A stretch of DNA of 64,000 nucleotides from an uncultured Bacteroidota bacterium (GCA_903910445.1 CAIVZR010000002.1:1-64000), one strand, 5' to 3'; positions 1 through 64,000 are shown, counted from the first letter of the stretch. The notes: generated by a model not told the origin, from the letters alone. Made by a program: numbers and translations.

Positions 1-876
1 GGCTGTTTTTCCAATCACCCTATAAATCCCAGCAGTGTCCTTTCTCCACTCAGTTACCATAATCTTAAGTACGGTAATTTGTACTTGCATTGGACGAAAA
101 CACATGTCACCAGTACGTGGATCTAAATTAAATCCTGTAGGCGGGTTGGCAGTCGGGTTCGGGTTATTACCACCCAAACATGTTAGAGGATACGTATAGC
201 TCCATGGTGATGAATAACTTCCTCCTAATGGCGGAGCCATGGCGTATGACAATGAATCGCCATCGGCATCAAATACACCGTGGTTGAAACACACATCTTG
301 TCCGGCACATTTAATCGCAATTGGTGTGTTTTTAAATTCCGGACCATTATCACATGGTGCAACACAACGGTTTAACCATGAATATGAATAAAAATCCTGA
401 TCACCATATCCAGTAGAAATATTACTATTACGACAACATAATTGCCAGTAAATTTTATACCAACAACAATTGGCGTAATTGCCTCCAAAATAAACCTTAT
501 AAACCCAAGTATGACGTTCAACACCAACAGGTATCTGAGCTGTCGATTGGCCACTTCCACCTGACATTGGACATGGCTTTTGTTGGGATGCGCATACCGG
601 TGTAATATCTTCCACAGTATACGACTTAGGGCTTCCACTACCTACAGTGTAAGAGTTTGCGCATGAGTCGCTAGTGATTTGGATACCAGGATTACTCATT
701 CCAGCGGCACCATCTGTACAGCGTCGATATACAACCACTGTTATCTCGAATGTGTCGTTACCTAAGCATTTCCATTGCATATCCATTCCCATTACGTGGG
801 TGGCTTGGGCTTTCTTTGTTCCTAGGCCTAAAATAAAAAAGGCAAGGAGAAGTAAAATGCGTAAAAATTTATTCAT
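1..876 (-). CDS. Secreted surface protein, N-terminal part (runs off left edge)
   Basis: The open frame runs from an ATG at 874-876 without a stop to base 1, so 292 N-terminal residues are visible and the C-terminus is outside the window. It starts with a signal peptide (MNKFLRILLLLAFFILG) ending near AQA. The mature start THVMGMDMQWKCLGN, followed by a pattern like EITVVVYRRC, matches the N-terminal module of large Bacteroidota proteins that usually end in a gliding-motility-associated (T9SS type B) domain. The region is rich in Cys, Trp and Tyr (for example NCCWYKIYWQLCC). I infer an exported, probably T9SS-sorted surface protein. The sorting domain itself cannot be seen here, and no enzymatic motif is recognisable. 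Confidence 0.8.
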   Translation of the reverse strand, partial: MNKFLRILLLLAFFILGLGTKKAQATHVMGMDMQWKCLGNDTFEITVVVYRRCTDGAAGMSNPGIQITSDSCANSYTVGSGSPKSYTVEDITPVCASQQKPCPMSGGSGQSTAQIPVGVERHTWVYKVYFGGNYANCCWYKIYWQLCCRNSNISTGYGDQDFYSYSWLNRCVAPCDNGPEFKNTPIAIKCAGQDVCFNHGVFDADGDSLSYAMAPPLGGSYSSPWSYTYPLTCLGGNNPNPTANPPTGFNLDPRTGDMCFRPMQVQITVLKIMVTEWRKDTAGIYRVIGKTA

Positions 877-1010
877 GACTACTTGATATATACTTTAATT
901 ATTAAGTTGATTCTCTAAGCTGATTTTTTCGAAAAGTTATTATTTATTTTGCTCAAGGGTGAAATGAGCTTCGCAATTTATAAAAAAACTAACATGTTAT
1001 GCACACAAAT

Positions 1011-2297
1011 TTACAAAAGTTTCCGACTAATTGCAAAATTTACACCTGGAGAAAATGGAGTAATATTTTCACGTGGATTGGTGGAGATATTGGTTAACCA
1101 TTTATTATAATATAAGTCAATTCCAAGTCCGTATTTAGATGTTAGTGCCATATTTACCCCTAAATCGAAGCAAATTTCATTCGCTTTTTTAACAAAATCG
1201 GCTTTGGTTATCTTTTCTTCAGCTAATGTAAGTGGATTAAGACCTACCCCGCTAGCAGAAAGAAGTATATTTTGAGAACCGCCGACATAGAAATGGAATA
1301 GCATATCTGGGTTCAGAAAGAGGTTATAATTAATCCCGAGTGGGATTCTTAAAACATCTACCATTGTACGATGATTCGATTTGACACTAATAGTATTAGG
1401 GATATTCTGATAGCTAATGATTCGGCCTGTATTATCAGTTACGGCTCGATCAGATATCTCAAAGTCGTAATTAGCTTTATATCCAATTTTGTTATACGAT
1501 AAGCCACCTTGAATACTAAAGCTTTTTGAGAATTTATATTCTAAAGTAAGGGATGCACCATAGCTTAAACTAGTTGCTTCTGAATTCTGGCGTATATCAT
1601 CATAATTCTTATTGATAAATGGTGCTGCTCCATTATTTAGTTGAAAGCTACGATAACTAAAGATAGAGGTTACGGATGCACCAATATATAATTTGCCATT
1701 ATGGAATTCTTTACGTGAAGGTTTGTGAATCTGTATACCTGAAGATTTGGAAGGTTTCGCGTTCTTATCTGAAACATCTTCGCTTAATATATTTTCATCA
1801 TTTATAGTCTCGCTTTGAGGTGCAGAAGCAATTTCGGGTTTTTCCGTAACTACTGAATTTGCAATTTCAGATGGAGCTACAGTTGCCACATTCGCATTGT
1901 TAACAGTTGTTTGAGCATTTATATGGCTTGGAATTGATGGAATTATAGGGGTAGAATTTGCAACAGTTTTACCGGAAATGTTACTCGGTTTTTCTGAAGA
2001 AACATCTGTTTTATTGTTCAAATAAACCGGATGTTCTTCCTTTATAGCTTGCTGGCTAAAAGAAGGTTGAGGGTTGCTATCAGAAACTTGATTTTGGGTA
2101 TATTCTTTAGGTGCATTTTGATTATAAAGAATTGTTCCAGTAATTAACCCGCCTAATAACACAATTGAGAATGCCCATTTGGCAATTGCATAATTGTTGG
2201 CAACAGGAAGAGCTGCATCCAATGCTTCCCAGCCAAGTGGGCTTTCAGGTGAAGCATTTTCAAGTTTACTCTTTAAAAAATTATCTAATTTGTTCAT
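1011..2297 (-). CDS. Inner-membrane segment fused to outer-membrane beta-barrel domain, sigma-factor partner
   Basis: 428 residues. The first 30 residues (FLKSKLENASPESPLGWEAL) resemble the short cytoplasmic start of Bacteroidota anti-sigma-like proteins. A single hydrophobic segment follows at about 40-58, then a low-complexity Ser/Thr/Asn/Pro linker (about 60-195), then a C-terminal region of about 230 residues with the alternating pattern of an outer-membrane beta-barrel (PorT/OmpW-like; GYGASLTLEYKFSKSFSIQGG). The gene overlaps the upstream ECF sigma gene by 17 nt, so the two are co-translated and probably work together. I infer a regulator tied to envelope state that spans from inner membrane towards outer membrane. 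The topology is not proven, and the linker would have to cross the periplasm. The barrel-fold call is from pattern only. Confidence 0.7.
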   Translation of the reverse strand: MNKLDNFLKSKLENASPESPLGWEALDAALPVANNYAIAKWAFSIVLLGGLITGTILYNQNAPKEYTQNQVSDSNPQPSFSQQAIKEEHPVYLNNKTDVSSEKPSNISGKTVANSTPIIPSIPSHINAQTTVNNANVATVAPSEIANSVVTEKPEIASAPQSETINDENILSEDVSDKNAKPSKSSGIQIHKPSRKEFHNGKLYIGASVTSIFSYRSFQLNNGAAPFINKNYDDIRQNSEATSLSYGASLTLEYKFSKSFSIQGGLSYNKIGYKANYDFEISDRAVTDNTGRIISYQNIPNTISVKSNHRTMVDVLRIPLGINYNLFLNPDMLFHFYVGGSQNILLSASGVGLNPLTLAEEKITKADFVKKANEICFDLGVNMALTSKYGLGIDLYYNKWLTNISTNPRENITPFSPGVNFAISRKLL

Positions 2298-2907
2298 AAT
2301 ATACTGCCTTGTTTTGAGTCCTTGTGGGCTTTAGGGTTTTAACTTCACTTTTTTTTTGAAGGTCTGTACGAATAATTTGAATTAGTTTCACCCGAGCTCT
2401 GCTTAATTGCGATTTGGATGTTCCTTCACTCATACCTGTTTGTTGTGCAATTTCTTTATGGGTCATACCATCAATTGCGTACATGTTTAAAATTAGGCGG
2501 TACTTTGCAGATAACATTTCCATGTAATACAAAACTTCTTCAGAAGTAATGTTCTGCATCCAATGTTCTTGTTCATCATCATCAATATCATCATTCTTAT
2601 TCCTTGAAGTTTCGTCATCAAAAGGTGTTTCTGATATTCGAATCTTTTTGCGAATTTGATTGATGGTATTGTTTCTGATAACAGTAGCAATCCATGCTTC
2701 TAAAGGAGCGCCTTTCTTAAATTTTCCAAACTCCGTAAAAACTTTTAAAAAACCATCGTGCAAATAATCGGCTGCCTCTTCTTTGTTATCGCTATAGCGA
2801 GCACAAATTCCAAACATTTTGCGTCGATACAACTCATAAACCTCTTGCATCATGCTTCGGTCTCCCCGTTGTATTCCTTCAATATGTTCAATCTCCGATT
2901 TCTGCAC
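2281..2907 (-). CDS. ECF-type RNA polymerase sigma factor
   Basis: 208 residues, typical ECF length with a short tail. Region 2 lies at about 21-88 (YELYRRKMFGICARY, then AADYLHDGFLKVF and the WIATVIRNNTINQIRKK core-binding/-10 helix). An acidic linker (DDIDDDEQEH) joins it to region 4 at about 124-176, with the helix-turn-helix MTHKEIAQQTGMSEGTSKSQLSRAR. It directs RNA polymerase to a dedicated promoter set. Its stop codon lies inside the next gene, which encodes an anti-sigma-like membrane protein fused to a beta-barrel, so the pair is one regulatory unit. Most ECF factors with such partners control their own operon; that part is inference. Confidence 0.92.
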   Translation of the reverse strand: MQKSEIEHIEGIQRGDRSMMQEVYELYRRKMFGICARYSDNKEEAADYLHDGFLKVFTEFGKFKKGAPLEAWIATVIRNNTINQIRKKIRISETPFDDETSRNKNDDIDDDEQEHWMQNITSEEVLYYMEMLSAKYRLILNMYAIDGMTHKEIAQQTGMSEGTSKSQLSRARVKLIQIIRTDLQKKSEVKTLKPTRTQNKAVYYEQIR

Positions 2908-2981
2908 GTTTTTAAGTGTGTTATATTAGCAGTACAATAAAAATTAAAAGGGTTGCAAAAAAAACTGTAAATCTCTGTCAA

Positions 2982-4805
2982 TTATCTACAGAGTGTAACT
3001 ATTCCGCTGAAAATGAGTCTTTTACCGGTTGGGTCTTTGAATCGAATGGTGTAAACATAATTCCCAATCTCACAATCATTGCCTTGGGCATCTTTGCCTT
3101 CCCAAGCAAGTTTTTCATCAGTAGAACTGAAGATTTCTTTTCCCCATCTATCAAAGATTAGCATTTCATATTTGGTTGTACCCGCTGGGCCAATGGGCTT
3201 AAAAACTTCATTAGCATAGGGCCCGGATAGGTTAGGTGAAAACGCAGATGGCACAAAGTATTTATATACATTATCAACCCGAATCATGATGGAGAAAGTG
3301 TCTTCACAACCCAAACTATTATAGGCAGTAAGTGTCACTTTAAACCAGCCAGTGTCGGTGTAAGTATGCGACGGTTCAGGTAATGAGGAGCTAGTTAGGT
3401 CCCCAAAATCCCAGAGATAAGTCAATGAATACTTACTCTTGTTTGAGAATAAAAAAGTAGCTTTTGTGATTTCGGCTTTAGACTTATCTGAAATAAAATT
3501 GGCTAGCGGGTCATTTAAAACATGAACCTGCTTGGTGGTAGTAGAATCGCAAAAGCCATTAAAGACATATAATTTTACGTTATATACCCCCGAGGTATCA
3601 AAGCTATAATTTACCGATTCACCAGTAGCTGTATCGCCTTTGCCAAAATCCCAATGATAGTATTGATAGCCTGTTGTTGAAGCATTAAATGAATACAATT
3701 CATTAATACAAAGAGTATCTACTAAAAATCCTGGGTCAGGTTTACTTAGTACATTAATAGTTATTGAATCGATAGCTACACAACCATTATTGTTTGTAGT
3801 AAGATAATATTTGGTTGTGACTGTAGGAGATGCAATAGTATTGTATCCTGAAGTTGCAGTTAGATCTGTACTGGGAGACCATGCAGCCAATCCGAGTCCG
3901 CTACCTGTTAAGGTTACTTTTGTTCCCTTACAAATTGTAGTATCAGCATTGAAAATATTTGAACGTGAAAGTTTATAAATGTGTACTTGTTTAACTGCAG
4001 AATCACTTTTTGTTTCGAGCGAATCATATGCTACGAGGCTCACATTAAACACACCTGTATCACTAAAGGTGTGAAAAACAGAAGATGAATCGGGTTTACT
4101 TAGGGTATCATTAGTTCCAGAAAGCGGGTCGCCAAAATACCATTTGTAATGATGTGATGTAAGTGATGTGTTTTTAAAATTAACAGTATAGTCGCCACAT
4201 TGGGGGGTAATAAAAGTAAATTGAGAGGTTAGTGGGTCACAATTTTGAAATGTTACCGTAATTGATTTTACCACTGAACAACCCGTTGTTGTGTCGGTAA
4301 CTGTTACTGAAAAAGTTTGTGTTTGAAAGAAAGCGTACTCTACACTATTTGGTGAAGACATTGATAGTGGCGTAGGATTCCAAACATACTTATAAGCTGG
4401 ATTTGCTGAAGCAGTAATAAAATTATTTTCAGTAACTCCTAAACAATAGGTTTGAAAGGAATTTGGTATCAGTATAACTGCTGGTAAGTCATTTATAACT
4501 ATGGTATGCTCAACACTGTCAATGGGCTGACTTGAAATATTTACAATATATAATTTCACCTTATAGGTTCCATAGGCGGTGAAAGTATGGGATTCGGTTG
4601 TCTTGCTAAACTTCAGAGCAAAATTCGAAGCTCCAGATGCAGGATCATCGAATACCCATAAATAGCCAAAGTTCACCCCAGTGGAGGTGTTTGTGAAACT
4701 TCCAGTGAGTGTACCACAAATGGGAGAGGTATAACTATAACTTACCGCAGCCTTTACCGAGGATAGAGATAATAATAAGATTGCTATGATAATTAACCTG
4801 CGCAT
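2982..4805 (-). CDS. PKD-repeat T9SS surface protein with CHU_C sorting domain
   Basis: 607 residues with a signal peptide (LIIIAILLLSLSSVKA). At least four PKD-type beta-sandwich repeats are visible from their W.FGD-like cores: LWVFDDPASG, YKWYFGDPLSG, YHWDFGKGD and YLWDFGDLTSS with the following SHTYTDTGWFKVTL. Ig-like segments lie between them. The last 90 residues (YFVPSAFSPN, then MLIFDRWGKEIFSS, WEGKDAQGNDCEIGNYVYTI) are a gliding-motility-associated C-terminal domain (CHU_C, T9SS type B sorting signal). The protein is exported by T9SS and is probably surface-attached or released, with an adhesin-like role. No catalytic domain is seen. A good Bacteroidota -7 element lies 15 nt upstream of the start. 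Confidence 0.88.
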   Translation of the reverse strand: MRRLIIIAILLLSLSSVKAAVSYSYTSPICGTLTGSFTNTSTGVNFGYLWVFDDPASGASNFALKFSKTTESHTFTAYGTYKVKLYIVNISSQPIDSVEHTIVINDLPAVILIPNSFQTYCLGVTENNFITASANPAYKYVWNPTPLSMSSPNSVEYAFFQTQTFSVTVTDTTTGCSVVKSITVTFQNCDPLTSQFTFITPQCGDYTVNFKNTSLTSHHYKWYFGDPLSGTNDTLSKPDSSSVFHTFSDTGVFNVSLVAYDSLETKSDSAVKQVHIYKLSRSNIFNADTTICKGTKVTLTGSGLGLAAWSPSTDLTATSGYNTIASPTVTTKYYLTTNNNGCVAIDSITINVLSKPDPGFLVDTLCINELYSFNASTTGYQYYHWDFGKGDTATGESVNYSFDTSGVYNVKLYVFNGFCDSTTTKQVHVLNDPLANFISDKSKAEITKATFLFSNKSKYSLTYLWDFGDLTSSSLPEPSHTYTDTGWFKVTLTAYNSLGCEDTFSIMIRVDNVYKYFVPSAFSPNLSGPYANEVFKPIGPAGTTKYEMLIFDRWGKEIFSSTDEKLAWEGKDAQGNDCEIGNYVYTIRFKDPTGKRLIFSGIVTLCR

Positions 4806-4819
4806 TTTTTACAAAAAGG

Positions 4820-4837
4820 CAAATTTAGTTTACTTTG
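4820..4837. promoter_or_regulatory. Divergent promoter region between CHU_C protein gene and ung
   Basis: On the minus strand, 4820-4827 reads TAAATTTG, an exact match to the Bacteroidota -7 consensus TAnnTTTG, 15 nt ahead of the CHU_C protein start. On the plus strand, 4830-4837 reads TTACTTTG, one mismatch from consensus, 25 nt ahead of the ung start at 4862. I did not find a well-spaced -33 TTTG for either. The assignment rests on the -7 match and the position. Confidence 0.5.
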
Positions 4838-4861
4838 TGCAAAAATCCATGGGTAATTAAA

Positions 4862-5545
4862 ATGCATGAATCAAATTTATCACTTCCGGATGATTGGAAG
4901 AATCTTCTTCAGGACGAATTCTCTAAGACATACATGGACCAACTCAAGACTTTTCTGCTAGCCGAAAAGAAAGTTGGGAAAGAAATATATCCTCAATCTT
5001 CCGAGATTTTTAATGCCTTTAATATTACTAGCATAGCAAATGTAAAAGTGGTAATTCTTGGACAAGATCCTTATCATGGCGCTGCTCAAGCACATGGATT
5101 GAGCTTTTCGGTAAAGGCAGGTATAAAACCTCCACCTTCTCTACAAAATATTTTTAAGGAATTATCTTCAGATATAGGTTGTACAATACCTTCCCATGGC
5201 GATTTGTCGGGTTGGGCCCATCAAGGGGTTTTATTATTGAATTCGGTATTAACAGTAGAAGCTAATTCGGCAGCTTCTCATCAAGGAAAGGGCTGGGAAT
5301 TATTTACTGATATTGTTATTCAAAAGTTGCAACAAGTAAAACCGCATCTCGTATTTATTTTATGGGGTAAGTTTGCCCAATCGAAAGCACCGTTGATAGA
5401 TTCAGATAGGCATCTTATTTTGAAAGCTGCACATCCATCTCCTTTCTCAGCGTATCAAGGATTTTTTGGTTGCAAACATTTTTCAAAAACGAATGAGTTT
5501 CTTCATTCACATCAACAAAATACTATTGATTGGGAATTGAAATAA
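4862..5545 (+). CDS. ung: Uracil-DNA glycosylase (family 1)
   Basis: Removes uracil from DNA to start base-excision repair in the cytoplasm. From the ATG at 4862 the protein has 227 residues, the usual UNG length. The frame opens at 4835, but those nine extra residues (MCKNPWVIK) overlap the promoter and are unlikely to be translated. All family 1 motifs are present: GQDPYHG at 67-73 with catalytic Asp69, [10 protein letters not shown] near 124-133, and the DNA-intercalation loop [13 protein letters not shown] starting at His191. It is followed, 65 nt later, by the msrB gene on the same strand, so two genes of damage repair (DNA and protein) sit side by side. Confidence 0.97.
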
Positions 5546-5610
5546 AATTATTGCAATTAAAATTAAACTTTCGAAAACCAAATTCCGTAATTTGCGTATG
5601 TATATTCAAT

Positions 5611-6096
5611 ATGCAAACACTTTTCAAATTACTAATCATTTCCGTTTTATTAAATACTGCTTGTAATAGTCAAAGTACCAATAACACCAACCCATTTATG
5701 AATACTAATAAAGTAATTAAAACCAATGAAGAATGGAAAAAACAACTCACGCCTGAACAATACAGAGTTGCACGAGAAAAAGGCACAGAACCTTCATTCA
5801 CTGGTAAATACTGGGATAATCATGATACTGGTGTATACTACTGTGTGTGCTGCCACAATGAACTCTTTGCGAGTAATACAAAATTTGAAAGTGGTACCGG
5901 TTGGCCAAGTTTCTATGATACAGTAAATGACAGTTCCGTAACGATAAATTCAGATACTAGTTATGGTATGTCTAGAGATGAAGTAGTATGTAACAGATGC
6001 GGAGCCCACTTAGGCCATGTGTTTGATGATGGGCCTAACCCTACAGGGAAGAGGTACTGTATGAACTCTGCTAGCTTGGATTTTCAAAAGAAGTAA
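5611..6096 (+). CDS. msrB: Peptide-methionine (R)-S-oxide reductase, exported lipoprotein form
   Basis: Reduces methionine-R-sulfoxide in proteins. I place the start at the ATG at 5611, giving 161 residues with a signal peptide ([18 protein letters not shown]) and a lipobox-like Cys18; the longer frame from 5530 adds an implausible N-terminus. The lipobox (LNTAC) is not canonical, so lipidation is likely but not certain. MsrB features are complete: zinc ligands C78/C81 and C127/C130, GTGWPSF at about 95-101, GAHLGHVF at 131-138, and catalytic Cys150 in RYCMNS. An exported enzyme would repair oxidised envelope proteins and needs an envelope thiol donor that is not visible nearby. Confidence 0.95.
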
Positions 6097-6138
6097 TCCT
6101 ATCCTGACTATAGAATGATTGGGTTGAAAAGGTGAATC

Positions 6139-6567
6139 CTAAAGGTTTACTTTTTCAACTCTTTTCTGATGACGACCTCCTTCAAATGCAGTACTTAAAA
6201 ATACTTCTACCATTTCTTGAGCCAAGTCAAAGGAAACAAAACGGGCAGGAATACAAATAATATTAGCATTATTATGTTGCCGAGCCAGTGCCGCGAGTTC
6301 GGTATTCCAACATAAGGTAGCACGAATATCAGGATGTTTATTTGCAGTAAAACAAACACCATTCCCACTACCACAAATTAAAATGCCAAATTCATACTCA
6401 TGATTCGCAACACTTGCCGCTACTTGATGTGCAAAATCAGGATAGTCACAACTATCTAAGCTAAATGGGCCAAAATCATTGGTTTGAATTCCTTTTGAAT
6501 GAAGAAATTGAATTAACTTTTGCTTGTACTCAAATCCAGCATGGTCGCCTCCTAATGCAATATTCAT
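6139..6567 (-). CDS. rpiB: Ribose 5-phosphate isomerase B
   Basis: Interconverts ribose 5-phosphate and ribulose 5-phosphate in the pentose phosphate pathway. The 142 residues match the RpiB/LacAB family in length. Visible motifs are the N-terminal GGDHAGFEYK (phosphate and substrate binding), catalytic Cys65 within CGSGNGVCFTANK, and His98 in ARQHNNANI. The gene is convergent with msrB (43 nt between stops) and lies 48 nt downstream of tatC on the same strand, so it may be read through from tatC. Confidence 0.95.
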   Translation of the reverse strand: MNIALGGDHAGFEYKQKLIQFLHSKGIQTNDFGPFSLDSCDYPDFAHQVAASVANHEYEFGILICGSGNGVCFTANKHPDIRATLCWNTELAALARQHNNANIICIPARFVSFDLAQEMVEVFLSTAFEGGRHQKRVEKVNL

Positions 6568-6615
6568 ATATATTTGGATGAATTAATATTTAAAAATAAT
6601 ATCTATTGTTTAAAT

Positions 6616-7476
6616 TTAGTCAACTGATGCCCAGCCTGATTTTTGTTCTTCAATATCGCGTTTACGTTTTACATAGGCAGCAATGAATACACTAAGTTCA
6701 TATAAACCATATAATGGAACTGCCATAATTAATTGACTCACAAAATCGGGAGAAGGGGTTAGCACTGCGGCAACTAGTAAAATAACTATGATTGCCCATC
6801 GACGATATTTACGCATCAAATGCGGTGTTACAATTCCAATTTTAGCCAAAAAATAAATTAACATTGGCAACTCAAAAACCAAGCCTGTAGCAATTGTGAG
6901 CGTTGAAACTAAGCTTATATACGATTCCAATGAAATCAATCGTTTAACCTGATCACTTATACTATAGTTACCCAAAAAAGAAACAGCCATAGGGCAGAGC
7001 ACGAAGTATCCGAAACAAACTCCGATAAACATGAACATGCTTGTAAAAAAGATAACTCCAACAGTATATTTACGTTCTTTTTGCTTTAAGGCTGGACGCA
7101 CGAACCGCCAAATTTCCCATATAAAATAAGGGAAAGTAATAATTAGCCCCATACAAAATGAAATCCAAAATTGATTGCTTAATTGTTCTCCCAATTCGCG
7201 ACTTACAATATCAAAATCCAAGTGCATATGGCAAAATGAATCGTCAAGATTAAACTTTTGAGAAAACTGACACAAAAGTTTATAGGTAATAAAATCAGGG
7301 TTTTTAGGGCCTAAAATTATTTTGTCATAAACAATCTCAGGATAAAGAAAGGCTACTGAAGAAGCAATGGTAAGGACTATCAGAATGCGAATGATATGCC
7401 AGCGCAATTCTTCCAAGTGTTCCCAAAAACTCATTTCTGCTTCTGGTGCGTCTACATCAACTTGGTCTATGGGCAT
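6616..7476 (-). CDS. tatC: Sec-independent protein translocase TatC
   Basis: Core receptor of the twin-arginine translocase, which exports folded proteins across the inner membrane. I place the start at the ATG at 7476 (MPIDQVDVDAPEAEMSFWEHLEELRW), giving 286 residues; the 25 extra residues of the longest frame reach back towards dut and do not look like TatC. The conserved SFWEHLEELRW start, the periplasmic loop, FYFVLCPMAVSFLG-like segment and the late P..D motif (LTPSPDFVSQ) are visible, with six membrane segments. An insertion of about 60 residues after the first helix is common in Bacteroidota TatC. No tatA is seen in the window. Confidence 0.95.
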   Translation of the reverse strand: MPIDQVDVDAPEAEMSFWEHLEELRWHIIRILIVLTIASSVAFLYPEIVYDKIILGPKNPDFITYKLLCQFSQKFNLDDSFCHMHLDFDIVSRELGEQLSNQFWISFCMGLIITFPYFIWEIWRFVRPALKQKERKYTVGVIFFTSMFMFIGVCFGYFVLCPMAVSFLGNYSISDQVKRLISLESYISLVSTLTIATGLVFELPMLIYFLAKIGIVTPHLMRKYRRWAIIVILLVAAVLTPSPDFVSQLIMAVPLYGLYELSVFIAAYVKRKRDIEEQKSGWASVD

Positions 7477-7580
7477 TTTGATAGAAAATATTTGCTTTGA
7501 ATGAAAGGGCGAAAATAATAAAAGAATTACGGTTAAAGGCAAATCTCTCACAGTTAGGCAAAGATTGGTACTTTCGCAAT

Positions 7581-8021
7581 ATGATGAACCTTGAAGTCAA
7601 AATAAAAAACATCAGTACAAATCCATTGCCCCAATATCAAACTTCCAACTCGGCGGGTATGGACCTATGTGCGTTTTTAGCTGTGCCATTATTAATTAAG
7701 CCAGGACACCGAATGTTAATTGGAACTGGGCTCTTTATTGAATTGCCATCGGGTTATGAGGCTCAAATTCGCTCAAGGAGTGGATTGGCCTTAAAACACG
7801 GGATTTCTGTACTTAATAGCCCGGGTACAATTGATGCAGATTATAGGGGAGAAATAAAGATATTATTAATCAATTTCGGGGATCAGGATTTTGAAATTAA
7901 AAATGGGGATCGAATTGCTCAAATGGTTATTTCTAAACACAGCTCAGCGCAATGGATACTCGTTAATGAATTATCGGATACGGAACGTGGAGCTGGAGGA
8001 TATGGAAGTACCGGAGTTTAG
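7581..8021 (+). CDS. dut: dUTP diphosphatase (trimeric dUTPase)
   Basis: Hydrolyses dUTP to dUMP, keeping uracil out of DNA and feeding thymidylate synthesis. Starting at ATG 7581 gives 146 residues, the normal size; the frame extends to 7497 but the additional residues overlap the tatC upstream region. All five dUTPase motifs are intact: AGMDLCA (25-31), RSRSGLA (64-70), NSPGTIDADYRGEI (79-92), GDRIAQMVI (109-117) and RGAGGYGSTG (136-145). A -7-like TACTTTCG lies at 7569-7576, so the leader would be very short. Functionally it complements ung nearby. Confidence 0.96.
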   Translation: MMNLEVKIKNISTNPLPQYQTSNSAGMDLCAFLAVPLLIKPGHRMLIGTGLFIELPSGYEAQIRSRSGLALKHGISVLNSPGTIDADYRGEIKILLINFGDQDFEIKNGDRIAQMVISKHSSAQWILVNELSDTERGAGGYGSTGV

Positions 8022-8075
8022 CCTTTTTATGTATTTTCGCGAATTAGATCTATTATTTAGTAAAACAAGTTACTT

Positions 8076-8999
8076 ATGCCAAAGTTTTTAATTACCGGTG
8101 GGGCCGGAAATGTTGGAAGTGAAATTGCAAAGAAAATTGCTTCTTATCCAGAAAATATTGTTGTTATTGTTGATAATTTACTTACCGGTAATATCAATAA
8201 AGTACCAAAATCGATACATGATAATGTAAAGTTTATTAAAGCTGATTGCAATAACTTTAATGATATCGGTTCTGTATTTTACGCCTATCAGTTTGATTAT
8301 GTATTTCATTATGCTGCAGTTGTTGGCGTAAAGCGAACCCTTGCCAATCCAATCATGGTTTTAAATGATGTGGAAGGAATAAAAAATGTATTAAACCTTA
8401 GTAAAAATACTGGTGTAAAACGTGTCTTTTATTCATCTTCTAGTGAAGTATATGGTGAGCCTGTTGAATTCCCTCAAAACGAGAAAACTACGCCTCTAAA
8501 TAGCAAATTACCATACGCTATAGTTAAGAATATTGGTGAAGCTTATTTTAAATCGTTTCAACGAGAATACAACCTAGATTATACCATATTCCGATTTTTT
8601 AATACTTATGGCCCAAATCAAAGTACTGATTTTGTTGTAAAGAAATTTTTAGTTTCAGCTTTAAATAATCAGGATATAACAATTTATGGAGATGGATCTC
8701 AATCGCGTACTTTTTGTTATGTCGATGATAATATCGATGCCTGTTATCAAGCATTTTTAACCAATGATGTTATTAATGATGTTGTAAACATTGGAAATGA
8801 TAATGAAATGAGCGTATTGCAATTAGCAAAAACCATTATTGGTTTAACGGGTAGTAAGTCCAATATCATACATTTACCCGCACTAGAAGAAGGTGATATG
8901 ACGCGTCGTCTTCCAGATATTACGAAAATGAAACAATTGCTTGGAAGGGAATTGGTTGGTATTGAAGATGGGGTTAAGCGAATAATGGCCACTCTTTAA
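8076..8999 (+). CDS. NAD-dependent sugar-nucleotide epimerase/dehydratase (extended SDR)
   Basis: 307 residues of the extended short-chain dehydrogenase family, the group that includes UDP-glucose 4-epimerase and UDP-glucuronate decarboxylase. The NAD-binding GGAGNVG sits at 8-14, the catalytic pair is Tyr147/Lys151 (PYAIVKN) with Ser residues at 120-123 (SSSSEVYGEP), and the substrate-lobe signature SRTFCYVDDNIDACYQA is present. It makes or modifies a nucleotide-sugar for surface polysaccharide. The exact reaction cannot be read from sequence. A TATTTTCG element at 8032-8039 may be its promoter. The menaquinone pair starts 11 nt downstream, possibly co-transcribed. Confidence 0.88.
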   Translation: MPKFLITGGAGNVGSEIAKKIASYPENIVVIVDNLLTGNINKVPKSIHDNVKFIKADCNNFNDIGSVFYAYQFDYVFHYAAVVGVKRTLANPIMVLNDVEGIKNVLNLSKNTGVKRVFYSSSSEVYGEPVEFPQNEKTTPLNSKLPYAIVKNIGEAYFKSFQREYNLDYTIFRFFNTYGPNQSTDFVVKKFLVSALNNQDITIYGDGSQSRTFCYVDDNIDACYQAFLTNDVINDVVNIGNDNEMSVLQLAKTIIGLTGSKSNIIHLPALEEGDMTRRLPDITKMKQLLGRELVGIEDGVKRIMATL

Positions 9000-9010
9000 T
9001 TCGAAAATAT

Positions 9011-9463
9011 ATGTCGTTCAAGTATAAGCCTGCACCTGCAGAATTAAATGAATATTGCAATAACACCATTGCAAGTGCATTAGAAATAGAATTTATTGAA
9101 ACTGGTGATGACTATTTAATAGCCAGAATGCCTGTAAATAAAAACACGCACCAACCTTTAGGAATGTTGCATGGTGGTGCAAGTTGTGTACTTGCCGAAC
9201 AAACAGGGAGTATGGCTGCTAACTTATATTTGAATCGTGAAACTCATGTGGCATTTGGTTTAGATATTAATGCCAATCATTTGAAACCTGTGAAGAATGG
9301 ATATGTGTATGCTAAAGCTTCTCCACTTCATATTGGTAGTAGAACCCAGGTGTGGGAAATAAAAATTACCAATGAAAGCAATGAACTCATTTGTATCAGT
9401 CGATTAACCATGGCTGTTGTTGCGGTTACTGCCGAAACCCTCAGAAAAACAACGCCCCAATAG
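9011..9463 (+). CDS. Hotdog-fold acyl-CoA thioesterase (PaaI/MenI-like)
   Basis: 150 residues with the hotdog thioesterase pattern: QPLGMLHGGASCVLAE at about 49-64 (central helix), then VAFGLDINANHLKPVKNGYVYA. Family members hydrolyse acyl-CoA thioesters, including 1,4-dihydroxy-2-naphthoyl-CoA in menaquinone synthesis. Four bases separate it from an isochorismate synthase gene, so the menaquinone role (MenI) is likely by context. The sequence alone only supports a hotdog thioesterase. Confidence 0.87.
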   Translation: MSFKYKPAPAELNEYCNNTIASALEIEFIETGDDYLIARMPVNKNTHQPLGMLHGGASCVLAEQTGSMAANLYLNRETHVAFGLDINANHLKPVKNGYVYAKASPLHIGSRTQVWEIKITNESNELICISRLTMAVVAVTAETLRKTTPQ

Positions 9464-9467
9464 CGGT

Positions 9468-10586
9468 ATGTATCATTCATTAAAAGCATTTTATCATGCT
9501 TCACTCAAAGTTGGAGGACATTTGGCAATGTATCGTTTCCCACATTTAAAAACGATTCAAGGCATCTGTTCGGCGCAGTTATCGACTGAATTAAAAAACA
9601 ATACTGGTTTTATTATTCACGGTTTTAGCCCACAAGACCCCGCTCATTTAATTACTCCTGAAGTTACTTTTAAGTATGATGATAGTTTTGAATTAAAAGT
9701 AGAATTATCAAATACATTCACAAATTCATTTGAGGCACTATTCGATAATTATTTAAAATCGAATGAGGTGCCTCAGGGCGAACCTTTACTTCAGCATGAT
9801 AATCCTGAAGCATGTACTTATGAAAATTATGTAAATGCTATTCAAAATGCACAAGTACTAATGGAAGTTGGAAAGTTGAAAAAGGTTGTGCTATCAAGGA
9901 TCGCTTGGAAAAATTACACTAATACAAAGGATATAATTCAAATCTATCTCGGGCTTTGTGAAAAGTACCCAAATGCATTTGTAAGTCTAATATCATCGCC
10001 TATTTATGGTACTTGGCTAGGAGCGTCACCCGAACTTTTGCTACATCAATCAACAACGAGCTATACTACTGTTGCACTAGCTGGTACGCGTAAGTCGAAA
10101 AGCCTAATTCCTTTTACCAATAAGGAATTGGAGGAGCAAGAAATTATAAGAAAATATATTGAAGAGAATTTATACACGATTGGTATACAATGTGATTTTA
10201 ACCCTATTGAAAATTTTGATACTGGTGAACTCACCCATCTAAAAACAACAATAAAATTCAATGCCGATGCGTCGAAGCGATTTGAAGTTGCTGCCTTGCT
10301 TCATCCTACTCCTGCAGTAGGTGGGGTTCCCAAAATTAGTGCCCTTGAATTTATATTAGAAAATGAGCATTATCAACGCAAGCTTTATGCAGGTTATATC
10401 GGTGTTATCGGAATAAATGAGATGCAACTTTATGTAAATATTCGATGTATGCAGTGGTATACGTCGAGCGCCTTACTATATTCAGGTGCAGGAATTACCC
10501 AAGCATCAGATGCCCATGCGGAGTGGGTTGAAACAGAAAATAAATTGGATGTAATTGGATCGGTTTTAGCGCCGATTGTTAAATAA
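9468..10586 (+). CDS. menF: Isochorismate synthase (chorismate-binding family)
   Basis: Converts chorismate to isochorismate, the first committed step of menaquinone (or siderophore) synthesis. I choose ATG 9468 (MYHSLKAFYHASLK), giving 372 residues; the frame reaches back to 9417 inside the thioesterase gene. The C-terminal chorismate-binding domain shows ALAGTRKS, EEQEIIRKYIEENL, HLKTTIKF, LHPTPAVGGVPK and YAGYIGVIG. The N-terminal part is short and divergent, as in many Bacteroidota MenF proteins. Placement 4 nt after the hotdog thioesterase supports a menaquinone role. It overlaps the convergent response-regulator gene by 8 nt. Confidence 0.9.
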   Translation: MYHSLKAFYHASLKVGGHLAMYRFPHLKTIQGICSAQLSTELKNNTGFIIHGFSPQDPAHLITPEVTFKYDDSFELKVELSNTFTNSFEALFDNYLKSNEVPQGEPLLQHDNPEACTYENYVNAIQNAQVLMEVGKLKKVVLSRIAWKNYTNTKDIIQIYLGLCEKYPNAFVSLISSPIYGTWLGASPELLLHQSTTSYTTVALAGTRKSKSLIPFTNKELEEQEIIRKYIEENLYTIGIQCDFNPIENFDTGELTHLKTTIKFNADASKRFEVAALLHPTPAVGGVPKISALEFILENEHYQRKLYAGYIGVIGINEMQLYVNIRCMQWYTSSALLYSGAGITQASDAHAEWVETENKLDVIGSVLAPIVK

Positions 10587-11256
10587 CAAATTTATACCCT
10601 ACCCCCTTGATGGTTGTAATATAATCTTCGCCTATTTTCTCTCTAATCTTACGTATGTGCACATCCACGGTTCTTTCGCCTACATATACATCGCTGCCCC
10701 ACACTTTTGAAAGAACATCTTCTCTGCTAAATACTTTACCAGGTGCGCTGGCTAGAATATAAAGCAACTCAAATTCCTTTTTGGGTAAGGAAATTGATTC
10801 CTCATTTTTATAAACAACATATCCATCACGATCTATTCTAAAAATTCCTAGTTGTAAGCTAGGAAGTATTTCTTCCTTTACGTATCGTTTTATTATTGTT
10901 TTAAGTCGAGTGCTTAATGCTGCTGGTTTAATTGGTTTAGCGATATAATCTTCTGCACCTAAATCGAAACCTTGTACTTCACTATGTTCTTCATTCCTTG
11001 CGGTAAGAAAAACAAATGGAATGTTTTTTAGCACTTCACTGTTTTTTACTTTTCTACAAACCTGGAAACCATCCATACCCGGCATCATTACATCGTGTAA
11101 TATTAAATCGGGTTTTGTTTTTAAAGCAAGTTCAAATGTTTCCGTGCTTTTGTTGGTAACAGTTACATCAAAACCGTTACGTTCAAGGTTGAACTTAATG
11201 ATTTCCAAAATGTCTAAATCATCATCAGCAACCAGTATTTTATATTTCTTAATCAT
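10579..11256 (-). CDS. PhoB/OmpR-type response regulator
   Basis: 225 residues from ATG 11256 (MIKKYKILVADDDLDIL); the frame begins 11 residues earlier without sequence support. The receiver domain (about 5-120) has the acidic pocket D11-D13, phospho-acceptor Asp55 (LILHDVMMPG), Thr85 and Lys107. The C-terminal winged helix (about 135-225) has PKKEFELLYILA, FSREDVLSKVWG and the VDVHIRKIREKIG recognition region ending in TTIKGVGYKFVI. It is a DNA-binding transcription regulator controlled by phosphorylation. No histidine kinase gene lies beside it in this window, so its kinase must be elsewhere. The target genes are unknown. Confidence 0.93.
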   Translation of the reverse strand: MIKKYKILVADDDLDILEIIKFNLERNGFDVTVTNKSTETFELALKTKPDLILHDVMMPGMDGFQVCRKVKNSEVLKNIPFVFLTARNEEHSEVQGFDLGAEDYIAKPIKPAALSTRLKTIIKRYVKEEILPSLQLGIFRIDRDGYVVYKNEESISLPKKEFELLYILASAPGKVFSREDVLSKVWGSDVYVGERTVDVHIRKIREKIGEDYITTIKGVGYKFVI

Positions 11257-11336
11257 TTGTAGCAAAACTGTTATTTCTGTGCCATCCAATCATTACCGAC
11301 ATGTTAAGTAATTGTTAAGAATTGAAATTATGGGTC

Positions 11337-11376
11337 GAAAAAAAACCCTGTTTTAATTGAATAAAACAGGGTTTTT
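11337..11376 (-). terminator. Intrinsic terminator of the RRM gene
   Basis: A perfect 15-bp inverted repeat (arms 11341-11355 and 11362-11376, loop ATTGAA) contains the core CCCTG/CAGGG flanked by A and T runs. Read on the minus strand the hairpin is followed by a T run (11337-11345 complement), placing it about 20-40 nt after the stop of the RRM protein gene. It could also work in the other direction. Confidence 0.85.
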
Positions 11377-11396
11377 TTGAATTACAAATAAAAATA

Positions 11397-11738
11397 TTAA
11401 TATCTTTTATTGTAACCGCCATTTCCTCCGTCGCGATTGTAACGATTTCCTCCACCGTTTCCTCCACTACGATTGTTACTGCTCTTGTAATCGTCAGTTT
11501 TAGGGCGTGCTTCGTTTACGCTAAGAACTTTTTCCATCATTTCGTAACCGTTAAGTTTTTCGATGGCTTCTTTTGCGTGTTCGTCATTTGGCATTTCTAC
11601 AAAACCGAAACCGCGACTGCGGCCACTCATTTTGTCCATGATAATGCGGGCTGATGATACTTCGCCATAGGCTTCAAATACTTCGCGTAATTGATCGTCT
11701 GAGGCTTTAAAATTGATGTTTGCTACGTAAATATTCAT
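11397..11738 (-). CDS. Small glycine-rich RRM RNA-binding protein
   Basis: 113 residues: one RNA recognition motif followed by a Gly/Asn/Arg-rich tail (from about 88). RNP2 is IYVANI at 3-8 and RNP1 is RGFGFVEM at 42-49, with the aromatic residues needed for RNA stacking. Bacterial proteins of this form are abundant, often induced by cold, and bind single-stranded RNA. The gene has its own promoter, an unusually long leader of about 170 nt and its own terminator, so it is a single-gene unit. Leader-based control would fit a cold-responsive or autoregulated RNA-binding protein; that is inference. Confidence 0.93.
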   Translation of the reverse strand: MNIYVANINFKASDDQLREVFEAYGEVSSARIIMDKMSGRSRGFGFVEMPNDEHAKEAIEKLNGYEMMEKVLSVNEARPKTDDYKSSNNRSGGNGGGNRYNRDGGNGGYNKRY

Positions 11739-11908
11739 ATTTACAAAAAATAAAAAAATAAAAAAATAAAATAAAAAATGTTTAATACATATTTAAACTA
11801 CTGGAGAATTAGACGGATAAAAATAAACGGAGGGAAAAGAATTCTTTGAGGATTAATTTTACGATACGATACTTTTTTGATTTATCTAATCCACTTTGGT
11901 GTGGATAT
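11739..11908 (-). promoter_or_regulatory. Long structured 5' leader of the RRM gene
   Basis: The mapped promoter predicts a transcript start near 11908, giving a leader of about 170 nt in a genome where leaders of 10-40 nt look common. A hairpin with a perfect 6-bp stem (11889-11894 with 11901-11906, loop of 6) sits at the very 5' end. The part next to the start codon is almost pure A/T and poorly structured. No known riboswitch class is recognised. Confidence 0.5.
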
Positions 11909-11914
11909 GTTGTG

Positions 11915-11944
11915 CAAAGATAATTAAATTTATGGAATACCAAA
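11915..11944 (-). promoter_or_regulatory. Promoter of the RRM gene
   Basis: Read on the minus strand, the -33 element TTTG (11941-11944) and the -7 element TATCTTTG (11915-11922) both match the Bacteroidota consensus exactly, with an 18-nt spacer. This is one of the two best promoters in the window. Confidence 0.75.
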
Positions 11945-11973
11945 TTTAATTTTTGAGAGATTCTTAGTGGGAA

Positions 11974-14442
11974 TTAGTCCTTTACAAATTTAATTGGGGC
12001 GTTATTATCACAGTCCAACAAATAAACCCCTTGCGTTAAACCAGATAAATCAATTTGAGCACCTACAGTCACAACTTGCGAAAGTACTATTTGACCCATG
12101 ATATTATATATTTTCAAACTATGGGGTAATGCATCTGTGAATTTTATAGTTGCCACATTTGTTACCGGATTAGGGTAAAAGAGTGGTGTAGCAAGTAATT
12201 GATTGTTTTTTATTCCAATTGAAGGGGTTACTGTAATGAGTTGATTTTGGACAATAGTATCAGTTACGCTTCCATTACTTGCAATTAATCGTACTGTGAA
12301 TTTTCCTGATTGCGCATAAGTGTGACTTGGGTTGGGTTGGGTTGAAGTTTGACCATCACCAAAATCCCAAGTGAGTGAAGAAGCGTTCGTTATCGCATCG
12401 TTAAAAACGGATAGGTTTTTAAACTGAACCTTATGGAATTGACGAATCGTTAAACTATCAGCCATAAAATTAGCAAAACCCCATCCCCAAGGAATTCCAT
12501 CTAATTTTGATTGTTGGGCAAATTCTTGAAAATACTGATTGGCTAAATCTGCATCATGGATAATTACCGTGTTTTCGTCATTCTTGGTATCGGCACTAGT
12601 ACTCCAATTATGCGACCCAGTTAATACTTGAGGATCGGAGTAGTAATTATTGGGGTCAACTATTACTAATTTATGATGAATTAGTCCAGCTCCTTGATAC
12701 TTAATTACATTTCCGCCCATTACTGCGTTCATATCGTAAAAGCCCAAACTACCATTGGCAGTGTCATCAATCATCCCTGCGGCAAAAACTCCCACAGCAG
12801 CCCTTCCTGCAATTGCCTGGGCAACATCGCGTCGGGTAAAGGTTAATATTTGAAAATACAAATCAGTATTGGCTGTTTTGATTGTTGAAATAATTTGCTG
12901 TGTTACATTATCACTTGGACTAAAATACTGTTCTACTTGTTTGCCACCAATCATAAATTGATGAGGCGTATTATTAATTTTAAATTGACCGAAACGAGCA
13001 CTTGAAATATTAGGTGTTAAACCTGTACTACCAAACATCTCCTCAAATTCAATGGTATAAGCTCTTGCCAAAGTTTGATCCTGAATAATTAATTGATTGT
13101 TCGCATCAGAATTTATTTGACCACTAGTCCAGTTAGTACTTCCTGTAAAAACAAATGGATCATTTGGGTTTGTACTATTTGCATCAATAATCACGAACTT
13201 GTTGTGCATGATTGAATAACTTGATGATTGCGGACTGGCTATTTTACCAATTGATGTATTTAATGAATTCAATCCTAGATTGGCATTTCCACCATCATAA
13301 ACCAATCGCACTTTTACACCTCGTGTATAGGCATCATTAACGGCTGCTGTAATATCGCTTAAACCATTATTATTCCAGTTATACATGGCGATATCTATTG
13401 AATATTTTGCTCTGTTTATGTAGTTTATGATTGTGTCATCAATTCCTTGATTAGAATATACGGCATTGGTAAACGTTCCTACCCCGTTTTTTACATCTCT
13501 ATTAAACAAAACTTTTATAGCTCCACTTGATAAAGAGGCGGTAGCCATTAGTACAGGAGAGGTTACTGATGAATCACCATTCGCTTCCAAAGTGATTGCT
13601 TTTACAAAGTAAATGGTGGCGGGTTGCAATCCAGTAATTTTTATACTATGCGCCAAAACCCTGTTGGTATCAGTAATGGATCCCAATTCTAGTGCAGCAG
13701 AAACTCCATATTTAATTGAAGTGGTACCTATATATTGCGTGTTAAAACTTACATCAAAGCTATTTGTTGTGATGTTTTTTTGCACGAGCGATGTTAAGAT
13801 CTTCGGGCCATTATCAAGATCAAAATCAGAATATGATCGTGGGAGTAACTGATAGCCGGCGCTAGCTGATGAAGCCGAAAACTGGCTCATAATTCCAGTG
13901 ATATTACACAGTGCAGAAGGTATTTGTTTTCCGGGTATATCCGTAGTAGGAAGAATTCTAATTTGACTTACCGTATTATTATCGAGTTTGTAATTCTGCC
14001 CTGATGTTCCTGCTGAAAATGTACCTGTTCCAGTAACAGTAACCCCTGTTGCCTTTACCAACATACTTTCGTACGCCTCTGTAAAAACTCCTGTAGTTGG
14101 AAGTTCAATAGGAGCTGGTAGTGTGTTGTTGCTACTAATAACGGTGACAGAAACAACTGGATCTATTTCCAATAAGTTATTATACATTTTAGCGCTTCCA
14201 TTAATTTCAATGCTATCACCAATATTAACACCACCCATCAAGGTAGGAGAATATGCCGCCAATCCACCTGTTGCGTCCTGAAAATACCGGATGGCACCCA
14301 ATTCGCCACCATGCGTAACTACTCCTCTAACAGTAAACAAAGTTGCAGTAGGTAATGCTCGTGCCGCACTTATTGTAATAACCTGCGCATTCGCATAAGT
14401 TGCAAAAAACATTACGGATAGTAGTAATTTAAATTTGTTCAT
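11974..14442 (-). CDS. T9SS-secreted phospholipase-D-like protein with two HKD motifs
   Basis: 822 residues with signal peptide (to about residue 19, YANA). Domain order: an OB-fold-like/DUF5689-type region (about 21-205), a fibronectin-III-like domain (about 213-303), two phospholipase D half-domains with HKD motifs H413-K415-D420 (MHNKFVIID...FTGSTNWT) and H589-K591-D596 (HHKLVIVD...LTGSHNWS), a PKD domain (about 665-740, WDFGDGQTS) and a type A T9SS sorting domain (PLFYPNPV onward). Two intact HKD motifs make an active phosphodiesterase likely, with phospholipid or nucleic acid as substrate. The family alone does not decide which. Export to the surface or medium is well supported. Confidence 0.9.
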   Translation of the reverse strand: MNKFKLLLSVMFFATYANAQVITISAARALPTATLFTVRGVVTHGGELGAIRYFQDATGGLAAYSPTLMGGVNIGDSIEINGSAKMYNNLLEIDPVVSVTVISSNNTLPAPIELPTTGVFTEAYESMLVKATGVTVTGTGTFSAGTSGQNYKLDNNTVSQIRILPTTDIPGKQIPSALCNITGIMSQFSASSASAGYQLLPRSYSDFDLDNGPKILTSLVQKNITTNSFDVSFNTQYIGTTSIKYGVSAALELGSITDTNRVLAHSIKITGLQPATIYFVKAITLEANGDSSVTSPVLMATASLSSGAIKVLFNRDVKNGVGTFTNAVYSNQGIDDTIINYINRAKYSIDIAMYNWNNNGLSDITAAVNDAYTRGVKVRLVYDGGNANLGLNSLNTSIGKIASPQSSSYSIMHNKFVIIDANSTNPNDPFVFTGSTNWTSGQINSDANNQLIIQDQTLARAYTIEFEEMFGSTGLTPNISSARFGQFKINNTPHQFMIGGKQVEQYFSPSDNVTQQIISTIKTANTDLYFQILTFTRRDVAQAIAGRAAVGVFAAGMIDDTANGSLGFYDMNAVMGGNVIKYQGAGLIHHKLVIVDPNNYYSDPQVLTGSHNWSTSADTKNDENTVIIHDADLANQYFQEFAQQSKLDGIPWGWGFANFMADSLTIRQFHKVQFKNLSVFNDAITNASSLTWDFGDGQTSTQPNPSHTYAQSGKFTVRLIASNGSVTDTIVQNQLITVTPSIGIKNNQLLATPLFYPNPVTNVATIKFTDALPHSLKIYNIMGQIVLSQVVTVGAQIDLSGLTQGVYLLDCDNNAPIKFVKD

Positions 14443-14505
14443 GGTAAAATTTATGAGGGCAAAATTCGGATAATTGGTTTAGAAATAGATTAGGTAACTA
14501 TTAAT

Positions 14506-14952
14506 TTATTCGCGCAAACGATCAGCACTTCTTACTAGATCTTCATCACGCTTAATAAAAAAATAAGCACAGATATATAATATTACTAATAAGGAAATAA
14601 GATAACTACCAAATCCAAAATGGTATTCACTGTAGTTGGTGGTAAATAAATTATATAAGGCAAATGCAAAAGAAATCAAGGTGCCTGCGATCAAATAAAT
14701 ACAGAACTTCATTTGCATCTTTCTATCCTTGTATTTAAATATGGTATACAATGTCAAGCTAATTAATGCAAATTGAAGTAGTATATGAAGTATATTAAAA
14801 TGAATTTCGTTGCTACCTACATTTATACTTTGCCATGCTGTATAATACAAATCATTGCCATTTACTTTTAATGAATAAAAATTCACTTTAAATAAAAGTG
14901 CATTAAATGCAATTGTTATTAATAAGAATATTGTTTGAATTCGCTGAAGCAT
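14506..14952 (-). CDS. DUF4293 membrane protein
   Basis: 148 residues with four hydrophobic segments. It starts MLQRIQTIFLLI and ends with a conserved charged motif (KRDEDLVRSADRLRE), both characteristic of the Bacteroidota-restricted DUF4293 family. The function of this family is unknown; it is often found near core genes. It has its own strong promoter just upstream and lies 28 nt downstream of the AMP nucleosidase gene. Confidence 0.85.
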   Translation of the reverse strand: MLQRIQTIFLLITIAFNALLFKVNFYSLKVNGNDLYYTAWQSINVGSNEIHFNILHILLQFALISLTLYTIFKYKDRKMQMKFCIYLIAGTLISFAFALYNLFTTNYSEYHFGFGSYLISLLVILYICAYFFIKRDEDLVRSADRLRE

Positions 14953-14959
14953 AAGGTGA

Positions 14960-14992
14960 CAAAGATAATGCTAAAATTAACTATCCTTCAAA
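14960..14992 (-). promoter_or_regulatory. Promoter of the DUF4293 gene
   Basis: On the minus strand, TATCTTTG (14960-14967) matches the -7 consensus and lies 8 nt from the ATG. A TTTG at 14989-14992, inside the end of the AMP nucleosidase gene, is spaced 21 nt away as a -33 element. This predicts an almost leaderless transcript. Confidence 0.55.
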
Positions 14993-15757
14993 TCTCAAAT
15001 GTTTTACTGTAAGGCCTTCATTTATCAATTGATTTAAGGATTCAATTCCTATTTTAAGATGTTCTTTAACATAGTTTTCGGTAACTGTTTTATCACTTTG
15101 CTCAGTCTTAACACCCTCTGGAGTCATTGGTTGGTCACTTACTAACAACAAGGCACCCGCAGGAATGTGATTATAAAATGCTGTTATAAAGATTGTTGCT
15201 GTTTCCATATCAACCGCCATACACCGAAGTTTTCTTAGATAGTTCTTCATTTCTTCATCATGTTCCCAAACCCTGCGATTAGTAGTATAAACTGTTCCTG
15301 TCCAATAATCACGTTCAAAATCTCGAATAGTCGTACTCACGGCTTTTTGAAGCGCGAAAGCAGGTAAGGCGGGCACTTCGGGAGGGAAATAATCGTTGCT
15401 AGTACCTTCCCCTCTAATAGCAGCAATTGGTAAAATATAATTTCCAATCCTCGGTTCGTCTTTAAGGCTTCCACATTTCCCTAAAAAAAGCACTGCTTTG
15501 GGTTTGATAGCACTCAATAAATCAATTATTGTGGCAGCATTTGCACTTCCCATTCCGAAATTAATAATCGTTATACCATGTGCAGTGGCCGATCGCATGG
15601 CCCGATCCTCACCCTCTGCCTTTACATTATAGGTATCGGCAAACATGTCAACATAGTTGTTGAAATTAGTAAGTAGTATATGTTTACTAAACTTTTCTAG
15701 AGGCACACCCGTGTATCTCGGTAACCAATTCTCAACAATGTCTTGCTTAATTTTCAT
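14981..15757 (-). CDS. amn: AMP nucleosidase (Bacteroidota type)
   Basis: Hydrolyses AMP to adenine and ribose 5-phosphate, regulating the adenylate pool. I take ATG 15757 (MKIKQDIVENWLPRYTG) as start, 258 residues; a GTG two codons upstream is possible. The phosphorylase/nucleosidase fold is clear: TIINFGMGSANAATIIDLL, VLFLGKCGSLK, the family hallmark RGEGTSNDYFPPEVPALPAF, and the catalytic region MAVDMETATIF. These match the short Bacteroidota AMP nucleosidases rather than the two-domain enterobacterial enzyme. Confidence 0.92.
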   Translation of the reverse strand: MKIKQDIVENWLPRYTGVPLEKFSKHILLTNFNNYVDMFADTYNVKAEGEDRAMRSATAHGITIINFGMGSANAATIIDLLSAIKPKAVLFLGKCGSLKDEPRIGNYILPIAAIRGEGTSNDYFPPEVPALPAFALQKAVSTTIRDFERDYWTGTVYTTNRRVWEHDEEMKNYLRKLRCMAVDMETATIFITAFYNHIPAGALLLVSDQPMTPEGVKTEQSDKTVTENYVKEHLKIGIESLNQLINEGLTVKHLRFEG

Positions 15758-15822
15758 AGACACGAAAATAAAGAAAATGCATCATATCCTATATTAAGTG
15801 ATAGCAATGTGATTCGAAACAC

Positions 15823-15830
15823 TACTTTTG
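15823..15830 (+). promoter_or_regulatory. -7 promoter element of the polysaccharide deacetylase gene
   Basis: TACTTTTG fits TAnnTTTG exactly and lies 12 nt before the TTG start codon at 15842, implying a very short leader. No well-placed -33 TTTG is visible. Confidence 0.45.
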
Positions 15831-15841
15831 CAAAATAAAGT

Positions 15842-16486
15842 TTGCCAGCGCTAGAAAAAATATCTCATTCAAAATGGGTACAACAGTTGTTCCCATCATG
15901 TATATGGAGTTTTCCTTCAGAAGAAGAAAAAACCATCTATCTAACTTTTGATGATGGTCCGATAGAAGAAATTACTCCCTGGGTATTAGAAACATTAAAT
16001 AAATATCAGGCAAAGGCTACTTTCTTCTGTGTTGGCGAGAATGTAGAAAGAAATCCATCACTTTATCAAAAAATAATTGCTTCTGGGCATTCTGTTGGAA
16101 ACCATACCTACTCTCATAAAAATGGGTGGAAGACATTATACTCCGATTATATAAAAGATGTTTCAGAAGGAGAAAAATATATTAAATCGGATCTTTTCAG
16201 GCCTCCTTATGGCAAACTAAAACCTCTTCAGATTAAGGCATTGAAGAAAAAATTCCAGATTATTATGTGGAGTTTTATTACCGGTGACTATCTAAAAACG
16301 CTCAATAAAGAACTCGTACTTGAAGAAATGAAGAGCAAAATTACCTCTGGTGATATTGTTGTTTTTCATGATAGTATCAAGGCTGAAAAGAACCTGAAAT
16401 TCTTACTTCCAGAAGTACTTGCATTTTATAGTTCATTAGGATATCGTTTTAAGTCAATTCAACAATTAAAAGCTGGTATTTATTAA
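15842..16486 (+). CDS. Polysaccharide deacetylase (NodB domain), cytoplasmic
   Basis: 214 residues from a TTG start; no ATG lies ahead of the catalytic domain, and the promoter spacing supports this start. NodB motifs are complete: TFDDGP with Asp37/Asp38, metal ligands His88 and His92 (NHTYSH), RPPYG starting at Arg120, and VFHDS with His176. The enzyme removes acetyl groups from N- or O-acetylated sugars. No signal peptide is visible, so it would act on a cytoplasmic or membrane-proximal precursor. It forms a two-gene unit with the glycosyltransferase 18 nt downstream, suggesting assembly of a partly deacetylated polysaccharide. Confidence 0.88.
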   Translation: MPALEKISHSKWVQQLFPSCIWSFPSEEEKTIYLTFDDGPIEEITPWVLETLNKYQAKATFFCVGENVERNPSLYQKIIASGHSVGNHTYSHKNGWKTLYSDYIKDVSEGEKYIKSDLFRPPYGKLKPLQIKALKKKFQIIMWSFITGDYLKTLNKELVLEEMKSKITSGDIVVFHDSIKAEKNLKFLLPEVLAFYSSLGYRFKSIQQLKAGIY

Positions 16487-16504
16487 GATCGGCACCATAG
16501 TACT

Positions 16505-17617
16505 ATGTTAACAGTTTTCGGATACAGTGTTTTTTTAATTCTATTATACTTTGTAGCATTATTATTTATACTTTTTAATACATTCTTTAACTATCGGAGA
16601 AAAAATAAACGTCAAGCGCTAGCTGTTGATTTTCCAATGGTTTCGGTTTTGGTAGCAGTTAGGGATGAAGAGGATAATATCACTCGCTGTTTACAGGCTT
16701 TATCAGAATTATCCTACCCTAAAGATAAGATTGAAATCTTGGTTGGTAATGATGCAAGTACTGATAATACAGTAAAATTAGTGGACGGGTTTATCAAGAA
16801 CAAAAAGCAATTCTCTTTCTATGATATCAAAATTAAATTAGGGAAGGCAAAAGGAAAAGCCAATGTCTTGGCTCATCTTGCACAAATTGCAACCTCTGAA
16901 TTTCTATTCATTACGGATGCTGATATTGCTGTACCTAAAGATTGGATACAAAATATGTTACCACATTTTGAAAATAATATTGCCATTGTTTCAGGAAGTA
17001 CTTATGTAGAAGGAACAAATCTTTTTTCAAAATTACAAAGTTTAGATTGGATGTTTTTCGGTGGAATTTTAAATAGTTTCGCTAATGCGGGTATCTCTTG
17101 CACAGGTGTTGGAAATAATATGTGTGTAAGAAAGAGTGCATATACTTCCTTAGGCGGATATGAAAATATTGATTTCTCCATTACTGAAGATTTTAAACTT
17201 TTTGATGAATTAAGAAAAGCTGGCCATGGTTGGAAAAATATATTAAACGCTCCGACTCTTAATGTTTCGAAACCTGTTGAAACTTTTTCTCAGTTGATGA
17301 AGCAAAGAAGACGTTGGATAACCGGAGCAATGGAACTTCCTTGGATATGGAAAATAGTATTTATTGTTTTTGGTTTTTTCACACCGTCATTAATTGCAGT
17401 ATTGATTTTTGCACCTAAAATTGGTTTATTCCTTTGGTTTATTAAATTATTTCTTGAGGGGATATTTCTTGCTATGGTTGCTGGTCGAATGCAACGAATT
17501 GAAAATTTAGGAAGTTACCTTTGGTTTCAACTTTATTCCTTTATCATACCTGTTTTTTACATGTATTATTTTCTTAAACGTGAGCCAAATGAGTGGAAGG
17601 GTAGAGTTTATGCCTAA
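16505..17617 (+). CDS. Membrane glycosyltransferase, family 2
   Basis: 370 residues: an N-terminal membrane helix (about 5-28), a GT-A catalytic domain (about 45-280) and two to three C-terminal membrane segments. Catalytic landmarks are VSVLVAVRDEEDNI, GNDASTDNT, the metal-binding TDADI, the ITEDF motif and the acceptor-site KQRRRW (Q-x-x-RW type). Such processive or semi-processive enzymes polymerise or extend a polysaccharide at the inner membrane. The polysaccharide deacetylase gene just upstream suggests an N-acetylated sugar polymer; that part is context only. Confidence 0.88.
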   Translation: MLTVFGYSVFLILLYFVALLFILFNTFFNYRRKNKRQALAVDFPMVSVLVAVRDEEDNITRCLQALSELSYPKDKIEILVGNDASTDNTVKLVDGFIKNKKQFSFYDIKIKLGKAKGKANVLAHLAQIATSEFLFITDADIAVPKDWIQNMLPHFENNIAIVSGSTYVEGTNLFSKLQSLDWMFFGGILNSFANAGISCTGVGNNMCVRKSAYTSLGGYENIDFSITEDFKLFDELRKAGHGWKNILNAPTLNVSKPVETFSQLMKQRRRWITGAMELPWIWKIVFIVFGFFTPSLIAVLIFAPKIGLFLWFIKLFLEGIFLAMVAGRMQRIENLGSYLWFQLYSFIIPVFYMYYFLKREPNEWKGRVYA

Positions 17618-17628
17618 GTTATAAACGC

Positions 17629-17656
17629 AAAAACCCCATCCCAATTCGGGATGAGG
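17629..17656 (-). terminator. Intrinsic terminator of the repeat-protein gene
   Basis: A hairpin with a nine-position stem and one mismatch (17634-17642 with 17648-17656, loop AATT) lies between convergent genes. On the minus strand it is followed by five T residues, serving the RGxN repeat protein gene. The plus-strand T tract is weaker but it may also end the glycosyltransferase transcript. Confidence 0.7.
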
Positions 17657-17681
17657 CTTTCGATTTGAAACACTTGCATTT

Positions 17682-18248
17682 TTAGTTTTTTGGTCTTTCT
17701 TGTTCTATATCTGATGTTGGAACATCTTTCTTGATATTTGGATTTTCACCGCGAACTTTAACACTTGCTTTGCGTTCTACATGTTTAACAACACATCCTT
17801 TATTATTAGGAGCTTCATAGTTAGCTGGCTTAGTAACTTCTGTATCGGTAGTTGGTTCATCCTTTATGATACTTGTGCTGGCACCTCTCATCTTGTTTGC
17901 GGTTGATTTTTTAACAGCAACATTTTTTACATTGCTATATGAAGGACGAACTTTTTCTACATCTTTAGTTGGCTCATCTTTTTTGATGTTTGTGTTTTCT
18001 CCTCGAACTTCTGTTCTCTTGGCTCGAGCTATGTTACTTACGTTAGCACCTCTAACCATATCAGGAGCCTTATATCCCTGAGGTTTGGCTTGCTCAACAT
18101 CTTTAGTTGGCACATCTACCTTGATTTTGGCATTTACTCCGCGAACCGATTCGCGCTTGTTACTTTTTACATCTACAGTTTTATTTTGCGCCATTGTTGC
18201 TGTGAAAATAAAGGCTGCGGATACGATTGTTAAAATGAACTTTTTCAT
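17682..18248 (-). CDS. Small exported protein with RGxNxxIKxDxPT repeats, unknown function
   Basis: 188 residues from ATG 18248 (MKKFILTIVSAAFIFTATMAQ), which gives a clean signal peptide; the frame extends 21 codons further without support. The mature protein is made of four to five imperfect units around V/MRGxNxxIKxDxPTxDxExxxPxxYxxP, for example VRGVNAKIKVDVPTKDVE, VRGENTNIKKDEPTKDVE and VRGENPNIKKDVPTSDIE. The units are charged, Lys-rich and without hydrophobic core, so the chain may be extended. I recognise no family. It is a single-gene unit with its own terminator. Location beyond the inner membrane is supported; function is unknown. Confidence 0.75.
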   Translation of the reverse strand: MKKFILTIVSAAFIFTATMAQNKTVDVKSNKRESVRGVNAKIKVDVPTKDVEQAKPQGYKAPDMVRGANVSNIARAKRTEVRGENTNIKKDEPTKDVEKVRPSYSNVKNVAVKKSTANKMRGASTSIIKDEPTTDTEVTKPANYEAPNNKGCVVKHVERKASVKVRGENPNIKKDVPTSDIEQERPKN

Positions 18249-18489
18249 GATACTTTGAAATATTAAATTGTTGTGTTTGAAATTATGTAAGTTCATGCTC
18301 AGAATAACCAACTTGGTAAATGAGAAAATCTAATTTACCCTAAAGCACTTACTTTATATACCCTAAAATACTTAGAAAATCATTTATAGTTCAAAAATGA
18401 GAATTGCCTATAGTTATCATTTAATATAAATAGCGCTTCTAATAATAATTACTTGTTATAATTGGTTTTCATATATTCGCATAGCATTT
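18249..18489. other. Divergent AT-rich intergenic region
   Basis: About 240 nt between the repeat protein gene (minus) and the 2OG oxygenase gene (plus). Apart from the plus-strand TATATTCG element at 18472-18479 I see no coding frame, repeat or strong hairpin. No convincing minus-strand promoter was found for the repeat protein gene. Confidence 0.5.
18452..18479 (+). promoter_or_regulatory. Probable promoter of the 2OG oxygenase gene
   Basis: CTTG at 18452-18455 and TATATTCG at 18472-18479, 16 nt apart, resemble the -33/-7 pair with one mismatch in each. The start codon follows 11 nt later. This is one of several TAnnTTCG elements seen ahead of plus-strand genes here. Confidence 0.45.
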
Positions 18490-19317
18490 ATGAATACCGC
18501 CCCTATTACAAAAACAAGAGCGATTATTGGAGCAGAAATTGCCCAAAACATCTTAAGTAAAAAACAAGAAATATTGGCTTATTGGAATAACTCCGGGCCA
18601 GTAAAACATTTTTATGTTGACGATTTACTTCCTGCTCAAGAAGTTGAAGAAATTCATCAACACTTTCCTTCAAAGGAAAATCTTATAAAACGCAATACCT
18701 TAAGAGAAAAGAAACAGGTGGGCGTTGAATTAGAAAAATATCATCCATCGGTTACCGAGCATCTGATGGCATTTCAAGAACCCTCTGTAGTTGATGCCAT
18801 TTATCAAATAACAGGAATAAAAAGCATGGTTCCCGATCCTACATTGTATGCTTCGGGCCTTAGTCGAATGCAATTAAACGACTTTCTAAACCCCCATCTT
18901 GATAATAGCAGCGATGGAAATGCAGATAAATATCGAGTCATAAATTTACTGTTTTATATTACGCCAAACTGGAAATTAGAGAATGGGGGTAATCTAGAAT
19001 TATGGGACGAAAAAGTAAAAACTCAAAAAACAATTCACGCTGCATTTAATCGATTGGTTATTATGGCTACCGACGATAAAAGCTGGCATAGTGTAAGCAA
19101 GGTTTTAGTTGATGATGCACGTTGTTGCTTAAGTAATTATTATTTCGCTCCACAATCATATGGCGATAAAGACTATTTCCATGCAACAACTTTTAAAGGT
19201 AGACCTGGAGAAACGGTTCGTGGTTTTTTATTAAATTTAGATGGAATGTTGCGCAACGGTTTACGCAAAGTATTTCGAAAAGGAATATTTGGCAGTAGGC
19301 ACCGACGTGAAAGTTAG
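18490..19317 (+). CDS. 2-oxoglutarate/Fe(II)-dependent oxygenase (prolyl-hydroxylase-like)
   Basis: 275 residues. The iron-binding facial triad is visible as His136 and Asp138 (NPHLDNS) and His200 (SWHSVSKV), with Arg211 as the likely 2-oxoglutarate ligand. The core strands RVINLLFYITPNW and ENGGNLELWD are typical of the P4H-like branch of the superfamily. It should hydroxylate a protein or small molecule, but the substrate cannot be inferred. No signal peptide is seen, so it is cytoplasmic. The basic C-terminal tail (RKGIFGSRHRRES) is variable in this family. The downstream gene has its own promoter element. Confidence 0.85.
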   Translation: MNTAPITKTRAIIGAEIAQNILSKKQEILAYWNNSGPVKHFYVDDLLPAQEVEEIHQHFPSKENLIKRNTLREKKQVGVELEKYHPSVTEHLMAFQEPSVVDAIYQITGIKSMVPDPTLYASGLSRMQLNDFLNPHLDNSSDGNADKYRVINLLFYITPNWKLENGGNLELWDEKVKTQKTIHAAFNRLVIMATDDKSWHSVSKVLVDDARCCLSNYYFAPQSYGDKDYFHATTFKGRPGETVRGFLLNLDGMLRNGLRKVFRKGIFGSRHRRES

Positions 19318-19343
19318 CCTCATCGATACTTCAACCTTTTACT

Positions 19344-19351
19344 TACCTTCG
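19344..19351 (+). promoter_or_regulatory. -7-like element ahead of the propeller protein gene
   Basis: TACCTTCG, one base from TAnnTTTG, lies 22 nt before the ATG at 19374. No -33 element was found, so the call is tentative. Confidence 0.35.
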
Positions 19352-19373
19352 TATTCGAAATCTTCTCATTGCT

Positions 19374-22300
19374 ATGAAAAAGTTATACCTTTTTGGACTT
19401 GTTCTTCTTTTTTCTCTTCGACTTTCTTCTCAAACTCCTGAAGATACCGCTAATATTCCTTATTGGCAGGAAATGATGCAAGACTTCAGTATTAATTATT
19501 ATTCCACTGTTAGTGCTTTTAATAAATATTACGAGAATAGGGCTATTGAACCACATACGGGTTATAAAACTTTTAAACGTTGGGAAAACTATTGGTCGAC
19601 CAGAGTAGATGGAAATGGAAACTTTCCAGCTAATGACGCATTATGGAATGCTTACTACGAATATTTTGGAAATGGTAATTCAAACTCAACCCTTTCTGGT
19701 GGTGGCAATTGGGTTCCTTTAGGTCCGGAAACCTTACCTGCAAATATCACGGGTCAACCCAATGGTAATGGTCGCATTAATGCCATTGAATTTCACCCGA
19801 CCGATTCAAATAAAATTTGGGTTGGGGCACCTCAAGGAGGATTATGGACCAGCAACGATGGTGGACTAACCTGGTCATGTAATACAGATAACCTTCCAAC
19901 ATTGGGTGTTTCATCTATTTTAGTTGATCGCAATAATCCAAATATTATATATATTGGTACTGGTGATCGTGATGGTGGTGATAGCCCTGGACTAGGAATT
20001 ATGAAATCAACAAACGGTGGTAGCACTTGGACTCAGATCAATTCGGGTATTGGTAACGTCACTGTGGGAATGATGGTGATGAATAAATTCAACTCTAATA
20101 TTATAGTAGTTGCTGCAAGTAATGGTATTTATAAAACAGTAAATGCTGGAGTTACCTGGGTTAAGAAATCCCCCAATAGCAATAATTATAAAGATATCAA
20201 ATACCATCCTACCGATACAAATATTGTATATGCTGTTGAGAATAGTATCTTTTATCGAAGCGGTGATGCAGGAAATACATTTATAGCGATTGGTGGTAAT
20301 GGAACTTCAAATTTACCGGCTGGAACTCGTGCGGTAATAGGTGTTTCAGTTGCCGCCCCCGATTATGTTTATGTTGTGCTGGCTAATAATACTTATAAGG
20401 GCACTTATTTGTCACGTGATAAAGGAATCAACTTTGTGACAAAATCAACAACACCAAATATTTTCGACTATTCATCTGACGGTTCAGGTACATCAACTCA
20501 GGCTTGGTATGATATGACCGTAGCTGTTGATACGGCTAGTTTTGGGACAATTTATGTTGGTGGCGTAAATATATTTAGAAGCTTGGATAGTGGCGCCACC
20601 TGGACCTGTTATGGTCATTGGGTTGGAACCAATGCTGCTCCAATACATGCCGATCAACATCAGCTTAGAATTGACACTAAAACAAATAAGCTTTACTGTG
20701 GAAATGATGGCGGATTCTATAGTCGTCGACCAGGTGCAACTACATTTACAAACCTAACTTCTGGTTTAAATATCTCACAAATTTATAGAATTGGACAATC
20801 AGCACAATCTCCAAGCATTGTAATTGCTGGATGGCAAGACAATGGCACTGGATTTTATCGTAACTCTATTTCAGGAACTAATAAATGGAAAACAAATATG
20901 GGAGGTGATGGAATGGAATGTATTATCGACCCTACAGATAGCAATTACATGTATGGTGCCTTATACTATGGCGATATACGACGTACTTCATCAGGAGGCA
21001 CTTTAAATTCAACAACTGCTAATACTGGTTCATTTGGAATTAATGAGCAAGGAGCGTGGGTTACACCATATATTTTACATAATCAAAATCCAAATAAAAT
21101 GTTTGTTGGCTATAAAAATATTTGGAGGGGAACGAATATAAAAACCACGCCTGTATGGACAAAGATAACCACCGGTTTTACGGATAATGTAGTAGCAATT
21201 GAACATTGTGAAGGCGACACATCAAGAATGTATTATTCCAGATCTGGTAAGTTCTATCGTACAGATAGTTTATATTTAGCCAATCCAACGTTCAGAGATA
21301 TAACAGCTAAAACACCTAACCCCACATCTACAGTGAATTGGATTGAAACTCATCCAGACAAACCGTTAAGTGTATATATCATTCAAAATAATACTATTTA
21401 TAGAAGTAATGATACAGGCAATACTTGGGTAAATATTACAGGAACATTACCTGGAGGTTCAAGAAATTGTTTGTTACTGGACAAGAAATCGACTGATGGA
21501 ATTTACGTGGGTACTGATGTGGGTGTGTTTTATAGAGATAGTAGCATGGCAACTTGGGTTGCATATAAAAATAATTTACCTGCTAATTCCCGTTTCACTG
21601 AACTGGAAATGTATTATAATAATGCTAACACGTCCGACTGTCGTATCTCCGCCTCAACCTATGGAAGGGGCTTATGGCAAAGTGATGTTTACCTCACCAA
21701 TAGTGCACCACAGGCATCCTTTTCAACCGATACCATCGCATGTACTGGTTTCGTAACTACGCTTCTCGATCAAAGCACTGGTAGTCCAAACTTTTGGCAA
21801 TGGACCATTACCCCCGCTACTTTTAGTTTCATTAATGGAACGAATGCAAATTCTCAAAACCCTCAACTAGTTTTTAATGCTACGGGCTATTATAACGTAA
21901 AATTATACGCACGAAAGGATGGTTGGGGTTATAGTACTACGCTAAAAAATAATTATATCAATGTGGGCTCACCTGTTATAACTGGAAGTGCTAATACCAA
22001 TATTATTTGTGAAGGAGAATCGGTAATTCTTACAGGAAGCGGAGCAATTAGTTACGAGTGGTACGATGGTACAAATTTAATTAGCAATAATGCTAGCTTC
22101 ACTGTTAATCCTGTAACAACCAAAACATATAAAATGATTGGTAAAAATGGATCGTCATGCAAGGATTCAACGAATATTACCATTACGGTAAGTCCAAAAC
22201 CATCAATTTTAATTACACCTAGTTCGGGTAAGATTGCAGCAGGGCAATTTGTAACACTCATTGCAAATGGAGCCTTAACTTATTCTTGGTCGCCATCAAC

Positions 22301-22679
22301 TGGATTAAGCTCTACCACTGGCGCTTCAGTAATTGCATCACCTCCAGTAACCACCACTTATACAGTAACTGGTATCGATGCCAAATCATGTTCCAATACT
22401 CAAACAGTGACGGTAACGCTTGCAGCAACAGGCATCAGTAAAAACGCTTCAAATGGTAAAATCATTTTTCAACCAAATCCGGCAACCAACGAAGTAAGTA
22501 TCAATATTCCACAGAAAGGAAACGTAAAGCTTTACGATATCACAGGTAAAATTGTTTTACAAAAAGAACTCAATATTGGAGTTACCATTCTTTCTGTAGG
22601 GTATCTTCCTAGAGGCATTTATACGGCTGAAATTATTTCTGGCGATGCTAAAAATTATTCTAAACTAATACTTCGATAA
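19374..22679 (+). CDS. T9SS-secreted sortilin-like (Asp-box) beta-propeller protein
   Basis: 1101 residues with signal peptide (to about residue 20). The large central part (about 110-760) is a VPS10/BNR-type beta-propeller with repeated Asp-boxes of the S-x-D-x-G-x-T-W kind: SNDGGLTW, STNGGSTW, TVNAGVTW, SLDSGATW and SNDTGNTW. A PKD domain (from about APQASFSTDT) and two Ig-like domains follow. The last 80 residues (FQPNPATNEVSIN to the end) are a type A T9SS sorting domain. The protein is secreted or surface-anchored. Such propellers bind ligands or act as glycan or peptide hydrolases; no catalytic residue set is evident here. Confidence 0.88.
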   Translation: MKKLYLFGLVLLFSLRLSSQTPEDTANIPYWQEMMQDFSINYYSTVSAFNKYYENRAIEPHTGYKTFKRWENYWSTRVDGNGNFPANDALWNAYYEYFGNGNSNSTLSGGGNWVPLGPETLPANITGQPNGNGRINAIEFHPTDSNKIWVGAPQGGLWTSNDGGLTWSCNTDNLPTLGVSSILVDRNNPNIIYIGTGDRDGGDSPGLGIMKSTNGGSTWTQINSGIGNVTVGMMVMNKFNSNIIVVAASNGIYKTVNAGVTWVKKSPNSNNYKDIKYHPTDTNIVYAVENSIFYRSGDAGNTFIAIGGNGTSNLPAGTRAVIGVSVAAPDYVYVVLANNTYKGTYLSRDKGINFVTKSTTPNIFDYSSDGSGTSTQAWYDMTVAVDTASFGTIYVGGVNIFRSLDSGATWTCYGHWVGTNAAPIHADQHQLRIDTKTNKLYCGNDGGFYSRRPGATTFTNLTSGLNISQIYRIGQSAQSPSIVIAGWQDNGTGFYRNSISGTNKWKTNMGGDGMECIIDPTDSNYMYGALYYGDIRRTSSGGTLNSTTANTGSFGINEQGAWVTPYILHNQNPNKMFVGYKNIWRGTNIKTTPVWTKITTGFTDNVVAIEHCEGDTSRMYYSRSGKFYRTDSLYLANPTFRDITAKTPNPTSTVNWIETHPDKPLSVYIIQNNTIYRSNDTGNTWVNITGTLPGGSRNCLLLDKKSTDGIYVGTDVGVFYRDSSMATWVAYKNNLPANSRFTELEMYYNNANTSDCRISASTYGRGLWQSDVYLTNSAPQASFSTDTIACTGFVTTLLDQSTGSPNFWQWTITPATFSFINGTNANSQNPQLVFNATGYYNVKLYARKDGWGYSTTLKNNYINVGSPVITGSANTNIICEGESVILTGSGAISYEWYDGTNLISNNASFTVNPVTTKTYKMIGKNGSSCKDSTNITITVSPKPSILITPSSGKIAAGQFVTLIANGALTYSWSPSTGLSSTTGASVIASPPVTTTYTVTGIDAKSCSNTQTVTVTLAATGISKNASNGKIIFQPNPATNEVSINIPQKGNVKLYDITGKIVLQKELNIGVTILSVGYLPRGIYTAEIISGDAKNYSKLILR

Positions 22680-22682
22680 CCT

Positions 22683-23162
22683 ATGGCATTTAGAAAAGAA
22701 CCTTCAGAAAAGAAAACCGTTGCCAATATAAAATCATCATCCATAAAAATTGGGATTGTAGTTTCTCAATGGCATTCAGATATTACTCATGCATTATTAA
22801 GTGGTGCATTGCAGTATCTAAAGGCACATCATATTGCAACAAAAAATATCGTTATTGATTTCGTTCCTGGAAGCTTTGAGTTGCCACTGGCCTCACAATG
22901 GCAATTGGACCGCGGAATGGATGCCTCCATTTGTTTGGGATGTGTTATAAAAGGTGAAACAATGCATTTTGATTTTATTTGCCACGCGGTAGCTAACGGA
23001 ATCAAAGATTTGAACTTGAAATATTCTAAGCCTGTTATATTTGGTGTGCTCACTCCCAATACTTTAAAACAAGCACAGCAAAGAGCTGGAGGTAAATACG
23101 GAAATAAAGGAATTGATGCTGCTGAAGCCGCATTACAGATGCTACTATTGCAAGGAAAATAA
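22683..23162 (+). CDS. ribH: 6,7-dimethyl-8-ribityllumazine synthase
   Basis: Penultimate step of riboflavin synthesis, joining the ribityl-uracil and the C4 sugar phosphate. 159 residues, normal length. Motifs: VSQWHSDIT (substrate ring stacking), PGSFELP at 62-68, GCVIKGETMHFD at 86-97 with catalytic His95, and FGVLTPNTLKQAQQRAGG. The gene starts 3 nt after the propeller gene stop and precedes a glycosyltransferase by 8 nt, so the three are probably on one transcript despite unrelated functions. Confidence 0.96.
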   Translation: MAFRKEPSEKKTVANIKSSSIKIGIVVSQWHSDITHALLSGALQYLKAHHIATKNIVIDFVPGSFELPLASQWQLDRGMDASICLGCVIKGETMHFDFICHAVANGIKDLNLKYSKPVIFGVLTPNTLKQAQQRAGGKYGNKGIDAAEAALQMLLLQGK

Positions 23163-23170
23163 AAAGCCAC

Positions 23171-24118
23171 ATGGAAATCCGATATTTAACGCATGGAAAA
23201 TATGAAACCGGCGGTTATCGGCATGGCTTATTTTTCGCCCAACAACTTCACTATAAATTTGATGGAAGCAAATTAAAGGTCCTTCGAAATAAACAAACAT
23301 TTCGAAGGCTAAACCATTTAAAACTTCAATATTGGGGGTTTATGAATTCAGGTGCTGAATTGCAAGTAGTTTCAGTTCGCTTGGCATTAATTTCCATTTT
23401 CAGAAACTTGTTTACAAAAGGGAGAGTTTTTATAATAATGCACAATTATGATAAAACTGATGGGAAAGGCAGGTTGCTTCGTTTTTATTATCATTTGCTT
23501 TTTATCTTCTTGAAGATGAATTCCTCTGATCGCTTCAGAGTAGTAACCGATTCGCCGTTTTTTATGGATCAATTCGGTAAAGTTATAAAATTGCCAATAG
23601 TGCTTTTCCCAAATTTTTTTGATACTCAAAAGCTCGTAGTATTTAGGAAAGAGCAGAAAGAACGAAAAATTCATCTTGGCCAATGGTCTGAAAAAAATAG
23701 CCCCGATATTTTTGACTTAGCTGAACAATTGTCGGCGATATCATTCAAATGCTATTTCAGTACACTTAATAAAAATGCACAAAACACAACTAAGACATAC
23801 CAAATAAGTTATTTCGATACTTATGATAGCTATCTTGATGAAATGTCAAATTGTGCATACTCATTAGCATTGCCTTCGGTGAATGAGGGATGGAATAGAG
23901 TAGCACATGAAAGTATCCTGGTTGGCACAACGGTAATAGGTTTTGATAAAGGAGGCCTAGGTTACCTGTTAAAAGAAGCTTCAATGCCTATTGTCAAAAA
24001 TGTTGAAGAAGCTTACCAAAAGGTTTTGGAGGGTAATCACCCCAAGCCTGATATAGCATTTATTGAAAAATATGATATTTCCAATGCACCCACATTTTTA
24101 GGAAACCGAATTGATTAG
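23171..24118 (+). CDS. GT-B type glycosyltransferase (family 4-like)
   Basis: 315 residues. The N-terminal half is divergent (HGLFFAQQLH, then VFIIMHNYD). The C-terminal half carries the recognisable retaining GT-B signature LPSVNEGWNRVAHESILVG followed by GTTVIGFDKGGLGYLL, where the E in the EGW segment plus the later E are the usual donor-phosphate contacts. It probably adds a sugar to a surface glycan or lipid. The protein is short for the GT4 family, and there is no membrane segment, so it is cytoplasmic or peripheral. Donor and acceptor are unknown. Confidence 0.72.
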   Translation: MEIRYLTHGKYETGGYRHGLFFAQQLHYKFDGSKLKVLRNKQTFRRLNHLKLQYWGFMNSGAELQVVSVRLALISIFRNLFTKGRVFIIMHNYDKTDGKGRLLRFYYHLLFIFLKMNSSDRFRVVTDSPFFMDQFGKVIKLPIVLFPNFFDTQKLVVFRKEQKERKIHLGQWSEKNSPDIFDLAEQLSAISFKCYFSTLNKNAQNTTKTYQISYFDTYDSYLDEMSNCAYSLALPSVNEGWNRVAHESILVGTTVIGFDKGGLGYLLKEASMPIVKNVEEAYQKVLEGNHPKPDIAFIEKYDISNAPTFLGNRID

Positions 24119-24189
24119 TTTACAATTCAATACAGATATTTATATCTAGGGTTTCTTCAGGTTCATAAAATATACGTAATTCGTAGCGT

Positions 24190-27100
24190 ATGAATAAATT
24201 TTTGAAACTTGTTGCAATCATTTTATTGCCACTATTATATTTTGTTAAGGGGAATGCGCAAAATAATAATGGATTACTTTTCGAAATAACTGGGAATGGA
24301 ATTAAATCGCCTTCCTATATCATGGGAACTGTTACTCTTGCCAACAAGAATAAGTTTCTGATTGATGAAAGTGTTTTAAAATATATAGATAAATGTGACC
24401 TTGTTGCTACTGAATTCGATATGGTGAATGGAATTCCGAATTTGGTTGACTCAATTGGATTAAATGAATACACTTCTCAAGTATTTACCAGGTTAAACTA
24501 TTTGCAAACGAACGATATTTATCTGCCTACTTTCGGTCCTGGTGATAATGCATCACAAATGTTATTCGCTTTATTCAAAATTGGAGGAAGTTCTCTTAAA
24601 CAAATGGAAGGTCAGTATCTTACTCGTTTAGGGCTAAGTAGCGATGCTTATAAAACAATTTGGCCCAATTATCATGTAATGCAATATGCCATTAAAAGCA
24701 AAAAACAATATATCGGTTTGCAAAGTATTGATAGTGTTTTATTCTACTACCTTAAATATTTGAGTGATAACAAAAATTTATTAGAAACACTATCAAATGA
24801 CTTTAAGAATATAAAACCCAATCAAGAACAAGACATTACTAAGTTAATTGGAGAATGGATTGCAAGTGGTAAAGCCGATTTACTTTATAAGCAATTAAAA
24901 ACGTTAAAGAATGGCACAGATACAATCATGCTAAAAATTCTAAATTTAAGAAATGTTAGAATTTGCGAATTGTTAGATACTCATATGAAGAATCAGAGTG
25001 TATTCGCTGCTGTAAATTATTTCTCGCTTACCAACCCCGATGGAATGCTCAAAGTATTGCGTAAAATGGGTTATAAGGTGAAGGCAGTAAAAATGAAGAG
25101 TGATGCAGAAAACACCTTTTCTAAAATCAAGGAAATGCCTTATGAAACAAAATTAAATTTTGTTTCAAGCGATGATGGCCTATTAAAATTTCAATTCCCG
25201 GGGCGTGCACAATCAATTAAAATAGGTCCATATGCTAGTATTTGGATTCATTACGACGTTATTAATAATACGTTTTACTCGGTAGGTCGCTTTACACATA
25301 TAAATGCTTTTAAAGGCCATACACGCGCTTATTTATTAAGTAAAATAGATAGTTTAATTTATGAAGAGATACCTGGAACCATAATTAAAAAAGAAAAAAT
25401 AGAGGGTAATTACTTTACTGGATATGATATTACAAGCGTTAATCGTAATGATGATTATACTCGTTCGAGGTTTTACATTACTGATAACGAAATTATTATT
25501 CTGAAATGCGATGGTGAGAAAAAATATGCAATTTCTCAAAACGTCTCAATGTATTTTGATGGTTTCCATTTAAATGAAGATCTATTAAAAGAAAAAAATT
25601 CAGATACTTCTATTGAGACTGAATACTTTACCGCTTTGGCTCCTGGTATTGTACATGCTCTAACAGAAAATGGTGTTTATTATTCATATCATGAATCATT
25701 TAATAGTGCCAAAAATATTGACATAATATATGCGAAAAGCAGTTATCAAAGTTTTGATTTTCTTGATGAAGACACCTTTATTCTCAATAGTATTATATTA
25801 AGTGCAACAAAATCGTTGAAACTAACTGAAATACGCAAGAAGCTAGAAAATAACCGTGTGACGTTTGATTATAAGGATGAAATAGGTCGTTACTATACCT
25901 TCAGAGCTATTAAATCTGGAATTCATTTCTATCTTATTTCAGCCTCGTATCCCGATTCCAATAAGTTGACTATTGCGCCATATTTGGAGAGCTTCAAACC
26001 CCTTAATAATAATAAATATCCTGATTTCAAATTAATAAATGATACTACAATTCATGCTGAGGTACAAACTTTTTCAGCGGCTAATGAGATAGTAAGTTCC
26101 AGGTTAATGCAACTTATTTTTAAAATCGCCTCTGTTAAAAGAGGGCGATATGAAGAGCAAAATACTTCGGCTACTCATAGTTTTTCGTGCAGAAGTACAG
26201 GAGAATTTATTGGTGTTACATACACTCCATATGATCCATATTATTATATCAAGGATTCAATCACTTTTTGGGATAATTTAATTACGAACAAGTCAGGAGG
26301 CTATGAGTTTAACGTTTCAAGAAAAAAATATGAATACAAAAATGGGATACATCAATTATCATTTTTGTTTACGGATACCAATACTTCGTTTGCAGCAAAG
26401 TATTTATTTGTATTAAAAGGGAGAGCATTGTATATAATTACCACAACACTTGATACAACACTTGCCGAATCGCCATTCGTATCAACATTTTATAATACCT
26501 TCAAGCCAACAGACACTAGTAATTCAAGTTCACTTTTCGTTTCTAGATGTGACGAATATTTAAAAGCTATGCTAAGCACTGATAGTGTTACATTTAGCGA
26601 AGCTATTTTAACAAACACTAGTTTTACTTTTGATGCAGGTTATTTAAGGAAATTGATTTCAATGCTGGATAGTATTCCAGCAATACGTTCTTCGGAAGAG
26701 AAGGAGTCAATTATGCAACAAATTATTTATTTGATTGGAGAAATTAACGATAGCACTTCTACCAATTACCTCTATAAAAGATACCTCGAATCAGGCGATA
26801 CCGCTGAAAAACAATTACAGTTTCTTAATGTACTTGTGAATCAGAAAACTTCTTATTCATACAAAATTGCAGGCTCTTTGCTAAATAGTAACCCTCCTGC
26901 TATCAATACTAATTACCAGCTAAGTTATATATTTCAGCAACTAAAGGATAGCTTAAAACTTACTGCTACAATTGCTCCCGACCTATTCTCCCTGCTGAGT
27001 ATCGAAGACTATAAAGACGAAACCATACAACTACTTGGGATGCTTGTTGATAGTGGTTATCTGAAGCCAGAAGAATATAATTCTTTATTACCTGAGCTAA

Positions 27101-27873
27101 TAATACAGGCAAAAAATGAACTCAAACGTCAAAACTCAGATGTGGCATATAATAGATATGGTAATTCTTCCCAAAGCACTCTTTATTACTATTTACAAAT
27201 ACTCCAGCCATATTATACATCAAATGAAGAAATAAAAACATTTATGAACAAGTGTCTTATTTCTCGTGACTTAGAATTGAGAACTAAAATTGCATGTATG
27301 CTATTGTATCACAAAATAGAAGTAAATGATTCGATTTGGGAATCAATTGCAAAAAATGATGCCTGTCGGTATTACCTGATCTCTGCATTGTTAAATATCG
27401 GACATATAGAAAAACTACCCGTTTCATATCGTTCTCAAGAACAATATGCAAGGGCCATTGCCACACATCAAGTAGTAACAAATAAGAGTAAGTATAAGTC
27501 GGAGGATTTGGTTTATTTGGATAAACGAAAAGTATACTTCCACCAACAGTGGGGTTATGTTTACCTTTTTAAATATCAACGAACCATTGGATATGATGTA
27601 GAGCCTGCAAGTGATCAGAAAGAATGGAACTTTTGTTTGAGTGGTCTACAACCTTTGGATTCAACAAAAGCAGCTATGAATAGTAAGCTTGCAACCTATA
27701 CAAAAGAAACTATCAGTGAGTCGAAAACGATTACTGAGCAATTTGATGCCCTACTATTTAACTTAATTAACTCTAGAAGGCATACTAAATATTATAAGGG
27801 ATATTCGGATGAGGATAGTTATTCGGGTTATAATGATTATGCTTCTCCTCCCGAACCTGTTGAAGAAAATTAA
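24190..27873 (+). CDS. Very large exported protein with degenerate TraB/GumN-like N-terminus
   Basis: 1227 residues with signal peptide (LLPLLYFVKGNAQ). The first 310 residues resemble the TraB/GumN fold: SPSYIMGTVTLANK near residue 40, then VATEFDM, and a closing segment GMLKVLRKMGYKVKAVKM near 300. The two family histidines are absent (GTVTL where GT(I/V)HL is usual; NYFSL where GxxHL is usual), so a metalloprotease-type activity is doubtful. The remaining 900 residues are not recognised. The middle is beta-rich and repetitive; the section from about 790 is helical and may hold HEAT-like repeats. It overlaps the convergent pdxA by 4 nt. Function unknown; location beyond the inner membrane. 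Confidence 0.7.
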   Translation: MNKFLKLVAIILLPLLYFVKGNAQNNNGLLFEITGNGIKSPSYIMGTVTLANKNKFLIDESVLKYIDKCDLVATEFDMVNGIPNLVDSIGLNEYTSQVFTRLNYLQTNDIYLPTFGPGDNASQMLFALFKIGGSSLKQMEGQYLTRLGLSSDAYKTIWPNYHVMQYAIKSKKQYIGLQSIDSVLFYYLKYLSDNKNLLETLSNDFKNIKPNQEQDITKLIGEWIASGKADLLYKQLKTLKNGTDTIMLKILNLRNVRICELLDTHMKNQSVFAAVNYFSLTNPDGMLKVLRKMGYKVKAVKMKSDAENTFSKIKEMPYETKLNFVSSDDGLLKFQFPGRAQSIKIGPYASIWIHYDVINNTFYSVGRFTHINAFKGHTRAYLLSKIDSLIYEEIPGTIIKKEKIEGNYFTGYDITSVNRNDDYTRSRFYITDNEIIILKCDGEKKYAISQNVSMYFDGFHLNEDLLKEKNSDTSIETEYFTALAPGIVHALTENGVYYSYHESFNSAKNIDIIYAKSSYQSFDFLDEDTFILNSIILSATKSLKLTEIRKKLENNRVTFDYKDEIGRYYTFRAIKSGIHFYLISASYPDSNKLTIAPYLESFKPLNNNKYPDFKLINDTTIHAEVQTFSAANEIVSSRLMQLIFKIASVKRGRYEEQNTSATHSFSCRSTGEFIGVTYTPYDPYYYIKDSITFWDNLITNKSGGYEFNVSRKKYEYKNGIHQLSFLFTDTNTSFAAKYLFVLKGRALYIITTTLDTTLAESPFVSTFYNTFKPTDTSNSSSLFVSRCDEYLKAMLSTDSVTFSEAILTNTSFTFDAGYLRKLISMLDSIPAIRSSEEKESIMQQIIYLIGEINDSTSTNYLYKRYLESGDTAEKQLQFLNVLVNQKTSYSYKIAGSLLNSNPPAINTNYQLSYIFQQLKDSLKLTATIAPDLFSLLSIEDYKDETIQLLGMLVDSGYLKPEEYNSLLPELIIQAKNELKRQNSDVAYNRYGNSSQSTLYYYLQILQPYYTSNEEIKTFMNKCLISRDLELRTKIACMLLYHKIEVNDSIWESIAKNDACRYYLISALLNIGHIEKLPVSYRSQEQYARAIATHQVVTNKSKYKSEDLVYLDKRKVYFHQQWGYVYLFKYQRTIGYDVEPASDQKEWNFCLSGLQPLDSTKAAMNSKLATYTKETISESKTITEQFDALLFNLINSRRHTKYYKGYSDEDSYSGYNDYASPPEPVEEN

Positions 27874-28928
27874 TCTTTCACAAAATCCATTCTAAATTTT
27901 TCGCGTCTAAATTGCGACATTGGTAGCGGATTGGCATTGTTTTCTTGCTCATCATTTCGTGTACGGAATACATCGATAGCAGTATAAACTGCATTTCTAA
28001 AACTAGTTTCATCGGCCACCCCTTTTCCAGCTATATTGAAGGCAGTTCCATGATCGGGGCTCGTGCGTATAACTGGTAAGGCAGCTGTATAATTAACACC
28101 ACTTTCAAATGCCATCGATTTAAAAGGAATCAATCCTTGATCGTGATACATTGCTAAAACTACATCAAATTGCTTAAATGTTTTTGTTCCAAAAAACCCA
28201 TCGGCACTGTAACATCCATAAACAACTATTTTTTCATCCTTAGCCTTTTGAATGGCCGGAAGAATAATTGTTAGTTCTTCTTTACCAATGGCTCCTTTAT
28301 CACCTGCATGAGGGTTTAAACCCAGTACAGCAATTTTAGGATTAGAAATACCGAAATCGTTTTTAAGGGTTTGATGAATGGTTTTTATTTTATCATAAAC
28401 CTTTTGAATGCTTAAGTGTTGACCAATTTCAGTAACTGGAATATGCTCAGTAACCAAGGCAACCTTCAATTCTTCACTTAATAGCATCATGGCATATTTT
28501 TCTACACCAAATATTTTTGCAATATATCCAGTATGACCTGTGAAACCTTCCAGTGGGATATTACCTTTACTCAATGGTGCGGTAACCAGGGCATCTAATT
28601 TACCATCTTTCAAATCAGCAACTGCTGCCTGCAAAGAAAGCAGTGCATATTTACCTCCAGTTTCATTTTCTTCTCCAAATTTCACCTCAACATCTTCATC
28701 CCAGGTGTAAACCATATTTACCTTACGTGGCAAGGCTTGCTCCGCACTTTTAATTCCATTATAATTAAACTCATTAAGATTAAGTGCCTTTTTATGAAAG
28801 CCCAAGGTTTTGCTACCACAATAAATGATGGGAGTACAAAGTTCTGCAATAGCAGGATTACTAAAGGTTTTTAAAATTACCTCTAAACCTATTCCGTTGA
28901 TATCGCCTACACTGATGCCTATATTCAT
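27870..28928 (-). CDS. pdxA: 4-hydroxythreonine-4-phosphate dehydrogenase
   Basis: Oxidises 4-phosphohydroxy-L-threonine in the DXP-dependent pyridoxal phosphate pathway. 352 residues. Visible: GDINGIGLEV at 8-17, substrate-site His132 (GHTGY), and the metal-binding histidines His162 (TEHIPV), His207 (NPHAGD) and His262 (MYHDQG). The pathway also uses the product of dxs, which lies 0.6 kb upstream on the same strand, so the two are a meaningful neighbourhood. A -7 element lies just upstream of the start. Confidence 0.96.
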   Translation of the reverse strand: MNIGISVGDINGIGLEVILKTFSNPAIAELCTPIIYCGSKTLGFHKKALNLNEFNYNGIKSAEQALPRKVNMVYTWDEDVEVKFGEENETGGKYALLSLQAAVADLKDGKLDALVTAPLSKGNIPLEGFTGHTGYIAKIFGVEKYAMMLLSEELKVALVTEHIPVTEIGQHLSIQKVYDKIKTIHQTLKNDFGISNPKIAVLGLNPHAGDKGAIGKEELTIILPAIQKAKDEKIVVYGCYSADGFFGTKTFKQFDVVLAMYHDQGLIPFKSMAFESGVNYTAALPVIRTSPDHGTAFNIAGKGVADETSFRNAVYTAIDVFRTRNDEQENNANPLPMSQFRREKFRMDFVKD

Positions 28929-28933
28929 ACTTG

Positions 28934-28941
28934 CAAAAATA
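28934..28941 (-). promoter_or_regulatory. -7 promoter element of pdxA
   Basis: TATTTTTG on the minus strand matches TAnnTTTG and begins 6 nt from the pdxA ATG, so the transcript would be nearly leaderless. No clear -33 TTTG is visible. Confidence 0.4.
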
Positions 28942-28994
28942 AGGTTTGCGGATTACAATATGAGTTAATGCTTAAAATGAGTTTAAACTGCGAT

Positions 28995-29453
28995 TTATAC
29001 TCCAAATTGGGAAAGATGGTGATTCAAATGCTTATAGAACATATTGTTCCATTCGGGAATAGTTAAAGTACCAAAAGAATGTGATTCCTTATTATTAAAA
29101 TAAGATTCTCCCATGGATTGTGTTTTTTGAATAAATGCGATTAGACGATGTTTTTCCTCTTCAAAATTCCTTGAATCTTTGATAAGAAATGCAGGGGCTG
29201 TTCGGCTATTGGTTTTATAGGGTGCCTCATTCACTACCGTAGGCTTAACCATCTTCTTTAAAATAAATCTCAAGAACGCGTTGGGTTTCGCGTGTTTTTC
29301 CTCATAAAGCATTTCATAGGTAACACTACAATGAGCAAGCATTTGAGCAACTGTCATAGTACCCCATTGGGCTTGTGTTTCAGGTGTTAAAGAGTTTATT
29401 CTTTGAATGAATGAACTGGTTACCTCTTGAGTAAATATATTAGGTAATGCCAT
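28995..29453 (-). CDS. DUF1569 (DinB-like) protein
   Basis: 152 residues. The pattern matches DUF1569: RINSLTPETQAQWGTMTVAQMLAHCS at the start, and the end motif FGTLTIPEWNNMFYKHLNHHLSQFGV-like segment (positions about 127-152) with the histidines that can bind a metal in DinB-fold proteins. The family is a four-helix bundle of unknown activity, thought to be metal-dependent and cytoplasmic. It lies between dxs and pdxA on the same strand with gaps of 50-70 nt. Confidence 0.85.
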   Translation of the reverse strand: MALPNIFTQEVTSSFIQRINSLTPETQAQWGTMTVAQMLAHCSVTYEMLYEEKHAKPNAFLRFILKKMVKPTVVNEAPYKTNSRTAPAFLIKDSRNFEEEKHRLIAFIQKTQSMGESYFNNKESHSFGTLTIPEWNNMFYKHLNHHLSQFGV

Positions 29454-29506
29454 AATTATTTTGGTAGATGAATTAAAAATTTAAGAAATGTGTGAGTTGT
29501 AAAATA

Positions 29507-31459
29507 CTAACTAAGATGCGCAGAAGATACATTTGGGTGCGTCTGAATTTCGGATGCCAATGACTTTTTTATGGCTTCTTCTATAGCTTGATAATCATAT
29601 CCACATTCGCTCCATAATTGAGGTTGTTCGCCATGTTCAACGATTCTATCAGGAATACCTAATCGAGTAACCTCTGCATGATATTGATGGTCGGCCATAA
29701 ATTCCAGGATAGCGGATCCGAATCCCCCATCCAAACAACCATCTTCAACAGTAATAATTTTCGAATAGCTGCTGAAAATTTCATGTAATAAATTCTGATC
29801 AAGTGGTTTAGCAAAACGCAAATCATAATGACCCGGGGTAATTCCTTCTTTCTCTAGGTTTGTGATTGCTTTCACTGCTTCATTTCCAATATGGCCTAAG
29901 CTTAGCACAGCGATTTCTTTCCCTTTCTTAATAGTTCTACCAGTTCCTACCTTTAAGAGTTGAAGTGGTGTCTTCCATTCGGGCATAACACCATTTCCAC
30001 GAGGGTAACGAATAACAAATGGCAAACTATTGCTTTCGTCTTGTGCGGTAAACATTAAGTTGCGGAGTTCTTCTTCATTCATCGGTGCACTTACAATCAT
30101 ATTTGGTATGCAACGCATGTAGGCAATATCATATGCTCCGTGATGGGTTGGACCATCGGCTCCTGCAACTCCAGCACGATCTAAACAAAAAACAACTTTT
30201 AGTTTTTGAATTGCTACATCATGTACAACTTGGTCGAAAGCACGTTGCATAAATGATGAGTAGATATTGCAAAATGGCACCAATCCTTGAGTAGCTAATC
30301 CGGCTGAGAATGTTACGGCATGTTGTTCGGCAATACCTACATCAAAAGCCCGATCAGGCATCGCTTTCATCATGATATTTAAAGAAGAACCACTCGGCAT
30401 TGCCGGAGTAATTCCCATGATTTTTTTATTCTTTTCGGCAAGTTCAACCAAGGTATTTCCAAAAACATCTTGATATTTTGGCGGTTGAGGTGAAGTGTAT
30501 TTTTTCTTGACAATTTCACCTGTTACCTTATCAAATAAACCTGGAGAATGCCAGAGCGTTTGATCCTGTTCGGCTAATGCGTACCCTTTGCCTTTAACTG
30601 TATTTATGTGCAATAATTTGGGACCTGGTATATTCTTTAAATCTTTTAATACTGCCACCAAGTGTGATACATCGTGGCCATCAATTGGACCGAAATATCT
30701 AAAACGCAGCGCCTCAAATAAATTGCTTTGTTTAATAAGCGTTGATTTTAATGAAGACTGGATTTTAGAGGCGATATCTTGGGCTGTTTTACCACCTAAG
30801 TTTTTAAGTGCACCTAATAAATTCCAAACGTCATCTTTCACCTTATTATAGGTTGGAGATGTAGTAATATCAGTTAAATATTCTTTTAAAGCTCCAACAT
30901 TGGGGTCAATACTCATGCAATTGTCATTCAAAATCACAAGTAGATTGGATTTCTCAATCCCAGCATGATTCAATGCTTCAAACGCCAATCCGGCTGTCAT
31001 GGCACCATCACCAATAACTGCAATGTGTTGCTTATCTTTCTCACCCTTATAATGACTTGCAACAGCCATTCCTAATGCTGCTGAAATAGATGTACTACTA
31101 TGTCCCACGCCAAAAGCATCATATTCGCTTTCCGATCGTTTCGGAAAACCACTTAATCCGTTATAAACTCGATTGGTATAAAAGGATTCTCTTCTGCCTG
31201 TTAAGATTTTATGGCCGTAAGCTTGATGGCCTACATCCCACACCAATTGATCATAGGGCGTATTAAATACATAATGAAGTGCTACTGATAGCTCAACCAC
31301 ACCAAGGCTTGCACCAAAATGTCCTCCATAAACAGATACCACATCAATAATATACTGACGTAATTCCTGACTAATTTTTACCAAATCCTCCTCCTTGAAT
31401 TTCTTCAAATCGTCAGGAGAGTTTATTTGACTTAATAATTTACCGGCTTGAATATCCAT
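29507..31459 (-). CDS. dxs: 1-deoxy-D-xylulose-5-phosphate synthase
   Basis: Condenses pyruvate and glyceraldehyde 3-phosphate to DXP for isoprenoids (including the menaquinone side chain), thiamine and pyridoxal phosphate. 650 residues, usual size. The thiamine diphosphate motif starts GDGAMTAG at 150-157 and ends near NDN178-180. VGHSSTSISAALG, GYALAEQ, and the transketolase pyrimidine domain GIAEQHAVTFSAGLA are present, as is DRAGVAGADGPTHHG. It starts a same-strand group with the DUF1569 gene and pdxA. Confidence 0.97.
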   Translation of the reverse strand: MDIQAGKLLSQINSPDDLKKFKEEDLVKISQELRQYIIDVVSVYGGHFGASLGVVELSVALHYVFNTPYDQLVWDVGHQAYGHKILTGRRESFYTNRVYNGLSGFPKRSESEYDAFGVGHSSTSISAALGMAVASHYKGEKDKQHIAVIGDGAMTAGLAFEALNHAGIEKSNLLVILNDNCMSIDPNVGALKEYLTDITTSPTYNKVKDDVWNLLGALKNLGGKTAQDIASKIQSSLKSTLIKQSNLFEALRFRYFGPIDGHDVSHLVAVLKDLKNIPGPKLLHINTVKGKGYALAEQDQTLWHSPGLFDKVTGEIVKKKYTSPQPPKYQDVFGNTLVELAEKNKKIMGITPAMPSGSSLNIMMKAMPDRAFDVGIAEQHAVTFSAGLATQGLVPFCNIYSSFMQRAFDQVVHDVAIQKLKVVFCLDRAGVAGADGPTHHGAYDIAYMRCIPNMIVSAPMNEEELRNLMFTAQDESNSLPFVIRYPRGNGVMPEWKTPLQLLKVGTGRTIKKGKEIAVLSLGHIGNEAVKAITNLEKEGITPGHYDLRFAKPLDQNLLHEIFSSYSKIITVEDGCLDGGFGSAILEFMADHQYHAEVTRLGIPDRIVEHGEQPQLWSECGYDYQAIEEAIKKSLASEIQTHPNVSSAHLS

Positions 31460-31764
31460 GGCTTCAAAAAACGTGTAAATTTACTATAATTTTTGTTACA
31501 TCAAATGCTGATTTTTAAGATAGAATTAAATGACGGTATAGATGAAATTATAGTTTCAGGTTTTATTCTAAAAAATGAGTAATTAACTTCAGTATATATA
31601 AGAACCTATTCAGTTTGCATTCGCTTCCATTCCTTATGGAATATGACATTCATCAGATTTTGTTTTAAAACCCCTCGTCGTTGTTGACTTTAAATTGGGT
31701 CAATAATTTATTTATTTTGGTTTTTTGTTTTTCCCTCTATATTTGCTTCAAATAAAAAAAGTCT
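31460..31764. other. Divergent intergenic region upstream of the nuo operon
   Basis: About 305 nt between dxs (minus) and nuoA (plus). It holds the nuo promoter at its right end and a small inverted repeat (ATTCC 31629-31633 / GGAAT 31638-31642, loop TTAT). No open frame of note and no recognised riboswitch or repeat were seen. The length leaves room for regulator binding sites. Confidence 0.5.
31716..31745 (+). promoter_or_regulatory. Promoter of the nuo operon
   Basis: TTTG at 31716-31719 and TATATTTG at 31738-31745, 18 nt apart, match the Bacteroidota -33/-7 consensus exactly. The predicted start is near 31752, leaving a leader of only about 13 nt before the nuoA ATG at 31765. Confidence 0.75.
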
Positions 31765-32115
31765 ATGGGCGCTTCTTCTCTGATAGTATTGGCAATGGCT
31801 GCAATCGCATTTGCGTTAGGTGGTATATCCATTGCTAAAATATTTGTGAAAGGGTCGATAAATCCTCAAAAAGGCCAAGCCTATGAGAGCGGAATCAAAT
31901 CTTCTGGTACTGCTTGGTCGCAATTTAGCGTGGGATATTACCTCTTTGCACTGATTTTTTTGATTTTTGATGTAGAGCTTGTTTTCATCTATCCTTGGGC
32001 AGTAGTGGTAAAACAAGTCGGTATTGCTGCCTTAATAGAAATTATCATCTTTGTTTCAATCCTGTTTTTAGGATTTTTATACGCACATAAAAAAGGAGCT
32101 TTAAAATGGATGTAA
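31765..32115 (+). CDS. nuoA: NADH-quinone oxidoreductase subunit A
   Basis: Small membrane subunit of complex I near the quinone-binding junction. 116 residues with three membrane helices and the family signature [11 protein letters not shown] (here preceded by PQKG) followed by [27 protein letters not shown]. First gene of the operon; it overlaps nuoB by 10 nt. Confidence 0.95.
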
Positions 32116-32648
32116 ATACAACTGATAAATCCGCGGCATTTCCGGGTTTGGTGCATGACACCCCAGGAGGCGGAATAGTGCTAAGTAAATTAGATGATGT
32201 GATAAATTGGGCCCGTTCTAATTCATTATGGCCTTTAACCTTTGCTACTAGCTGTTGTGGAATAGAAATGATGTCGGTTGCTTCCGCCAAATACGATTTT
32301 TCTCGTTTTGGATTTGAAGTTGCACGCGCTACACCCCGTCAAGCCGACGTAATTATTATAGCAGGAACCATCGTTAATAAAATGGCTCCTGTATTAAAAC
32401 GTTTATATGATCAAATGGCCGACCCTAAGTATGTAATTGCAATGGGTGCTTGCGCTATCAGCGGCGGTCCGTTTTTTTATAATACCTACTCGGTTGTAAA
32501 AGGGGCCGATCACGTAATTCCGGTAGATGTGTACATCGCGGGTTGCCCACCTCGCCCTGAAGCGCTTTTACATGCGTTGATATCGCTACAAGAGAAAATT
32601 AAAAGTGGTGCTACACGTGAACAAATAAAAATAGGTGAAGTGAAATAA
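32106..32648 (+). CDS. nuoB: NADH-quinone oxidoreductase subunit B
   Basis: Carries the terminal iron-sulfur cluster N2 of complex I, which hands electrons to quinone. 180 residues. All four cluster ligands are visible: the tandem Cys50-Cys51 (TSCCGIEMM), Cys116 ([10 protein letters not shown]) and Cys147 ([11 protein letters not shown]). The start overlaps nuoA, indicating coupled translation. Confidence 0.97.
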
Positions 32649-32669
32649 CCGATCGAACTATACAAATTC

Positions 32670-33125
32670 ATGAATAACGAAGAATTAAAATTAAAGTTGT
32701 CTGAACAGTACCCTACTGCTACTTTCGAAGAAGGTGGTGAATGGGTAAATATGTTTCTTGAACCTGCTTCATTCATAACATCGGCACTTGAATTAAAGAA
32801 CCATCCCGATTTCCATTTTGATTATCTTTTTTGTTTAACCTGTGTGGATTGGAAAACTCATTTAAATATGGTTTACCATCTTACTTCTACCAAACATCGA
32901 CATGCGATGGTATTGAAAGTTAAGCTTGATTGCAACAAACCGGAAATTGAAACCGTATGTAATATTTGGAGAACTGCCGAATTTCATGAAAGAGAAGTAT
33001 ATGAATTGTTTGGAGTGAATTTTTTAAATCACCCCGACTTAAGAAAACTCCTACTTACTGATGACTTTGTTGGATTCCCATTACGTAAGGATTTTGAAGA
33101 CCCTATTAATATGATCAGATTATAA
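32670..33125 (+). CDS. nuoC: NADH-quinone oxidoreductase subunit C
   Basis: Peripheral-arm structural subunit of complex I (30-kDa family). 151 residues, short for the family, which is usual in Bacteroidota with separate nuoC and nuoD. The signature is clear near the C-terminus: FHEREVYELFGVNF, then NHPDLRKLLL and GFPLRKDFEDP. One base separates it from nuoD. Confidence 0.94.
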   Translation: MNNEELKLKLSEQYPTATFEEGGEWVNMFLEPASFITSALELKNHPDFHFDYLFCLTCVDWKTHLNMVYHLTSTKHRHAMVLKVKLDCNKPEIETVCNIWRTAEFHEREVYELFGVNFLNHPDLRKLLLTDDFVGFPLRKDFEDPINMIRL

Positions 33126-33126
33126 A

Positions 33127-34242
33127 ATGTTTGAAGAGTTAGGAACCACTGCAGAAGGCGATATGCTAATTAATATCGGACCACAACATCCCGCAACACA
33201 TGGGGTATTGCATCTGGTAATGACCCTTAACGGTGAAACCATTAAAAAAACTGAGCCGCATCTGGGTTATATACACCGTTCCATTGAAAAAATGTGTGAG
33301 AGTTTAACCTATCGTCAGTTCGTTTATGTAACGAGCCGAATGGATTATCTTTCTTCTCATATTAATAATCATGGTTGCTCCTTAGCTGTTGAAAAAGCAA
33401 TGCAAATTGAAGTGCCAGAGCGCGCTCAGGTAATTCGTGTTATCATGGATGAGCTTACCCGTATTGCTTCTCATGAATTGTGGTGGGGTGCCATGGCAAT
33501 GGATTTGGGGGCCTTCACTCCTTTCTTTTACTCTTTCCGCGAACGCGAAACAATTACCGATATCATGGAAGAAACTTGCGGTGCTCGTTTAACCATGAAT
33601 TATATATGTCCAGGAGGTGTAATGATGGATTTACACCCCGATTTTCAAAAGCGAGTTAAATCATTCATTTCATTGTTCAAATCAAAATTTGACGAGTACA
33701 ATGAATTGGTTACGGGTAATATCATTTTCCAAAACCGAATGAAAGGGGTTGGTGTTTTATCAAAAGAAGATGCCATTTCATATGGATGTACCGGCCCAAC
33801 TGCAAGGGGAAGTGGCGTTTCATCAGATATTAGAAAACTCTATCCATACGAAGTTTATTCAAAAGTGCAATTCGATGAGGTGCTAGAAACGGGAGGCGAT
33901 TCTTTTTCGAGGTATATGGTTCGAATCAATGAAATGCTGCAATCGATTAAAATTATTGAGCAACTTATAGATAATATTCCTGAAGGTGAATTTCAAGCAA
34001 AAACAAAGGCGGTATTGAAATTACCGAAAGGTGAATTTTATCAACGCGTTGAAACCGCTCGAGGCGAATTGGGAATTTATATTGTTAGTGAAGGAGGAAC
34101 AACACCACACCGTATAAAGTTTCGTTCTCCAGGATTCTCAAATTTATCGGCCCTTGGGCATATGGTTAAGGGTAGTAAAATTGGCGACTTGGTAGCCACC
34201 ATGGGTACCTTGGATTTGGTAATTCCTGATATCGATAGATAG
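33127..34242 (+). CDS. nuoD: NADH-quinone oxidoreductase subunit D
   Basis: 49-kDa subunit that shapes the quinone site of complex I. 371 residues. Visible: NIGPQHPATHGVLHL at 16-30 (quinone-site His and its loop), EPHLGYIHRSIEKM, and the closing DLVATMGTLDLVIPDIDR. The hydrogenase-type cysteines are absent, as normal for NuoD. The next gene is nuoH, 24 nt on; the usual nuoE, nuoF and nuoG genes are missing between them. Confidence 0.96.
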   Translation: MFEELGTTAEGDMLINIGPQHPATHGVLHLVMTLNGETIKKTEPHLGYIHRSIEKMCESLTYRQFVYVTSRMDYLSSHINNHGCSLAVEKAMQIEVPERAQVIRVIMDELTRIASHELWWGAMAMDLGAFTPFFYSFRERETITDIMEETCGARLTMNYICPGGVMMDLHPDFQKRVKSFISLFKSKFDEYNELVTGNIIFQNRMKGVGVLSKEDAISYGCTGPTARGSGVSSDIRKLYPYEVYSKVQFDEVLETGGDSFSRYMVRINEMLQSIKIIEQLIDNIPEGEFQAKTKAVLKLPKGEFYQRVETARGELGIYIVSEGGTTPHRIKFRSPGFSNLSALGHMVKGSKIGDLVATMGTLDLVIPDIDR

Positions 34243-34266
34243 TAGTAAAGATTAACTCAGAACAAG

Positions 34267-35343
34267 ATGTTAAGTTTAGAAAATATAACGAACGCAGTAC
34301 ACGAATGGCTAAATGCAACACTCAATCCAAACTTGGCATTGCTGAGTGAATTTTTGATTGTTGGGGTATTGGCCATCGCTCTATTTGCGGTACTTGGATT
34401 AAGTTTGGTTTTGATGGAACGTAAGGTTGCCGCCTTCATTCAAATTCGATTAGGGCCCAACCGTGTAGGTCCTTTCGGGATGTTTCAAACAGTAGCCGAT
34501 ACTTTAAAGCTAATCATGAAAGAAGGATTAACACCCGATGGTGCTGATAAGTTTCTATTCAATTTGGCTCCTTATATCGTAATGATTGCAGCCATGATGT
34601 TGCTTGCTCCTATTGCCTTTGCCAAAGGTTTTCAAATTTGGGATATTAATATTGGGGTCTTGTTTTTAACCGCTGTTTCCTCAATTTCTGTTATAGGTAT
34701 ATTGATGGCAGGATGGGCGAGTAATAATAAATATTCATTGCTTGGTGCCATGAGAAGTGGAGCCCAAATTGTTAGTTATGAATTATCTGCAGGGTTATCA
34801 ATAATCACCATTGTAATCTTAACAGGCAGTTTGCAAATTTCAGATATCATTAACGCCCAAGCCAATGGATGGTGGATTTTCAAAGGGCATATACCCGTGT
34901 TAATTTCCTTTGTGATTTTTATTATCGCTGTTACTGCAGAAACCAATCGTGCTCCATTCGACTTGGCTGAAGCGGAGTCGGAATTAACCGCCGGATTTCA
35001 TACAGAATATTCGGGAATGAAGTTCGCTTTATTCTTCTTGGCCGAATACATTAATATTTTTATTGCTTGTGCCATTGGTGCTACATTGTTTTTAGGTGGT
35101 TGGATGCCATTTCATATAGGTCACTGGGAAGCCTTTAACCATATTATGGATTTTATCCCTTCCTCGTTTTGGTTTATTGGAAAGACCTTCTTCTTAATAT
35201 TTTTAATGATGTGGTTCCGTTGGACCTTCCCTCGACTTAGAATTGATCAGTTATTGAATTTAGAATGGAAGTATTTGTTACCCATAAGCTTGGTGAATTT
35301 ATTAGTAGTGGCATTGATGGCTGTGATGGGCTGGTATTTTTAG
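34267..35343 (+). CDS. nuoH: NADH-quinone oxidoreductase subunit H
   Basis: Membrane subunit that joins the peripheral arm to the proton-pumping arm and forms part of the quinone channel. 358 residues with about eight membrane helices. Signature segments: ERKVAAFIQIRLGPNRVGPFG near 50-70 and ETNRAPFDLAEAESELTAGFHTEYSGM-like loop near 220-245, plus RWTFPRLRIDQL near the end. It follows nuoD directly. Confidence 0.96.
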   Translation: MLSLENITNAVHEWLNATLNPNLALLSEFLIVGVLAIALFAVLGLSLVLMERKVAAFIQIRLGPNRVGPFGMFQTVADTLKLIMKEGLTPDGADKFLFNLAPYIVMIAAMMLLAPIAFAKGFQIWDINIGVLFLTAVSSISVIGILMAGWASNNKYSLLGAMRSGAQIVSYELSAGLSIITIVILTGSLQISDIINAQANGWWIFKGHIPVLISFVIFIIAVTAETNRAPFDLAEAESELTAGFHTEYSGMKFALFFLAEYINIFIACAIGATLFLGGWMPFHIGHWEAFNHIMDFIPSSFWFIGKTFFLIFLMMWFRWTFPRLRIDQLLNLEWKYLLPISLVNLLVVALMAVMGWYF

Positions 35344-35389
35344 TAGCATATAAAATCGCATCGGCGTAATTAAATAGTAAAAAAGAGAG

Positions 35390-35866
35390 ATGTTTATAAT
35401 AGATTATATAAAGGATATTTTCAAAGGTTTGAAATCTTTGCTTACTGGTATGAGAGTTACCGGCTATTATTTTACGCATCACAAAGAAATCATTACTGAG
35501 CAATATCCCGACAATCGCGCCACACTAAAAATGGCCGACCGCTTTAGAGGTGAAGTAGTAATGATTCATGATGAAAATAATGAACACGCTTGTACTGGTT
35601 GTTCAGCATGTGAGTTGGCTTGCCCTAATGGCACCATAAAAATCATCAATAAGTTTGAGCTGAATGCCGAAGGAAAAAAGAAGAAAGCCATCGATACTTT
35701 TATTTACCATTTAGAACTTTGTACCATGTGTAATTTATGTGTTGTGGCCTGCCCTACCGATACAATTAAAATGGAACCTAATTTCGAACATAGTGTTTAT
35801 GATCGAAGTAAGTTAACCAAAGTTTTAAATCGTCCGGGTTCAAAAATTAAAGCAGGAGTTGAATAA
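35390..35866 (+). CDS. nuoI: NADH-quinone oxidoreductase subunit I
   Basis: Ferredoxin-like subunit with clusters N6a and N6b. 158 residues. Both 4Fe-4S motifs are intact: Cys68, 71, 74, 78 (CTGCSACELAC) and Cys111, 114, 117, 121 (CTMCNLCVVAC). In a complex without NuoEFG this subunit would be the point where electrons enter from an outside donor. A purine-rich AAAAAGAGAG precedes the start. The stop overlaps the nuoJ start by 1 nt. Confidence 0.96.
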   Translation: MFIIDYIKDIFKGLKSLLTGMRVTGYYFTHHKEIITEQYPDNRATLKMADRFRGEVVMIHDENNEHACTGCSACELACPNGTIKIINKFELNAEGKKKKAIDTFIYHLELCTMCNLCVVACPTDTIKMEPNFEHSVYDRSKLTKVLNRPGSKIKAGVE

Positions 35867-36381
35867 TGAATAGTACTGTAATCATGTTTTATTGTATCTC
35901 GGCCTTTATTTTAGGCACGGGAATCCTTGCTGTAACTACCGGCAAAATATTTCGCTCGGCCATTTGGCTATTGTTTTCAATGATGGGAATTGCTGGCCTC
36001 TACTTCTGGATGCAGATGGAGTTTATTGCTGCTGTTCAAATTATCGTTTATGTTGGTGGCATTGTAGTACTCATTATATTCTCCATTTTTCTAACTCAGA
36101 AATCCGGAGAAGAAATGCCGAAACCACCGCTGACAAAAACAATTTTTTCTTTATTGGCTGCAATTCTTGGGTTCACCTTTTCTTATTTACTCATATATCA
36201 ATATGGATTCAATGATGGTAATGCACCTTTTGAATTAAAGGTTTCAGATATTGGGTTGAAAATGCTCGATACTGGTGAACATGGTTTTATTCTGCCATTT
36301 GAAGTGATTAGCGTGCTCTTGCTCGCTGCACTTGTTGGATGTATTGTAATTGCAATGAAAGTTAAAAGTATAGAAGAATGA
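35866..36381 (+). CDS. nuoJ: NADH-quinone oxidoreductase subunit J
   Basis: Membrane subunit of complex I. 171 residues with five hydrophobic segments; the conserved third helix segment EFIAAVQIIVYVGGIVVLIIF is visible near 50-70. Start overlaps the nuoI stop and the end overlaps nuoK by 4 nt (ATGA arrangement), showing tight translational coupling. Confidence 0.94.
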   Translation: MNSTVIMFYCISAFILGTGILAVTTGKIFRSAIWLLFSMMGIAGLYFWMQMEFIAAVQIIVYVGGIVVLIIFSIFLTQKSGEEMPKPPLTKTIFSLLAAILGFTFSYLLIYQYGFNDGNAPFELKVSDIGLKMLDTGEHGFILPFEVISVLLLAALVGCIVIAMKVKSIEE

Positions 36382-36692
36382 ACGAAATTAACATAACTGA
36401 TATTCTACTTGTGAGTACCGCCTTATTTTTTGTGGGGGTATATGGGTTCTTTACCCGCCGTAATATGATTACCATGCTCATGTCGGTAGAATTAATTTTG
36501 AACAGCGTGAACATCAATTTTGTTGCGTTTAACAAGTATTTGTTTCCGCAAAATTTAGATGGCATTTTTTTTACAATATTTATCATCACAATTGCAGCTG
36601 CCGAAGCCGCTGTAGCCATTGCTATCATTATTAACATGTATCGAAGTCATCATTCAGTAGATGTAGAAGATGCCACCGATTTAAAATATTAG
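36378..36692 (+). CDS. nuoK: NADH-quinone oxidoreductase subunit K
   Basis: Small three-helix antiporter-linked subunit, 104 residues. The conserved MLMSVELILNSVNINFVAF contains the membrane glutamate of helix 2, and IAAAEAAVAIAIIINMYR carries the second conserved glutamate region. Four-nt overlap with nuoJ; nuoL follows after 3 nt. Confidence 0.95.
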   Translation: MNEINITDILLVSTALFFVGVYGFFTRRNMITMLMSVELILNSVNINFVAFNKYLFPQNLDGIFFTIFIITIAAAEAAVAIAIIINMYRSHHSVDVEDATDLKY

Positions 36693-36695
36693 AAA

Positions 36696-38627
36696 ATGAA
36701 TATCTATTCCTATATAGCCCTGATTCCTTTATTGCCCTTGGCAACCTTTCTATTGCTGGGTTTGTTTGGTAAAAAATATTTTAGTTCCATTTCTGGAATC
36801 CTTGGAACATTTACATTGGCGGTATCTGCGTTTATCTCTCTTGCTGTAGCCTACAGCTATTTCTTTGTTAATGGTAAAGTAGATGGCGTGTTTCAGCAAA
36901 TAATTCCATTAAAATATACCTGGCTTACTTTTTCTCCTAACGTATCTATCGATATGGGAATAGTAATTGATCCACTATCAGTAATGATGCTGGTTGTAGT
37001 AACCTTTGTATCATTGATGGTCCATATATTTAGTTTAGGCTATATGAAAGGTGAAGAAAGATTTGCAACCTATTACGCTTTCTTGTCTTTGTTTACCTTT
37101 TCAATGCTAGGTTTGGTATTGTCAACCAATATTTTCCAGATTTATATGTTCTGGGAATTGGTGGGTGTATCATCGTTTCTGCTTATTGGATTTTACTTTG
37201 AAAAACCATCGGCAGTGGCTGCCGCCAAAAAAGCATTTATCGTTACACGATTTGCCGATTTGGGATTTTTGATTGGTATATTAATTTTATCGTTTCATGC
37301 AGAGACCCTCGATTTTCAAACTTTAATTTCTCGCTTGACGGATACCCAATCAACACAATTGATGGGAATTACAACGGCTTCATTTATGGGCGTTTCAATG
37401 CTTACCTGGGGTTTAACGCTGGTATTCATGGGTGGTGCTGGTAAATCGGCAATGTTTCCTTTACATATTTGGCTACCCGACGCAATGGAAGGTCCAACAC
37501 CTGTATCGGCATTGATACATGCTGCAACCATGGTGGTTGCTGGTGTATACTTGGTAGCTAGATTATTTCCAGTATTTGTATTTGATGCAGCTGCGCTCAC
37601 AATCGTAACTTATGTTGGGGCATTCTCTGCACTATTTGCCGCAATCATTGCTTGCACTCAAACGGATATCAAAAGAGTGCTCGCCTATTCCACCATGTCA
37701 CAAATCGGATACATGATGTTTGCACTTGGTGTTTCAGGTAAAGGAGGAGAAGAAGGACTTGGCTATATGGCTTCCTTGTTTCATTTATTTACACACGCAT
37801 TCTTTAAATCGCTGCTGTTCTTAGGTGCGGGTGCGGTGATTCATTTGGTACACAGCAACGATATGAAAGATATGGGCGGGTTGCGTAAACATATGCCAAT
37901 CACGCATATTACCTTTCTGATAGCTTGCTTGGCCATTGCGGGTATTCCCCCTTTTGCAGGTTTCTTTAGTAAGGAAGAAATATTAACTGCCGCTTTTCAT
38001 TCTAATAAATTAATCTATGTTTTGGCAGTATTCACTTCTGGATTAACTGCCTTTTATATGTTCCGTTTATATTTTTCAATATTTTGGAATAAGGAAGCTC
38101 ATCTTCATGGTGAACATCATGGTGAAGGCACGCTTTCAATGAAAATACCTTTGATAATTTTAGGAGCGTGTGCATTACTTGCAGGTTTCGTTCCAATTGC
38201 TGACTGGGTTACATCCGATGGTATTGCTTTAGAAACGCATATAGATATCGTATTCTCAATACTACCTGTGGCGCTTGCAATTGGAGGTATTCTATTGGCA
38301 TTATCATTTTATAAAACAGAAAATAGTAAGTCCGATAAGATTGCCAGTTCATTGAATGGATTTTATCAAGCAGCATATCATAAATTTTACATCGACGAAA
38401 TTTATTTGTTTGTAACACGGAAAATTATTTTCAATTTAATTGGCAGACCTGCTGCATGGATTGATAAAAATATTGTTGATGGCCTTATGAACAAAATGGC
38501 CTCAGGTACGGCAGTCATTTCTGAAAAAATAAAAGGATTTCAATCAGGGAAAACGCAAGAATATGCTCTTTACTTCTTTCTTGGAATCATTAGTTTGTCG
38601 GCCTTGTTTATTTATATTATCAAATAA
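36696..38627 (+). CDS. nuoL: NADH-quinone oxidoreductase subunit L
   Basis: Largest proton-pumping subunit, Mrp-antiporter-like, with the long lateral helix at its C-terminus. 643 residues. Landmarks: FWELVGVSSFLLIGFY, AFIVTRFADLGFLIG, HIWLPDAMEGPTPVSALIHA, DIKRVLAYSTMSQIGYM and FHLFTHAFFKSLLFLGAG, covering the discontinuous helices and key Lys/His/Glu residues. No frameshift or gap is seen. Confidence 0.96.
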   Translation: MNIYSYIALIPLLPLATFLLLGLFGKKYFSSISGILGTFTLAVSAFISLAVAYSYFFVNGKVDGVFQQIIPLKYTWLTFSPNVSIDMGIVIDPLSVMMLVVVTFVSLMVHIFSLGYMKGEERFATYYAFLSLFTFSMLGLVLSTNIFQIYMFWELVGVSSFLLIGFYFEKPSAVAAAKKAFIVTRFADLGFLIGILILSFHAETLDFQTLISRLTDTQSTQLMGITTASFMGVSMLTWGLTLVFMGGAGKSAMFPLHIWLPDAMEGPTPVSALIHAATMVVAGVYLVARLFPVFVFDAAALTIVTYVGAFSALFAAIIACTQTDIKRVLAYSTMSQIGYMMFALGVSGKGGEEGLGYMASLFHLFTHAFFKSLLFLGAGAVIHLVHSNDMKDMGGLRKHMPITHITFLIACLAIAGIPPFAGFFSKEEILTAAFHSNKLIYVLAVFTSGLTAFYMFRLYFSIFWNKEAHLHGEHHGEGTLSMKIPLIILGACALLAGFVPIADWVTSDGIALETHIDIVFSILPVALAIGGILLALSFYKTENSKSDKIASSLNGFYQAAYHKFYIDEIYLFVTRKIIFNLIGRPAAWIDKNIVDGLMNKMASGTAVISEKIKGFQSGKTQEYALYFFLGIISLSALFIYIIK

Positions 38628-38637
38628 TTTGTGAGCC

Positions 38638-40140
38638 ATGAATCTTAATTTACTTATACTCCTACCCTTGCTTACCGCCATCGCAATCATGTTTTGCAAT
38701 GGATTGAAGCAAGTCCGCTTGGCAGCCTTACTCGGTTCGGGTTTACAACTACTACTTAGTTTTTGGTTGCTTTATAGTTTTTATCAAGAACGTGCTGCAG
38801 GCAATTCCACCCAAATGTTGTTTGACGCAAATTATACTTGGTTTACAGCCCTCAATATCAATTATCATATCGGGATTGATGGAATTGCTTTGGCCATGAT
38901 TATTTTAACTTCTATGGTCGTTATCTCCGCTGTATTAGTTTCTTGGACCATGGAATCAATGAACAAGGAGTTCTTCTTCTTACTCATCTTTTTGAGTATG
39001 GGGGCTTATGGGTTCTTTATTTCACTTGATTTATTTACAATGTTTTTCTTTCTAGAAGTCGCCGTAATTCCAAAATTTTTATTAATCGGTATATGGGGAA
39101 GTGGAAAGAAAGAATACAGTGCAATGAAACTCGCTTTGATGTTAATGGGTGGTTCGGCCTTGGTTTTCGTGGGATTGAGTGGAATGTATTTTAACTCAAA
39201 TATTGATGGAGCACACAGTTTTGATTTGGTTCAATTGGCTAGTTTTAGAATACCTGTTGATGCACAAATGATTTTCTTCCCATTCGCTTTTGTTGGTTTT
39301 GGGATCTTTACTGCACTGTTCCCATTTCATACATGGGTACCCGATGGACACTCATCAGCACCTACTGCAGCTTCTATGTTTTTAGCTGGAATTTCGATGA
39401 AGCTTGGAGGTTATGGCTGTTTAAGAGTGGCTACCTATTTAATGCCTGATGCTGCACATGCTTATTCAGGTATCATTATTTTACTCTCTACTATTGCTAT
39501 TATTTATGGTGCATTTGCAACCATGATGCAAACCGATTTAAAATATATTAATGCATATTCATCAATTAGTCATTGTGGTTTTGTTATACTCGGTATTGGA
39601 ATGCTAACCGAAACCTCGATCACTGGCGCTGTGATGCAAATGGTATCACATGGATTAATGACAGCTCTCTTCTTCGCCGCCATTGGAATGATTTATTCAC
39701 GAACACACACGCGAATAGTGGCTCAGCTGGGTGGACTCATGAAAGTAATGCCATTTATCTCCGGAGTGTTTATTATTGCAGGATTATGCTCCTTAGGATT
39801 ACCTGGTTTTAGTGGATTTGTAGCCGAAATGACGGTATTTATGGGAGCTTGGCAAAATACAGATGCCATGTATCGGCTTGCTACAATTTTAGCTTGTGCA
39901 TCCATTGTTGTGACTGCAGTGTATATTTTACGCGCGGCAGGTAAAGCAGTGATGGGTCCTATCACTGATGATCATTACAAACATTTACCCGATGCAACAT
40001 GGAATGAAAAACTTGCAGCAGGGATTTTAATTAGTGGAATTGTGGTTATTGGAATTGTACCATTTTGGTTAACGAGCCTGATTACTCCGGGAGCTCAAGA
40101 AATAATATTACAAACCGGACAAGCCTTAATGCTTAAATAA
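38638..40140 (+). CDS. nuoM: NADH-quinone oxidoreductase subunit M
   Basis: Second antiporter-like proton-pumping subunit. 500 residues. Landmarks: FFFLEVAVIPKFLLIGIWG (membrane Glu), PFHTWVPDGHSSAPTAASM, DLKYINAYSSISHCGFVILG and SHGLMTALFFAAIGMIY. It lies 10 nt after nuoL and 8 nt before nuoN. Confidence 0.96.
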   Translation: MNLNLLILLPLLTAIAIMFCNGLKQVRLAALLGSGLQLLLSFWLLYSFYQERAAGNSTQMLFDANYTWFTALNINYHIGIDGIALAMIILTSMVVISAVLVSWTMESMNKEFFFLLIFLSMGAYGFFISLDLFTMFFFLEVAVIPKFLLIGIWGSGKKEYSAMKLALMLMGGSALVFVGLSGMYFNSNIDGAHSFDLVQLASFRIPVDAQMIFFPFAFVGFGIFTALFPFHTWVPDGHSSAPTAASMFLAGISMKLGGYGCLRVATYLMPDAAHAYSGIIILLSTIAIIYGAFATMMQTDLKYINAYSSISHCGFVILGIGMLTETSITGAVMQMVSHGLMTALFFAAIGMIYSRTHTRIVAQLGGLMKVMPFISGVFIIAGLCSLGLPGFSGFVAEMTVFMGAWQNTDAMYRLATILACASIVVTAVYILRAAGKAVMGPITDDHYKHLPDATWNEKLAAGILISGIVVIGIVPFWLTSLITPGAQEIILQTGQALMLK

Positions 40141-40148
40141 ATTTAGGA

Positions 40149-41561
40149 ATGATGTTGAATGACTTTTTTCTTTTAATGAAACAGGAGTTGGTGCTTTTAC
40201 TCATCATCGTGTTGTTGCTTATAATAAAAGTGGGCAAGGATTGGAGCAATGAAACCATGTTGAACCTTATCAATGGACTCCTACTTCTAAATGTGATTTC
40301 GGGTTTCGTAATGCCAGTCGAAGGCAACCTCTTTGGTGATATGTTCAAGACCAATGCCTTGATATCCCTCGAGAAATCGATTCTAAATATCGGTGTGTTG
40401 ATCATTTCAATGCAATCTTACTCTTGGCTTAAAACACACAAGCACCTATCAGAGTTTTTCATATTGATGCTTTCTACTTTGCTTGGAATGTTCTATATGA
40501 TTTCGAGTGGTAATCTGTTGATGTTTTATATTGGATTAGAATTGTCGAGTATACCTTTGGCGGCGATGGCCAACTTCGACTTGGAAAAACGTAAGTCATC
40601 AGAAGCAGCATTTAAATTTATCATATCATCTGCCTTTTCTTCTGGGATGTTATTATTCGGTATTTCATTAATTTATGGATCCACAGGGTCTATTTCCTTT
40701 GCCGAAATTACCAATCATATTAGCAATGAACCACTACATATATTCGCTTTTGTAATGCTGCTAGCTGGCTTTGCATTTAAAATCTCTGCGGTTCCATTCC
40801 ATTTGTGGACCGCCGATGTATATGAAGGTGCCCCAGTTGCAGTGACCTCATACCTTTCGGTAATTTCAAAAGGTGCAGTGCTCTTTGTTTTTGTTTCTGT
40901 ACTCTATACCGTTTTTAAACCTATCGCCGAAATTTGGTACAATATGTTATTCATCTTAGCGGTGATTACAATTCTAATTGGAAATTTATTTGCCATCCGT
41001 CAAAATAACTTTAAACGATTCTTAGCCTTTTCTTCCATTGCACAAGTTGGCTTTATTTTGGTTGGTATTACTGGAAGTTCTCAAATGGGTAGCGCCTCTG
41101 TTGTTTATTTTGTGTTGATTTATATCTTCTCAAATTTGGGTGCTTTTGGAGTGATTTCTTTGGTGAGTGCACTTACAGGGAAAGAAAATATTAGTGATTA
41201 TAAATCCTTTTATAAAACTAATCCTTTATTGTCTTGGGTGCTTACTATTGCCTTATTTTCATTGGCTGGAGTACCACCTACCGCTGGTTTTTTCGGAAAA
41301 TTCTTTTTACTTATTTCGGGGGCTTCACAAGGCAACTATATCCTTATAAGTATTGCTGCATTAAACATGGTTATTTCGTTCTACTATTATTTACGAATTG
41401 TAAAAGCAATATTCATGGACCCTAACGAACAACCCATAGAAAAACTATCGATTCCATTGATTTCGAAACTAGCCCTATTTATTTGTTTGGCTGGCATCGT
41501 CGTGTTGGGCTTATGGAGTAGTGTTTATGAGTGTATTTACAACCTAAGTAGCGGTTTCTAA
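40149..41561 (+). CDS. nuoN: NADH-quinone oxidoreductase subunit N
   Basis: Third antiporter-like subunit. 470 residues. Landmarks: MFYIGLELSSIPLAAMANFD (membrane Glu), AVPFHLWTADVYEGAPVAVTSY, NFKRFLAFSSIAQVGFILVG and the late PPTAGFFGKFFLL. Two ATG codons are adjacent (40149 and 40152), and AGGA at 40145-40148 is a fair ribosome-binding site. It closes the recognised complex I genes. Confidence 0.95.
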   Translation: MMLNDFFLLMKQELVLLLIIVLLLIIKVGKDWSNETMLNLINGLLLLNVISGFVMPVEGNLFGDMFKTNALISLEKSILNIGVLIISMQSYSWLKTHKHLSEFFILMLSTLLGMFYMISSGNLLMFYIGLELSSIPLAAMANFDLEKRKSSEAAFKFIISSAFSSGMLLFGISLIYGSTGSISFAEITNHISNEPLHIFAFVMLLAGFAFKISAVPFHLWTADVYEGAPVAVTSYLSVISKGAVLFVFVSVLYTVFKPIAEIWYNMLFILAVITILIGNLFAIRQNNFKRFLAFSSIAQVGFILVGITGSSQMGSASVVYFVLIYIFSNLGAFGVISLVSALTGKENISDYKSFYKTNPLLSWVLTIALFSLAGVPPTAGFFGKFFLLISGASQGNYILISIAALNMVISFYYYLRIVKAIFMDPNEQPIEKLSIPLISKLALFICLAGIVVLGLWSSVYECIYNLSSGF

Positions 41562-41571
41562 AAATAAAATT

Positions 41572-41958
41572 ATGGCTATCAATTCTAATCATACTGCTGA
41601 AGATTTAAATGATGTAAAATGTGCAATCGTTGAGAAGAACGTGTCGGCGCCACGTGCCGAATTTTTAAAGAACATTTTAGAGTTTAATAAGTTTACAGTT
41701 GTTGTTGCAGCGAGTGCTCCACCAAAAGCGGCCAAGGCTACCGCTCCAAAAACTGACGCCCCAATTGAAGGGACTCCTCAACCAGAACCTGTTGCTCAAC
41801 CAACTACATTTACTGTTGGAGTAACTGATGTTCGTTTTAATTCAGTAAATGCTGTTTTTGGAAGGGGCCTTAAATCTCCAAATGGTAATATTGTTACTTT
41901 GGCTTATTGGAATCAAATAGATATTGTTTCAAACGATGAAATTCCATATTACGAATAG
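41572..41958 (+). CDS. Small protein downstream of nuoN, unknown function
   Basis: 128 residues, starting only 10 nt after the nuoN stop and on the same strand, so almost certainly co-transcribed. Two short conserved-looking parts flank a low-complexity Ala/Pro/Lys linker (about 48-80): an N-terminal helix-strand unit (NVSAPRAEFLKNILEFNKFTVVV) and a C-terminal strand-rich unit (TFTVGVTDVRFNSVNAVFGR, then NIVTLAYWNQ). There is no signal peptide or membrane segment, so it is cytoplasmic. I do not recognise a named family, though similar small proteins occur in Bacteroidota. It could be a complex I accessory factor, but only its position suggests this. Confidence 0.75.
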   Translation: MAINSNHTAEDLNDVKCAIVEKNVSAPRAEFLKNILEFNKFTVVVAASAPPKAAKATAPKTDAPIEGTPQPEPVAQPTTFTVGVTDVRFNSVNAVFGRGLKSPNGNIVTLAYWNQIDIVSNDEIPYYE

Positions 41959-42051
41959 CGTTAAATAATCAAATCGCATATTTCAATGGCTACTTATTAT
42001 TAAAGCCACTTCAAATTATTTCTTGTTTGTAGAGAATGATTCAGTAAATAT

Positions 42052-43278
42052 CTACTTTTTGTTTTTCTTCTTCCGCTTTGCCGCTTCGGCTTCGGCTTCT
42101 TTCATTAATTGCTTCCAATTTGTATTTACCTCTTCAGTGGTAGCTAGTGTTTCTTCGTATTCTGCTTTTCCAATATCAGATACTATTACCTTCTTATCCA
42201 TGAATCCTTCAATCGCATCCAACAATTCTTTCTCTTCAGGAGCACAAAAAGTAATAGCGCGGCCTTTTAAAGTTCCACGGCCAGTACGCCCTACCCTATG
42301 AACATAATTCTCGGCAACATCGGGCAAATCGTAATTTACTACAAAGTCTACATTTGGAATATCTACACCGCGTGAACTCACATCGGTAGCAATGAGTATC
42401 TTAAAAAGCCCCGTCTTAAAATCATTCATCACCGAAACCCTGTCCTGCTGTTCTTTGCCACTATGCATCGTTAAACACTCAATTCCAACCCGTTCCATCG
42501 CTTGAAACACACGTTCAGCACGAACCTTAGTTCTAACAAATACAAGAATTTTATTATCCGGGTTTTCTTTTATGAGTCGCTCCAAGAAATATCTCTTATC
42601 ATCCATCTTCACATTCATCACACTATGGGTGATGTTTTTTGAAACAGGATCTTTAGGAGATATCTGAATTCGTATTGGATTCTTAACAATAGAGTATGCT
42701 AATTTCTTTATTTTTTCATTGATGGTGGCCGAGAAAAACAAAGTTTGACGAAATCTAGGCAGAAATCTAAGCATGTCTCGTATATCCTTATAAAAGCCTA
42801 AATCGAGCATTAAATCTGCTTCATCCAATACTAAAATTTGAATATTGGATAGATCTAAGTGTCCTTGACTTACTAAATCAAATAAACGGCCTGGTGTGGC
42901 AATTACAATATCGGCTCCTTCTTTTAGTTGCTTAATTTGTGGCGCTTGATCAACCCCTCCAAAAATTCCTAAAGTTTTTACTTTTGTGTATTTACCCAGC
43001 GTATGAAAAACCTCCGTGATTTGAATAGCTAACTCGTGTGTTGGAACCATTACAACCGCTTTCACCTCTTTTTTTCGTCGAGATAGGGCAAGTAAATGAA
43101 GAATCGGTATTGCGAAAGCTGCAGTTTTTCCTGTTCCTGTTTGGGCAATAGCCAATACGTCTTCTCCTTTTAAAATATTAGGGATTGCCTTAAACTGAAT
43201 GTCCGTAGGCTTTTTATACCCCAGCTCTTCAATGCTCTTCTTAATTTCTGGGTCAATATTATACTCTTCAAATCTCAT
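42052..43278 (-). CDS. DEAD-box ATP-dependent RNA helicase (RhlE-like)
   Basis: Unwinds RNA duplexes in ribosome assembly or mRNA decay. I take ATG 43278 (MRFEEYNIDPEIKKSIEELGY), 408 residues; the frame extends nine codons further. All motifs are present: Q motif (KPTDIQ, 23-28), Walker A AQTGTGKT (45-52), PTHELA, TPGR, DEAD at 152-155, SAT (FFSAT), and HRVGRTGR in the second RecA domain. The C-terminal tail is short and basic (AAKRKKKNKK), probably adding RNA affinity. Cold-inducible helicases are often of this type. Confidence 0.95.
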   Translation of the reverse strand: MRFEEYNIDPEIKKSIEELGYKKPTDIQFKAIPNILKGEDVLAIAQTGTGKTAAFAIPILHLLALSRRKKEVKAVVMVPTHELAIQITEVFHTLGKYTKVKTLGIFGGVDQAPQIKQLKEGADIVIATPGRLFDLVSQGHLDLSNIQILVLDEADLMLDLGFYKDIRDMLRFLPRFRQTLFFSATINEKIKKLAYSIVKNPIRIQISPKDPVSKNITHSVMNVKMDDKRYFLERLIKENPDNKILVFVRTKVRAERVFQAMERVGIECLTMHSGKEQQDRVSVMNDFKTGLFKILIATDVSSRGVDIPNVDFVVNYDLPDVAENYVHRVGRTGRGTLKGRAITFCAPEEKELLDAIEGFMDKKVIVSDIGKAEYEETLATTEEVNTNWKQLMKEAEAEAAKRKKKNKK

Positions 43279-43514
43279 ATGGGTACTTTGTAAATAGAAT
43301 ATCAATCCAATGGTATTCTTTTTCTATCGGTAAAGATAAAGTTGTTTTCATGAATATAGCGATTTATGGTTTTTTGAGGCAAGAATGAATATTGGTTATT
43401 TGCCTTCGCAATAATAAATGATTAACAATTTTCATAGTTGACCCCTTCTATTTAAAGAAACAACGATCGTTTCTCTTTTTCATACTATATAATTTATTTA
43501 CTTTGCGCTATCAA

Positions 43515-44510
43515 ATGAGAGGATCCTTCATCATACTTTTTAATTTACTTTTTGTTGGCTTGAACGCTCAACTATTGCCATCTTTCGGCAATAGCCGAAC
43601 AGGTACCGCTGGCATGCAGTTTTTAAAAACAGGGGTAGATGCACGAAGCATGAGTTTGGCTGGAGCTGTTGCCTCGTCTCCAAACGATGCAAGCAGCATG
43701 TATTGGAACCCTGCAGGTATTACTCAAATTGATTCGGGTACCAAATACAATATTTCGATTAACCATTGCAATTATTTTGCTAAAACAAAATTTGAGCAAG
43801 CTGCTTTTATATACAAGCATAAATATGGTTACTGGGGTGGGCAAATCGTTTCTTTTAAATCTCCAGAGATGAAAGAAACAACTGAATTTCTTCCTCAAGG
43901 AACTGGTAGAACTTTTTCATTTTCTGATATTCTAATTGGCGTTTCCTATGCTCAACAACTTACTGGCAACTTTAGCTTTGGATTGAGTGGTAAATATGTG
44001 AATGAAAGTTTCGCTGGTGTCAAAACAAATAATGTATTATTCGATTTGGGATTATTTTATGATGTACATCTTCGTAATACGCGATTCGCAGCAGTAATAA
44101 GCAATTTCGGTATCAATGTCAAACCCAATGGTGAAGTAACCGCGTTAAAACTTACTGGTTTATCTACAACAAGTGATTTCAGTGCATACAGTGCCCCGAG
44201 TTTATTTCGTGTTGCAGTATCAACATTGGTATTTCGCAATGCCAACCAGGTATTAATGGGAAGCATTCAACTCAATCACCCTGGAGATAATAATGAAACC
44301 TTTGCTCTGGGTTTTGAATATGAATACCGAAAAATTTTATTAGCCCGAACAGGATATGAATTTGGAGCAGATGAGAAAGGACTTCCTGCATTGGGCTTGG
44401 GTATCAGGCTACCAAAACGTTTTGGTGGTTTTCGTTTTGATTATGGCTGGCAATACAAACGTGTATTTGGAAGTGTTCAACGACTTGGAATTGTTTTATC
44501 TTTAAAATAA
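43515..44510 (+). CDS. PorV/PorQ-family outer-membrane beta-barrel protein
   Basis: 331 residues from ATG 43515 (MRGSFIILFNLLFVGLNAQ), which gives a clean signal peptide; the frame opens four codons earlier at a TTG. The hallmark of the PorV/PorQ (UPF0164) family is AGMQFLKTGVDARSMSLAG followed by DASSMYWNPAGI, equivalent to the FadL-like N-terminal hatch region. The rest alternates as beta-strands of a barrel (FRFDYGWQYKRVFGSVQRLGIVLSLK end). In T9SS organisms PorV and PorQ belong to the cargo attachment complex, but this family also contains other members. Three nt downstream starts a beta-propeller lipoprotein gene, so the two act together. Confidence 0.85.
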   Translation: MRGSFIILFNLLFVGLNAQLLPSFGNSRTGTAGMQFLKTGVDARSMSLAGAVASSPNDASSMYWNPAGITQIDSGTKYNISINHCNYFAKTKFEQAAFIYKHKYGYWGGQIVSFKSPEMKETTEFLPQGTGRTFSFSDILIGVSYAQQLTGNFSFGLSGKYVNESFAGVKTNNVLFDLGLFYDVHLRNTRFAAVISNFGINVKPNGEVTALKLTGLSTTSDFSAYSAPSLFRVAVSTLVFRNANQVLMGSIQLNHPGDNNETFALGFEYEYRKILLARTGYEFGADEKGLPALGLGIRLPKRFGGFRFDYGWQYKRVFGSVQRLGIVLSLK

Positions 44511-44513
44511 TAA

Positions 44514-45740
44514 ATGAAGAATCTAATAAAGGTTTTATTTCCATTGCTCTTGTTGAGTTTCACCCTCAATAGTTGTAGCTTTTTATTTGGAAGTAAGAAG
44601 GATAAAGAGGTGGATCAAATTTTTGAACAAGGAAGAATCGATCCCAATTTAGTTCCTACCACCGTAGGCTATGTTCCTGTACTTCCTTTCTTCAACCAAT
44701 ACATTAATCCTGTTGATGTTTACGTTGGTTTTGATAATATGCTCTATGTGTGTGATGATGCTGGCGTTCACGTAAGCGATATCACTGGGCGCGAATATCG
44801 TGTCATTGCAATACCCGGAGCGAGTAAGGTGGTGCAGGATCGTCGACTATTTACATACGTGTGCGGGCGTGTAAGTGTTATTCGTAGTGGACAAACCTAT
44901 AATTTACCTGCTATTTATAAAATAATGAACGCAGCCACCAAAGGCAATTATAGCATTATCGATACCCTTATACAACCTGATTGCGATGTAACGAGAAATA
45001 ATTTCCGTGGAAATGATGACGAAAAGGTCCGTTTTACTGGAATTGCTACTACTGCCGACAATACACTTTATTTAACTCGCACAGGACCTCGTAATGATTT
45101 AGCTGCATTTTCTGCACCTGATAATGCGGTATTGGTGTTCGATCCTTCAGGTAAAAATACGGGTTATGCAAAGGAGCTTAATCCCAACACGAGCAGCTTA
45201 AAATCGGTACTAGGATTAAATGGTATTACTTCTTTCTGCGCTCCTCCTCAGGTCCAGTTTGGTATGAATCAAAGTAAAGATTTTATCCTCGCTCAAGGCG
45301 ATCAATCGCAACCCGTTGAGTTTCGCGTGCTTTGGATAAAACACAATATTGATGCGGCTACTGGAGAAACTACATTTGGTCAAAACAATGATTTATTGAT
45401 AAGCGATACAAGCAAAGCACGTCGATTCCTTTATGATTCCTATCGTTTTAAAAACCCTGTGGATCTTTGCATTTCACTTGATAAAAATGGTTACTTATTT
45501 GTTGTAGATGATCAATTAGATTCTGTATTTATTTTTACTCAAGCTGGATATGAGGGCGTAAATGCTCCTGCAACTTCAACAAATAAAAAACAAATTGTTG
45601 CCTCCTTTGGTGGCACCGGAATTGACTTATTTCATTTTAACAAATGCAGTGGGGTAGCGTATTTCAATAAGATTCTTTATATCGCCGATAAAGAAAATAA
45701 TCGTGTTTGCCGATATAAGCTGAGTACTGATATTGAATAG
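44514..45740 (+). CDS. Beta-propeller (NHL-like) lipoprotein
   Basis: 408 residues with a lipoprotein signal (LLLLSFTLNSC; Cys21). The mature part contains NHL/SMP-30-like blades: NPVDVYVGFDNMLYVCDDAGVHV, NPVDLCISLDKNGYLFVVDDQLDSV-like and FNKCSGVAYFNKILYIADKENNRVC, each with the pattern of a hydrophobic strand followed by D-x-x-N/L. It should sit on the outer membrane, probably one six- or seven-bladed propeller. It starts 3 nt after the PorV-like gene. The barrel-plus-propeller combination recalls PorQ-PorZ of the T9SS attachment complex, but this protein is smaller than PorZ and lacks a sorting domain. Confidence 0.82.
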   Translation: MKNLIKVLFPLLLLSFTLNSCSFLFGSKKDKEVDQIFEQGRIDPNLVPTTVGYVPVLPFFNQYINPVDVYVGFDNMLYVCDDAGVHVSDITGREYRVIAIPGASKVVQDRRLFTYVCGRVSVIRSGQTYNLPAIYKIMNAATKGNYSIIDTLIQPDCDVTRNNFRGNDDEKVRFTGIATTADNTLYLTRTGPRNDLAAFSAPDNAVLVFDPSGKNTGYAKELNPNTSSLKSVLGLNGITSFCAPPQVQFGMNQSKDFILAQGDQSQPVEFRVLWIKHNIDAATGETTFGQNNDLLISDTSKARRFLYDSYRFKNPVDLCISLDKNGYLFVVDDQLDSVFIFTQAGYEGVNAPATSTNKKQIVASFGGTGIDLFHFNKCSGVAYFNKILYIADKENNRVCRYKLSTDIE

Positions 45741-45771
45741 TATTTAGTTTTTCCCATTTTCCGTAAAACAA

Positions 45772-45798
45772 AAAAGCACAGTTTTCAAACCGTGCTTT
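45772..45798. terminator. Hairpin after the propeller lipoprotein gene, probable terminator
   Basis: AAAAGCACAGTTT (45772-45784) pairs with AAACCGTGCTTTT-like arm (45787-45798) through GTTT/AAAC, GCAC/GTGC and A/T pairs with one A-C mismatch. It lies 30 nt after the stop. The flanking T run is stronger on the minus strand, so its direction is uncertain and it may work both ways. Confidence 0.55.
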
Positions 45799-45880
45799 AG
45801 CATTGAGAACATATAGAAGTAATCTTACATTTAAATTCTTGTTTTCTGATTTACAAAACCCCTCAACGATTCATTTTTAA

Positions 45881-45920
45881 AAGTACTCGTCATCCGTTTG
45901 TTGCAAATGACGAGCTACTT
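45881..45920. repeat. Long inverted repeat in convergent intergenic region
   Basis: Arms AAGTACTCGTCAT (45881-45893) and ATGACGAGCTACTT (45907-45920) pair over 13 positions with one bulged C, enclosing a 13-nt loop. There is no T run on either side, so it is not a classical terminator. It could be part of a small RNA, a protein-binding site or an mRNA 3' end stabiliser. Confidence 0.6.
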
Positions 45921-46130
45921 ATGAAATGTTTTCATTGCATTGGTTGCTTTTTCTTATTCATTAATCGGCGGTTTCGTTAAAGGGTTGCATTAACAGAACA
46001 AATATGAATCTTAATTCAATCATAATTATGACATTTTTTCCTTTAAATTAGAATCCGAACCTCTAAATTAGGTCAAAAATCTCAATAAATGCTTGTTGAA
46101 TAAGGGAATGGGAGATTTGTGAAACTTATA

Positions 46131-47135
46131 TCAGTTTAGTAAGCCTAAGATGTTTTTAATCTCTTCTCTGGCTTGTTTTTTCTGATACAGTATATTGTAA
46201 ACTGCATTCATAATTGGCATTTCTACCTTGTATTTCTTATTTATCTCGAACATGCATTTACTAGCATAATAACCTTCGGCTATCATATTCATTTCGAGTT
46301 GTGCAAATTTAACCGAACAGCCTTTGCCTATCATTGTTCCAAACATTCTATTTCGACTATAAAGCGAATAGGCTGTTACTAGTAAATCGCCAAGATATGC
46401 GCTTTCTTTTACGTCACGATGAATTGGTTTAACAATATCAATAAATCGCTTCATTTCACGAATTGCATTGGCTATTAGTACCGATTGAAAATTATCTCCA
46501 TAACCTAAACCATGGCAAATTCCACTTGCTAAAGCATATACATTTTTTAATACAGCACCATATTCGGCGCCAACTAAATCCTCGTTAATATTGGTTTTGA
46601 TATAATGACAATGTAAAAGTTTTTCTATCGACTGTGCGGCCAATTTACTTCCACCACACAAAGTTAAATAGGATAAACGCTCTAAAGCTACTTCTTCTGC
46701 ATGACAAGGACCAGCAATAACTGCTTGATGTGTATCTGGGATAGCGAATTGCTTTGTTAAATAATCAGCTACAACTAAATTTTGTTGTGGTATAACTCCT
46801 TTAATTGCCGAGATAATGAGTTTATTCTTAAAAATAGATGATGGTGCGTCTTTAAGCAAATCGTGTAAAAAAGCCGATGGTACTGCGAGAATAACGATAT
46901 CGCTACTTTTTATTGCTTTAATTAAATCGCTTGTGAGTTCAATGTTTTTTAAGTTGAACTCTACATCCGTCAGATATTGTGGATTGTGTTTTGTTTTTTT
47001 AATGCTTGATACTGTCTCAGATTTCCGCAACCACCAAGTGATTTTTTTGGGTGTTTTATTATCTCCTAGTATCTTAACCAATGCTGTGGCCCAACTCCCG
47101 CCACCAATTACAGCTATACTCTTTTTTTCTTTCAT
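46131..47135 (-). CDS. gpsA: NAD(P)-dependent glycerol-3-phosphate dehydrogenase
   Basis: Reduces dihydroxyacetone phosphate to sn-glycerol 3-phosphate for phospholipid synthesis. 334 residues. Visible: Rossmann motif IGGGSWATALVKIL near 10-23, AVPSAFLHDLL, ISAIKGVI, GPCHAEEV (family GPSxAxE variant) and the catalytic lysine segment GAEYGAVLKNVYALASG, then GDLLVTAYSLYSRNRMFG. It lies 9 nt downstream of the E1 dehydrogenase gene and is probably co-transcribed with it. Confidence 0.94.
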   Translation of the reverse strand: MKEKKSIAVIGGGSWATALVKILGDNKTPKKITWWLRKSETVSSIKKTKHNPQYLTDVEFNLKNIELTSDLIKAIKSSDIVILAVPSAFLHDLLKDAPSSIFKNKLIISAIKGVIPQQNLVVADYLTKQFAIPDTHQAVIAGPCHAEEVALERLSYLTLCGGSKLAAQSIEKLLHCHYIKTNINEDLVGAEYGAVLKNVYALASGICHGLGYGDNFQSVLIANAIREMKRFIDIVKPIHRDVKESAYLGDLLVTAYSLYSRNRMFGTMIGKGCSVKFAQLEMNMIAEGYYASKCMFEINKKYKVEMPIMNAVYNILYQKKQAREEIKNILGLLN

Positions 47136-47144
47136 AAAATGATT

Positions 47145-49148
47145 TTAGTAATCGAGTAACTTTTTTAAATCGCCAGAAAATTTATGCTTAGGAAGGAAGT
47201 TTTGTTCTAATGGTATGCTAAATGGCACCGGTGAATCCATGGATGCGGAGCGCATCACTGGAGCATCTAAATTCATAAAACAATGTTCACTAATCCATGC
47301 TGCGATTTCTGCGCCAACACCTCCTGTTAAACAATCCTCATGTAATATAATTGCTTTACCTGTTTTGCTAACCGCTGCTTCAACAGCTTCTTTATCCCAT
47401 GGTAATAAGCTTCGTAAATCTAAGATTTCGAAAGTAAAATCGGGAAATGACGCAGCAGCATCAATAGCCCAATGAACGGCAGCTCCATAAGTAATGATGG
47501 TTGCATCTTCTCCTTGTTGAACTGTTTTTGCTTTGCCAATTTCTATTTCATAGTAACCATCTGGCACTTGCATTTCATTGCTACGGTAAAGTCCTTTGTG
47601 TTCGAAAAACAGCACTGGATTTGGGTCATTAAATGCAGCTAACAATAATCCTTTGGCGTCGAATGCATTACTGGGATAAACAACTTTTAATCCAGGGGTA
47701 TGCACAAACCAAGCTTCATTGCTTTGACTATGAAACGGGCCTGCTCCAACTCCTGCGCCTGTAGGCATTCTAATTACTACATCTGCACATTGCCCCCATC
47801 GGTAATGATTCTTAGCCAGATTATTAATTATTTGATTAAACCCACAGGTGACGAAATCGGCAAATTGCATTTCCATCATAGATTTATATCCTTTAATACT
47901 TAAGCCTAATGTTGCACCTACAATTGCACTTTCACAAAGTGGGGTGTTGCGCACCCTATCTTTTCCATACTTCTCTGTTAATCCTTGAGTAATTTTAAAT
48001 GCACCTCCATACTCTGAAATATCTTGGCCCATTAAAACCAATTTATCCCATGTTTGCATGGCTATATCCAATGCGTCGCTAATTGCATCAATAAACCGTT
48101 TTTGACTTAATTGAGTGCCGGGTTCCTTGCTCTGGTATTTTTCCAAAGAGCCATTTTCGAAAGTCTTTACCGAAGCATATACATCTTCTAATTCTTCTTG
48201 AGAATTCGGAGTAATTTCGGGAAGGGCTAATACCCCTTCAACACCTTCATCAATCTCTTTTTTAATATGCGCTTTTATGTCAGCAACATATAAATCGTTC
48301 AAAATTCCTTGATCATATAAATACTGTTCAAAGTTTTTTACTGGATCCTTAATAGCCCAGGTATCAAACAACTCCTGAGGCACATATTTAGTTCCACTTG
48401 CTTCTTCATGACCACGCATGCGAAAGGTCATGCATTCTAGAATTATCGGGCGAGGGTTTTGGCGAAGCAATTCGGCAATTTCCGAAACCTGATGATATAC
48501 TTCTAAGATATTGTTTCCATCTATCTGAATTGCTTCAATACCATATCCAATTGCTTTATCAATAAAATACTTAAATTTATATTGCTCGTTGGATGGAGTC
48601 GATAATCCGTACCCATTATTTTCGATTAAAAAAATCACTGGTAAATTCCAAACCGCAGCGACATTAATTGCCTCATGAAAATCGCCCTGACTGGCTCCTC
48701 CATCTCCGCTATAAACGATTGTAACTTTGGGTTCCTTTTGTAATTTAGTAGCCAATGCTATACCATCGGCTACCCCTAACATGGCTCCCAGATGAGAAAT
48801 CATTCCAATGATATGATATTCATTGGTGCCAAAATGAAATGAACGTTCTCTTCCTTTACTAAATCCCTCCTTTTTTCCTTGCCATTGGGCGAAAAGCTTA
48901 CTGAAGGGAATATCCCTAGAAGTGAATACGCCTAAATTTCTATGTAATGGAAGCACATACTCATCGGCATGAAGAGCCAAGGTAGAGCCTACTGCTATCG
49001 CCTCCTGACCTATACCACTAAACCATTTGCTCACGCGTCCTTGTCGCAACAGTATGAGCATCTTTTCCTCAATCATACGAGGCTTTAATAAACCCTGATA
49101 GAGTTCAAGTAGTTGTTCGTTGCTTAAATTTCTTCGATCAAATTGCAT
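47145..49148 (-). CDS. Fused alpha/beta E1 subunit of branched-chain alpha-ketoacid dehydrogenase
   Basis: Thiamine-dependent decarboxylation step of a 2-oxoacid dehydrogenase complex, probably 2-oxoisovalerate. 667 residues, about the sum of the separate alpha (first 340) and beta (last 330) chains. The alpha part has FSGIGQEAIAVG, YVLPLHRNLG and the ThDP motif GDGGASQGDFHEA...ENN; the beta part begins near KRFIDAISDALDIAMQ and has TPLCESAIVGATLGLSIKG, GAGVGAGPFHSQSNEAWF and LTGGVGAEIAAWI. The subunit fusion is established in Bacteroidota. E2 and E3 genes are not in the window. Confidence 0.9.
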   Translation of the reverse strand: MQFDRRNLSNEQLLELYQGLLKPRMIEEKMLILLRQGRVSKWFSGIGQEAIAVGSTLALHADEYVLPLHRNLGVFTSRDIPFSKLFAQWQGKKEGFSKGRERSFHFGTNEYHIIGMISHLGAMLGVADGIALATKLQKEPKVTIVYSGDGGASQGDFHEAINVAAVWNLPVIFLIENNGYGLSTPSNEQYKFKYFIDKAIGYGIEAIQIDGNNILEVYHQVSEIAELLRQNPRPIILECMTFRMRGHEEASGTKYVPQELFDTWAIKDPVKNFEQYLYDQGILNDLYVADIKAHIKKEIDEGVEGVLALPEITPNSQEELEDVYASVKTFENGSLEKYQSKEPGTQLSQKRFIDAISDALDIAMQTWDKLVLMGQDISEYGGAFKITQGLTEKYGKDRVRNTPLCESAIVGATLGLSIKGYKSMMEMQFADFVTCGFNQIINNLAKNHYRWGQCADVVIRMPTGAGVGAGPFHSQSNEAWFVHTPGLKVVYPSNAFDAKGLLLAAFNDPNPVLFFEHKGLYRSNEMQVPDGYYEIEIGKAKTVQQGEDATIITYGAAVHWAIDAAASFPDFTFEILDLRSLLPWDKEAVEAAVSKTGKAIILHEDCLTGGVGAEIAAWISEHCFMNLDAPVMRSASMDSPVPFSIPLEQNFLPKHKFSGDLKKLLDY

Positions 49149-49187
49149 AGCGATGGTCAGTAAAAGTACAGTTTATGAATCAATCCT

Positions 49188-50180
49188 CTAGATGAGGTTG
49201 GCAGATGCTAAATGTTCGGCAATTTGAACTGCATTAGTAGCAGCACCTTTTCGCAAATTATCACTTACTACCCATAAATTAAGAGTTTTAGGTTGTGTTT
49301 CATCCCTACGAATTCTCCCAACAAACACTTCATCCTTCTCATGTGCATTGAGAGGCATCGGGTACTCAAGTTTTGCGTTGTTGTCGATTACAATAACGCC
49401 TTTTGTTTTCTGTAATATTTCTAGAACCTCTTTCAGTTCAAATTCATGTTCAAATGAAACATTGATACTCTCGCTATGCCCACCCATAACAGGAACTCTT
49501 ACACACGTTGCTGTAACTTTAATCTGCGGGTCACCCAATATCTTTTTGGTTTCATGCACCATTTTCATCTCTTCTTTAGTATATCCATTTTCAAGAAACA
49601 CATCTATTTGAGGTATTAAATTCAAATCGATTTTGTGGTGATACGCTTTCTCTCCATCAATATTTTGGCGTTCATCCATAAGTTGTTTTACCGCCTTAAC
49701 ACCAGTGCCGGTAACACTTTGATAGGTGCTTACTACTATTCGATTTATCTTGTACTTCTTATGCAAATCGGACAAAGCAATCACCATTTGAATGGTACTG
49801 CAGTTTGGGTTCGCTATAATTTTGGTGTCGGGAGTAATGTCTTTAAAATTTATTTCCGGCACTACCAATGGGCATTTATCATTCATGCGCCATGCCGATG
49901 AGTTATCGATTACATAGGTGCCATTTGATGCGAATTTTTCGGCCCATGCCAAAGAAGTGCTTCCACCTGCTGAAAATATAGCAATTTGAGGCTTGGCATC
50001 TACGGCATCCTGAACACTTATAACCTTATATTCCTTTGATTTGAATGTTAGGATTTTTCCAACTGACTTCTCAGAAGCCGCAACCAATAATTCAGAAATC
50101 GGAAATGACCTTTCGGCTAATACTTCCAGCATTTTGCTACCCACTAATCCGGTAGCTCCAACAATAGCAACTTTATACAT
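49188..50180 (-). CDS. asd: Aspartate-semialdehyde dehydrogenase
   Basis: Makes aspartate semialdehyde for lysine/diaminopimelate, threonine and methionine synthesis. 330 residues. Visible: NADP site VGATGLVGSKML near 7-18, FSAGGSTS, catalytic Cys127 (NPNCSTIQ), Gln154 (TYQSVTGTG) and acid/base His235 (GGHSESIN). It lies 39 nt upstream of the E1 gene on the same strand; its promoter region is shared with recR. Confidence 0.97.
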   Translation of the reverse strand: MYKVAIVGATGLVGSKMLEVLAERSFPISELLVAASEKSVGKILTFKSKEYKVISVQDAVDAKPQIAIFSAGGSTSLAWAEKFASNGTYVIDNSSAWRMNDKCPLVVPEINFKDITPDTKIIANPNCSTIQMVIALSDLHKKYKINRIVVSTYQSVTGTGVKAVKQLMDERQNIDGEKAYHHKIDLNLIPQIDVFLENGYTKEEMKMVHETKKILGDPQIKVTATCVRVPVMGGHSESINVSFEHEFELKEVLEILQKTKGVIVIDNNAKLEYPMPLNAHEKDEVFVGRIRRDETQPKTLNLWVVSDNLRKGAATNAVQIAEHLASANLI

Positions 50181-50202
50181 TATATATACCCTTAACTTTA
50201 GT

Positions 50203-50218
50203 TATTTTTGCAAAGATA
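50203..50218. promoter_or_regulatory. Back-to-back -7 elements for asd and recR
   Basis: TATTTTTG (50203-50210, plus strand) abuts TATCTTTG on the minus strand (50211-50218), both matching TAnnTTTG. The minus element lies 31 nt from the asd start, the plus element 77 nt from recR. No -33 TTTG is visible for either, so only one may be used. Confidence 0.4.
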
Positions 50219-50286
50219 TATTTATGTGTTTGTTTCATAGCATAAATTGTAACCTATAAACCTCAAAACTTTTAATAGCGCTTTTT

Positions 50287-50892
50287 TTGAATTATCCTTC
50301 ACAAGTACTCGAACTGGTTGTTAATGAATTTGCCAAACTCCCTGGGATTGGCAAAAAAACTGCCTTACGTCTTGCCTTACATCTTATAAAGAGAAACCAG
50401 CAGGATTTACTCTTTTTTAGTGAGTCCCTTAAAAAGCTGGCTAATGAAATTCGTTATTGTGATCTATGCCACAATGTGAGCGACGCTGAGATTTGTGATA
50501 TCTGCAGTAGTTTTTCACGCAAAAAAGATCAACTCTGTGTTGTTGAAGATTTGCGTGACGTGATGGCCATCGAAAACACACAACAGTATTTTGGCGTTTA
50601 TCATGTTCTTGGAGGTGTAATTGCCCCTATGGATGGAATTGGGCCTGATGCCTTAAACATGGACAGCCTTATTAAACGTGTCGGAAAGGGAGAAATAAAA
50701 GAAATCATTTTAGCATTGAATGCTACAATGGAAGGCGATACTACGGCATTTTATATCAGTAAAAAACTCCAGCCGCTAGGAGTGAAAATTTCTACAATAT
50801 CTCGTGGAATTGCCGTGGGTGGCGAACTTGAATATGCCGATGAAATTACTTTAGGACGTGCAATTACGTCGAGGGTAAACTACGGGGGCTAA
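50287..50892 (+). CDS. recR: Recombination mediator RecR
   Basis: Works with RecF/RecO to load RecA on gapped DNA. 201 residues from a TTG start (NYPSQVLELVVNEFAKLPG); no ATG lies nearby and length and N-terminus match the family. Visible: helix-hairpin-helix LPGIGKKTA (18-26), zinc cysteines 58, 61, 70 and 73 (CDLC...CDIC), and the TOPRIM domain (LCVVEDLRDVMAIE, then EIILALNATMEGDTTA). One nt separates its stop from that of the convergent lipoprotein gene. Confidence 0.95.
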   Translation: MNYPSQVLELVVNEFAKLPGIGKKTALRLALHLIKRNQQDLLFFSESLKKLANEIRYCDLCHNVSDAEICDICSSFSRKKDQLCVVEDLRDVMAIENTQQYFGVYHVLGGVIAPMDGIGPDALNMDSLIKRVGKGEIKEIILALNATMEGDTTAFYISKKLQPLGVKISTISRGIAVGGELEYADEITLGRAITSRVNYGG

Positions 50893-50893
50893 C

Positions 50894-51526
50894 TTAAAAT
50901 GATCTCACTGCCCTAACATAATAGGATGTGTTTTTTTCAGGATTAAATTGAGAATTACTGCTGGTATTAAAGTATTGTATCCAAGCTTTGTCGATAGTGC
51001 TTTCACTTGAACTCCAATAGCCTTTGGGAATAGCAAACCCACCGATTGCATTACGATTTAAATAGAGTTTAGTAAGTTCGTTCAGTGAAGGGAGATACCA
51101 ATCGCTAAATCCACCTAACACTAAATCAGAACATATTTTTGCTGCATAATCACCGGTGCCTTGAAGGCCTACAATTGTATTGGTGTTTTTGTTTCCCCAG
51201 CCCATCGTTTTGGATGTAGCATTGGTTGTCATATTTGTAATATTACTCCAAGTAGCATCAATACTCTGATCGGAAGGAGCTGCAATCAAACCATGACGTA
51301 TATTAGGATCATAGCCATCATCACCAGCTTCAAGGATATACGCTAATTTACCCCCTTGAAAATCATCTCCAACAACTAGATAAATACAAGAACCATCGTC
51401 TTCGTTGGCTTTCGAATTATAATTACTAGAAGATGGATCCGTGCAACCTCTTACCTTTTTCTTGCAAGCAGGAGAAACAATAATGAGAAGCCCAAAAGTA
51501 ATTAAGATTAAAATATACTTATTCAT
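50894..51526 (-). CDS. DUF1566-domain lipoprotein
   Basis: 210 residues with lipoprotein signal (LLIIVSPAC; Cys21). A short Bacteroidota-typical motif follows (GCTDPSSSNYNSKANEDDGS, residues about 27-46), seen in many exported proteins. The C-terminal part (about 60-210) is a DUF1566/fimbrial-lectin-like fold: GGFSDWYLPSLNELTKLY, GYWSSSE, then YVRAVRSF at the end. It is a probable outer-membrane or surface lipoprotein of unknown ligand. Confidence 0.85.
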   Translation of the reverse strand: MNKYILILITFGLLIIVSPACKKKVRGCTDPSSSNYNSKANEDDGSCIYLVVGDDFQGGKLAYILEAGDDGYDPNIRHGLIAAPSDQSIDATWSNITNMTTNATSKTMGWGNKNTNTIVGLQGTGDYAAKICSDLVLGGFSDWYLPSLNELTKLYLNRNAIGGFAIPKGYWSSSESTIDKAWIQYFNTSSNSQFNPEKNTSYYVRAVRSF

Positions 51527-51590
51527 ATTTTTAGTGGTGATGTGTAAAAATATCTTTTAGCAGGCATATATGCAAATTCTCAAATAACTT

Positions 51591-51641
51591 CAAAACAAAA
51601 ACTCTCCTTCCCCAATAGATTTTTGCAGGGAAGGAGAGTTT
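51591..51641 (-). terminator. Strong intrinsic terminator downstream of the T9SS module protein
   Basis: Perfect 14-bp stem AAACTCTCCTTCCC (51599-51612) with GGGAAGGAGAGTTT (51628-51641). On the minus strand it is followed by a T-rich tail (complement of 51591-51598). It ends the transcript of the gene at 51677-53518, separating that gene from the downstream DUF1566 lipoprotein. Confidence 0.85.
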
Positions 51642-51676
51642 AAATAAAAAACTAATTTAGATTAGCCTCAATAAAT

Positions 51677-53518
51677 TTACTGTTTTGTGATTTTTGAAGT
51701 AGTAGTAACTCCACCAATTATGGTCTTAACAATATAAATTCCATTAGATAGGTTAGCAATGTCAAGAGATACATCCATAGTATTCGGTTCCAATGAGATA
51801 ACTTCTTGTCCCATTACATTAGAAATTGTTACATTTTCTACATTTTGAGCAGCCTCAATTTTTAATGTGTTGGTGGCAGGATTAGGATAGATATGCGTTG
51901 TTGAAACGTTACTTTTGTTAATACCTATTGATGTTTTTCTGAAATAAACATTATCAACATAAACGGTACTTGTACCTGTTGGAACACCTACTAATATATA
52001 TTGAGCTAGGTGAGCTCTCGTGGTTAAACCTGTAAAGTCAGAAAGCAATAAATCATAGCTATTCCATGATTTCAAAGTTGGAGGAGTTAATGTTAATTCA
52101 TGCTCCTTATCATCTCCACCACCAAAGGCTCCGTCAGCTCCAAAATCAACCAACTTAACTTTAAAGGTAGTCATATTCGGGGTCCAAGCATCAAGGTGTA
52201 ACCATTTCATTGGGGTTGCGTTTATTTGATTTGCTCCTGTGGTTTCTATTCCAACAAAATCTAAAGCTGAATACTTTTTGGTATCGTTTCCTGCAATTTG
52301 CAAATCAGTTAAAGTGGCTGCCGACCAGCTTGTGCGCCAGGTATCAACAGTTTTATTAGTATAAGCATTGCTAAACATAGAAATAACATCGGCAGCTGGC
52401 CATGTTGGGGTTGGCGCTGCTACTGTTGGAATATTAGGATCTACAAATGGCACTTTATGGAAATATACATTATCAATGTATATGATACCCGAACCTGCTG
52501 GAGCACCCGAGAATATCAATTGTGCGATATGGCCCTTTGTTGTTAAGCCAGTAAAATCAGACAATGGAATTTCGAATCCATTCCATGAATTTAATGTTGG
52601 TGTAAAAGTTAATTCGTGTTCTTTGTCATCACCACCACCAAAGGCTGCATCAGCACCAAAATCAACCAATTTAATACGGAAGGTGGTCATGTTTGCAGTC
52701 CAAGCATCAACGTGAAAGTATAGCATTGAAGAGGCATTGATTAGGTTTGGACCTACTGTTTCAATACCAACAAAATCTAATGATGAATATTTTTTAGTGT
52801 CATTCCCAACAATTTGCAAATCAGTAAGTGTAGCTGATGACCAGCTAGTGCGCCAAGTATCAACGGTTACGTTGGTATAAGCATTGCTAAACATCGATTT
52901 TACATCAGCTGCGGGTTTAGTCGGTGTTGGTGCAGCAGCGGATGGTGCTGGAGGAGGTGTTGCTCCAGAAAAAGTGATATTATCCCAATAACATACGTTG
53001 TCTGTTGTTCTTGCTTGGAAATCAGGAAAAACCACAATTTGATCATTTGTTTCTCCTATTTTACTAGTGAAGTCGAACGTGATTTCTTCCCATTGGTTGA
53101 TCACTGTATTTGGTTTTTTAATCTCGCCTGTTGATCCTCCTGTAGAAGTAACCAGTTTAATACCTACATCGCTAATTACCGATTTGTAAACCATAATTTT
53201 GATTGTAGAATTAGAAGCAGAAATGGTCCAAGTACCAATTCCTGCGCCATGTGAAGATTCAACTCCAGCCCATGGTTGACCAACAACCAATGGAGTTAAT
53301 TTAGCAACCGTTGCAGAAGTGTTTACACCTCCTGAAACAGGGTTAGAGATAATTTGCATAGGGGCACTCGTCGCCCCGTTTTCAAAGGTTGTCCAAGTCC
53401 AGGTAGCTCCGTTACCACCGGTTTCAAAGTTGATTGGAACATTTTGTGAGAAGCCCGCAAAAGAGAGCAATAGAAGCATTGCAAAAGCAAATTTTCGGAT
53501 GTGTAATGTGTGTGTCAT
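51677..53518 (-). CDS. T9SS-secreted protein with duplicated glycan-binding-like module
   Basis: 613 residues with signal peptide (FAMLLLLSFAGFSQ). Three beta-sandwich parts: an N-terminal CBM-like region (about 27-190, ending NVCYWDNITF), then two near-identical modules at about 195-355 and 367-528, each starting AAPTPT..PAADV and ending YVDNVYFRK-like, with DTWRTSW, GNDTKKY, KLVDFGADGAFGGGDDKEHEL and LSDFTGLTT in common. A type A T9SS sorting domain closes the chain (HIYPNPATNTLKI). I recall this module beside GH16 beta-glucanases in Bacteroidota. No catalytic residues are seen, so it probably binds glycan. First gene past the GH16/GH3 genes. Confidence 0.85.
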   Translation of the reverse strand: MTHTLHIRKFAFAMLLLLSFAGFSQNVPINFETGGNGATWTWTTFENGATSAPMQIISNPVSGGVNTSATVAKLTPLVVGQPWAGVESSHGAGIGTWTISASNSTIKIMVYKSVISDVGIKLVTSTGGSTGEIKKPNTVINQWEEITFDFTSKIGETNDQIVVFPDFQARTTDNVCYWDNITFSGATPPPAPSAAAPTPTKPAADVKSMFSNAYTNVTVDTWRTSWSSATLTDLQIVGNDTKKYSSLDFVGIETVGPNLINASSMLYFHVDAWTANMTTFRIKLVDFGADAAFGGGDDKEHELTFTPTLNSWNGFEIPLSDFTGLTTKGHIAQLIFSGAPAGSGIIYIDNVYFHKVPFVDPNIPTVAAPTPTWPAADVISMFSNAYTNKTVDTWRTSWSAATLTDLQIAGNDTKKYSALDFVGIETTGANQINATPMKWLHLDAWTPNMTTFKVKLVDFGADGAFGGGDDKEHELTLTPPTLKSWNSYDLLLSDFTGLTTRAHLAQYILVGVPTGTSTVYVDNVYFRKTSIGINKSNVSTTHIYPNPATNTLKIEAAQNVENVTISNVMGQEVISLEPNTMDVSLDIANLSNGIYIVKTIIGGVTTTSKITKQ

Positions 53519-53617
53519 GTTTGTAATTAAGTATAAATGATTGTTGTTAAATGTTGCCCTTAATAATTTATCGGGCGTTGAATATGATTGATTTTAGTTA
53601 GTTGGAGTTCGAATAAA

Positions 53618-54454
53618 TTATAAGGGTATATAGTTGAAATTTTTTATGATTACTTCATGGTTCAAACCATTATTGGGAGCCACTCCATTGAGAAGCCATA
53701 GGTTAAATCGAACATTCGTTGAGTCGCTAGGAGCGGGTATTACAATAGGGTCAGAAATACGACTCCCTTCAATTTTATTTCGGGAGCGATTGCTACTATT
53801 AAAACTCCATTCTGACGTTTTATTACTTCCCGGATAAACTTCTCCTTCGTAACTTTCCCATGCCACGCTATCTGGGGTCCAGCGCATCATATACGTCATG
53901 GGCTTACTTATATATTTTGTAGCGATATTGGGTTTACGGCTTCTTTCCTGATATGGCGTTGGATTACTAAACCAAACAGGTTGAACACTATAAGTAACAA
54001 GCAACGAATCAGAAGGCACATCCCATTTAGCAAACTCCACGTCAATTTCACTATTTCCTTGCTTTTGAAATGAATAATTATCCCAAGTGAAAAATCCAAA
54101 AACGGCCTTTTGATCAAAGTTTCTAATATCACTCAGACATGTAAAAATGTAAGTTCCATAGCTAAATTCCTTGGTGCTGATAATCTCGCTACAGTACCAT
54201 AGGTTGTTCTTCTTGGTAATTTTTAAATGTAAATATCCTTGGGCATCAACAAATGCATTCTCACTCGTACCTAAAAAACGATTGGGTCCCGGTCCTACAG
54301 GGTCGGCATTGTTCTTATATTTCCATTGATAGCCAGAAAATTCAAAATCGCCCTTCTCCTCTCCTCCAATAACAGGTGGATCGGATTGCTTGCATCCTGC
54401 CACCACAATTAATAGAAGAATAAACAACAGTATATTTCTTGAGCTAGTTAACAT
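53618..54454 (-). CDS. Glycoside hydrolase family 16 lipoprotein
   Basis: Endo-acting beta-glucan hydrolase, 278 residues, with a lipoprotein signal (IVVAGC; Cys21). The GH16 catalytic signature is NSEIDVEF with nucleophile Glu136, Asp138 and acid/base Glu140, that is the E-x-D-x-E form without the beta-bulge residue, as in lichenase-like members. FSYGTYIFT (about 97-105), FGFFTWDN (119-126), YMMRWTP and FNLWLLNG are family landmarks. Membrane-anchored, probably facing outwards. It overlaps the GH3 gene by 11 nt. Likely substrates are mixed-linkage or beta-1,3-glucan; sequence does not decide. Confidence 0.86.
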   Translation of the reverse strand: MLTSSRNILLFILLLIVVAGCKQSDPPVIGGEEKGDFEFSGYQWKYKNNADPVGPGPNRFLGTSENAFVDAQGYLHLKITKKNNLWYCSEIISTKEFSYGTYIFTCLSDIRNFDQKAVFGFFTWDNYSFQKQGNSEIDVEFAKWDVPSDSLLVTYSVQPVWFSNPTPYQERSRKPNIATKYISKPMTYMMRWTPDSVAWESYEGEVYPGSNKTSEWSFNSSNRSRNKIEGSRISDPIVIPAPSDSTNVRFNLWLLNGVAPNNGLNHEVIIKNFNYIPL

Positions 54455-56699
54455 ACAATGTTTTCTTTTGGTTGTTTATCATTATTTGAAATTCTCCATT
54501 TTCAGTTACTCTTTTTAAATCCTTATTTATAAAAGATAGGTCTGAACGATGTATCATGAATCGTTGTTCCTTTGATTCTTTGGGCATTAATTCAATCTTA
54601 GAAAATCCCATCAGCTTTTTAACCGATGGTGTAATTGACGCCACCAAATCAGTATAATATAATTGAACCACCTCTTTACCTTTTGTGTTTCCTGAGTTTT
54701 TAACAGTTACGCTTACCTCTATCGAGTCATTACTAGAAAGCGTGTTTTTAGAGAGTGAAAAATTTGTATACTCAAAACTTGTATAGCTTAACCCAAATCC
54801 AAAATCAAATTGTGGCTTGTACGCATTGATTGAAAAGTCGGTTGCTAAATCTTCAGATGCTTTATGGTCATAATGTGTAATTGCATTCACATTACTTGGA
54901 TAGGTAAACGGTAACTTTCCACTTGGATTCACTATTCCATAAATACAATCAGCGATTGCCCTTCCACCCTCATCACCTGGCAGATAGGAATAAATTATCG
55001 CATCAGATTTGTCAATTAGGTTATTAATTATCCTTGGGCGGTTAAAACAACATACTAGTATGATTGGCTTGTTAAGTTCTTGAAGGCGCTTCACGAGCAG
55101 CTGTTGAGCATTAGTTAAAGCCAAATTATCTATATTACCTGGCAATTCTGTGCAAGGAGTTTCACCTAAACAAATAATGATTTTATCAGCATTCTGCGCT
55201 TTTGAAATACACTCTTCAATATTTACAACACTATCAATAGTACAACCCAATACATATTGTACTGATGATTCATTTGCGTTTTTTTGAATCGCTTGATAGA
55301 TTGTTAATTTACCCGGAGTATTGTAAGTTGAATCAACTCCTTGCCAGGTATGCGTCCACGCACCGTTCAATAAATTCAGGCTATTGGCAGCAGGTCCGCA
55401 AACTAGAATTCTCTCTTTTTTATTTTGAATAGGTAGTATTTGATTTGTGTTTTTTAGTAAGGTTAAGCTTTCTGATGCAACGTCATAACTAATGGAAGCA
55501 TGTTGTTTTGAACCAAAGAGAGAATAATCAATTTTTGAATTTGTAGTTGTATTAAATAAACCTAAATCCTTTTTTAATTGTAGTATGCGTCGAACAGATG
55601 CATCAATTTTATCCATCGGTATACTTCCTTCTTTGATTAGTTCCACCAATAATTTTGTAAACTCAAAATCATTGGGCGTCATACTCATGTCGATACCTGC
55701 CATTATTGCCATTCTAACTGCTTCTTTTTTACTGGCGGCAACACGATGTATAGAAACCAATTTATAAATATCTTCCCAATCCGTAAGTATTACTCCTGTA
55801 AATCCTAATTCTTCTCGTAATAGTTTGGTGAGTATATCATAATTAACATGCACTGGAGTGCCATTAATTTCACCAGAGTTAATCATCACTGTTTTTGCGC
55901 CTTGTTTAATGGCTGTTTCAAAAGATGGTAAAAAGTACTCTCGTAATTCACGTTCTGAAATCCATGCTGGGGTGCGGTCTTTGCCACTCAATGGCATACT
56001 GTAACCTAAAAAATGTTTCATACATGCAGCCACTTGATAAGGGCTACTTACATCATTGCCTTCTAAACCTCTTATAGCAACTTTTGCCATCGACTTTGAT
56101 AAATAAACATCTTCACCAAAAGTTTCAAAATATCTTGACCACAAGGGTTGCCGACCCAAATCTAAAACTGGTGAAAAATTCCATGGAATTCCACTGGCTC
56201 TTGTTTCATAGGCAGTAACCTGATAGCCCTTTTCTACTAAAGCCGGATTCCATGTTGCCGCTTGTCCAATTTCTTGAGGGAACAAGGTGGCACCCATGGT
56301 ATAGTTAGCACCATGAATAGCATCTATTCCATAAATAATAGGAATTTTTATTCTGCTTTGATGCAGGTTTTCACTATGAATTGTATTTAATATTGAATGC
56401 CAATTTTCAAGTGAAATGGTACCACTTCCACAACCCACATTTAGTATCGACCCTATATGATACGTTGAAATTGCCAAATCCAATTTAGCTAAATCAAGTG
56501 TTTGTGGGTTCTTTAGTTTACATATATCCCCTTGGGCTATCACACCCAAATCGATTTGCGTCATTTGGCCTGCCTTTTCTTCAATAGTCATAATAGCCAA
56601 CAAGGAATCAATATTGATACCCGCTACTTTTTTTTGCGCGAAAATGTTTCCCGCAAAAAGCATCATAACAAAAAAGAAAAAGCGACTGTACTTATTCAT
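54444..56699 (-). CDS. Glycoside hydrolase family 3, BglX-like beta-glucosidase
   Basis: 751 residues with signal peptide (VMMLFAGNIFAQ), so periplasmic. Domains: GH3 TIM barrel (about 28-370) with catalytic nucleophile Asp307 (GVILTDWEDI) and KHFLGYS 228-234, alpha/beta sandwich (about 400-590, LVCGPAANSLNLLNGAWTH), and C-terminal fibronectin-III-like domain (about 650-745, SVTVKNSGNTKGKEVVQLY). BglX-type enzymes release glucose from beta-linked oligosaccharides. Between the upstream CBM-like lipoprotein (1 nt) and the GH16 gene (11-nt overlap), it is the final saccharifying enzyme of the locus. Confidence 0.95.
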   Translation of the reverse strand: MNKYSRFFFFVMMLFAGNIFAQKKVAGINIDSLLAIMTIEEKAGQMTQIDLGVIAQGDICKLKNPQTLDLAKLDLAISTYHIGSILNVGCGSGTISLENWHSILNTIHSENLHQSRIKIPIIYGIDAIHGANYTMGATLFPQEIGQAATWNPALVEKGYQVTAYETRASGIPWNFSPVLDLGRQPLWSRYFETFGEDVYLSKSMAKVAIRGLEGNDVSSPYQVAACMKHFLGYSMPLSGKDRTPAWISERELREYFLPSFETAIKQGAKTVMINSGEINGTPVHVNYDILTKLLREELGFTGVILTDWEDIYKLVSIHRVAASKKEAVRMAIMAGIDMSMTPNDFEFTKLLVELIKEGSIPMDKIDASVRRILQLKKDLGLFNTTTNSKIDYSLFGSKQHASISYDVASESLTLLKNTNQILPIQNKKERILVCGPAANSLNLLNGAWTHTWQGVDSTYNTPGKLTIYQAIQKNANESSVQYVLGCTIDSVVNIEECISKAQNADKIIICLGETPCTELPGNIDNLALTNAQQLLVKRLQELNKPIILVCCFNRPRIINNLIDKSDAIIYSYLPGDEGGRAIADCIYGIVNPSGKLPFTYPSNVNAITHYDHKASEDLATDFSINAYKPQFDFGFGLSYTSFEYTNFSLSKNTLSSNDSIEVSVTVKNSGNTKGKEVVQLYYTDLVASITPSVKKLMGFSKIELMPKESKEQRFMIHRSDLSFINKDLKRVTENGEFQIMINNQKKTLYVN

Positions 56700-56700
56700 T

Positions 56701-57342
56701 TTAAATTTTAATCAACTTAATATTATCCAGATATATATTTCCATCTCCTTCGAGTTGAATAATAAATTGTTTTACCTTTTCTAAATCAAAACCTTGCCGC
56801 TCAAAAGGGAAATTAACGAGCGGTATAGTAACCGTTGTCCATGCTGAATCATTAAATTCTCCAGAAGCTAATCCTGCGCGGTATCCATAATAACATTGAA
56901 CACCTGAGTAATCTTCAAAAGCAAAAGCAACGGGCAAATTGGAAAAATTACCTTTCACCGATTTGATTTGCATTTGTATCGCTGCTATTTTGGTGATGCT
57001 GAGCATGTCCTTCGCCATCCAATTATTCCAACCAAAACCAATCCCTACCCATTTACAACCGCCTTCGATTTTATCCCAAGTTACTTTTAAGGAAGCCTTG
57101 CCTGAAAATACATTTTGCTGATCAGTGGTTAGTTGAACACATTGACGTTCAGGAGAAGCCCACACACATTTATCCATATCATCACCGAAAACAGTTGTGG
57201 CGGTAAAACCCGCGATTTCATTGCTATCGGCAGGTGGCACAACATCATATAATGCCCTAGACTGAAAGGCCACGAATGACTTACATGACCCAATTAGAAA
57301 GAGCAAAGCACCACAGAATAATATCGATAGAACTTTTTTCAT
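56701..57342 (-). CDS. CBM-like lipoprotein of the glycan locus
   Basis: 213 residues with lipoprotein signal (LFLIGSC; Cys20). The mature part is a single jelly-roll/galactose-binding-like domain: QNVFSGKASLKVTWD, IAAIQMQIKSVKG, then the common closing pattern VKQFIIQLEGDGNIYLDNIKLIKI, as in CBM11-type modules. No active-site residues are visible, so glycan binding at the cell surface is the likely job. It overlaps the next upstream lipoprotein gene by 1 nt and the GH3 gene follows after 1 nt. Confidence 0.78.
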   Translation of the reverse strand: MKKVLSILFCGALLFLIGSCKSFVAFQSRALYDVVPPADSNEIAGFTATTVFGDDMDKCVWASPERQCVQLTTDQQNVFSGKASLKVTWDKIEGGCKWVGIGFGWNNWMAKDMLSITKIAAIQMQIKSVKGNFSNLPVAFAFEDYSGVQCYYGYRAGLASGEFNDSAWTTVTIPLVNFPFERQGFDLEKVKQFIIQLEGDGNIYLDNIKLIKI

Positions 57343-58346
57343 TAGGGCTCTAATGGTTTATTGTTTGTGAACATTATAAAATCAATTTTGGTGCTCGCAA
57401 AACCATTACTAGGATTGGCCAAATGAAGCATCGAAATTTTTCCTAACCTATCGGGATTATGTAATGCATTGCCTTTCGCTGCAGAAGGATTTCCATTAAC
57501 AAGTGTTACGATATCTGAGTACCTTACAGAAACCAATTTCCATCCCTCCCAATCAACATTTACTTGATAATCGTATTCATCTTCATTATTGGCATTGAAA
57601 GTGCCATCTCCATTTTCATCTTCCTTAAATTGAAATAATACAAGAGAAGAATTGGTGTTCGGCACTCCGTAAATTAAACAATTAAAATAGGTTGCATCGG
57701 GGTTTGTTGAAAGTGGGAAAGTAACAGAAGTGCCATAGGCTATGGCTGGGAAATCGATAAGGCCAATTAAATAATCCCAATTAACAGTCCCTGCCATATT
57801 CAAGTATTTTTTACCCTCTGGCGCGAATGAATCGGTCTTCACCTGAAAATCCATACTTGCACCCGATTGAATAAATTTAGTCCACTTGGTGTTTAATCCC
57901 GCCTCAAAATCTGCAACGATAAATCCATCATTTTTTTTCGGGTGAATAATTTTTACGTTAACAATAAATGAATCGGCAACATTTGCAATCTTCAACTTGG
58001 CAATACAAGGCTCAGTTCCAAATACAGGGAATTTGGTTGTTGAGCCGTTCCATACACTGTTGCTTACAGAAATAATACGCCCATCTCCTTTAATTATTTT
58101 TACTGCCTTACTTGTAAGTCCAGTAATAGTAATTTGCCAAGAAACAATTTTGTTGAAAGACGCAGAAAAGTTGACTTGATCCCCTGTTGAGAAATCAACA
58201 CTGTCTTTGCTAACCTTAAAATTATCGAGTAACTTAAAGTCGCTATAAATCTCTGCAATACTTGGTCCATCAATTGTTTTCTTATCCTTTCTACAAGAAA
58301 TAAAAACAATCAAAAGCAATGAAACGATGAGAATAAGCTTATTCAT
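57342..58346 (-). CDS. Surface glycan-binding-like lipoprotein
   Basis: 334 residues from ATG 58346 (MNKLILIVSLLLIVFISC), a lipoprotein signal with Cys18; the frame extends ten codons further into the upstream gene. An Ig-like part (about 30-135, ITGLTSKAVKIIKGDG) precedes a beta-sandwich (about 145-330, IVADFEAGLNTKW, then WEGWKLVSVRYSDIV and the closing TKIDFIMFTNN). The pattern suggests a carbohydrate-binding protein like SGBP/SusE-type accessories, but I recognise no named family. One nt from the upstream barrel gene, so they are translated together. Confidence 0.72.
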   Translation of the reverse strand: MNKLILIVSLLLIVFISCRKDKKTIDGPSIAEIYSDFKLLDNFKVSKDSVDFSTGDQVNFSASFNKIVSWQITITGLTSKAVKIIKGDGRIISVSNSVWNGSTTKFPVFGTEPCIAKLKIANVADSFIVNVKIIHPKKNDGFIVADFEAGLNTKWTKFIQSGASMDFQVKTDSFAPEGKKYLNMAGTVNWDYLIGLIDFPAIAYGTSVTFPLSTNPDATYFNCLIYGVPNTNSSLVLFQFKEDENGDGTFNANNEDEYDYQVNVDWEGWKLVSVRYSDIVTLVNGNPSAAKGNALHNPDRLGKISMLHLANPSNGFASTKIDFIMFTNNKPLEP

Positions 58347-58347
58347 T

Positions 58348-60054
58348 TTATAACGAGATATTATAGAGTAATCCAAATTGATTGATGTTGAAATCAGTAT
58401 TGTTTTTTAATTTATCCTGATAACTGCTTTGCTGATATAGCGCACATAGATATGCTTTTGAGCTAAAATTATATCGTATTCCAACTGCCTTTATCTGTTG
58501 CGTTAAAGAGTAATTTGTAAGTGTATAATAAATCACTTCTGTATAACCATTTCTGTCAGCTATAAAGTCAAACCCTTTATTGGTTTGGGAAATAAAACCT
58601 CCTAACAATTCAAAATTTGAAATAAACTCCCAACGAAATCCGGCGACATATTGCGTTGTTTTATAATCCGCGTTTTCTATCGACTCATTGCTTTTTCGAT
58701 TGGTGGCTTGTAAATTAGTGCTGAGTTGCAATGTGAGTGTTTTTTTGCTGTTGATATAACGGTTAACAGGAATGTTCACATTAAACTTTACAATTGAATA
58801 TTTCCTTAGTGCAAAAGAACCTTGCCCTCTTATTTCCGAAAGATTGAAATATTCGCCATTTAATGCCAAGCCCTTATTCCCTCTATACAATACCTTGCAG
58901 TACATTCCAACCCTATTGAAAGTGGCTATTCCATAAGGCAAAATGGTATTAAATATTTTGCTTTCAGGCATCAATGGGCTGGTCACTGTTCTGTTATAAA
59001 TATTTTCATTCCCAATTACATCAAACAGTGTTATAGGTCTTACTTGTTGGGAATTGGTATACCTGTTGAAATAGGTAGGAAGTGCGTTATAGTTAATGTC
59101 TTTGCTTTGTGCTCCAATACTTCTGAAATCGGGGCCAACATTTAAATATCCAAGTGTTGCTTTCAAATTCAATTTTGTGATGTTTATGTCACCGTAAACA
59201 TTTATAAAATAATCATTCAATTGCGGAGCAAGTGAATCGGCTGAATAATGATAATTACTGGTTCCCGCTTCCCCATTCAACGACAGCTCTTGAGTTCCAA
59301 CAACCTGTTTTAGATTCAGTGTAAATGTGTTCACGTTGTTCTTGAAGATATTATTACCGGCAATGGTACCTTTCACATCAAAAACATTATTACTAAAATA
59401 CCCTAATTGAAGTTTGTTGCTTTGAATCAATTGGATTCCGATGCCATCCATTAATCTGTCGGGAACAGTAGAGAAATTAGTTGCATTCAATCGATTGATG
59501 AATGCGTTCACATTTATTTCTTTAAGATATTTTGAAAAAGTAAAACCAAAATCAATATCTGCGCCTTGCATTCGCCAACTATGGTTGTCTTTGTAAAATC
59601 TTTCATAATTCACAATGTTTTGTTGCAATCCAAATACCGATGGCAAAGAATCAATCTGATCCGCATGATGATTGTAAAGTGTAAATGGCGTTTGCTTAAG
59701 ATTGATATCACCTAGCTGGTAACGAAGCGCATTGGCAACAACACCCTTAACCCACAATTGTCTTACATCAAAATTTACTCCCGATCCCCAAAACCCACCG
59801 TAATCATTTCTAATCCGAAACATACCCAAAATTTCAGTGTTCTTATTCGGTTTGATATTCACACCAAAATCAATTAAGGCATAGCCTCCATTGTTTTTCT
59901 TTACAGTAGTGGTATCGGCTAATGAATCATTTACCACCAAAGTGTTGCTGTTAAGAAACGAACGTGCTCCTCCAACAAAGCTAACCTTACGTTCGGTTTG
60001 CGCTTGTATCAACGTCGAATAACCTATAAAAACAAAAAGTAAAAATTTCTTCAT
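58348..60054 (-). CDS. Outer-membrane beta-barrel protein of the glycan locus (unclassified)
   Basis: 568 residues from ATG 60054 (MKKFLLFVFIGYSTLIQAQ); the frame extends 12 codons further. After the signal peptide the sequence is uniform amphipathic beta-strands separated by Asn/Asp/Ser-rich turns (VSFVGGARSFLNSN, MFRIRNDYGGFWGSGV, YCKVLYRGNKGLALNGEYF, QFGLLYNISL end). There is no plug, TonB box or carboxypeptidase-like domain, so it is not SusC. It could be a barrel that takes up oligosaccharides or anchors a complex. It is tightly linked to the downstream lipoprotein gene. Family not recognised. Confidence 0.72.
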   Translation of the reverse strand: MKKFLLFVFIGYSTLIQAQTERKVSFVGGARSFLNSNTLVVNDSLADTTTVKKNNGGYALIDFGVNIKPNKNTEILGMFRIRNDYGGFWGSGVNFDVRQLWVKGVVANALRYQLGDINLKQTPFTLYNHHADQIDSLPSVFGLQQNIVNYERFYKDNHSWRMQGADIDFGFTFSKYLKEINVNAFINRLNATNFSTVPDRLMDGIGIQLIQSNKLQLGYFSNNVFDVKGTIAGNNIFKNNVNTFTLNLKQVVGTQELSLNGEAGTSNYHYSADSLAPQLNDYFINVYGDINITKLNLKATLGYLNVGPDFRSIGAQSKDINYNALPTYFNRYTNSQQVRPITLFDVIGNENIYNRTVTSPLMPESKIFNTILPYGIATFNRVGMYCKVLYRGNKGLALNGEYFNLSEIRGQGSFALRKYSIVKFNVNIPVNRYINSKKTLTLQLSTNLQATNRKSNESIENADYKTTQYVAGFRWEFISNFELLGGFISQTNKGFDFIADRNGYTEVIYYTLTNYSLTQQIKAVGIRYNFSSKAYLCALYQQSSYQDKLKNNTDFNINQFGLLYNISL

Positions 60055-60230
60055 GAAATTTGAATAAAATTGTCCGAAAAGTATTCCCATAACTTTGTAA
60101 AATTGTTAAAGAATGGCTCTTTAGCCTATTGGACGACGAAAAAAGAATAAACTGACGATTGTCTAGAAAAATAATTTAGAACTTCTGTTATAAATAGAAA
60201 ACAAAAGGAAGGGCTCTGGAATTGAGCGTA

Positions 60231-62135
60231 TTAGAAAAACATTTTTAGTTCAACGGTGGTTTCAAAACCACGGTATTTGTCATTAGAAAAACTCATGTCA
60301 CGATAATTCATCCAACGCTCTCTCAAATACAATCCTACCCCTTTGCTTAGCTGAATATCCATTCCAGAAGCAATGCTAATCCCCTTCTGGTTTTTTGGTC
60401 TTCTAGTAACCACATCCACTCGAGTATCATAATTTGCAATGATTCGTTCGGCTCCAAAATAATTAGTCCATACTAATTTTGAATTTAATTTATAGTAAGT
60501 TTCTATTTGGTGACTGTATGCTCTAATAAGTGCTTTCTCCTTGAAAACAACAAAGGGTGAAGCAAAATTCTGCACCGAACTATATGATCCAAGGTAGAAT
60601 AAATACAGCTCTTTTCCTGCCAAGCTAGTTTTGTATTTGGTATTAATTTCAATAGTATTGAAGTACTTCTTAGAAAGTGGTTTGCCTGTACTCGTATCAA
60701 TCTTGGTAACATATACCGTTTCATACACAGAGCGATATATTTTACTTAAGTTTTGATATGGACCCACTTCACTAGGGAAATCCCATCTCCAGAAACGAGA
60801 GAGTGAAAGATTATTGAAAGCGTGCCCATAAGTTATTTTGGGTGATAGGCTTTCGAGTTCCGCTGCCGTTGAGTAGCCAAATGAGGTTTTAAATTTTCCG
60901 ATATCAATTTGTGAGTTTAATTCAATGCCTTGGCGATTATTGGATAATTGACCTATTGGCAACATGGCACTTGATACAGGTATCAATACCGGTTGATTCA
61001 AAGCATTGGTTGAAGTCGTTTGCTGTATTGATGAATTGATAAATACTGAACTGTTATTAAAAACATTCGGACTTACACGGTACAAATGAATTTCAGTTGG
61101 AACTTTGTGGCCAATACTAGTTGACGTTTTAATAGAAATCGCCTCTCCCCATTTACCTGTTTTATTATTGGTAAACCTACGTCCAGCACCAATTTCAGAG
61201 TATACTTTTACATTTCCGAAATAATGTGTTTGCTCCACGGTTGCCATATTAAACCCCGCTTTATTCGTATTCATTGAATCAAGATTACTTGAATTATTGA
61301 AGGTGTTGAATGAAACAAAATTTTTGTTGTAGCCATAGGTTCTAACTAGGCGCCCGCCAAATGAACTATTGGGAACAGAAGATAAACCACCGTCAAATTG
61401 AGTCTTTCCGTACATAGCACTGAAGGATAAATTTCCTGGCAATTGAGCTCCCTCCACTATCAAGCCTTGAAATGCTTGATTTCCCCAACGTTGATCTTGA
61501 TTGATTGCTCCCGAAGAATAGAAATCAGAGTATCTTGAATCAACGCGTGCGGTGTTTGGATCCCATGGATTTCTCTCAAACAAACTATAGCGATTATAGC
61601 CCTTACTTGCTTGAAATGTAAATGGTGATAATGAATACCAGTTTATTCCACCAGTTTTCACAGCATAATTTCCATGTTTAGTTGAGAAGTTTCCATATAA
61701 ACTTACCCCTAAATTTAAACCTTTCACATTTTCCTTTTCTCCCAAACCTGTGAGTGGGGTCCACAAATAAAGATCTGTGCCGAATGACGTTCTGCTGCTA
61801 GTATAGCCATTGATATTCAGCATCAGTTGTGGAATTTGACTATCATCTCCAACAAAAATATTGTTCTTATTGTTAGCAAGGTTTGTGTACACATCGCTCA
61901 TTTGTCGATAGTTGGTGATGAATCGATAATAGCCACTCACATCTAAATTTTCTAAACTTTCAAACGGCTTTTTGAAATTATCACCAAGTTTTTCAAAATA
62001 TTCATTTTTGGTACTCAGTGTTGAACTATCTGTTAAAGATAATTTTCTGTTGGTGCTTACTTGCGCTAATAAACTGCTTTGGGCAATACAAGCTATAAAA
62101 AGTAGGGTTGTGATAAACGTTTTCATGAAATTCAT
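60231..62135 (-). CDS. Second outer-membrane beta-barrel protein of the glycan locus (unclassified)
   Basis: 634 residues (631 if the ATG at 62126 is used) with signal peptide (TFITTLLFIACIAQ). From about 60 the chain is beta-barrel like (LDVSGYYRFITNYRQM, QLMLNINGYTSSRTSFGTDLYLW, ending in TVELKMFF with the terminal Phe typical of outer-membrane barrels). No TonB-dependent plug is seen, so it is not SusC. It starts 2 nt after the GH-A glycosidase gene and precedes the other barrel gene by 176 nt. A role in glycan passage or in display of the enzymes is inferred from context only. Confidence 0.72.
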   Translation of the reverse strand: MNFMKTFITTLLFIACIAQSSLLAQVSTNRKLSLTDSSTLSTKNEYFEKLGDNFKKPFESLENLDVSGYYRFITNYRQMSDVYTNLANNKNNIFVGDDSQIPQLMLNINGYTSSRTSFGTDLYLWTPLTGLGEKENVKGLNLGVSLYGNFSTKHGNYAVKTGGINWYSLSPFTFQASKGYNRYSLFERNPWDPNTARVDSRYSDFYSSGAINQDQRWGNQAFQGLIVEGAQLPGNLSFSAMYGKTQFDGGLSSVPNSSFGGRLVRTYGYNKNFVSFNTFNNSSNLDSMNTNKAGFNMATVEQTHYFGNVKVYSEIGAGRRFTNNKTGKWGEAISIKTSTSIGHKVPTEIHLYRVSPNVFNNSSVFINSSIQQTTSTNALNQPVLIPVSSAMLPIGQLSNNRQGIELNSQIDIGKFKTSFGYSTAAELESLSPKITYGHAFNNLSLSRFWRWDFPSEVGPYQNLSKIYRSVYETVYVTKIDTSTGKPLSKKYFNTIEINTKYKTSLAGKELYLFYLGSYSSVQNFASPFVVFKEKALIRAYSHQIETYYKLNSKLVWTNYFGAERIIANYDTRVDVVTRRPKNQKGISIASGMDIQLSKGVGLYLRERWMNYRDMSFSNDKYRGFETTVELKMFF

Positions 62136-62137
62136 AA

Positions 62138-63475
62138 TTATAAATCAAAGGAACTCATATCTGTATATTTCAATTTGATAAAGCGCGCTTGCTTATCTTC
62201 CGCGCTTCTAGGTAGCACTCTAAATGGAATATTAGCATAGGCCATTTTCCCATTAGATACAATGGATACGAAGAGTCGGTAAGCTCCTTCTCGTTCGGGG
62301 GTCCGAAATAAAATTTTACTATCTGAAGCGCCTTTCAATATTAGACCAGCTATTTCAGTTGCTTCGCTTTCAACATCTCCTCCCGACTTTTTATCAGTAC
62401 TCTCTTCCATTACTCGCCAATGATATTTAATATCTCCCTGTTTTAATGAATCTGGAAGATTTAAGATTACTTCTGCGTAAAATTTATTCTCTGCCTTAAG
62501 TTCCACGTTTTCTTTGGCAACCTTGTTATCAATATTAATTTTAAGAATTGATGGGGCGGGGTTTTTTATTTCAATTCCTTTGAAAGCCTTTTCTAGGGCA
62601 TCAATGGGCTCCGTCGGCATATTCTCTTTTGAAAAAAGCCCGTACCATGTTTCGGTATATTCTTGTTTTGCACCCCACAAAAAGGCATAGGATCCTAAAC
62701 AATATTGTTGATTGGCCTCTATATAATTTTTATATCGTTGATAATACACAATGGCTTTCTCGGTACTTGTTTGCTCAATTGAAACACCCCAGCTAGTTTG
62801 TGGCGATTCCCAGTGTCCATTTGGACCCCACTCTGTAATCATGTAGGGGCCATTCCAACCAAATTTTCCAATATTCGATGGCACGTTGGGTATATCTCCA
62901 TAAGTATTTACGCAATAGATATCTATATCGGGGCAACGCTCTTTGATATAATTTACTTCCAAAGAATCAAGTCCAGCTGTAACAGTAGAGGTAGGGTGGT
63001 TTGGATCGGTTTGATGAATATACTTTGCAATATCCTGAACAGCATTCCAACAATTTGGGTTGGTGTATTCCAAATCTAGTTCATTTCCAATACCCCACAA
63101 AAGCAAAGCAGGATGTCCTTTGAAGCGATCAACTACCGTTTTAAAATACTCGAGTTGCTTCTTTACTTTTGCTTCATTATTATAATCAAACCCGTGACGC
63201 TCATGTTGAAGCCACATTCCCAACATCACAGTTAGCCCTCTTTTTTGTGCTTCGTCTAGTATTTGTTGTGCGTTTTCTACGCCCCATGTTCGAAGTGAAT
63301 TTGCACCTATCGCCACCATCTTATCAAAATTCACCTCACCTCCAACACCCTTTACATAATAGGGTTTCCCATTTCTTAATAAAGTAAATCCTACTTCATT
63401 TTTTTGAATGGTTGTTTGAGCAGAAACAAAAATAAATTGAAAAAATACAACGGAAAATAAAGCGAATTTGTACAT
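62138..63475 (-). CDS. GH-A clan glycoside hydrolase (GH2/GH5-like TIM barrel)
   Basis: 445 residues with signal peptide (FFQFIFVSAQ). The TIM barrel (about 40-300) shows the clan GH-A pair: acid/base Glu132 after Asn131 (WGIGNELD) and nucleophile Glu215 (MITEWGPNGHWE). GVGGEVNF, LRTWGVENA and SYAFLWGAKQEYTETWYGLF are supporting landmarks. A C-terminal beta domain (about 320-430) may bind glycan. It is probably an endo- or exo-beta-glucanase; GH family number cannot be set without a search. It begins the minus-strand locus, opposite the sugar transporter. Confidence 0.83.
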   Translation of the reverse strand: MYKFALFSVVFFQFIFVSAQTTIQKNEVGFTLLRNGKPYYVKGVGGEVNFDKMVAIGANSLRTWGVENAQQILDEAQKRGLTVMLGMWLQHERHGFDYNNEAKVKKQLEYFKTVVDRFKGHPALLLWGIGNELDLEYTNPNCWNAVQDIAKYIHQTDPNHPTSTVTAGLDSLEVNYIKERCPDIDIYCVNTYGDIPNVPSNIGKFGWNGPYMITEWGPNGHWESPQTSWGVSIEQTSTEKAIVYYQRYKNYIEANQQYCLGSYAFLWGAKQEYTETWYGLFSKENMPTEPIDALEKAFKGIEIKNPAPSILKINIDNKVAKENVELKAENKFYAEVILNLPDSLKQGDIKYHWRVMEESTDKKSGGDVESEATEIAGLILKGASDSKILFRTPEREGAYRLFVSIVSNGKMAYANIPFRVLPRSAEDKQARFIKLKYTDMSSFDL

Positions 63476-63518
63476 GATTTGAATGAATTTTAAAAGATCC
63501 TTTTATTCCGAAAAGTTG

Positions 63519-63553
63519 CAAAATAATAAAATTTAATGTACGTTGCGCGCAAA
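63519..63553 (-). promoter_or_regulatory. Candidate promoter of the glycan locus
   Basis: On the minus strand, TTTG (63550-63553) and TTATTTTG (63519-63526) are 23 nt apart; the -7 element deviates from TAnnTTTG in one base. The -33 element overlaps the TTGCGCGCAA palindrome, so a bound regulator would block or affect this promoter. Confidence 0.45.
63543..63552. promoter_or_regulatory. TTGCGCGCAA palindrome, possible operator
   Basis: A perfect 10-bp GC-cored palindrome in the otherwise very AT-rich space between the divergent glycosidase and sugar-transporter genes. Its place at the -33 element fits a sugar-responsive repressor site (LacI-like sites are palindromes of this kind), but no regulator gene lies in the window and no second copy was found. 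Confidence 0.45.
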
Positions 63554-63616
63554 ACTTTTTTAAATAATTCTCAAAAAGTTTCATTTTTCTAAAAAATATT
63601 AAAAAAAAATACATCC

Positions 63617-64000
63617 ATGCAAGAGAAAATTAATAGCTCAAAAAATGCGTCACAACCCACTAATTACAAGGCTTTAAGCATGCTTGTTACGGTGTTCTTT
63701 TTTTGGGGATTCGTAGCGGCAAGTAATGACATTCTAATTCCCGTTTTTAGAAATGCATTTAATTTGTCTCAAGGTGAAAGTCAATTAGTGTCGTTGGCCT
63801 TTTATATTGCTTATACAATTGGCTCACTTATTTATATGGGAATCTCTCTTTTATTGAAAGAAGATATCGTTAATAAAATAGGATATAAAAATGGTTTAGC
63901 TCTTGGTTTGGGAATCTCCGCCTTAGGAACTTTATTGTTTTATCCTGCAGCAAATACGGGTTCATTTCCATTAATGCTATCTGGACTTTTCATTGTTGCC
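63617..64000 (+). CDS. MFS sugar transporter, FucP/GluP-like, N-terminal part (runs off right edge)
   Basis: 128 residues are visible from ATG 63617 and the frame stays open to the window end. It begins with a short polar segment, then four membrane helices (ALSMLVTVFFFWGFVAASND, SLAFYIAYTIGSLIYMG and later segments). FFFWGFVAASNDILIP followed by F.L...ESQLV is characteristic of the glucose/galactose and fucose permease branch of MFS (GluP/FucP). It imports the monosaccharides released by the divergent glycan-degrading genes. The stop lies outside the window. Confidence 0.88.
   Translation, partial: MQEKINSSKNASQPTNYKALSMLVTVFFFWGFVAASNDILIPVFRNAFNLSQGESQLVSLAFYIAYTIGSLIYMGISLLLKEDIVNKIGYKNGLALGLGISALGTLLFYPAANTGSFPLMLSGLFIVA

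Follow-up and report, generated by a model that had tools for sequence, protein, structure and literature searches.

A putative beta-1,3-glucan utilization locus with paired plug-less outer-membrane barrels and no SusC/SusD in an uncultured Bacteroidota bacterium

Views of glycan uptake in Bacteroidota rest almost entirely on SusC/SusD pairs, and these two components are also what automated finders of polysaccharide utilization loci (PULs) depend on. How might a glycan be taken up by a locus that has neither? The question is raised by a gene cluster at 51677-65074 of a contig from an uncultured Bacteroidota bacterium (genome size 3.43 Mb); the window analyzed here is the stretch of 64,000 nucleotides that forms the first 64 kb of this 87.4-kb contig (end at 87408). 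We propose that the cluster is a SusC/SusD-independent PUL for beta-1,3-glucan in which uptake proceeds via two paired barrels, a reading that we consider fairly probable in the absence of any experiment on the locus.

Gene content and setting of the locus

Read downstream from 63475 on the minus strand, the genes are arranged in the order of GH158, barrel 1, barrel 2, lipoprotein 1, lipoprotein 2, GH3, GH16-like lipoprotein and T9SS protein. A sugar-type MFS transporter (485 aa; PF07690, E 3e-17) is encoded divergently on the plus strand from 63617 to the window end at 64000, the gene continuing to contig position 65074; an MFS gene product with 40-81% identity adjoins the same locus in several relatives. 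All genes claimed in the original prediction are open frames at their places, with agreement on the barrel starts at 60054 and 62135; chance is excluded, since dozens of unrelated contigs show the same genes in the same order. Several adjacent genes overlap or almost touch, and a 177-bp gap precedes barrel 2. As for the suggestion that everything is arranged around one divergent promoter, the 141-bp gap between the GH158 and MFS genes (63476-63616) fits it, but the Bacteroidota promoter pattern had no coding-strand match in this gap or in the 177-bp inter-barrel gap, and its count in the window was little above that in shuffles. The left flank carries an Lcl-domain lipoprotein gene and recR (identified from its translation), and the right flank past 64000 carries the rest of the MFS gene, purH and further genes of housekeeping look.

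The absence of SusC/SusD from the locus, on which the prediction turned, was borne out. A susC/susD pair just beyond the right edge would have refuted it and was rejected, as none was found across the 23 kb from 64000 to the contig end (with ORFs inspected as far as contig position 80000); SusD and TonB profiles run over the whole genome gave no match on the window's contig (C2). The cluster itself contains no SusC-type TonB-dependent transporter (TBDT) and no SusD lipoprotein, and thus fails both criteria for a canonical SusC/SusD PUL. In the rest of the genome, SusD profiles match one to three genes, only on contigs C68, C65 and C80, and there are 18 TonB-receptor barrel matches. Among relatives of the locus, a home-made profile detected no TBDT adjoining the conserved core, except in L072, where one lies ~5 kb upstream. 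Most genomes of the window's order have zero to three SusD genes, and in one genome that carries the module and is 99% complete (G020), PF07980 SusD was not detected.

Enzymes, binding proteins and the probable substrate

The enzyme first described only as belonging to GH-A can be placed more precisely in GH158. This endo-beta-1,3-glucanase-like protein (445 aa, 62138-63475, minus strand) has a signal peptide without lipobox or T9SS tail and matches two PDB entries over its full length, 9oro (E 2.7e-91) and 6pal (E 2.5e-69), the latter of which we take to be the BuGH158 structure. In the alignment to both, the GNE (NE acid/base) and TEWGP nucleophile motifs are in place, and the criterion for GH158 membership (clan GH-A barrel, Asn-Glu acid/base, Glu nucleophile, Ig-like C-terminal domain) is met. 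The GH3 beta-glucosidase-like enzyme (751 aa, 54444-56699, minus strand, signal peptide) matches Pfam with E 1e-68 and PDB 5jp0 with E 1.6e-177; the latter, BoGH3B, is the nearest solved GH3 and comes from a xyloglucan locus. The GH16-like lipoprotein (278 aa, 53618-54454, minus strand) contains the motif NSEIDVEF, and the catalytic motif NSE[IV]D[IV]E is kept in all 21 of 21 homologues; its Pfam GH16 match (E 0.005, 16.8 bits) lies below the 22-bit cut-off, and no PDB sequence match was found. The motif lacks the beta-bulge residue that is a feature of laminarinases. The GH16 assignment is weak, and without that residue the linkage preference of this putative enzyme is left open. The plain signal peptides of the GH158 and GH3 enzymes leave undecided whether they act inside or outside; any localization given to the enzymes below is inferred.

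Two further lipoproteins resemble SGBPs. Lipoprotein 1 (333 aa, 57342-58343, minus strand, lipobox ISCRKD) is weakly CBM11-like in its C-terminal half (Pfam CBM_11, E 0.019) and has no PDB sequence match. Lipoprotein 2 (213 aa, 56701-57342, minus strand) is SGBP-B-like, with one CBM30/CBM11-like domain supported by matches to CBM30 (E 3e-6), a xyloglucan-binding SGBP-B domain (E 1e-4) and CBM30/CBM11 PDB profiles; it aligns as the N-terminal half of two-domain relatives of 380-400 aa, and GH158 loci other than this one include some with the two-domain form. The T9SS type-A protein (613 aa, 51677-53518, minus strand; PF18962, E 1e-12; TIGR04183, E 2.5e-12) carries two near-identical CBM11-like modules (CBM_11, E 0.008), the duplication being evident in the translation. 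SprA was found in the genome, so that the criterion for a T9SS cargo (type-A sorting domain together with a T9SS) is met. T9SS secretion had been proposed to stand in for some of the usual lipoprotein system; this finds only partial support, as a single gene of the locus has a T9SS tail and three lipoproteins remain (53618-54454, 56701-57342 and 57342-58343).

On the substrate, the beta-glucan target originally predicted is supported and can be narrowed to beta-1,3-glucan via GH158. A mixed-linkage glucan or cellulose as the target instead is unlikely in our estimate, though it cannot be dismissed: the GH16-like enzyme has no laminarinase beta-bulge residue, beta-1,4 and mixed-linkage glucans are ligands of CBM30/CBM11 folds, and the nearest solved GH3 belongs to a xyloglucan locus. 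Against it, GH5 and GH9 cellulases (cellulose-specific endoglucanases) are absent from the window locus, no other enzyme accompanies the window's clade of the module as constantly as GH158, and beta-1,3-glucan is the chief substrate of those GH158 enzymes that have been tested to date (PMC7157763). The trio of GH158, GH16 and GH3 is also that of the beta(1,3)-glucan PUL of Bacteroides uniformis (1,3GUL, BACUNI_01484-01490; PMC7157763), in which it is likewise accompanied by SGBP genes, and this points to a laminarin-like beta-1,3-glucan as the likely substrate, inferred from gene content. The two loci differ in that 1,3GUL relies on SusD and on SusC as a TonB transporter, together with a hybrid two-component regulator (PMC7157763), and in that its GH16 is of the beta-bulge GH16_3 type while that of the window is not.

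The two barrels and their conserved core

Barrel 1 (634 aa, 60231-62135) and barrel 2 (568 aa, 58348-60054), both on the minus strand, have no Pfam or NCBIfam match above noise, TonB-receptor and plug domains included, and the possibility that they are TonB receptors, which would also have refuted the original prediction, was rejected for lack of a domain match. Barrel 1 searched together with 11 relatives found no family in the same databases, and 25 barrel-2 proteins gave only stray weak matches from single members. AlphaFold2 models built from 27- and 25-sequence alignments predict large plug-less barrels in both cases, with 22 strands for barrel 2 (pLDDT 84.4) and ~22-24 strands for barrel 1 (pLDDT 74.9, a modest confidence). 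In VIA-align both models fit, over their own length, the barrel part of TonB receptors; in the BT1762-1763 transporter (chain 5t3r_D) the match covers the part from residue 211 on, i.e., after the plug (Z 14.7-15.1, 389-394 residues, rmsd 4.2-4.3), but unlike SusC-type TBDTs the two barrels have neither a plug domain nor a Pfam match. Porins and ushers score equally well, and common descent with SusC/TBDT is thus not shown. Foldseek and VIA-align returned tied matches to OccK/OprD porins, chitoporin, LamB, AlgE, ushers (pilus usher FimD, Z 16.7) and TonB barrels; naming the barrels by fold was rejected on account of these ties, and we claim no more than a predicted large plug-less barrel. A search for barrel 2 on plasmids gave no match.

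Comparison with related genomes, as the prediction had called for, found the gene set and order again. A contig scan yielded 14 related loci, largely from lake, pond and other environmental genomes according to their titles. By profile search barrel 1 is present in 27 of the 64 genomes of the window's order and in 48 of 395 Bacteroidia genomes (~1 in 8; 30 of 196 genera), sometimes at several places per genome; with a less diverse profile and a mostly high-quality set, it was found in 6 of 395 genomes of the phylum, and its abundance varies with profile and sample. About 75 loci were read for gene order (one pair of loci being the same contig). Barrel 2 directly follows barrel 1 in all readable cases (73/73), and lipoprotein 1 comes next after barrel 2 in 66 of 67. 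The barrel-barrel-lipoprotein unit is therefore a fixed core, with enzyme cargo differing by clade. The two barrels are co-inherited and evolve together: their pairwise distances over 68 loci are correlated with a Mantel r of 0.92, reached in none of 999 permutations. Their physical pairing is inferred, there being no structure of a complex.

SusC/SusD-free two-barrel loci are real and of an already known, though barely known, kind. The chu_1276-1280 cluster of Cytophaga hutchinsonii was described as an "atypical PUL" for cellulose without SusC/SusD, in which two adjacent OMP genes are followed by those for the SGBP-like CHU_1278, the SGBP-B-like CHU_1279 (375 aa) and an endoglucanase; CHU_1276 is a predicted barrel resembling TBDTs, and such PULs were reported for cellulose and three species only (PMC12016534). 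For growth on cellulose the two OMPs are needed and CHU_1279 and the endoglucanase are important, while the SusC/D pairs of the species are dispensable; on 0.1% glucose, mutants in chu_1276 and in chu_1279 show poor growth (PMC12016534). The window and its relatives have the same order on one strand (OMP, OMP, SGBP, SGBP-B, glycoside hydrolase; 62135 down to 54444). They differ in the presence of GH158/GH16/GH3, the T9SS protein and the MFS transporter, in the lack of a cellulose-specific endoglucanase, and in the single-domain SGBP-B of 213 aa instead of a two-domain protein of ~375 aa. GH9-bearing relatives with a CHU_1279-like protein show the same gene order, and their barrels match the window-type profiles with E 1e-117 or better; in one of them (L141), the fourth protein (380 aa) has aromatics Y89, F92, F180, Y255 and F258 that mirror W89, F92, F180, Y253 and F256 of CHU_1279. 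It is probable, but not proven, that chu_1276-1280 is a member of the barrel-pair module, since the link is indirect, resting on gene order and a residue fingerprint without direct alignment to CHU_1276/1277.

Two other roles for the barrels need to be weighed. In an ordinary PUL, a SusC/SusD pair encoded elsewhere would import the oligosaccharides and the barrels would be accessory surface proteins. The TonB-receptor and SusD-like genes on other contigs could indeed act in trans, but the barrel pair stays the core of every related locus as the enzymes change, G020 has the full module with no SusD detected, and in C. hutchinsonii it is the OMP pair and not the SusC/D pairs that is needed for cellulose (PMC12016534); we consider this explanation improbable. 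Alternatively, the barrels may be assembly or export devices, which might anchor the cell to glucan or bring SGBPs or enzymes to its surface. For this it can be said that FimD and AlgE score close to porins and TonB receptors and that the physical presence of CHU_1279 counts for more than its binding (PMC12016534). To this, too, we give only a small chance: no usher, chaperone or glycosyltransferase genes occur among the annotated neighbours, and the poor growth of the chu_1276 and chu_1279 mutants on low glucose speaks for sugar entry and fits a channel role (PMC12016534). Uptake through the paired barrels, the alternative arrangement that had been inferred in the original prediction, is supported by the conservation of the two-barrel core while enzymes are swapped around it and also, provided that the link is correct, by the C. 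hutchinsonii mutants (PMC12016534); transport itself remains an inference and is not shown.

Proposed uptake route and exchange of enzyme cargo

According to this proposal, glucan would be bound at the surface by the lipoproteins and the T9SS protein and cut by the GH16-like lipoprotein and GH158. The oligosaccharides may then cross the outer membrane via the paired plug-less barrels, with the SGBP lipoproteins as partners; GH3 would finish them to glucose, and glucose would be taken in by the MFS transporter. Uptake is probably TonB-independent, an inference from the missing plug only, in which case consumption on the inner side could drive the flow through the barrels. More broadly, the module may represent a second general glycan importer of Bacteroidota, an obligate pair of plug-less ~22-strand barrels with SGBPs, TonB-independent and retooled by enzyme exchange for beta-1,3-glucan, cellulose, chitin or alpha-glucan, with chu_1276-1280 as the only studied member; we offer this tentatively, at somewhat less than even chances. 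If it is true, the uptake of cellulose products by C. hutchinsonii, long a puzzle, becomes one case of a general system with defined parts. The spread of a SusC/SusD-free core with two barrel families outside Pfam/NCBIfam means that laminarin, cellulose and chitin loci have probably been missed, for example in the window's order. Compared with the papers found (open-licence literature; a description elsewhere is possible), the new points are the variant's substrate class, the fixed nature of the core and its spread, and the exchange of cargo.

Enzyme exchange between clades is seen in the loci. Most carry GH158/GH3/GH16, and GH16 with GH3 is found in L129 and relatives. Unlike chu_1276-1280, known for cellulose, the same core occurs in many genera with GH18, GH97 and others: GH9 with CelD_N (for cellulose) in L138 and L141 and presumably in L142, GH18 with glucosamine-6-phosphate-isomerase-family and PIG-L genes (for chitin) in L137 and relatives, and GH97 in L140. 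Cargo is clustered on the barrel-1 tree, with 12 changes against a shuffled mean of 20.5 (0 of 200 shuffles as low), and the GH9, GH97 and GH18 loci lie together on one side; this is a quick tree, a careful search being unfinished, and cargo labels were taken from the annotations given here, some of them resting on similarity only. The window's family holds both near and remote versions of the module, and several nearest relatives of the window locus belong to other families, which suggests, as an inference from these relationships, that the module may have moved horizontally. Sulfatase genes adjoin the core in L119, and in L107 lipoprotein 2 is fused to GH3.

Fusion of lipoprotein 2 and GH3

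In the related locus L107, the SGBP-B-like lipoprotein 2 and GH3 are fused in a single open frame of 971 aa (L107:4175-7090), which supports the joint action of the two proteins, and from this fusion GH3 would be expected to be tethered to the outer membrane.

Enzyme genes adjoining the two-barrel core

Among the f66 genomes, GH18, glucosamine-6-phosphate isomerase, and PIG-L genes adjoin the core of two plug-less outer-membrane barrels (L136:2902-10267, L137:7634-17731, L134, and L135), as do GAPDH-like and phosphofructokinase-like genes. Loci L134-L137 are likely a chitin version of the two-barrel locus, located beside central-metabolism genes. Two sulfatases are encoded immediately upstream of the core in L119 (L119:4372-7465), where GH158 is also present, suggesting a sulfated or mixed glycan as the target in this lineage. 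A split GH97 adjoining the core of L140 is carried by two overlapping frames (L140:1179-3361), the result of either a genomic frameshift or a sequencing error.

Regulator and Lcl-domain lipoprotein

The remote version of the locus is accompanied by a divergent Reg_prop/LuxR-type regulator of 950-970 aa (L058:11073-13991, the only one with domains tested; similar frames are found in L059-L068); no such regulator adjoins the window's version. Directly left of the window's locus is an Lcl-domain lipoprotein (50894-51526), a homologue of which likewise adjoins the same type of locus in L056.
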